Shown piece after piece: positions 1 to 21,589 of a stretch of DNA of 21,589 nt (its first letter is position 1; each line of letters starts with the position of its first letter). Source of the stretch: a virus; the IMG/VR virus record IMGVR_UViG_3300027782_000417, positions 1 to 21,589 of that record; one strand, written 5' to 3'. The position numbers were made by a program, and so were the translations under genes. A model generated the notes under the pieces. The model was given only the letters and a program-made list of their open reading frames with translations, searched no databases and was not told the origin of the DNA.

Positions 1-140
1 GTGAGCAACAGAGGCACGTTGATTACATTATTCTTATCATAGTGTATTTGCTTCACTCTGTCAAGAAATTCCGCACACACGCGGCTTTCCTTACTCGTCA
101 CAGCCATAACAAATTGAGCATAATTTGCCATATCAATCAT
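1..140 (-). CDS. MazG-like nucleotide pyrophosphohydrolase, N-terminal part (runs off the left edge)
   Basis: Forty-six codons are visible from the ATG at 140 to the window edge with no stop. The protein begins MIDMANYAQFVMAVTSK and ends in the window at NVINVPLLLT. The YxxFV-AVTS start and the N-VP-LLT segment resemble MazG-like pyrophosphohydrolases of T4-like phages, in which this segment precedes the metal-binding E-x-x-E helix; that helix would lie outside the window. Such enzymes hydrolyse (d)NTPs or (p)ppGpp-like nucleotides. The ATG overlaps the TGA of the preceding gene as ATGA, which suggests translational coupling. The assignment rests on remembered family resemblance over a short stretch, so it is tentative. 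Confidence 0.55.
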   Translation of the reverse strand, partial: MIDMANYAQFVMAVTSKESRVCAEFLDRVKQIHYDKNNVINVPLLL

Positions 141-421
141 TCTTCAAGTTCTCCAGTTGGTACTACAATCTTTATATATGAATTTTCATCATCGCGGTTT
201 ATTGTGGGAATAGATATCCACTCGGACGATCCTTGGCGCTTGTATTGAATTTCGTGGCGCACCACTTCCCAAGTTCTAGCTTTTATAGCTGGCGCAGAGT
301 TGACCCAACCATAAAAATTGACTGCACGAATATCAATGATGGAATTATCCAGCTTTGTTTTTAACTGCCGGATTTCTTTTTCCATTGCAGTGATATCACG
401 CTCTAAACGATCAGTACTCAT
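137..421 (-). CDS. Small coiled-coil protein of unknown function
   Basis: The 94-residue protein opens with a charged helix (residues about 4-30, heptad-like DRLERDITAMEKEIRQLKTKL) that is a likely short coiled coil. A beta-rich part follows, with RTWEVVRHEIQY and a hydrophobic KIVVPTGELEE tail. I do not recognise the family. ATG at 421 is preferred because GGGAT lies about seven bases upstream; a GTG at 427 would add two residues. Its 5' end overlaps the preceding gene by 11 bases and its stop overlaps the next start as ATGA, so it is part of a coupled operon with the RNase H gene upstream. Confidence 0.7.
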   Translation of the reverse strand: MSTDRLERDITAMEKEIRQLKTKLDNSIIDIRAVNFYGWVNSAPAIKARTWEVVRHEIQYKRQGSSEWISIPTINRDDENSYIKIVVPTGELEE

Positions 422-740
422 TTTCACAATCCCAATACCAAGCCCAAATTATCACACCGTCATCCAGTTTGATTCCAACCCTAGTTCTATATTCATGCTT
501 GGTAATATCATTGAGTTTTACCATAGCAGATTTGCCAGAGCTATCAATATGGTTTGTCCAAGTATCCTCATTTAGTTCTCTATCACTAATCCATTTTTTT
601 CCCATAAATTGACCAGGCCATCCAACTTTATGGAACTTAATTAGTGTTCCAACTTTTCCGACATCTTTGCCTTCAATAATTTTGACACGCGAACCAATAG
701 CTTTTATTTCTGTTCCTGGTCGAGATACAGATAATTTCAT
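411..740 (-). CDS. Conserved phage protein with KOW-like N-terminal segment
   Basis: The product has 109 residues. Residues about 14-36 (GSRVKIIEGKDVGKVGTLIKF) look like a KOW/SH3-type beta-barrel motif, as found in RNA- or protein-binding modules. The rest contains W-rich strands (EDTWTNHID, IIWAWYWDCENEY). I infer a small SH3-like fold but no specific role. The start is the ATG at 740, overlapping the upstream TGA as TGATG, with GGAG seven bases upstream; a TTG one codon earlier is less likely. It lies directly downstream of the RNase H gene in the same operon. Confidence 0.7.
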   Translation of the reverse strand: MKLSVSRPGTEIKAIGSRVKIIEGKDVGKVGTLIKFHKVGWPGQFMGKKWISDRELNEDTWTNHIDSSGKSAMVKLNDITKHEYRTRVGIKLDDGVIIWAWYWDCENEY

Positions 741-1600
741 CAAAATTCTCCAATAGCCTCTGTCAATGTACGCAAGCGGTTCTGAATGAAGTAGTTGAGG
801 ATCTTACTACGCGGCTGCCGCTCGTATGAACGATAAGCCTCAACGCATTGCGTCTGCAATTCCTCAGGTACTTCATCAAGGTCGACCAGCTTCTTATTGC
901 GGTAATAGTTCCGCAGCATTTCACCAGTGCAATATGCTTCGGGCTGGAGAGTAGTCCACTCCTCAAGCTTCTTCTTGGGCAGTGGCTTCTGTCTACCACC
1001 AGACACGAAGGTGTCATCGACGGACAGGAAGTTTGGCACACCATCGCCACTATCGCCTTGCAGAATGTGGTACTGCTTGAACCGCTCAGGGTTATCAATA
1101 GCAATATGCTTCCGCATGATAGGCGAGTATTGCTGGACGTTGGCATACTTCTGGAGCTGAGCAAAGTCCTTGTCGCTGGAAAGAATGAGGATTTTCTCAG
1201 CGGTAGGCAAGTTCATCGTCTCACCGTATGCGTGACACAGGGCCGCGATAACATCATCGGCCTCTGCGCGATCAAAGATCAGCACAGGATATGGCATGTT
1301 GTCGCGGATCTCGTCACGGATTCTGTGGAGGGATTCAAAGATGGTAGCCCAATCATGCCCAGAACTGTCACGGTTCTTCTTGCGATTGGCTTTGTAGTGA
1401 GGGAATACCTGCCGACGCCAGTATGACGGACCGTCGCAACAAACGACAATTTCGCCATACTCAGGAAACTTTTGTTTGTACATACGCAAGCTTGAAAGAA
1501 CCATATGGCGGACCATTGATTCATCAAGCTTCTGGTCATTGTTGGACAATTGAACCATCAGATTGGATATCATAACTTGGCTAAAGTCAACGAGAATCAT
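740..1600 (-). CDS. rnh: T4 RNase H-type 5'-3' exonuclease (FEN-1 family)
   Basis: The 286-residue product is a flap endonuclease/5' nuclease that removes RNA primers and flaps during phage DNA replication. Acidic metal ligands are all present: D5 (VDFSQ), D56 (CCDGP), E113, D115 and D116 (RAEADDVIA), D143 and D145 (SSDKDF), and D183 and D186 (GDSGDGVPN, the helix-hairpin start). The basic bridge-helix region shows as YKANRKK around residues 69-75. The length fits T4 RNase H (about 305). ATG at 1600 is preferred, with AAGGAA about eight bases upstream; a GTG at 1606 would add two residues. A promoter at 1627-1655 lies just upstream. The gene couples to its downstream neighbour by a TGATG overlap. 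Confidence 0.9.
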   Translation of the reverse strand: MILVDFSQVMISNLMVQLSNNDQKLDESMVRHMVLSSLRMYKQKFPEYGEIVVCCDGPSYWRRQVFPHYKANRKKNRDSSGHDWATIFESLHRIRDEIRDNMPYPVLIFDRAEADDVIAALCHAYGETMNLPTAEKILILSSDKDFAQLQKYANVQQYSPIMRKHIAIDNPERFKQYHILQGDSGDGVPNFLSVDDTFVSGGRQKPLPKKKLEEWTTLQPEAYCTGEMLRNYYRNKKLVDLDEVPEELQTQCVEAYRSYERQPRSKILNYFIQNRLRTLTEAIGEF

Positions 1601-1626
1601 TACCACGGTTCCTTATTTCATTCTGT

Positions 1627-1655
1627 ATAGTACACGGATTATTCGTCGTCGTCAA
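1627..1655 (-). promoter_or_regulatory. Sigma70-type promoter for the RNase H operon
   Basis: The minus strand has a -35 TTGACG (1650-1655), a 17-base spacer and a -10 TACTAT (1627-1632). The -35 lies in the last codons of the preceding gene. It would start transcription near 1620, about 20 bases before the RNase H ATG. Confidence 0.7.
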
Positions 1656-2004
1656 GCTCTTCCTCAAGTTTATTCAAACCTTCTATGAAGTCATTGATAA
1701 AGATGAGGAAAGGATGGCTAACACCCATGGACTGCAAGAGAGTAGCACGAAGCGATTCCATCGTGAACGTATAGCTATCGTCAAACTCTGGCGTGGTTAT
1801 ATCAAAGCCTTTGGTCGACAAGAGGTACATAAGCTTTTTGCCAACATCATGTACCGCTTGGTCTACAAAGTCATGCTTGAACTTGATCCGTTCCTCGTCA
1901 TTGTCGTCTATCACGACCACATGAGCGCGAGGATTATTTTTTGGAAACTTTACGACATTATTTGACTGCTCGAAGGATAATGCTTGTATCTGCGATTCGT
2001 CCAT
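1639..2004 (-). CDS. Acidic conserved phage protein of unknown function
   Basis: The product has 121 residues with an acidic tail (NKLEEELDDDE). A region near the N-terminus reads NNVVKFPKNNPRAHVVVIDDNDEERIKFK, followed by helices. The central segment FDDSYTFTMESLRATLLQSMGVSHPFLIFINDFIEGLN looks like a folded helical domain. I do not recognise it, though acidic small proteins of this layout are common next to replication genes in T4-like phages. The ATG at 2004 has AAGGCGAG upstream; a GTG at 2013 is an alternative. It overlaps the 3' end of the preceding gene by 47 bases, consistent with translational coupling. Confidence 0.7.
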   Translation of the reverse strand: MDESQIQALSFEQSNNVVKFPKNNPRAHVVVIDDNDEERIKFKHDFVDQAVHDVGKKLMYLLSTKGFDITTPEFDDSYTFTMESLRATLLQSMGVSHPFLIFINDFIEGLNKLEEELDDDE

Positions 2005-3085
2005 TTGGTACACTCGCCTTGGTTGTTAGGGCCTCAAACGACCTGATGGCAGCTTTGGACGTTGATCCAGTGATATCAGGCAACACCTGATCTGGCTTAC
2101 GAAGTTTCTTTTGCGAGGACAACTTATCATTTACATTTTGAAGAGTTGTTCCCTTTACAGACAGGCCTGTATCAGAAACGTAGTGCGCGAGAACATTATA
2201 TTTAGTGTTAAATGTCCACAGTTCCTTAGCACCGACGATCTTGGTAGGATCAATGCTGACGATTTTCAGGTCAACATCTTCCTTTTGATACTTGAGGCTT
2301 TTGACGATAACGGTATCGCTCTTAGGTTTGATCTTGCGTGGCTTGCGTACAACAGCTTTGCGATTATTGCCCACATAAGACTTACAATCATTTATGATTC
2401 CTTCAAACAGAGCAATGCGCTCCTTGATTTGTTTCTTGGTCATATGACGATAAGCATACTTGAAATCGGTGTCTTTTGTTGCGTATGCTTCCTTCATTTC
2501 ATCAACCCACGGCTGGTAATAGTTAGCAATATCTGTAACCATTGCCGGCTTCGGAGCTTTGTTTTTCAGGAGTTCATAAAATTTGGTAAGCTGTTCATCA
2601 TTGGCATCTACCATAGACTCAACATCAGCCAGCAGATTATTTGTCACCGTGCTTTTGGACATAGCCGACGGCGGCCTTTCAGCCTCAGCAATAGCTATAC
2701 CACGCTTCACAATTTCGACAATATCATTAAATAGAATTTCCCGACGTATTTTCGGTGCATCATAGCCCATCGTAATCATGCGCGCCATCTTCCATGTGCT
2801 AGGAAGAATGTGGTGGTCATCAACCTTATTCATCATCTGCACGGCCGCTTTGGACATACCAGAATCCACCATGAACTCGGTAAGGAATTCACGGTTCATC
2901 TTAGGATTGGCAAAATAGTTGTACCAGTTATATGCACTAGCCAACTTTGATTGAATTTCATCTTCGGTAAGGAGCTGCTGGTTTTCCCAAGTCGGCTCCT
3001 CACCGAGATACTTCTGATCTAGGCCACGCGGTGTGATCCGCTTGACCTTTTTCTTTGTCGAGACCGACAACAAATTCTTAGCCAT
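1958..3085 (-). CDS. Large conserved phage protein of unknown function
   Basis: The 375-residue product has no signal peptide or membrane segment. The N-terminal 60 residues are basic (LSVSTKKKVKRITPRGLDQKYLG). Residues about 65-240 are helical (WYNYFANPKMNREFLTEFMVDSG, and a MTKKQIKERIALFEGIIND segment). A Lys/Arg-rich hinge (RKAVVRKPRKIKPKSD) leads to a beta-rich C-terminal domain with ELWTFNTKYNVLAHYVSDTGLSVKGT and a KKLRKPDQVLPDI segment. I infer a DNA- or particle-associated role only from the basic segments. The ATG at 3085 has AAGGG seven bases upstream and follows the promoter at 3111-3139. Confidence 0.8.
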   Translation of the reverse strand: MAKNLLSVSTKKKVKRITPRGLDQKYLGEEPTWENQQLLTEDEIQSKLASAYNWYNYFANPKMNREFLTEFMVDSGMSKAAVQMMNKVDDHHILPSTWKMARMITMGYDAPKIRREILFNDIVEIVKRGIAIAEAERPPSAMSKSTVTNNLLADVESMVDANDEQLTKFYELLKNKAPKPAMVTDIANYYQPWVDEMKEAYATKDTDFKYAYRHMTKKQIKERIALFEGIINDCKSYVGNNRKAVVRKPRKIKPKSDTVIVKSLKYQKEDVDLKIVSIDPTKIVGAKELWTFNTKYNVLAHYVSDTGLSVKGTTLQNVNDKLSSQKKLRKPDQVLPDITGSTSKAAIRSFEALTTKASVPNGRIADTSIILRAVK

Positions 3086-3110
3086 GAGTTGACCCTTTCA
3101 TATTTAAAAC

Positions 3111-3139
3111 ATCATACCACACGGCTAAGGTATTGTCAA
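3111..3139 (-). promoter_or_regulatory. Sigma70-type promoter
   Basis: A -35 TTGACA (3134-3139), a 17-base spacer and a -10 TATGAT (3111-3116) lie on the minus strand. The -35 overlaps the last codons of the glycosyltransferase gene. The start would be near 3104, with a short leader before the ATG at 3085. Confidence 0.8.
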
Positions 3140-4122
3140 CCATCAATACCACGCAAGAAACCAATCCACTGCTGGACACGATAGTCCCAGTTATAGAAAT
3201 TGTTGGTATACATTTTCTGGAAGTTCATCTTGTTCTGGTTATTTGGATCCCAGTGTTGGTTGATTGCAGACAAAAGCAAACCAGCAAAGCGGTTAACGTG
3301 AACATTAGCATCCTCTGTCCAGCCATACATCATTGCAAAATTGGCTGTGGTCTCGGGCAATGCAGCCAAATTAGGGCATACAATCTGGCAACCAGCACTC
3401 ATAGCCTCGATTACAGAAATGCCAGACGTTTCAGGCCAAATGCTGGGATATGCATAGATGTGAGCCTTTCTCAAAGCCTTGCGGATCGTAGCGTTTGGCT
3501 GATACCCATGATACGTCACGTTAGGATTAGCCTTGAGCCGTTCGAACGTGGGCTTATATGGCTCGTCTCGGTGTTCCCAACCATAGATTGCAAACGATGA
3601 ATAAACATCAAGGTGATAATCAATACCGCGATCGGTTAGAAAATCAGCAACAGGTGCAAGGAGTTCCAGACCACGGTGCGGAGTTGTGTGATAGATAAGG
3701 TTGATTGTGCCCTGAGGCTTATCGTGATCCTCGATCGGTGTGATAGCATTCTGGAGTACGACACTCTTGGCATATGGCACACCATGCGCCATGTTGAAAG
3801 TGGCCTGCTGATAGTTCGAAACAAAAATCAATCGTTCGAACCTATCGAGGCTCTTTTGATCCTTAAGATGCTCGGACTCAGGATCATCCCATGTATCATG
3901 CAACCAAAGAAGGTTACGCTTTGAGGAATCAATCTCACGCACACGCGAACAGATGATATTGAATTTATCGCGCAGGTCCGCGGGTAGGCGTTCCATGAGA
4001 CCGGCATACATCTGCTCGGTACCACCTTGCGAACCTATATGCCCATATGTGCCATTCTGTGCTGGTTCAATTGTCATAGCCTTTGCAGTATCACGCAGGC
4101 CTGTAATTTTCAGTTTAGTCAT
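3136..4122 (-). CDS. GT4-type glycosyltransferase
   Basis: The 328-residue product is a GT-B fold, group 1 glycosyltransferase that would transfer a sugar from a nucleotide-sugar donor. Visible features are the N-terminal GSQGGTEQM loop (residues about 31-39), the inter-domain region with SNYQQATF and VLQNAI, a conserved HRGLELL segment after YHTTP, and the C-terminal E-x7-E donor-binding motif in PETSGISVIEAMSAG. The acceptor is unknown: phage DNA, a structural protein or host surface glycan are all possible. The start is the ATG at 4122, overlapping the upstream stop as ATGA. Confidence 0.88.
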   Translation of the reverse strand: MTKLKITGLRDTAKAMTIEPAQNGTYGHIGSQGGTEQMYAGLMERLPADLRDKFNIICSRVREIDSSKRNLLWLHDTWDDPESEHLKDQKSLDRFERLIFVSNYQQATFNMAHGVPYAKSVVLQNAITPIEDHDKPQGTINLIYHTTPHRGLELLAPVADFLTDRGIDYHLDVYSSFAIYGWEHRDEPYKPTFERLKANPNVTYHGYQPNATIRKALRKAHIYAYPSIWPETSGISVIEAMSAGCQIVCPNLAALPETTANFAMMYGWTEDANVHVNRFAGLLLSAINQHWDPNNQNKMNFQKMYTNNFYNWDYRVQQWIGFLRGIDG

Positions 4123-4367
4123 TCCATTGTCTCCACTTTAATAACCGAATTGATTCGAAATGAGCGCCAGCTTCGTGCTTGAAGATCCATCACTGCTAGA
4201 ACATTCGGATTATCCTTCGTTGTCACCTCAGCATCTTCCATGATAGGAGGAAGATATTGATCCAACAATGAACATACCATAATACGCTCTGTTCCATCAG
4301 ACTTGGTAAACGTCACACGAATAACACCTTCACGCGCCATCTCAAAAATTTCTCGCTTCGTCCACAT
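4119..4367 (-). CDS. Small SH3-like (WYL_2/DUF2693-type) phage protein
   Basis: The product has 82 residues. The pattern IRVTFTKSDGTERIMVCSLLDQYLPP, then NPNVLAVMDLQARSWRSFRINSVIKV, fits the small Sm-like/SH3 beta-barrel family formerly DUF2693, common in T4-like phages and probably nucleic-acid binding. The ATG at 4367 is chosen because GAGGAG lies about eight bases upstream; an in-frame ATG at 4388 would lie inside the preceding gene's end. Its stop overlaps the glycosyltransferase start (ATGA). Confidence 0.75.
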   Translation of the reverse strand: MWTKREIFEMAREGVIRVTFTKSDGTERIMVCSLLDQYLPPIMEDAEVTTKDNPNVLAVMDLQARSWRSFRINSVIKVETME

Positions 4368-4368
4368 A

Positions 4369-4725
4369 TTATATATTCTCCTCTTCATCTTCGTATATCC
4401 ACATTCCTAAATCAAACAATGTGTCCATAAGTGAACCGACACCAACTTCCCAATTCATCTCATCCGACATCCAATCGTCTGGATCATTATTTTCTACAAC
4501 ATGTCCAACACCATCTTTGAACATCTTTTTACCTTCTCGCAATGCAAGATGATAAAACAAATTATAATCGTCTTCTTTTGCACCACTCACAAGCTTGTGT
4601 AAATTAGGAAATTTTTGGCATTGATCTTCTTCAAACTCCACGATAAATTTTTTTGCCATATCTTTCCACATTTTTTCTTTTTCATCCCGCGTGAACGTAT
4701 GATTTTTAGCTTTTTTGCGTGCCAT
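4369..4725 (-). CDS. Conserved phage protein of unknown function, acidic C-terminus
   Basis: The 118-residue product starts with a basic stretch (MARKKAKNHTFTRDEKEK) and continues with amphipathic helices (MWKDMAKKFIVEFEEDQ, DDYNLFYHLALREGKKMF). It ends in an acidic tail (YEDEEENI). The ATG at 4725 is preferred over a longer frame reaching 4914, because AGGAGC lies seven bases upstream and the longer frame would lie over the preceding gene. I do not recognise the family. Its TAA is followed one base later by the ATG of the next gene, so translation is probably coupled. Confidence 0.7.
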   Translation of the reverse strand: MARKKAKNHTFTRDEKEKMWKDMAKKFIVEFEEDQCQKFPNLHKLVSGAKEDDYNLFYHLALREGKKMFKDGVGHVVENNDPDDWMSDEMNWEVGVGSLMDTLFDLGMWIYEDEEENI

Positions 4726-4735
4726 CACATAGCTC

Positions 4736-5131
4736 CTAGATTTTACGACCGAGGGTCTTGGTATCAGCACCATCAGTGATATATTGATAAGCGCCTTTGG
4801 AATACGCGGGTGCAGTTCGTGCAGCCTTGTTTTGGATTTCTTTGATTGTCTCTTTGGTCTCTTCAAGCCCACGCTTCCACTTGTGGTCATTGAGCTTGTC
4901 GCGCTTAGCAGCAATGCCGCCAGGAATGGTGTCCGTCATAGGAGCCACTTGGCGGTCATTCTGCCACTGGTCAGCAACGGCTTTCTTGGCTACATGTTGG
5001 CGTGGAACGTAGCCCACACGCGCCAGGAGGGCTGCGGTCTTACGAGCCGACTCCTCGGATGCGCGTGTGGGCGACGAAGCCTTGCGTTTGCGAAGATTGG
5101 TGGTATTGTAGTAGATGGGAAGGATAGCCAT
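4736..5131 (-). CDS. Basic conserved phage protein of unknown function
   Basis: The 131-residue product is rich in Lys and Arg (NLRKRKASSPTRASEESARKTAAL, AAKRDKLNDHKWKRG). It has a central helix, EETKETIKEIQNKAARTA, and no cysteine, signal or membrane segment. It may bind nucleic acid or a phage assembly partner; this is inference from charge only. The ATG at 5131 is chosen because AGGAGT lies about four bases upstream; a longer frame to 5164 would begin inside the promoter. It is the first gene of the operon running down to the glycosyltransferase. Confidence 0.7.
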   Translation of the reverse strand: MAILPIYYNTTNLRKRKASSPTRASEESARKTAALLARVGYVPRQHVAKKAVADQWQNDRQVAPMTDTIPGGIAAKRDKLNDHKWKRGLEETKETIKEIQNKAARTAPAYSKGAYQYITDGADTKTLGRKI

Positions 5132-5152
5132 GTAAACTCCTATTGAGTTCAT

Positions 5153-5181
5153 ATAGTAGCACAATCATCCTTCATTGTCAA
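5153..5181 (-). promoter_or_regulatory. Sigma70-type promoter
   Basis: TTGACA (5176-5181), a 17-base spacer and TACTAT (5153-5158) lie on the minus strand. The -35 ends one base from the 3' CCA of the tRNA at 5183-5258. Confidence 0.8.
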
Positions 5182-5182
5182 G

Positions 5183-5258
5183 TGGTGCGCCGGGAGGGAC
5201 TCGAACCCCCGATCAGACCGTTATGAGCGGTCGGCTTTAGCCGCTAAGCTACCAGCGC
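5183..5258 (-). tRNA. tRNA with CAU anticodon (elongator Met or lysidine-type Ile2)
   Basis: The acceptor GCGCTGG pairs with CCGGCGC (one G-U), with A73 and encoded CCA. The anticodon stem GACCG/CGGTC closes the loop CTCATAA, and the T-loop is TTCGAGT. A second CAU tRNA and an fMet lie at 13879 and 13799, so one of the non-initiator pair is probably Ile2. The sequence alone does not say which. Confidence 0.93.
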
Positions 5259-5265
5259 CAATTGG

Positions 5266-5859
5266 TCAATTCATTTCTACCCAGCCAGTGAGAATGTATT
5301 TGGTACCACTCAATGGCGGATTACCTCTGTGGGTATGTGTGTAGCCAGCTGGCCATAGAATAAGCTTGCCAGCTTCGGCCTTGTAGCGTTTGGAGTAGTA
5401 GAGAAACTCCGTCTCGCCACCCTCTGGAATATCGTTGAGGTATACGATGAAGGACATCAGCCGACGCATTACATTTGGATCACCATCCTCGCAGTGCCAA
5501 ACATGATAGCCTTCACCCTTGTGCGTCTTTTGGATCTTCATCAAACGAATGGAATGGTGTGCCATGTTCTCAAGCACACCAAACTTCTGGTGGTAAATTG
5601 GATATGCTTCGTCCCAAAACTTGTCTACAAAATACTTGAACGGTTCTAGGTCGCGAATATCCAATTCGTTGGATGCTAAAAGCGAGGTGACAAACATCTG
5701 GTCATCCGCTTTCTTATCGGATGTTTCTCCCATCTTCTGCCGTGTGATAGTGAGACCCATGGATTCGTACCGATGGTAGCAATCAATGTACCCTTGACAT
5801 TCCTCAGGAGATAAAAAGCCGTCGTATTCCAGAACAAAGTTATCAATGGTAATACTCAT
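5266..5859 (-). CDS. 2OG-Fe(II) oxygenase, prolyl 4-hydroxylase-like
   Basis: The 197-residue product has the double-stranded beta-helix layout of the P4H family. The iron ligands are probably H122 and E124 (YHVWHCEDG; H-x-E rather than the usual H-x-D) and distal H175 or H177 (GYTHTHRG). K187 (GTKYILTGW) is the likely 2-oxoglutarate anchor. The YLNDIPEGGETEF segment is typical of viral and bacterial P4H-like enzymes. It would hydroxylate a protein or small-molecule substrate using O2 and 2-oxoglutarate. The start is the ATG at 5859, overlapping the stop of the RNase H-fold gene as ATGA. Confidence 0.88.
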   Translation of the reverse strand: MSITIDNFVLEYDGFLSPEECQGYIDCYHRYESMGLTITRQKMGETSDKKADDQMFVTSLLASNELDIRDLEPFKYFVDKFWDEAYPIYHQKFGVLENMAHHSIRLMKIQKTHKGEGYHVWHCEDGDPNVMRRLMSFIVYLNDIPEGGETEFLYYSKRYKAEAGKLILWPAGYTHTHRGNPPLSGTKYILTGWVEMN

Positions 5860-6332
5860 GTGGAAAGAATCTCCTTCAACCGATCAGCCGCGTATGACGC
5901 AGCAAATGCTTCTGGCTTTACCTTTGGTGTGAATCCACAGAGACCACGAATGTATCCAGTCGCTTGCTGAATAACGCAGCTTGATCCGTGCATTTCATCG
6001 GGATTGATATCGAGGTGGACTTCCACATGCCTATCACCAATTGCTTCATACAGTTCTAGGTACATGTTCGCTGCACGATAGACTTCATTCATCAAACGAA
6101 ATGATGGCCGATCGTGGCGCTTATCGTAATCAAATTCCGATGTTACGTCACCGAATACCTTGCAGCCCTTGTTGCCATCATAGTGAACGACAATCGCTAC
6201 CGTGTAGTCTGCGATCCACTTACCATCTTTGCGACAGTAGCGTTCCGAATCTGCACCGATATAGATTTTTGTGGTGTCTGAGGTGTTGCTGATAAATTCG
6301 CGGACTTCATTGATGTTCATTGGTTTTCTCAT
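5856..6332 (-). CDS. RNase H-fold protein of the DUF458/YkuK family
   Basis: The 158-residue product matches the predicted RNase H-like YkuK/DUF458 pattern. It has an acidic first strand, KIYIGADSERYCR, then YTVAIVVHY, then RLMNEVYRAANMYLELYEAIG. The conserved VEVHLDINPDEMHGSSCVIQQATGYIRG and a KPEAFAASYAADRLKE end follow. The acidic residues would form an RNase H-like metal site, but activity of the family is not established to my knowledge. The frame is open through the upstream tRNA, so a real start must be internal. ATG at 6332 is given; ATG at 6320 with GAG upstream is an alternative. Confidence 0.8.
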   Translation of the reverse strand: MRKPMNINEVREFISNTSDTTKIYIGADSERYCRKDGKWIADYTVAIVVHYDGNKGCKVFGDVTSEFDYDKRHDRPSFRLMNEVYRAANMYLELYEAIGDRHVEVHLDINPDEMHGSSCVIQQATGYIRGLCGFTPKVKPEAFAASYAADRLKEILST

Positions 6333-6348
6333 GATGATATTTAGTTGG

Positions 6349-6424
6349 TGGTGCCCATGGTCGGACTCGAACCGACACTGTGGAGATTTTAAGTCCCCTG
6401 ACTCTGCCATTGGCCTACATGGGC
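6349..6424 (-). tRNA. tRNA-Leu(UAA), short variable loop
   Basis: The acceptor GCCCATG pairs with CATGGGC, with A73 and encoded CCA. The anticodon stem GGGGA/TCTCC closes loop CTTAAAA (anticodon TAA). The T-arm is GTCGG/CCGAC with TTCGAGT. Only five bases (ACAGT) separate the anticodon and T stems, so the class II long variable arm normal for bacterial tRNA-Leu is absent. Confidence 0.93.
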
Positions 6425-6468
6425 ATTACTCACTATATAGAATAGGATTATACACTCGGAGATTATTT

Positions 6469-7653
6469 ATGTCAAGCGATGATTTTTTTTGCCCTGCGCC
6501 TTGGACAGGATTGTATTACCATGAAAATACCGCATCACCGTGTCACATAAGCTTAGAAAAACAACATATGACGCCAACTGAATATTTGCAGAGTGATTGG
6601 CTTGCAAATATCAAAAGCGAATTGAAAGAAGGAAAAGTTCCTAAGAACTGTGAAGTCTGTTGGAAAAAAGAACAGCGAGGCCTTAAGAGTTCAAGACAGA
6701 GCGAAATTAGAATGATGGGTCGCGGAAGCTATGGTTATGGATTAGGAGTAAACAGACAATCATCAGATTTTAACGCAGAAGATCCTACAGAAGTTGTTCG
6801 TATTGAACTACGAGCGAGCAATCTATGCAATTTTAAATGCAGAATGTGTAATGCGGATTCAAGTTCCGAATGGCAAAAAGAAGTGGAAGAACATCCAGTC
6901 CTTTTAAACTACACACAATTTAAATTCAGAGATTTCACAAATACTTCCGAAGGTAATTTTGACGAGCTAAAGAAGCTATCATTAGATAATGTCAAAACTG
7001 TATGCTTCACAGGCGGAGAACCATTGCTAATAAAGCAGTACTATGATTTTATGGATCACATGATTGAAAATGGATACCATAAAAAAGTAGTATTGGAAAT
7101 GTTTACCAATTGCAGTGTATGGAATCCGCTTTTCATAGACAGACTAATGCAATTTGAAAAAGCTAGAATCGTAATGAGCATAGACGGTGTTGGAAAAGCT
7201 GCTGAGTATAATAGAAAAGGTACAAAATGGGATGTGGTTGAAGAAAACTTCATAAAATTTTCAAAGCTTCCATTATGGAATTTGCATTACAACGTGGCTA
7301 TCAGCCCATACAATCTTCTAGACTTTGCAAATCTAGCTAAGTTTTTGATGAAGATTTATGATATCAATCCGATCTTACAGACAAGATGCTATTCGGTAAC
7401 TTTACCATATGCTCTTCACTGGGTACATCTAAACAATGATCTCCGCATAAGAGTTATGAATGAGATTGATAAGTCAATAGAAATTCTACAGCCGTCTAAT
7501 TTTGATGTTCTCAAGAAAGAACTTCTTGCTATTAAAGCCCATATGCTTGAAACGAGACCCGAAAGAGAAGACCTCTTTATCTCATTCACGAAGACGCTTG
7601 ATACCATTCGCAATGAAAAATTTGAAGACGTTTATGGCTACAAGCTATATTGA
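6469..7653 (+). CDS. Twitch-domain radical SAM protein
   Basis: The 394-residue product is the only convincing plus-strand gene here. The radical SAM cluster is C120-x3-C124-x2-C127 (CNFKCRMC), with GGEP at 182-185 for SAM binding. The N-terminal part has C8 (FCPAPW), C25 and the C61-x2-C64 pair (CEVCWKKEQRG), resembling the auxiliary cluster region of twitch/SPASM-like proteins. The substrate is unknown; related phage proteins are widespread and uncharacterised. The ATG at 6469 has GGAG seven bases upstream. An open frame extends back to 6271 but runs through a tRNA. The gene is visibly AT-rich beside its neighbours and inverted, which suggests separate acquisition. Its TGA is directly next to the 3' end of tRNA-Gly. 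Confidence 0.88.
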   Translation: MSSDDFFCPAPWTGLYYHENTASPCHISLEKQHMTPTEYLQSDWLANIKSELKEGKVPKNCEVCWKKEQRGLKSSRQSEIRMMGRGSYGYGLGVNRQSSDFNAEDPTEVVRIELRASNLCNFKCRMCNADSSSEWQKEVEEHPVLLNYTQFKFRDFTNTSEGNFDELKKLSLDNVKTVCFTGGEPLLIKQYYDFMDHMIENGYHKKVVLEMFTNCSVWNPLFIDRLMQFEKARIVMSIDGVGKAAEYNRKGTKWDVVEENFIKFSKLPLWNLHYNVAISPYNLLDFANLAKFLMKIYDINPILQTRCYSVTLPYALHWVHLNNDLRIRVMNEIDKSIEILQPSNFDVLKKELLAIKAHMLETRPEREDLFISFTKTLDTIRNEKFEDVYGYKLY

Positions 7654-7727
7654 TGGAGCGGGTAAGCGGAATCGAACCGCTGCATAAACCTTGGCAAGGT
7701 TTCAAGCTACCATTACATCATACCCGC
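7654..7727 (-). tRNA. tRNA-Gly(GCC)
   Basis: The acceptor GCGGGTA pairs with TACCCGC, with U73 and encoded CCA. The anticodon stem AAACC/GGTTT closes TTGCCAA, and the T-loop is TTCGATT. The CCA end abuts the stop codon of the plus-strand radical SAM gene with no spacing. Confidence 0.95.
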
Positions 7728-7729
7728 AT

Positions 7730-7804
7730 TGGAGGAGCCACCCAGATTCGAACTGGGACCTCAAGGATTTGCAGTCCCGCACATTGCCGTTTTGCTATGG
7801 CTCC
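7730..7804 (-). tRNA. tRNA-Cys(GCA)
   Basis: The acceptor GGAGCCA pairs with TGGCTCC, with U73 (the Cys identity base) and encoded CCA. The loop is CTGCAAA; the outermost anticodon-stem pair is C-U mismatched, as a small irregularity. The T-loop is TTCGAAT. Confidence 0.94.
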
Positions 7805-7812
7805 AATTTTAT

Positions 7813-8091
7813 TTATGTTCCAGGTGGTCCAACAGCAATTTGGGCCACAATCGCATCGTGACGCTCTTGTGCGCTTGGTAGTGTCGAAGCAAGAACCATC
7901 TCGTCTTTTGTGCCGGAGATAGGTAGACCAGCATCCAACTTTGTTCTGATATCATCAGCTACCATTTCTTCAATAGCTAAACGACAGCGTTCGTGAATCG
8001 CATTCTGAATCCAGAGGTCAGCATCAAGCGCAACATAATGTAGTGCTTTAACCTCTACGTCTGAAAGTTCAACTGTATATGTTTCCGTCAT
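7813..8091 (-). CDS. Small conserved protein at the end of the tail-fibre module
   Basis: The 92-residue product is mostly helical. It contains LSDVEVKALHYVALDADLWIQNAIHERCRLAIEEMVADDI, then an SGTKDEMVLASTLPSAQERHDAIVAQ helix and a short VGPPGT tail. Similar W-I-x-N-A-I-x-E-R-C/R segments occur in small proteins encoded beside tail-fibre genes of T4-like marine phages; their role is unknown to me. The ATG at 8091 has AGGAG five bases upstream. The gene follows the fibre paralogue at 8100 with only an eight-base gap, so it is probably cotranscribed with the fibre genes. Confidence 0.78.
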   Translation of the reverse strand: MTETYTVELSDVEVKALHYVALDADLWIQNAIHERCRLAIEEMVADDIRTKLDAGLPISGTKDEMVLASTLPSAQERHDAIVAQIAVGPPGT

Positions 8092-8099
8092 CTTCTCTC

Positions 8100-8630
8100 C
8101 TATGCCATTAACCAAATTGTTGCCATATTGTGATTAGAACCGTATGCACCCATTCCTGATCCATTATCTGGTGCTGGTGCTATGTGAATGGCCCACGATA
8201 TAGTATCACCAGCAGCACACGAAAGGATCGTTTCTAAATTCTGTGTGTCCCAAACGTCTTGAGTATTCCAATGGGTAAAATGCTGTAACACACCATTCTT
8301 GACTACACCATTATATCCAGAGTTTGTTGCTGTTGCTGCTGCGCTGCCGCCAGTGTAGGCGATAACCGCTAATGATGTATAATATAATCCTGCGACTGGA
8401 CAGGTAAAAACATACGAACTCGTACTCCATGCACTATTAACATTTACACCAAGACTGTTAATTGCCCAAGGATATTGCCGATCCTGTGTCGTAGTGCTGG
8501 TCTTAGAGCCAAACATAATAGGTTGATTTGGAACAAGCACTCTCGCATTCGAGTCAACCTTGGTTGAAGAAGCGCCGAATTTAATTCCGCCATCATATGA
8601 TAAGTTATAGCCGTTGATATTTAGTGCCAT
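8100..8630 (-). CDS. C1q/TNF-like fibre-tip protein, paralogue 3
   Basis: The 176-residue product has a short beta N-terminus (ALNINGYNLSYDGGIKFGAS). A C1q/TNF-like jelly-roll domain follows, recognised by FTCPVAGLYYTSLAV (about 83-97), a KNGVLQHFTHWN block and CAAGDTISWAIHI near the end. The two neighbours upstream share all three blocks. Such domains trimerise and act as receptor-binding tips or adhesin parts in phage tails. Its ATG overlaps the TAA of the preceding paralogue by one base, so translation is coupled. Which surface structure it binds is unknown. Confidence 0.82.
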   Translation of the reverse strand: MALNINGYNLSYDGGIKFGASSTKVDSNARVLVPNQPIMFGSKTSTTTQDRQYPWAINSLGVNVNSAWSTSSYVFTCPVAGLYYTSLAVIAYTGGSAAATATNSGYNGVVKNGVLQHFTHWNTQDVWDTQNLETILSCAAGDTISWAIHIAPAPDNGSGMGAYGSNHNMATIWLMA

Positions 8631-9157
8631 TATATGGTCAATCCTATGAAGAAGTTTCCATGGTCACCACCGCCATACCAATAACCATATGATGGATGTA
8701 TTTGAAAACTAATCGTATCTCCGACAGCGCAGTATAATAACCCGCTCATGCTAACATATTCCCAATACGATGTATGATTCCAATGACTAAAATGATGTGT
8801 TCCTCCATTCTTCATTATATAGAAATATCCGTAACTAACATAACTAGCAGCTCCGTGAAGACTTCCGGCGGCAATGCCACCTAAGCCTGCCAAATATGTT
8901 CCAGCAACTGGACATGTAAAATATCCTGTTGAATTATTCCAACAATTTCCAACATTTGCTTGAACGCTTCCAAACGTAACAGGATTACCTCTATAGAAAG
9001 CTCCTTGTCCAGATAGAATAGCTTTCATGTATGGAGTCTGCGGTCGTGTGATGATTCCATTGGAATTTACTGTCATCCAGTTTGTGGCACCATTGTTCAT
9101 CGTTAATGCAGTGCCTGCGCTTGATGCTAGAGTAATTCCGTTTACGTCTATTGCCAT
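8630..9157 (-). CDS. C1q/TNF-like fibre-tip protein, paralogue 2
   Basis: The 175-residue product starts MAIDVNGITLASSAGTALTMNNG, parallel to paralogue 3. It then has FTCPVAGTYLAGLGGIAAGS, KNGGTHHFSHWNHTSYWEY and CAVGDTISFQIHPSYG, followed by a Gly/Tyr-rich end. The conserved cysteines in CPVAG and CAVGD could pair or line the trimer interior. It lies two bases downstream of paralogue 1. Sequence between the conserved blocks differs strongly among the three, as expected for host-range surfaces. Confidence 0.82.
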   Translation of the reverse strand: MAIDVNGITLASSAGTALTMNNGATNWMTVNSNGIITRPQTPYMKAILSGQGAFYRGNPVTFGSVQANVGNCWNNSTGYFTCPVAGTYLAGLGGIAAGSLHGAASYVSYGYFYIMKNGGTHHFSHWNHTSYWEYVSMSGLLYCAVGDTISFQIHPSYGYWYGGGDHGNFFIGLTI

Positions 9158-9159
9158 TT

Positions 9160-9723
9160 TTATCCTATCAGCTTACACCAAATGGCATGATGGTTATGAG
9201 GATACCATCCAGCATTATGACTCTGCGCCGTAGGTCCAGCTGGCGCAGGAGATTGATTAATAAAAAATGCCAATGTATCACCAGCAGCACAAGAGAATAC
9301 CGATGAACCTCCTCCTTGATTCCATGCATTTGCTGTAGATATATTCCAGTGGATAAAATAACTTAGGGCACCATTTTTAGCAAATCCTGCATATCCATAA
9401 CTGTTAGCATCGAACTGACTACCATTCACTATTCCGTTGAATCCTACAGCATAGTATCCAGCAACTGGACAAGTAAATACGCCTGTTGATGTGTTAATAT
9501 GTCCGCTGTTATAATTGAAGCCATTAATTGGCCATCCGGTCGATGGAGAATAGTATGTGTCATTACCACTGATATCTTTCCAACCGCTATAACCTACTAA
9601 ACCAAACGTAGATGATGTGTACAAATCGGTACCGTATCCGCTGCTATTGAATACGAAATTGGTATTCATAGCAATGCCAGATCCTGAACTGTTTATCGTA
9701 GAACCACCGATATCTAGACCCAT
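9160..9723 (-). CDS. C1q/TNF-like fibre-tip protein, paralogue 1
   Basis: The 187-residue product begins MGLDIGGSTINSSGSGIAMNTN. It carries FTCPVAGYYAVGFNGIVNGS, KNGALSYFIHWN and CAAGDTLAFFINQSPAPAGP, then a His-rich end (NHHAIWCKLIG). It is longer than its paralogues in the loop before FTCPVAG. The ATG at 9723 is chosen because the longer frame to 9768 overlaps the preceding fibre gene; the true start follows that gene's TGA by one base. I infer a receptor-binding or fibre-tip role from the fold and position. Confidence 0.82.
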   Translation of the reverse strand: MGLDIGGSTINSSGSGIAMNTNFVFNSSGYGTDLYTSSTFGLVGYSGWKDISGNDTYYSPSTGWPINGFNYNSGHINTSTGVFTCPVAGYYAVGFNGIVNGSQFDANSYGYAGFAKNGALSYFIHWNISTANAWNQGGGSSVFSCAAGDTLAFFINQSPAPAGPTAQSHNAGWYPHNHHAIWCKLIG

Positions 9724-9724
9724 A

Positions 9725-10573
9725 TCAACTGCTCGCTTTCGGTGGAACAACAGATGGATCAACTTCAATCAATGCAAATTTAAATGTCTTACCACTCTTG
9801 TTATTGACTAGGAATAAATCTTCTTCGCCTTCAACGACCGTATAGTCGCCGATGCCATTTGATAGATGCAAGTCGTTTGTGTAGATGTTGCGCCAACGCA
9901 AACTAGAACTACCTAGATCATATGTGTTTGTAGTGCCAGGCCATATGCTATTATTCATATTTAATACACCAGCAGTATCACAATACATGTATCCAGCACC
10001 GCTATTGTCAGCATTATAGATAGCAAAGTCGCCACCGTTTCTCATAGAAAGTTGTATGCCGCCACCACCGCCCGATATCGTTAATATACCACTCATTGTA
10101 GTATTGCCGGAGACAGCAAGATTGGTACTGATGGCAGCACGGCCCGTATGCGTGAATAAGCCAGATGTTGTTGGTGCAGATTTTGTGGCATACAATGATG
10201 CAGCATTAGCTACCTGAAGTCTGTCAGATACCAGCGTTCTAATAGCAGTATTGGTAGCAGTGAGACCTGCCCATGTTGCATATGGACTTAAAGAAACGCC
10301 AGCTACTGGTGACCAGTAAACACCTGTGCCAGATGTTCGGAGATAATAACCAGCAGTACCGGGAGTATTGTTTGCTACGATGGCACTTTTGATGACTGTG
10401 TTACCAGAGATTGTCATCTTCCCTGGCATAATCAAATTGTTGGCGCTTACATACGCATCGCCAACCCATGTTTGAATTACATTGTCAACCGTCAACACAA
10501 TACCGCTAACGACGGCCTTGAATGTGTCTGATGGAGATACTGTTTCGCTTATTGAATCTGCATATTTTGCCAT
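9725..10573 (-). CDS. Tail-fibre protein with conserved C-terminal module
   Basis: The 282-residue product is Ser/Thr/Gly/Ala-rich with repeated short beta strands (ISGNTVIKSAIVANN, VSGNTTMSGILTISGGGGG), as in trimeric phage fibres. The last 70 residues (YDLGSSSLRWRNIYTNDLHLSNGIGDYTVVEGEEDLFLVNNKSGKTFKFALIEVD) form a module I recognise from tail fibres of marine T4-like phages. It probably carries or precedes the C1q-like tips encoded downstream. No clear ribosome binding site precedes the ATG; a box resembling a late promoter (ACTAAATA) ends five bases upstream. Confidence 0.85.
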   Translation of the reverse strand: MAKYADSISETVSPSDTFKAVVSGIVLTVDNVIQTWVGDAYVSANNLIMPGKMTISGNTVIKSAIVANNTPGTAGYYLRTSGTGVYWSPVAGVSLSPYATWAGLTATNTAIRTLVSDRLQVANAASLYATKSAPTTSGLFTHTGRAAISTNLAVSGNTTMSGILTISGGGGGIQLSMRNGGDFAIYNADNSGAGYMYCDTAGVLNMNNSIWPGTTNTYDLGSSSLRWRNIYTNDLHLSNGIGDYTVVEGEEDLFLVNNKSGKTFKFALIEVDPSVVPPKASS

Positions 10574-10578
10574 ACCAC

Positions 10579-10586
10579 TATTTAGT
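10579..10586 (-). promoter_or_regulatory. Possible imperfect late-type promoter box
   Basis: ACTAAATA on the minus strand differs from the T4 late box TATAAATA at two positions and ends five bases before the tail-fibre ATG. It is noted because the same spacing occurs at the exact box before 13602. Confidence 0.3.
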
Positions 10587-10587
10587 A

Positions 10588-10663
10588 TGGCTGGGGATCA
10601 AGGATTCGAACCTCGGACATCCAGATTCAGAGTCTGGCGTTCTACCAACTGAACTAATCCCCA
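10588..10663 (-). tRNA. tRNA-Gln(CUG)
   Basis: The acceptor TGGGGAT pairs with ATCCCCA, with G73 and encoded CCA. The stem CCAGA/TCTGG closes CTCTGAA. The 5' TGGGG and G73 fit Gln identity. It lies seven bases from the end of the outer-membrane-type gene. Confidence 0.94.
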
Positions 10664-10670
10664 TCATACT

Positions 10671-12416
10671 TTAGAAGTTGATTTTCAATCCAATCATACC
10701 AACTGCGCCGGTGTAATTAGAACCTTTATCAGCTCCTGCTGTTAGTTCTATATATGCGTCCTTTACAATTTCAACCTTCGCGGTCGCACGTACCTGCGCG
10801 ACAGTACCAAAATCTCTGGAACGTGTCACTCTTGTTTCAACACCGAAAACATCGTCAATGTCATATCTTATACCAACATATGGTCTTGCTTCAAATGAAG
10901 AACCAACACTAGGCAATGTGGATAGCAATGCACTACCACCTTCGGTCTGCGATACTACCTCAGACTTGTTTAGTACGACACCAACTAGTGGTCTGAATCC
11001 TTCAAACTCCTTAGCGGAATAGAATGTGATATCGCCGTAGTAGTTTCTTGTCTTCACGGTGCTACTGTTCACAAGTGCAAACACTGGCAACGATGTTGTC
11101 GTGGCATATTCAGCGGTGCTATAACCAACTGCACCCTTGACCCAAACATCTTCCTGCTTTGTTAGAAAGTAAGCTGTGCCCGCATATGCGTCGGAGCTAG
11201 AAGATGAACCTACGAAGCCACTGTTTTCAGTCTTGGATATATTGCCAGCAATACCAGCGGTGTTATTCTCAACGGTTGTCTGATAGCCAAATGATAGCCC
11301 ACTGATACGGAATGAACCGCTTGTTTTCGCATAACCCAAGCTAGGCGTAGTCCATGCACCATCTTTAGTTGATAGAGCATCGACCAAGAATGGATTGAAA
11401 TTGCGAACCGCAATAGAATCCTTTAGAGATACGCCAGACGCAGATGCAGTCTGCGCTACTGGTTGACCGATTGTTATAGTAGCACCATTTTGCGTTGTTG
11501 TCAATGCTGTTCCGTTAGTTGTGACTGTGGTGCCATCGCTATATGTTTCTACCGCATGTGGTGTTGTCACTGTGGTAATGGTATATGGGCGTGTTGTCAC
11601 TGGCGTTGTGGTGCGTGTTATCGCAATCCACTGGCCAGAATTTACCCTCGCATTAGCAACATTATAAGCAACAACAGATGTTCCATATGCGGTTGAGGAT
11701 GTTGCGGTTGATGGCGCGTTGGCTGTACTAACGAGAGTGACAGGTGGTGGTGTTGGATTACCAGCCGCTGCACCCTGTGATGGAGTTGCTAGTGTGGTAA
11801 AGCCAACAGATGATGGGATAGTACACTGGTCGGGTGCGATGCTTACAGTTGAGCAAGCGCCGCCATATACGCCAAGCTGAATAGAATTACCGTTAGAAGT
11901 GTTATTCCCAGAGACTTCAAAAGCAATAGTGTAAGTGGTGCCAGCTGTAAGAGCCACACCTTGGTAAATGCCGTCGAACGAGCCAACAGCGCCATCATAC
12001 CATACGCCACCATGAGCGCCCCCAATATCAGTCCAAGTGCCAGCGGCAGCAGGATATGTTCCATTTTGATACCAAACTCCCCAGTTTGTTGGGGCTTGCA
12101 TGTTAGAAACGCCATTGTTGGTCGTTACACTAAAACGGCCGCCTGTGGTAAATGTTCCGTTAGTTAGAAGATTTGTGTTTGAACCGGCAGCGGTCAAAGT
12201 AACATTGTCAAATGTCCAGAACGCTGGATCTTCGCGAAAGGCAAAACCTACGAAGTTCGCTCCAGTTGTTGATGGAGTAAACGTGTAGGTAAATGGTTGC
12301 CATGTGTTTCTTGTATTGCCTGTAACAGTGCCAAGCGAACCTGATGGTAGCGTTTGTGCATATGGTGCTGTAATTGCCGCACACATTATTGCGGCGGCTG
12401 CTAGTAATCTTTTCAT
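10671..12416 (-). CDS. Secreted protein with autotransporter-like beta-barrel and lectin-like N-terminal region
   Basis: The 581-residue product begins with a Sec signal peptide (MKRLLAAAAIMCAAITAPYA, likely cut after A20). Residues about 25-190 look like one or two jelly-roll carbohydrate-binding modules (FVGFAFREDPAFWTFDNVTLTA, then WGVWYQNGTYP and WYDGAVGSFDGIYQG). C188 and C198 could form a disulphide. Residues about 200-320 are Thr/Ser/Pro-rich linker. From about 330 to the end, alternating strands with aromatic residues and the terminal GLKINF resemble an outer-membrane beta-barrel of autotransporter type, with the usual C-terminal Phe. This is odd in a phage: it would act in the infected cell's outer membrane, for example in superinfection exclusion. 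The ATG at 12416 has AGGAGC four bases upstream. Confidence 0.75.
   Translation of the reverse strand: MKRLLAAAAIMCAAITAPYAQTLPSGSLGTVTGNTRNTWQPFTYTFTPSTTGANFVGFAFREDPAFWTFDNVTLTAAGSNTNLLTNGTFTTGGRFSVTTNNGVSNMQAPTNWGVWYQNGTYPAAAGTWTDIGGAHGGVWYDGAVGSFDGIYQGVALTAGTTYTIAFEVSGNNTSNGNSIQLGVYGGACSTVSIAPDQCTIPSSVGFTTLATPSQGAAAGNPTPPPVTLVSTANAPSTATSSTAYGTSVVAYNVANARVNSGQWIAITRTTTPVTTRPYTITTVTTPHAVETYSDGTTVTTNGTALTTTQNGATITIGQPVAQTASASGVSLKDSIAVRNFNPFLVDALSTKDGAWTTPSLGYAKTSGSFRISGLSFGYQTTVENNTAGIAGNISKTENSGFVGSSSSSDAYAGTAYFLTKQEDVWVKGAVGYSTAEYATTTSLPVFALVNSSTVKTRNYYGDITFYSAKEFEGFRPLVGVVLNKSEVVSQTEGGSALLSTLPSVGSSFEARPYVGIRYDIDDVFGVETRVTRSRDFGTVAQVRATAKVEIVKDAYIELTAGADKGSNYTGAVGMIGLKINF
11476..11504 (-). 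promoter_or_regulatory. Promoter-like sequence inside the outer-membrane-type gene
   Basis: TTGACA (11499-11504), a 17-base spacer and TACTAT (11476-11481) occur within coding sequence for the Thr-rich linker. It may be chance or may give a shorter transcript for the barrel. Confidence 0.3.
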
Positions 12417-12474
12417 TTTTGCTCCTATGTTGCATGAAACAAACCTGTCATCAATACAACATAGCGAACAGAAA

Positions 12475-12564
12475 TGGCGGAAGAGGTAGGATTCGAACCC
12501 ACGGAACGCTTTCACGCTCGCTAGTTTTCAAGACTAGAACCTTAAACCACTCGGTCACTCTTCC
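12475..12564 (-). tRNA. tRNA-Ser(UGA)
   Basis: The acceptor GGAAGAG pairs with CTCTTCC, with G73 and encoded CCA. The stem CTAGT/ACTAG closes CTTGAAA. A long class II variable arm (GCGTGAAAGCG region) is present, in contrast to the tRNA-Leu genes here. Confidence 0.95.
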
Positions 12565-12572
12565 GTATAAGT

Positions 12573-12776
12573 CTCTAGCCCGGAAGCTAGAGGTGCCGAT
12601 GGGCGTACCCAATCGGCGTTGATAAGCAAGGGTGCGTATCTCCTACGCTTGCCTGCTGCCCCTTTACAGCTCCCTCAAACGAAGGATTCTCTGGTTAGTG
12701 AGAACCCATGAGGCGAGAACTTTTCGGATCGTAGCGGAACCACCCGCAGTCGATTTGTTCCAACTAAAGTTTCTCG
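12573..12776 (-). ncRNA. Structured spacer RNA, about 200 nt, no known family
   Basis: No gene fits the stretch between tRNA-Ser and tRNA-Trp. On the minus strand it holds a 10-bp stem with one bulge (12766-12776 with 12714-12723). Downstream there are four further hairpins: CTCTAGC/GCTAGAG (12573-12592), a hairpin closed by GCCGA/TCGGC (12595-12617), one closed by GCAAG/CTTGC (12626-12652), and GGTTCTC/GAGAA-CC near 12683-12705. Dense pairing suggests a functional RNA or tRNA-precursor spacer. Confidence 0.5.
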
Positions 12777-12784
12777 GTCCATTC

Positions 12785-12858
12785 TGGCACCGGTGCTAGG
12801 AGTTGAACCCAGGCCCTCAGTTTTGGAGACTGATGTGCTACCGTAACACTTCACCGAT
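12785..12858 (-). tRNA. tRNA-Trp(CCA)
   Basis: The acceptor ATCGGTG pairs with CACCGGT, with G73 and encoded CCA. The stem TCAGT/ACTGA closes CTCCAAA. The T-loop is TTCAACT. Confidence 0.94.
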
Positions 12859-12869
12859 AATTAGCAACC

Positions 12870-12877
12870 TATTTATA
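12870..12877 (-). promoter_or_regulatory. T4 late-type promoter box TATAAATA
   Basis: An exact TATAAATA on the minus strand starts one base after the CCA of tRNA-Ser(GCU) and points towards tRNA-Trp. T4-like late sigma factors recognise this box alone. Confidence 0.4.
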
Positions 12878-12878
12878 A

Positions 12879-12968
12879 TGGCGGAGAGTGTGAGATTCGA
12901 ACTCACGGAACCGGTTAGGGTTCGCTCATTTAGCAAACGAGTGCTTTAGGCCACTCAGCCAACTCTCC
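12879..12968 (-). tRNA. tRNA-Ser(GCU)
   Basis: The acceptor GGAGAGT pairs with ACTCTCC, with G73 and encoded CCA. The loop is TTGCTAA, and a long variable arm is present. Its first 14 bases are also the last codons and TGA stop of the amidotransferase-like gene. Confidence 0.95.
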
Positions 12969-13602
12969 ATAACCTATTCACAAAATCTAGTAACAACCCG
13001 TGATGTTTACCATCGTGCCAATATCCATCAAGATACTGATAAGGACTCTCATACCAAAATTCCTCACTCTCAGGATGGCAACCAATCAGACCAAGATTGC
13101 CTTGAATGATTGCCATCGGTTCATCATTAGCATATTTGGCAATAGTATCATATTTTCCAGTGCCTGTAAAGACACAACCGTCATAGAAGAACATCTTTTC
13201 TCTTTGACCAAGCCATTCAATATCAGCGACCGTGCCATAGCTTCGGCGTATCTCAGCCGTTGGTCGCTTGATATATTGAACCGCATCTAACCCGTCAAGA
13301 ATGTCAAAATATCTAGACCCAGCCCAATAAGCACCCATACAAATACCCACATACCGACCGCCTCGAGAAATGAAGCTTGCGATTGTATTGGCTTTCCGAC
13401 GAGTAAAAAAATCGAAATAGGAATCACTATCGCCAATGCCACCAGGAAAAACAATCCCATCCACATTACTTAGCACCTCGTTTATATCATCATTGATGGT
13501 AAATATTTTGATTTCATATCCAGGCGATAACGCTCTTATGATCCCGTTGCAGCATTGCTCGGAACATTCTGGATGGTGTTGAAAGAGCGCGAGACGTTTC
13601 AT
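12955..13602 (-). CDS. Class I glutamine amidotransferase-like protein (BPL_N type)
   Basis: The 215-residue product has the flavodoxin-like class I GATase fold seen in biotin-protein-ligase N-terminal domains. The predicted nucleophile C88 lies in the elbow RYVGICMGAYWAG, and H176 and E178 in GLIGCHPESE complete the triad. The N-terminus LALFQHHPECSEQ and DGIVFPGGIGDSDSY are also typical. A ligase or synthase partner is not fused, so the reaction is unknown. The ATG at 13602 has no ribosome binding site but sits six bases after an exact late-type promoter box, which suggests a leaderless or very short-leader mRNA. The 3' end runs 14 bases into tRNA-Ser. Confidence 0.85.
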   Translation of the reverse strand: MKRLALFQHHPECSEQCCNGIIRALSPGYEIKIFTINDDINEVLSNVDGIVFPGGIGDSDSYFDFFTRRKANTIASFISRGGRYVGICMGAYWAGSRYFDILDGLDAVQYIKRPTAEIRRSYGTVADIEWLGQREKMFFYDGCVFTGTGKYDTIAKYANDEPMAIIQGNLGLIGCHPESEEFWYESPYQYLDGYWHDGKHHGLLLDFVNRLWRVG

Positions 13603-13608
13603 TCGATA

Positions 13609-13616
13609 TATTTATA
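13609..13616 (-). promoter_or_regulatory. T4 late-type promoter box TATAAATA
   Basis: An exact TATAAATA starts one base after the CCA of tRNA-Phe and ends six bases before the ATG of the amidotransferase-like gene. Transcription would start at or just before the start codon. Confidence 0.5.
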
Positions 13617-13617
13617 A

Positions 13618-13693
13618 TGGTGCCGACTCTCTGTTACGATCAGAGTTCTCTAGTTCTTCAGACTAGCGTGAGGACCACCTTCACCAAGTCGGC
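13618..13693 (-). tRNA. tRNA-Phe(GAA) with altered T-loop
   Basis: The acceptor GCCGACT pairs with AGTCGGC, with A73 and encoded CCA. The D-stem is GTGA/TCAC. The anticodon stem CTAGT/ACTAG closes CTGAAGA, and the T-stem is CTCTG/CAGAG. The T-loop is ATCGTAA instead of TTCRANN: position 54 is A and 58 is U, so the 54-58 pair is swapped. Confidence 0.88.
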
Positions 13694-13701
13694 ATAAAAG
13701 T

Positions 13702-13798
13702 ATATAGTTGGTAAGAGCGAACCTTACCACGCAGTACCACCACACTCGCTTTGTGACCGTGAACCTGGGAGGGTGATCCAAACGCCGCGAGACTATAT
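13702..13798 (-). ncRNA. Structured spacer RNA between tRNA-Phe and tRNA-fMet
   Basis: ATATAGT (13792-13798 on the minus strand) pairs with ACTATAT at 13702-13708, closing the whole spacer. Next to it, TGGTAAG/CTTACCA (13709-13729) forms a 7-bp hairpin. No ORF is credible here. Confidence 0.45.
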
Positions 13799-13873
13799 TG
13801 GTTGCAGAGGGTGGAATTGCACCACCGGCCTTTTGGGTATGAACCAAACGAGCTACTACTGCTCCACTCTGCT
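13799..13873 (-). tRNA. Initiator tRNA-fMet(CAU)
   Basis: The 5' A1 faces A72, the unpaired 1-72 end that marks bacterial initiators. The body follows the fMet plan (GTGGAGCAG, GTAGCTCG, AAGGCC), with A73 and encoded CCA. The loop is TTCATAC. Two of the three usual G-C pairs of the anticodon stem are kept (TTTGG/CCAAA). The T-loop TGCAATT has G55, and the D-loop appears to have A18. Confidence 0.88.
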
Positions 13874-13878
13874 TCAAT

Positions 13879-13954
13879 TGGTGCCGAAAACTGGACTTGA
13901 ACCAGTGACCATACCCGTATGAAGGGTGCGCTCTACCAACTGAGCTACATCGGC
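13879..13954 (-). tRNA. tRNA with CAU anticodon (Met or lysidine-type Ile2)
   Basis: The acceptor GCCGATG pairs with TTTCGGC with one U-U and one G-U, plus A73 and encoded CCA. CACCC/GGGTA closes TTCATAC, with the outer pair mismatched. The T-arm is ACTGG/CCAGT with TTCAAGT. This and the tRNA at 5183 are probably the Met/Ile2 pair. Confidence 0.9.
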
Positions 13955-14004
13955 AAACTGTTCCCGCCGTTAACTGGCTCCATAAGCGCCACGGGTTTGT
14001 TTTA

Positions 14005-14039
14005 CATCGGCTGCCGCACGGTGGGCACACGGTCCGATG
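14005..14039 (-). ncRNA. Hairpin in the spacer before tRNA-CAU (13955-14043)
   Basis: CATCGG/CCGATG (14005-14010 with 14034-14039) closes a G+C-rich hairpin with inner pairing (GTG/CAC). The rest of the spacer 13955-14004 has only weak pairing and no gene. Confidence 0.35.
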
Positions 14040-14043
14040 GTAG

Positions 14044-14137
14044 TGGTGGGTGAGGTAGGAGTCGAACCTACATTGTTTACCGCAAAGGGACCGGATTTAC
14101 AGTCCGGGGATGCACACGCCATAGCATCAACTCACCC
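14044..14137 (-). tRNA. tRNA-Tyr(GUA)
   Basis: The acceptor GGGTGAG pairs with CTCACCC, with A73 and encoded CCA. The stem CCGGA/TCCGG closes CTGTAAA. The variable arm is long (class II), as normal for bacterial Tyr. Confidence 0.95.
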
Positions 14138-14144
14138 AATTCTT

Positions 14145-14561
14145 TTATACTTGAACCCAGACTTGACCTTCAAGCCACGCTACGACCTCGTCACGCACGG
14201 CTTTTACCGCATCTGGCTTCATAAACTTTTCAATTTTTCCATGCTCATATTTAATGACCATTGAAACAATACGAGGCAAAATATACGTCTTGAACGTACC
14301 ATTATCTTTACGACAATGTTCTACCTTTTTGTAAATTCTGCCTTCCATGTATGCGCGAGCGAGATAGGTAGCACGAGCTTCATTGCGAACATCGAAGCGG
14401 CGATGGCTATTCAATGACTCCCACATAAAACGAACTTTAGTCTCGTCCTTTTGGTGTGTCTTGAGCCATTCAATCTGACGCTTGAGTTTCTGTTCCTCAA
14501 ACCGAATGACGCCAGCTTCCAATGCGAGATGTTTAGACTTGATCTTTAACTTGATAGACAT
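14145..14561 (-). CDS. Basic helical conserved phage protein
   Basis: The 138-residue product starts MSIKLKIKSKHLALEAGVIRFEEQKLKRQIEWLKTH and has a conserved-looking SLNSHRRFDVRNEARATYLARAYMEGR segment. The IKSKHLA start and the HR-x-D-V-R-N-E-A-R-A-T-x-L-A-R-A-Y pattern are familiar from unnamed proteins of T4-like phages. The high Lys/Arg content suggests nucleic-acid contact, but no function is known to me. The ATG at 14561 has AAGGAA about six bases upstream, and a strong promoter lies at 14586-14614. The stop lies eight bases before tRNA-Tyr. Confidence 0.8.
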   Translation of the reverse strand: MSIKLKIKSKHLALEAGVIRFEEQKLKRQIEWLKTHQKDETKVRFMWESLNSHRRFDVRNEARATYLARAYMEGRIYKKVEHCRKDNGTFKTYILPRIVSMVIKYEHGKIEKFMKPDAVKAVRDEVVAWLEGQVWVQV

Positions 14562-14585
14562 GTTGGTTTCCTTATTGATGAGTAC

Positions 14586-14614
14586 ATTATACGATAGTGA
14601 TTATTCAAAGTCAA
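14586..14614 (-). promoter_or_regulatory. Sigma70-type promoter with consensus -10
   Basis: TTGACT (14609-14614), a 17-base spacer and TATAAT (14586-14591) lie before the gene at 14145-14561. The stretch from here to tRNA-Arg (14615-14682) is T-rich on the minus strand, and I see no gene or stable hairpin in it. Confidence 0.8.
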
Positions 14615-14682
14615 TAAGAAAATTCATGGGGGACGAAAAACCTACAGAAAAAATACCTTCATGTTATTACTCCATTATCAGT

Positions 14683-14756
14683 TGGTGATCCTAACGGGAC
14701 TTGAACCCGCATTCATCGTTTTAGAGACGACTGCATATCCGCCATGCTCTAGGATC
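14683..14756 (-). tRNA. tRNA-Arg(UCU), first copy
   Basis: The acceptor GATCCTA pairs with TAGGATC, with A73 and encoded CCA. GTCGT/ACGAT closes CTCTAAA. It begins immediately after the TATAAATA box at 14757-14764. Confidence 0.94.
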
Positions 14757-14764
14757 TATTTATA
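14757..14764 (-). promoter_or_regulatory. T4 late-type promoter box TATAAATA
   Basis: An exact box lies two bases after the CCA of tRNA-His and directly abuts the 5' end of tRNA-Arg. A start from it would fall inside the tRNA, so it may serve the genes further on or be a processing spacer. Confidence 0.3.
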
Positions 14765-14766
14765 AG

Positions 14767-14842
14767 TGGTACTACCTCCAAGATTCGAACTTGAACTCCG
14801 GCGTCCACAACACCGGGTGCTTACCAATTACACTAAGGTAGC
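14767..14842 (-). tRNA. tRNA-His(GUG), alphaproteobacterial type
   Basis: The acceptor GCTACCT pairs with AGGTAGT (G1-U72), with A73 and encoded CCA. CGGTG/CGCCG closes TTGTGGA. The base before G1 is U, so there is no encoded G-1, and the discriminator is A rather than C. Its first 10 bases are also the end of the oxygenase gene at 14833. Confidence 0.93.
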
Positions 14843-15426
14843 ACAAACTGCTTCTGAATAAGATTCATATTTGTTGTTACTGCCACGCGATCGGTATCGG
14901 ACTGATTATGCGATACTTGATGAACTAACCAACCGGGAAACATAATCATCTGCCCAGCTTTTGGCTTATAGCTGAACACATTATAATGTTCAGGATTAAG
15001 ACTAATCCATCCTAATGTCGATCTGGGATCGAGCAGACGAATGTTTCCGCCTTTATCTCCCACATCCACATAATAAGTGGCTGCAATCGTATTCATTCGA
15101 TGATTATGAAATCTGTATTCTTGACCATATTGTCGAAAATTGATCCAACCTCTAGCATGCCTAAAGTAGTCTGGCTTGTATTCCATCTCAAAAAATTCAG
15201 TTGCGTATTTAGCCGCAGATTCCAAAAAGAAATCATGAAGTATGTTTATGCCTTCATTATATCTATGACTCCAAATATTTCTATCTTTTTCATATTCGAA
15301 AACGTCCAAACTACCTTGATCGGCAACTCCTTTGAGATTGCCGTTCAGGATGACCTCATTGATCCGTTCGCAATCTGGCAAATCAAAAATTGCTACTGGT
15401 GTTGAAAACAGATTTAATTTCTGCAT
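14833..15426 (-). CDS. 2OG-Fe(II) oxygenase (2OG-FeII_Oxy_5-like)
   Basis: The 197-residue product fits the phage-typical 2OG-Fe(II) oxygenase family in which the first ligand motif lies in FHNHR (H107 and H109, residues after YGQEYR). The distal ligand is H169 (FPGWLVHQV), and R180 (TDRVAVTTN) would anchor 2-oxoglutarate. Strand segments TIAATYYVDVGDKGGNIRLLDPR and KPKAGQMIMFPGW are diagnostic. The substrate is unknown. AAAGG precedes the ATG at 15426 by about seven bases. Its TAG stop lies inside tRNA-His, with a 10-base overlap. It is the second such oxygenase in the window, of a different subfamily from the gene at 5266. Confidence 0.87.
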   Translation of the reverse strand: MQKLNLFSTPVAIFDLPDCERINEVILNGNLKGVADQGSLDVFEYEKDRNIWSHRYNEGINILHDFFLESAAKYATEFFEMEYKPDYFRHARGWINFRQYGQEYRFHNHRMNTIAATYYVDVGDKGGNIRLLDPRSTLGWISLNPEHYNVFSYKPKAGQMIMFPGWLVHQVSHNQSDTDRVAVTTNMNLIQKQFVLP

Positions 15427-15441
15427 GATATGCCTTTAAAT

Positions 15442-15518
15442 TGGTGCCCATAGTAGGACTCGAACCTACAACATTCGGAGTTTGAAACCGACGCCTCTGC
15501 CAATTGGACCATATGGGC
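15442..15518 (-). tRNA. tRNA-Leu(CAA), short variable loop
   Basis: The acceptor GCCCATA pairs with TATGGGC, with A73 and encoded CCA. TCGGT/TCCGA closes TTCAAAC, with a U-U at the inner pair. The T-arm is GTAGG/CCTAC. The variable loop is only ATGTT. A shift of the loop by one base would read UCA but breaks more stem pairs. Confidence 0.9.
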
Positions 15519-15523
15519 TAATT

Positions 15524-15637
15524 TTAATGAAGCTTTCTGTGTGAAATGTAATAGTGATATGCTTCACCAACGCGCTTCATGTAGACATACATCCAACCAC
15601 AAAGCATATAAACAAAATCACCATGTACTGTTTGCAT
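15524..15637 (-). CDS. Small 37-residue protein between two tRNA-Leu genes
   Basis: An ATG at 15637 preceded by AAGGTG five bases upstream opens a 37-codon frame ending in TAA at 15524. The product starts MQTVHGDFVYMLCGWMYVYMKRVGEAYHY and ends ISHRKLH. The hydrophobic, aromatic N-terminal half followed by Arg/Lys/His residues could be a short membrane or membrane-surface helix. I do not know the family. It fills the only gap between tRNA-Leu(CAA) and tRNA-Leu(UAG), and the good ribosome binding site is the main support. Confidence 0.55.
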   Translation of the reverse strand: MQTVHGDFVYMLCGWMYVYMKRVGEAYHYYISHRKLH

Positions 15638-15654
15638 ATTAACACCTTTGTTGT

Positions 15655-15731
15655 TGGTGCCCCTGGAGAGATTCGAACTCCCACCACCCGGAACCTAAAT
15701 CCGGTGCCTCTACCAGTTGGACTACAGGGGC
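15655..15731 (-). tRNA. tRNA-Leu(UAG), short variable loop
   Basis: The acceptor GCCCCTG pairs with CAGGGGC, with A73 and encoded CCA. CCGGA/TCCGG closes TTTAGGT. The T-arm is GGGAG/CTCTC. The variable loop is GTGGT, five bases. The D-arm (GTCCAACTGGTAGAGGC) closely matches tRNA-Leu(CAA), so the two look like paralogues. Confidence 0.92.
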
Positions 15732-15737
15732 AAACTT

Positions 15738-15812
15738 TGGCGCTCTTGAAGGGAATCGAACCCTCCTCAACCCTTAGACAGAGGGTCAGCCTCACCAGAT
15801 GCTTACAAGAGC
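15738..15812 (-). tRNA. tRNA-Asp(GUC)
   Basis: The acceptor GCTCTTG pairs with CAAGAGC, with G73 (Asp identity) and encoded CCA. ACCCT/AGGGT closes CTGTCTA. The T-loop is TTCGATT. Confidence 0.94.
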
Positions 15813-15980
15813 AAATTTCGGTGCTGGTTACTGCCATCCAGCGTTGCCTTTCCGCGCAACAGGTTCTGAGACAAGACGGTTCAAGCAACTCGGTCTCTTC
15901 AGGCGGCCGCAGCCTATATCCACCAATGCCGCTTGAACCCAGGTTAGGTGGTGACGCAAAGGATCTCATCCCTTTGAATT
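15813..15980 (-). ncRNA. Structured spacer RNA with possible pseudoknot
   Basis: No gene fits between tRNA-Asp and tRNA-Thr. GAGAC/GTCTC (15868-15872 with 15893-15897) closes a loop that contains the strand at 15878-15886. That strand pairs perfectly over 9 bp (GGTTCAAGC/GCTTGAACC) with 15931-15939 outside the loop, giving an H-type pseudoknot. Further stems are GTTGC/GCAAC (15843-15860) and AAAGG/CCTTT (15958-15975). No known family is recognised. Confidence 0.5.
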
Positions 15981-15981
15981 A

Positions 15982-16057
15982 TGGTGCCCCCACGAAGATT
16001 CGAACTCCGGACCTACTGATTACAAATCAGTTGCTCTACCAGCTGAGCTATAAGGGC
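15982..16057 (-). tRNA. tRNA-Thr(UGU)
   Basis: The acceptor GCCCTTA pairs with TGGGGGC (two G-U), with A73 and encoded CCA. ACTGA/TCAGT closes TTTGTAA. The T-loop is TTCGAAT. Confidence 0.95.
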
Positions 16058-16066
16058 AAAACTAGA

Positions 16067-16110
16067 GGGATGGTGTTGTGTACACAGGCCTCGCCAAGCC
16101 ACACCATCCC
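16067..16110 (-). ncRNA. 10-bp hairpin spacer between tRNA-Thr and tRNA-Arg
   Basis: GGGATGGTGT (16067-16076) is perfectly complementary to 16101-16110. The 24-base loop contains the palindrome GTGTACAC and GGC/GCC pairing. It is probably part of the precursor spacer and may guide processing. Confidence 0.5.
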
Positions 16111-16120
16111 GTACGCGATA

Positions 16121-16197
16121 TGGAGTCCCGTGAGGGAGTCAAACCCCCAACCTTCGGTTTCGTAGACCGATGCTCTATTCAGTTGAGCTAACGAGAC
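16121..16197 (-). tRNA. tRNA-Arg(ACG) with altered elbow pair
   Basis: The acceptor GTCTCGT pairs with ACGGGAC (one G-U), with U73 and encoded CCA. TCGGT/ACCGA closes CTACGAA. The D-loop reads AACTGAATA where GG is usual, and the T-loop is TTTGACT. Thus 19 is A and 56 is U in place of G19-C56. U73 is also unusual for Arg. Confidence 0.9.
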
Positions 16198-16205
16198 AAA
16201 TTGAA

Positions 16206-16310
16206 TTCAGGATCTTGACAGATGCACACCATGGTTGGATTTCTCGGGTTTCCCAGCATCTTCTCGTCATTCACAGTAGGTAACCATTTCCTTCTACTGT
16301 TAGTCCTGAA
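16206..16310 (-). ncRNA. Structured spacer RNA, three-way-junction-like
   Basis: TTCAGGA (16206-16212) pairs with TCCTGAA (16304-16310), closing 105 bases. Inside, GATGC/GCATC (16221-16225 with 16256-16260) and CAGTAG/CTACTG (16274-16279 with 16294-16299) form two arms. There is no gene in this spacer between tRNA-Ala and tRNA-Arg. Confidence 0.45.
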
Positions 16311-16311
16311 A

Positions 16312-16387
16312 TGGTGGAGGTAGCCAGAATCGAACTGACGACATCCTGCTTGCAAAGCAGGCGCTCTCCCAACTGAGCTATACCCCC
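16312..16387 (-). tRNA. tRNA-Ala(UGC)
   Basis: The acceptor GGGGGTA pairs with TACCTCC (G3-U70, the Ala identity pair), with A73 and encoded CCA. CCTGC/GCAGG closes TTTGCAA. Confidence 0.95.
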
Positions 16388-16456
16388 AATTGTTTGGCAA
16401 CCATACAGGTCGATGCACTTCGTCGTTAAACTTCGCACTCTTTATTGGCCACTCGT

Positions 16457-16472
16457 TACCTCATATGAGGTA
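16457..16472 (-). repeat. 16-bp palindrome in the tRNA-Val/tRNA-Ala spacer
   Basis: TACCTCATATGAGGTA is a perfect palindrome four bases from the CCA of tRNA-Val. It could be a short RNA hairpin or a protein-binding site. The rest of the spacer 16388-16456 shows no gene. Confidence 0.5.
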
Positions 16473-16475
16473 TTA

Positions 16476-16550
16476 TGGTAGTCCGTGACAGGGTTGAACT
16501 GCCGACCTTCTCCGTGTAAAGGAGTTGCTCTTCCACTGAGCTAACGGACC
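16476..16550 (-). tRNA. tRNA-Val(UAC)
   Basis: The acceptor GGTCCGT pairs with ACGGACT (G1-U72), with A73 and encoded CCA. CTCC/GGAG closes around TTTACAC, with an outer A-A mismatch. The T-loop is TTCAACC. Confidence 0.93.
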
Positions 16551-16554
16551 GTGG

Positions 16555-16675
16555 ATTAGAAGAAGAGGCGTTCCCACTAATAGGGATACTTGAATCCCAT
16601 CGCACGACCAATGGGATGTTCTCTCGGTGTTCGTGAAACAAGCTATGAAGCTCCACCGATACCGCCTCTTCTAAT
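16555..16675 (-). ncRNA. Structured spacer RNA, four-way-junction-like
   Basis: The ends 16555-16570 and 16663-16675 pair over 13 bp with a three-base bulge (ATTAGAA...AGGCG with its complement). Inside are three hairpins: TCCC/GGGA (16572-16586), ATCCCAT/ATGGGAT (16594-16617) and TCGGTG/CACCGA (16624-16659). The fold fills nearly the whole gap between tRNA-Val and tRNA-Asn. No family is recognised. Confidence 0.6.
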
Positions 16676-16751
16676 TGGCTCCTCGACCTGGGCTCGAACC
16701 AGGGACATTCTGATTAACAGTCAGACGCTCTACCAACTGAGCTATCGAGAA
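16676..16751 (-). tRNA. tRNA-Asn(GUU)
   Basis: The acceptor TTCTCGA pairs with TCGAGGA (one U-G), with G73 and encoded CCA. TCTGA/TCAGA closes CTGTTAA. The T-loop is TTCGAGC. Confidence 0.95.
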
Positions 16752-16754
16752 TCA

Positions 16755-16787
16755 AACTATAATAACAACGAATGCTATTGTAGTTTA
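16755..16787 (-). ncRNA. AT-rich hairpin between tRNA-Ile and tRNA-Asn
   Basis: AAACTA/TAGTTT with inner AATA/TATT forms an interrupted stem of about 10 bp with a loop of about 11 bases. The rest of the short spacer is AT-rich without features. Confidence 0.4.
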
Positions 16788-16799
16788 TATATATGCATT

Positions 16800-16874
16800 T
16801 GGTTGGCACAGAAGGTTACGATCCTTCCACCCCCGTCTTATCAGGACGGTGCTCTACCACTGAGCTATGCGCCA
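16800..16874 (-). tRNA. tRNA-Ile(GAU) with altered T-loop
   Basis: The acceptor TGGCGCA pairs with TGTGCCA (one G-U), with A73 and encoded CCA. CCGTC/GACGG closes CTGATAA. The T-stem GAAGG/CCTTC closes ATCGTAA, the same unusual T-loop as in tRNA-Phe. Confidence 0.92.
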
Positions 16875-16879
16875 CTATT

Positions 16880-16955
16880 TGGTGAACCATGCAGGGATCG
16901 AACCTGCGACAAAGAGATTAAGAGTCTCCTGCTCTACCAGCTGAGCTAATGGTCC
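16880..16955 (-). tRNA. tRNA-Lys(CUU)
   Basis: The acceptor GGACCAT pairs with ATGGTTC (one G-U), with A73 and encoded CCA. GGAGA/TCTCT closes CTCTTAA. A separate tRNA-Lys(UUU) lies at 17644. Confidence 0.94.
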
Positions 16956-16960
16956 TAAAT

Positions 16961-17037
16961 TGGTCGGAGATGCAGGATTCGAACCTGCGACCCTCGCGTC
17001 CCAAACGCGATGCTCTACCAGACTGAGCCAATCTCCG
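16961..17037 (-). tRNA. tRNA-Pro(UGG)
   Basis: The acceptor CGGAGAT pairs with ATCTCCG, with A73 and encoded CCA. TCGCG/CGCGA closes TTTGGGA. It is the first tRNA after the 400-base structured leader. Confidence 0.95.
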
Positions 17038-17039
17038 AA

Positions 17040-17239
17040 AACTTGTTAGGAGTGGTGTTATGTTATGGATATGGATAGACTGACATACCGTTCGCTTTAC
17101 TCTGCAACCTTATACATGGGAGCAACCCCACTTTTCGATTACAACTCAGTTTATGCCGTGCCTGCAGGACAGAGGGCTCCAGGGACTGTGCGCTGCCCAG
17201 GAACACTGGGATTTTCCATAACACCACACCTAACAAGTT
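17040..17239 (-). ncRNA. 200-nt structured leader RNA closed by a 23-bp stem
   Basis: The strand 17217-17239 is complementary to 17040-17062 over 23 positions with one mismatch. Inside are small hairpins such as CCCAG/CTGGG near 17195-17210 and TGGG/CCCA near 17117-17134. Short open frames occur on both strands, but none has a ribosome binding site or protein-like composition. It lies just upstream of tRNA-Pro in the leader from the promoter at 17440-17468. Confidence 0.6.
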
Positions 17240-17339
17240 GTTTCTTCTAAAAGAGCTATCTTGCATACCCCATACGAGATATCTTGTAGCTGCCACTAAC
17301 GATGTGGCAGCATCGCATAGCTCTTTTAGAAGAAACAAC
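17237..17339 (-). ncRNA. Long hairpin with perfect 23-bp stem and inner 8-bp hairpin
   Basis: 17237-17259 and 17317-17339 are perfect inverted repeats of 23 bases. The loop holds a second perfect hairpin, GCTGCCAC/GTGGCAGC (17289-17296 with 17304-17311). The stem shares three bases with the end of the adjacent 200-nt RNA, so the two may stack. A double-strand-specific RNase could cut here. A small IR-flanked DNA element is the alternative. Confidence 0.6.
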
Positions 17340-17432
17340 CGTTACACCCACGATGGGGTAAGAATCCCTACTCAGAGAGTACGAATCCCCGGCGTTTCTT
17401 TATACCAGCAATGTCAAACAGCGTATTCTCTA
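17340..17432 (-). other. 5' part of the tRNA-array leader
   Basis: The region is non-coding. It holds a short hairpin TACTC/GAGTA flanked by two direct copies of GGGATTC (about 17360-17392). Otherwise nothing is recognised. It would be the first transcribed part from the promoter at 17440-17468. Confidence 0.4.
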
Positions 17433-17439
17433 TTCTTAT

Positions 17440-17468
17440 ATAGTAGCAGGTTGGCACTCTTTTGTCAA
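17440..17468 (-). promoter_or_regulatory. Sigma70-type promoter for the main tRNA array
   Basis: TTGACA (17463-17468), a 17-base spacer and TACTAT (17440-17445) on the minus strand predict a start near 17433. The transcript would have a leader of about 395 bases containing both long hairpins, then run through tRNA-Pro and onward. Confidence 0.85.
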
Positions 17469-17479
17469 CCACTCTTTTT

Positions 17480-17554
17480 TGGCAGAGCGTAGGGTAATTG
17501 AAACCCTTTCTCCAGGTTGAGAACCTAGCGTCCTAACCAATAGACGAACGCTCC
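17480..17554 (-). tRNA. tRNA-Glu(CUC)
   Basis: The acceptor GGAGCGT pairs with ACGCTCT (G1-U72), with G73 and encoded CCA. CTAGG/CCTGG closes TTCTCAA. The D-arm GTCTATTGGTTAGGAC is typical of Glu. Confidence 0.94.
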
Positions 17555-17560
17555 AAAACT

Positions 17561-17638
17561 TGGTCCTCCGTATCGGATTTGAACCGATGATCTCCGCGCT
17601 TGAAAGGCGGGTATGTTGGACCGCTACACCAACGGAGG
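17561..17638 (-). tRNA. tRNA with ambiguous anticodon: Glu(UUC) or UCA
   Basis: The acceptor CCTCCGT pairs with ACGGAGG, with A73 and encoded CCA. The T-arm is ATCGG/CCGAT with TTCAAAT. The anticodon arm can be drawn two ways. One has five pairs with a bulged C around CTTTCAA (anticodon UUC). The other has four pairs plus a C-C mismatch around TTTCAAG (anticodon UCA, reading UGA). A73 and C1-G72 are not typical for Glu. Confidence 0.8.
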
Positions 17639-17643
17639 TTATA

Positions 17644-17720
17644 TGGTGGACTCTCTGGGACTCGAACCCAGCACCAACGGTTTAAAAGACCGCTGCTCTA
17701 ACCAACTGAGCTAAGAGTCC
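17644..17720 (-). tRNA. tRNA-Lys(UUU)
   Basis: The acceptor GGACTCT pairs with AGAGTCC, with A73 and encoded CCA. GCGGT/ACCGT closes CTTTTAA. The T-loop is TTCGAGT. Confidence 0.95.
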
Positions 17721-17727
17721 GAAATCT

Positions 17728-17982
17728 TTACGGGATATGGTTCCCGCAGACCTGACGCTCTACGTACCCGTGAGGAGTGCGATTCCACACAGTAGCACAC
17801 CGCGGGCGTCGGAGTGGTGCATAATACGGCCTAGCGACAGGCTGTGGTATATACACTGGCTCCTGCGCGATATACCGCGGAGGCGGAACGTAAACATCCA
17901 TGGTAGGTCGAGGACCATACACGGTCGCATTGCAGCCCGCGAGCGCGAGGGCTAATGCTGAGACGGCTGCAATGCGGATCAT
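17728..17982 (-). CDS. Proline-rich small lipoprotein
   Basis: The 84-residue product has a lipoprotein signal peptide (MIRIAAVSALALALAGC) with lipobox LAGC, so Cys17 would be lipidated. The mature part is Pro/Tyr/Arg-rich (GPRPTMDVYVPPPRYIAQEPVYIPQP, PYYAPLRRP). It ends with a CATVWNRTPHGYVERQVC segment whose two cysteines may pair. Candidates are an outer spanin (Rz1-like lipoproteins are short and Pro-rich) or a surface-exclusion lipoprotein. No partner inner spanin is seen next to it. The ATG at 17982 overlaps the preceding stop as ATGA, with GGAG six bases upstream; an in-frame ATG at 17994 is less likely. Confidence 0.78.
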   Translation of the reverse strand: MIRIAAVSALALALAGCNATVYGPRPTMDVYVPPPRYIAQEPVYIPQPVARPYYAPLRRPRCATVWNRTPHGYVERQVCGNHIP

Positions 17983-18344
17983 GCTACACTCCATTCCATT
18001 TCATCTTCGGTTTCGATCCATTCGGAACCGTCATACTCTCGCAGAATGTACCGCGTACCAGGTGCTAACTCACGGATGCACAGGTCAGCACAATAACCAG
18101 ACGCAGCTTTACCAAGTTCCTCTACGGCCTGAGCGAGAACAGGATCTGTCCGCTCAATATCCCAATCGTTGAAAAAGTCACCCTCATTCATTACGCTAGT
18201 ACCGATACGGAATCGGACATTACGAAAACTAACTTCGGACTCTTCTTCGGTAAAAGGAACACCCTTTATCTCGAGGTACCTACGAATGGCAGCGTCAGAT
18301 AAACCAAAGCCACCATAACAACCATTATAAACGATCTTTGTCAC
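17979..18344 (-). CDS. Conserved phage protein (KIVYNGCYGGFGLSDAAIRRY family)
   Basis: The 121-residue product begins TKIVYNGCYGGFGLSDAAIRRYLEIKG. It has a central DWDIERTDPVLAQAVEELGKAASG and ends DEMEWSVA. This pattern is familiar from uncharacterised proteins in many unrelated phages, often spelled with KIVYN-CYGGFGLS at the N-terminus; the function is unknown. The start is a GTG at 18344 with AGAGG eight bases upstream, supported by the conserved N-terminus. A perfect consensus promoter (18324-18352) spans the start region. The gene is coupled to the lipoprotein gene. Confidence 0.8.
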   Translation of the reverse strand: MTKIVYNGCYGGFGLSDAAIRRYLEIKGVPFTEEESEVSFRNVRFRIGTSVMNEGDFFNDWDIERTDPVLAQAVEELGKAASGYCADLCIRELAPGTRYILREYDGSEWIETEDEMEWSVA

Positions 18345-18352
18345 CTTGTCAA
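18324..18352 (-). promoter_or_regulatory. Full-consensus sigma70 promoter overlapping a gene start
   Basis: TTGACA (18347-18352), a 17-base spacer and TATAAT (18324-18329) match the consensus at all 12 bases. It covers the GTG start of the gene at 17979-18344, so its RNA would begin inside that gene, near 18317. It would serve the lipoprotein gene and tRNAs downstream. Confidence 0.6.
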
Positions 18353-18360
18353 CCTCTTTG

Positions 18361-18561
18361 TTAGTGGCGGTCGCGGAAGGATTCGAACCCTCGGCCCACG
18401 GAGTAGAAATCCGTTGCTCTATCCAGCTGAGCTACGCGACCTTTACGCTTGTAGCCTTTGCGAGATGCAACGACACGAGCATGGTATTTAGTAGTAGCCA
18501 AATCAAGCGCGATTGGGTTACGCTTTGATCCGCTTGAGCTTACCGATGATTTCCCAGTCAT
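18361..18561 (-). pseudogene. Small basic phage protein frame that runs into tRNA-Arg
   Basis: The frame from ATG 18561 contains SKRNPIALDLATTKYHARVVASRKGYKRKGR (about 18442-18535). This resembles a small basic protein family of phages with an RNP-(I/V)-A start and a V-V-x-x-K-K-x-Y-x-R-K end. No stop occurs before tRNA-Arg(UCU), so translation would continue through the whole tRNA to 18361. No good ribosome binding site is seen, and it overlaps the preceding gene by 44 bases. It may be a real overlapping gene or a remnant whose end was replaced by the tRNA. Confidence 0.4.
18365..18441 (-). tRNA. tRNA-Arg(UCU), second copy
   Basis: The acceptor GGTCGCG pairs with CGCGACC, with G73 and encoded CCA. 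ACGGA/TCCGT closes TTTCTAC. It differs throughout from the UCU tRNA at 14683, so the two are not a recent duplication. Confidence 0.95.
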
Positions 18562-18718
18562 AGGTTTTTACCTTCGTCTTTCTATCAACAACAAAGTCCA
18601 TTTTGTGCCCGGTTTTCTCTTCCAGGTACTTAACGGCCTCGGCTAACGTATCGAACACCTTTTGACCAGTGGTGTTATTTATATTCGGTTTCGCGAGATA
18701 TCGTGTTTCTGTCATCAT
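18518..18718 (-). CDS. Small conserved protein, probably translated from a leaderless mRNA
   Basis: The 66-residue product has an alpha-beta pattern: ETRYLAKPNINNTTGQKVFDTLAEAVKYLEEKTGHKMDFVVDRKTKVKTYDWEIIGKLKRIKA. The FDTLAEAVKYLEEKTG helix between strands suggests a small compact fold. I do not recognise the family. Two consecutive ATG codons (18718 and 18715) start it. The promoter -10 (18725-18730) ends only six bases before the first ATG, so transcription should begin at the start codon, and no Shine-Dalgarno exists. Confidence 0.75.
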   Translation of the reverse strand: MMTETRYLAKPNINNTTGQKVFDTLAEAVKYLEEKTGHKMDFVVDRKTKVKTYDWEIIGKLKRIKA

Positions 18719-18724
18719 TTTTAT

Positions 18725-18753
18725 ATCCTAGCATGCCAGAGAGGGATTGTCAA
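18725..18753 (-). promoter_or_regulatory. Sigma70-type promoter directly before a start codon
   Basis: TTGACA (18748-18753), a 17-base spacer and TAGGAT (18725-18730). The predicted +1 coincides with the A of the ATG at 18718. Confidence 0.8.
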
Positions 18754-18761
18754 TAGCTATT

Positions 18762-18968
18762 TTAGCTTTTTTCAATTTGATCCAAAAGCCGTTCTAGAAA
18801 CATAACCTCCTCGTGGATGCCAGTGCGATAACCAAGTTCCCGACCGACGAGTCGGCCCGATCCATCATATACAGCCATTAACTCACGGCTCAACGTCAGG
18901 CGTTCATATAGCCGTTCCTTGATCTCATGGATTGCAACATAAGCATCATTAGAAAAAAACTGGTTCAT
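18762..18968 (-). CDS. Small helical protein of unknown function
   Basis: The 68-residue product is mainly charged helices (NDAYVAIHEIKERLYERLTLSRELMAVYDGSGRLVGRELGYRTGIHEEVMFLERLLDQIEKS). The central DGSGRLVG turn lies between two helices. I do not recognise the family. The ATG at 18968 has GAGGTG about four bases upstream, overlapping the stop of the preceding gene, which indicates coupling. It is the second gene from the promoter at 19270-19298. Confidence 0.7.
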   Translation of the reverse strand: MNQFFSNDAYVAIHEIKERLYERLTLSRELMAVYDGSGRLVGRELGYRTGIHEEVMFLERLLDQIEKS

Positions 18969-18976
18969 TCGACACC

Positions 18977-19240
18977 TCAGAGAATGGACAAGTTGGCACG
19001 GCCAGACTTATAGAGAACGACGGCTTCACGCCTTACGCCAGCTCCCGCACGGAACGCCTTGAGTCCGCTAGAGAAATAAAACAACCGGCCGCGCTCATAC
19101 GACCACTGTTCCGCTGTGGAAAAATCATCGTAATCGGAACAAAAGCCTAGACCGTTCGCGGCATCACGGGCACCCTGTAGAAAGGTAGGGCGAGCCATGA
19201 TCTTACGGATCGAAGTTGACTTGGTTGCTACTTGCGCCAT
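18977..19240 (-). CDS. Small protein of unknown function, weak RMF-like pattern
   Basis: The 87-residue product has a basic N-terminus (AQVATKSTSIRKIMARPTF). It then has QGARDAANGLGFCSDYDDFSTAEQWSYERGRLFYF, then basic strands up to SGRANLSIL. The spacing of G-A, aromatic residues and W-x-x-G-R-x-F loosely recalls ribosome modulation factor-like small proteins of phages and bacteria. That is only a hint. The ATG at 19240 has GGAG about seven bases upstream; a GTG one codon earlier is possible. It is first in its operon. Confidence 0.7.
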   Translation of the reverse strand: MAQVATKSTSIRKIMARPTFLQGARDAANGLGFCSDYDDFSTAEQWSYERGRLFYFSSGLKAFRAGAGVRREAVVLYKSGRANLSIL

Positions 19241-19269
19241 CACTTTTCTCCATTCATCATCATATTACC

Positions 19270-19298
19270 ATAATACCACGAACTGGCAGGATTGTCAA
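19270..19298 (-). promoter_or_regulatory. Sigma70-type promoter, nearly duplicated at 19986
   Basis: TTGACA (19293-19298), a 17-base spacer and TATTAT (19270-19275). The 28 bases 19274-19301 match 19990-20017 at 27 positions. Confidence 0.85.
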
Positions 19299-19301
19299 CC
19301 C

Positions 19302-19946
19302 TTAGGCCGCAAGATTTTTCATAATCTTGCCCATACGACGACCGTGCGCGGGGTACGCGACCACAGCCACATCCTTGCTCCAGCAAGCGCGGCAATCGCC
19401 ACATTTGCCACCACGCTCATATGCGTCACACACCTTGGACGCTTCGGTCTCGGAGTCGGCAAACGGAACAACCGTTGAACCATGCTCGCCATGCTCAAAA
19501 GCGCCATTGATAAAGTCCGACGAATAGCGAACCGCTGCGTTCGGCAGGGCCTTCATCCGCTCAAGGATCGCACGGATGCGCGGGACCTTGTAAGACTTCG
19601 TGGGCAGCCAATGCTGGACGTGAGGAGTCTTTTGCATGACCAGAAAAATCTTGAAAGCCAGAGCCGGGTGGTAAACGTCACCCGAGTCGAACCAACGGAA
19701 AAATTTCTGGCGCTTCAATTCCTTGACCATATCATCGACCCACTCACCGCGCTTCCAATCCTCGCGGTTGTGTTCGCGCAATGCGATGGCGTCAGGCATC
19801 TGGTAGAAACCCTCAGCCGCATAGCAACCAGCGCACACCTCAACCGGGGCCTTTGTCACCGGGTCGATAGAGCCAGGGCAGGTTTTACGTGCCTGGAGAG
19901 ACCAGGATTTGGCAGGCATTTTCGAGGCTTTGGACAGCTTAATCAT
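19302..19946 (-). CDS. GP88-family phage protein
   Basis: The 214-residue product matches the actinophage gene-product-88 family pattern. It has KMPAKSWSLQARKTCPG (C23), then VCAGCYAAEGFYQ (C38, C41), FFRWFDSGDVYHP, HWLPTKSYK and LPNAAVRYSSDF. Near the end is CDAYERGGKCGDCRACWSKDVAVVAYPAHG. The grouped cysteines suggest a metal or Fe-S site; some relatives are viewed as radical-SAM-like, but I know of no proven activity. The ATG at 19946 has GGAG about nine bases upstream. It is a single-gene unit with the promoter at 19986-20014, and it ends just before the next promoter. Confidence 0.78.
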   Translation of the reverse strand: MIKLSKASKMPAKSWSLQARKTCPGSIDPVTKAPVEVCAGCYAAEGFYQMPDAIALREHNREDWKRGEWVDDMVKELKRQKFFRWFDSGDVYHPALAFKIFLVMQKTPHVQHWLPTKSYKVPRIRAILERMKALPNAAVRYSSDFINGAFEHGEHGSTVVPFADSETEASKVCDAYERGGKCGDCRACWSKDVAVVAYPAHGRRMGKIMKNLAA

Positions 19947-19985
19947 TGCTATTCGCTCCGTTCGCTCAATTCATCTTATATTCTG

Positions 19986-20014
19986 ATAGTACCACGAGCT
20001 GGCAGGATTGTCAA
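19986..20014 (-). promoter_or_regulatory. Sigma70-type promoter for the GP88-family gene
   Basis: TTGACA (20009-20014), a 17-base spacer and TACTAT (19986-19991). Its spacer and upstream edge are near-identical to the promoter at 19270-19298. Confidence 0.85.
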
Positions 20015-20047
20015 CCCGTGGTGCTAAACATTTTTGTAATTCTTTTG

Positions 20048-20746
20048 TTACTCTTTGTAAGACTCCTTGAGAAGGAACGCGGGCATGTATTCACGCGGGT
20101 CATCCTGAGCCGCCAGCTCAAGGCGAGCAAATTCCTCAAGAACCTCTTCCTGAGTTTGCGTCATGGCTTGCTTGGTCACAGGATGCTTTTTGGCTGAGGC
20201 TGAGACCGCTTTCATTGTCTCAAGGTTCTTGGCCTTAGCAAGAGCCTTAGCCTCGTCCGATACACGAGCCGGGTCAATCACAGGCTTGGCCTTAGCGGCA
20301 TGTGCCTTATTGATTGCACGAACCGACGGCTCGGCTGCAACCTTAGCCGACTTAACCTTAGCCGCAGGCATGGGCTTGACACGACCAGACTTCACGGCCT
20401 TAGCAATAAGCTCATTTGCTTCGGCATGGATGTCCTTGACCGGCGCTTTAGCCTTGGGCGCCTTAGCGACCTTAGCTTTGGGCGTCTTGGAACCAGTGGT
20501 GCCGGCGAGGGCCAGAGCGTCGGTGACGGCCGAGAAGTCGGTTGAGACCATCGTATAGCTTACGACCTTGCGACCCTCTCGGAGGGGCTCAAAGGCCAGC
20601 TTAGCTGCACGGATCTGGCTGAGACCATACCGGGCATTGCGTTCCGAACCCAGAAGCGCGACCAGCTCAGCCACCGTGACCTTGCCAGACTTTTGCTTGC
20701 AGAATTCAACAATTTTATGGGCGCATTTGGCATCAAACTTGGACAT
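20048..20746 (-). CDS. Histone H1-like protein: winged-helix-like head and Lys/Ala/Pro tail
   Basis: The 232-residue product has an N-terminal domain (about 1-75: FDAKCAHKIVEFCKQKSGKVTVAELVALLGSERNARYGLSQIRAAKLAFEPLREGRKVVSYTMV). It looks like a small winged helix with a basic recognition region. Residues about 85-190 are low-complexity Lys/Ala/Pro repeats (TPKAKVAKAPKAKAP, AAKVKSAKVAAEP), as in eukaryotic-type H1 tails of bacteria. The last 40 residues are acidic and helical. It probably binds DNA without strong sequence preference and may act on host or phage nucleoid structure early in infection. AAAGG precedes the ATG by about nine bases. It has its own promoter at 20780-20808. Confidence 0.72.
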   Translation of the reverse strand: MSKFDAKCAHKIVEFCKQKSGKVTVAELVALLGSERNARYGLSQIRAAKLAFEPLREGRKVVSYTMVSTDFSAVTDALALAGTTGSKTPKAKVAKAPKAKAPVKDIHAEANELIAKAVKSGRVKPMPAAKVKSAKVAAEPSVRAINKAHAAKAKPVIDPARVSDEAKALAKAKNLETMKAVSASAKKHPVTKQAMTQTQEEVLEEFARLELAAQDDPREYMPAFLLKESYKE

Positions 20747-20779
20747 GATATATACCTTTCGATTTTTACCTACTTTTAT

Positions 20780-20808
20780 ATCCTACTAGGAATGGCAAGG
20801 ATTGTCAA
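20780..20808 (-). promoter_or_regulatory. Sigma70-type promoter for the H1-like gene
   Basis: TTGACA (20803-20808), a 17-base spacer and TAGGAT (20780-20785). A 7-bp inverted repeat (TGTAACA/TGTTACA, about 20840-20858) lies upstream and could be an operator or weak hairpin. Confidence 0.8.
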
Positions 20809-20865
20809 TATGGTTTTGCACATTTTCAGCATTATTTTTGTAACAGTTTATGTTACAATCTTTAC

Positions 20866-21012
20866 TCAAGCAGTAGCCTCCCACGCTGCGATTAACGTCT
20901 GATAATTGATCTCGTAAGGCAAAGCTAGAGTTTCAAGCTCTCGCAGATATGTAACTTTTTCGGCAACGGTTTCGAGTGCGCGAAAAGTCTGAAAAATGTA
21001 TTCTAATGTCAT
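20866..21012 (-). CDS. Small 48-residue conserved phage protein
   Basis: The frame from ATG 21012 to TGA 20866 encodes a helical protein: MTLEYIFQTFRALETVAEKVTYLRELETLALPYEINYQTLIAAWEATA. The LPYEINY-x-L-I-x-A-W end resembles short unnamed proteins of T4-like and other phages. AGGAG lies seven bases upstream of the ATG, and a promoter (21043-21071) is directly upstream. Function unknown. Confidence 0.75.
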   Translation of the reverse strand: MTLEYIFQTFRALETVAEKVTYLRELETLALPYEINYQTLIAAWEATA

Positions 21013-21042
21013 GCTCTAGCTCCTTTGATTGACTCTATACAC

Positions 21043-21071
21043 AGAATACAAGGAAAAGGCGCCATTGTCAA
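21043..21071 (-). promoter_or_regulatory. Sigma70-type promoter for the 48-residue gene
   Basis: TTGACA (21066-21071), a 17-base spacer and TATTCT (21043-21048) on the minus strand. Confidence 0.82.
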
Positions 21072-21127
21072 TAGCGCCTTCCAAGTTATTTTCAGATAGT
21101 TTTTGGTGTTGCTAAAATGTCACATCG

Positions 21128-21589
21128 CTAGAACTTGGCAATCAATGCGTCAACCTCGGGCATGGTAGCACGCCAGCTGGTGCCGCGCGACCGATCCAGT
21201 GCGTCCATATAATTCCGGAACATTACCAGCTTCTGGGAACATTCGGTATCTGTAAACGTGGTGAGATTGTTTTTCAGATAACCAACGATATGCTTTTGGT
21301 CAGCATGTGGCAAATCGGACTCCTCATAAATGCGAATGACGGCCTCTTTAGCCTCTCGAGGTAGGTTGACGATATCGACCTGAGGTGGTGCGCGAAGGAT
21401 GCGAAACACAAAATCATTATAGCCCAGCTTGCTGAAATACCTATGCATTGTAATAGGCGAGAATATGGAATAGATGCCGATGCAAGATGTGATATTGGCA
21501 ATCTTTTCGTGCAAGCCATATTCGCGCAGCATTTCTATGTTATGAAGAATGCGGTCGAACTTCAACGGGAATCTAATCAGGTTGTACCG
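21128..21589 (-). CDS. Probable twitch radical SAM protein, C-terminal part (runs off the right edge)
   Basis: At least 153 residues are open from the right edge to the stop at 21128. The frame continues upstream of a TTG at 21565 (YNLIRFPLKFDRILHNIEML), so the true start is outside the window. NLIRFPLKFDRILHNIEMLREYGLHEKIANITSCIGIYSIF parallels the post-barrel part of the plus-strand radical SAM protein, and the end (FRNYMDALDRSRGTSWRATMPEVDALI) matches the usual C-terminus of phage twitch radical SAM proteins. The Cys cluster would lie outside. The assignment is therefore moderate. Confidence 0.6.
   Translation of the reverse strand, partial: RYNLIRFPLKFDRILHNIEMLREYGLHEKIANITSCIGIYSIFSPITMHRYFSKLGYNDFVFRILRAPPQVDIVNLPREAKEAVIRIYEESDLPHADQKHIVGYLKNNLTTFTDTECSQKLVMFRNYMDALDRSRGTSWRATMPEVDALIAKF

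Follow-up and report, generated by a model that had tools for sequence, protein, structure and literature searches.

Introduction

Type Va autotransporters such as NalP, EstA, AIDA-I, EspP and Hbp consist, in this order, of a signal, a passenger, a helix and a 12-strand barrel, which ends in an aromatic residue as a signal to BAM. Phage-encoded autotransporters of this kind were not found in a library of open-access papers. Two predicted proteins from uncultured Caudovirales phage (A0A6J5L9T3, A0A6J5R861) are called 'Autotransporter beta-domain containing protein', apparently by annotation only. T4-type cyanophages encode YadA-domain proteins, whose name likewise derives from autotransporters, and which are regarded as virion parts of the trimeric-autotransporter type (PMC9146016).

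A type VIII (curli) cassette has been described previously in pelagiphages and in phage Melnitz (PMC7029224, PMC9004378, PMC9599517). The purpose of curli genes in abundant marine and freshwater phages is debated; proposals include a lysis pore, an uptake channel and 'sibling capture'. In the study of phage Melnitz no clumping was observed in culture (PMC9004378). Neither cassette-linked autotransporters nor heads shared by barrels and curlin were found in these three reports.

In this study, we describe a gene from a 21,589-nucleotide stretch of viral DNA, the whole of which is referred to as the window. We consider it rather probable that the gene product is a phage-made monomeric type Va-like autotransporter adhesin, which would make infected cells sticky in concert with phage curli.

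Results and discussion

The gene, its setting and its upstream elements

The autotransporter-like gene (P0001; 10671..12416, minus strand) encodes 581 amino acids. Its reading frame starts with ATG at 12416, immediately preceded on the 5' side by GGAG, and stops at 10671-10673; reading frame and relatives mark it as a genuine gene. An earlier note on this DNA, which left the strand unstated, had read a gene for a signal peptide, head and barrel at this place, and had read the sequence correctly. Comparison with 97% identical full-length relatives reveals purifying selection: dN/dS is 0.03-0.07 for the head, 0.13-0.19 for the barrel and 0.08-0.23 for the stalk. With a GC content of 0.466 the gene is close to the window as a whole (0.454). 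The gene is flanked by tRNA-Ser (12475-12564) and tRNA-Gln (10588-10663) within an array of 29 predicted tRNAs. The phage setting proposed in the note is borne out by relatives of 139-202 kb that carry gp23, the T4-type capsid protein, which was found in 6 of 16 searched records of relatives.

Comparison with relatives revealed a conserved leader hairpin (12417..12469, minus strand) that overlaps or abuts the Shine-Dalgarno sequence. It is kept upstream of the gene in type-I relatives (L062, L064, L066, L074, L088, L022, L067), among which one or more base pairs of its stem differ on both sides (T-A versus C-G), and its pattern had no match elsewhere in the scanned loci, curli cassettes included. 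A candidate T4-late-promoter-like sequence, TATAAATA, lies upstream of tRNA-Trp, tRNA-Ser and the 581-aa gene (12870..12877, minus strand). The window has four TATAAATA sites, each of them on the minus strand, the coding strand here; 1.0 was expected and four were reached in 0 of 100 shuffles. By this motif count the four sites are candidate late promoters only. The classical T4 scheme with a late promoter within the hairpin does not fit, because the promoter-like sites, where present, lie upstream of the hairpin.

Predicted structure of the 581-aa protein

The protein begins with a Sec-type signal peptide (residues 1-20, 12357..12416, minus strand; MKRLLAAAAIMCAAITAPYAQ), and a comparable hydrophobic N-terminus is kept in the listed full-length relatives. 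Cleavage would take place near A20/Q21. Outer-membrane lipoproteins of the Cor/Llp type, which mediate superinfection exclusion, have a lipobox Cys after the signal, whereas the 581-aa protein has no Cys at its cleavage region.

The head (residues 21-222, 11751..12356, minus strand) was modelled on its own as a single beta-sandwich of about 200 residues with concanavalin-A-like topology (pLDDT 90.3, pTM 0.89). The nearest solved structures are legume lectins of the concanavalin-A fold, with a borderline Z of 8.3 over 136-144 residues, a likeness that may reflect a common arrangement; Foldseek returned nothing for the head at E ≤ 0.001. The term lectin-like, used for this part in the note, is therefore fair for the topology and unproven for the function. 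Cys188 and Cys198 are invariant in 31 heads, bacterial heads included, and such a pair would suit an exported protein.

The head is followed by a Thr-rich stalk (residues 223-345, 11382..11750, minus strand), in the full-length model beta strands and then a helix at 330-340 that leads into the barrel. The Thr-rich composition described previously is evident, but the part from about residue 223 to 327 is predicted as long beta strands, mostly with pLDDT 80-94, and not as a loose or disordered linker.

The remainder (residues 346-581, 10674..11381, minus strand) forms a C-terminal translocator barrel ending in GLKINF. In the full-length model (pLDDT 81.9, the barrel mostly >90) it has 12 strands at 353-579. 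VIA-align superposed barrel and preceding helix on the NalP translocator with Z 28.6 and rmsd 2.3 Å over 252 residues at 16% identity; places 1-14 of its ranking were all type Va autotransporters, NalP being the best. The terminal Phe, F581, is invariant in 30 relatives, among which there are several diverged barrels. Structure prediction, which the note had suggested as a check, thus upheld its C-terminal barrel.

The 581-aa protein had no match to the Pfam Autotransporter profile PF03797 at E ≤ 10 and none in sequence searches of Pfam, NCBIfam, PADLOC and PDB, while PHROGs gave a chance-level match only. A sister protein with the same head (L085) does match PF03797 at 2.7e-17. As a profile comparison of the phage barrel with bacterial autotransporter barrels detected no sequence link, the relation between them rests on predicted structure. 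The 581-aa protein thus shares with type Va autotransporters the order of its parts, the barrel fold and the terminal aromatic residue, and differs from them in being encoded by T4-type phages, in its short passenger and in lacking a profile match to PF03797 or bacterial barrels. Taken as models, these data support an autotransporter architecture well.

Two alternative roles are touched by this architecture. Phage structural proteins with autotransporter-related domains are known, and the 581-aa protein might accordingly be a virion protein, as proposed for the YadA-domain proteins of cyanophages (PMC9146016). This seems very improbable in view of the N-terminal signal peptide found family-wide, the completeness of the membrane barrel with its invariant terminal Phe, and the association with exported curli proteins described below; the cyanophage proteins are of trimeric type, the 581-aa protein is a signal-bearing monomeric barrel. 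We likewise give very little credence to an outer-membrane load or pore that aids lysis, as proposed for phage CsgG (PMC9004378). A membrane barrel and a possible late promoter would suit such a role, but the helix before the barrel superposes on the helix that fills the pore of NalP, and the head, needless for a mere pore, is the best-conserved part of the protein.

Relatives in phages and bacteria

The homologue search, also suggested in the note, yielded about 60 phage relatives, metagenomic without exception, as well as bacterial homologues of the head. In IMG/VR the whole-protein search found 52 loci, the head profile 56 and the barrel profile 27, many of them on identical contigs, and related sequences entered these counts as separate contigs. 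There was no match to the 581-aa protein in an annotated phage collection; the predicted-structure library contained the two Caudovirales proteins mentioned above, at 54-60% identity.

A genome scan with the head profile found head homologues at 8 loci on bacterial chromosomes (L054-L061), in the genera Dyella, Luteibacter, Zoogloea and Gluconacetobacter. These heads are 43-46% identical to the phage head and occupy the same position behind the signal. The proteins differ from the 581-aa protein in being long (open frames of 664-2406 aa, some ended by contig edges) and in carrying a PATR beta-helix; among three that were scanned, an ESPR signal was present in two and a Pfam autotransporter barrel in one. 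Thus in bacteria as well the head serves as the passenger domain of an autotransporter. No curli cassette was seen beside these bacterial genes. Together with the structure and the invariant terminal Phe, the bacterial autotransporters with the same head support the plan of an autotransporter or surface adhesin put forward in the note. Its further idea of a host-derived moron gene gains from the bacterial homologues of the head and loses from a phage family that is broad, has been shuffled and evolves under purifying selection.

Linkage to phage curli genes

The family is linked in the genome to phage curli genes. Of 36 family records, 21 contain CsgG; among the 8 that reach 100 kb or more, 7 contain it, and it was not found in a 177-kb relative (G024). 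Around CsgG the cassette is constant, comprising CsgF, CsgG, a curlin-repeat protein, a FecR-domain protein and a CHASE2-adenylate cyclase (Pfam-checked), in an order identical to that of the pelagiphage and Melnitz cassettes. The position of the autotransporter gene varies: it lies immediately upstream of CsgF (L073, L076), adjoins the cyclase in opposite orientation (L025, L029, L032), or is flanked by FecR and cyclase (L096, L097, L171, L176) or by CsgF and CsgG (L161, L168). In G001, the relative closest to the window (97% identical protein), about 30 kb separates it from the curli cassette, and the 21.6-kb window itself contains no cassette genes. Eighty phage curli cassettes, those most similar to the cassettes in relatives of the window, were surveyed with a strict filter, and 8 had an autotransporter-like gene nearby; most phage curli systems therefore appear to manage without one. 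A 1499-base 'Salmonella phage' record with CsgG (OR851715.1, hit H27) is probably a host fragment and not a phage.

Exchange of heads between barrels and curlin

The head of the 581-aa protein (head A) is not confined to barrels. In three loci (L095, L100, L101) the gene directly after FecR fuses this head to curlin repeats, with no barrel. A second, unrelated head ('AltHead', head B) is carried by type-I barrels (L015, L020, L022, L214, L217, L218, L222, L223, L228, L231) and by curlin repeats in L206 (59 bits over about 190 residues), where the Pfam match to curlin is sub-threshold and the repeats are plain by sequence. Phage Melnitz, whose lack of clumping in culture speaks against stickiness, has a curlin without a head in this slot. 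In gp018 of the cultured pelagiphage HTVC008M (L128:8639-9964), annotated as hypothetical, a PA14 domain is fused to curlin repeats, and L184 has an F5/8 type C head on curlin-like repeats as read from the sequence. PA14 and F5/8 type C are domain types often involved in glycan binding. Heads are also exchanged alone within one carrier, as follows from the comparison of L064 with the window, in which the head is 98% identical at the protein level and 92% at the DNA level, the signal peptide 30% and the barrel 40%.

To judge by these fusions, heads are exchanged as modules between barrel and curlin carriers. We would give an even chance to the proposal that T4-type phages possess a modular display, in which adhesive heads (jelly-roll, AltHead, PA14, F5/8C and others) move between a type V barrel and the type VIII curli amyloid and turn infected cells into sticky host traps.

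The same arrangements could be taken to mean that the autotransporter is an accessory part of the curli system, which anchors, nucleates or gates the fibres in the manner of CsgB or CsgF, and not an independent adhesin. The gene adjoins the cassette or lies inside it in several different ways, in two loci between CsgF and CsgG, and is positionally equivalent to the head-curlin fusions (L101). We nevertheless regard an accessory role as unlikely, since the lineage of the window keeps the gene far from the cassette and inside a tRNA array, most curli cassettes appear to be without an autotransporter, and the cassette already encodes a curlin subunit and CsgF.

Proposed function

The adhesin reading that we prefer may be outlined as follows. 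During infection, the 581-aa protein would be exported via the host Sec system, and its C-terminal barrel would be inserted by BAM in the outer membrane. The stalk would thread outward, and the lectin-like head would fold on the surface of the infected cell. Interchangeable heads would be mounted either on the autotransporter barrel or on curlin repeats, the curlin form leaving by the CsgG pore that the phage itself encodes. Infected cells and their debris would then stick to surface glycans or other cells, and new hosts would be near when virions are released. We infer that the head-barrel protein is exposed at the surface, binds glycans, acts in adhesion and is of benefit.

Heads that occur on both curlin and barrels, in the same operon neighbourhood, suggest that the common task is to display a binding domain; barrel and curlin would both serve to hold the head outside the cell. 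This common task and the presence of domain types in which glycan binding is frequent favour adhesion or aggregation over receptor masking. Among the options of the note, aggregation of cells is the best fit, given that phage curli genes accompany the family, and it would be the function that this linkage suggests. Single proteins that can be tested, the head alone or the head with its barrel, could address the curli question without a cultured phage.

A different role, superinfection exclusion or receptor masking, would have the surface protein cover or bind the receptor of competing phages. A surface protein produced during infection could act in this way, and other genes of pelagimyophages have been proposed to alter host surfaces (PMC7029224). 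We consider this role rather unlikely. The searches of PADLOC and PHROGs gave it no support, the heads are strongly conserved among near relatives, and they are linked to curli genes and not to receptor-binding fibres.

Nor are the C1q-like neighbours, which had made a receptor-related role attractive to the authors of the note, conserved. Three tandem C1q-like genes (8100-9720) and a tail-fibre-like gene (9725-10573) are inserted between tRNA-Gln and tRNA-Cys in the window. At this site the insertion is absent from the closest relatives, including the one with a 97% identical protein, and the C1q-like genes had no match in nine related records. As a functional link these neighbours were rejected, as they adjoin the autotransporter gene in none of the relatives examined. 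Because the insertion is missing in relatives, the C1q-like genes lend a receptor role no support.

Other genes near the locus

At 12955-13602 the window encodes a protein (BPL_N) that resembles class-I glutamine amidotransferases and has what appear to be Cys-His-Glu catalytic residues; in relatives it is a frequent neighbour of the autotransporter (L022, L062, L064, L066, L074, L088, L094, L096). A radical-SAM-like gene, recognised by eye, runs on the plus strand at 6271-7653, against the direction of its neighbours, and is conserved in L062 and L063. ARAGORN predicted tRNAs at 14683-14756 and 17561-17638 with the anticodons CTA (called Pyl) and TCA (called SeC), which have equivalents in L062; by their anticodons these tRNAs may read stop codons.
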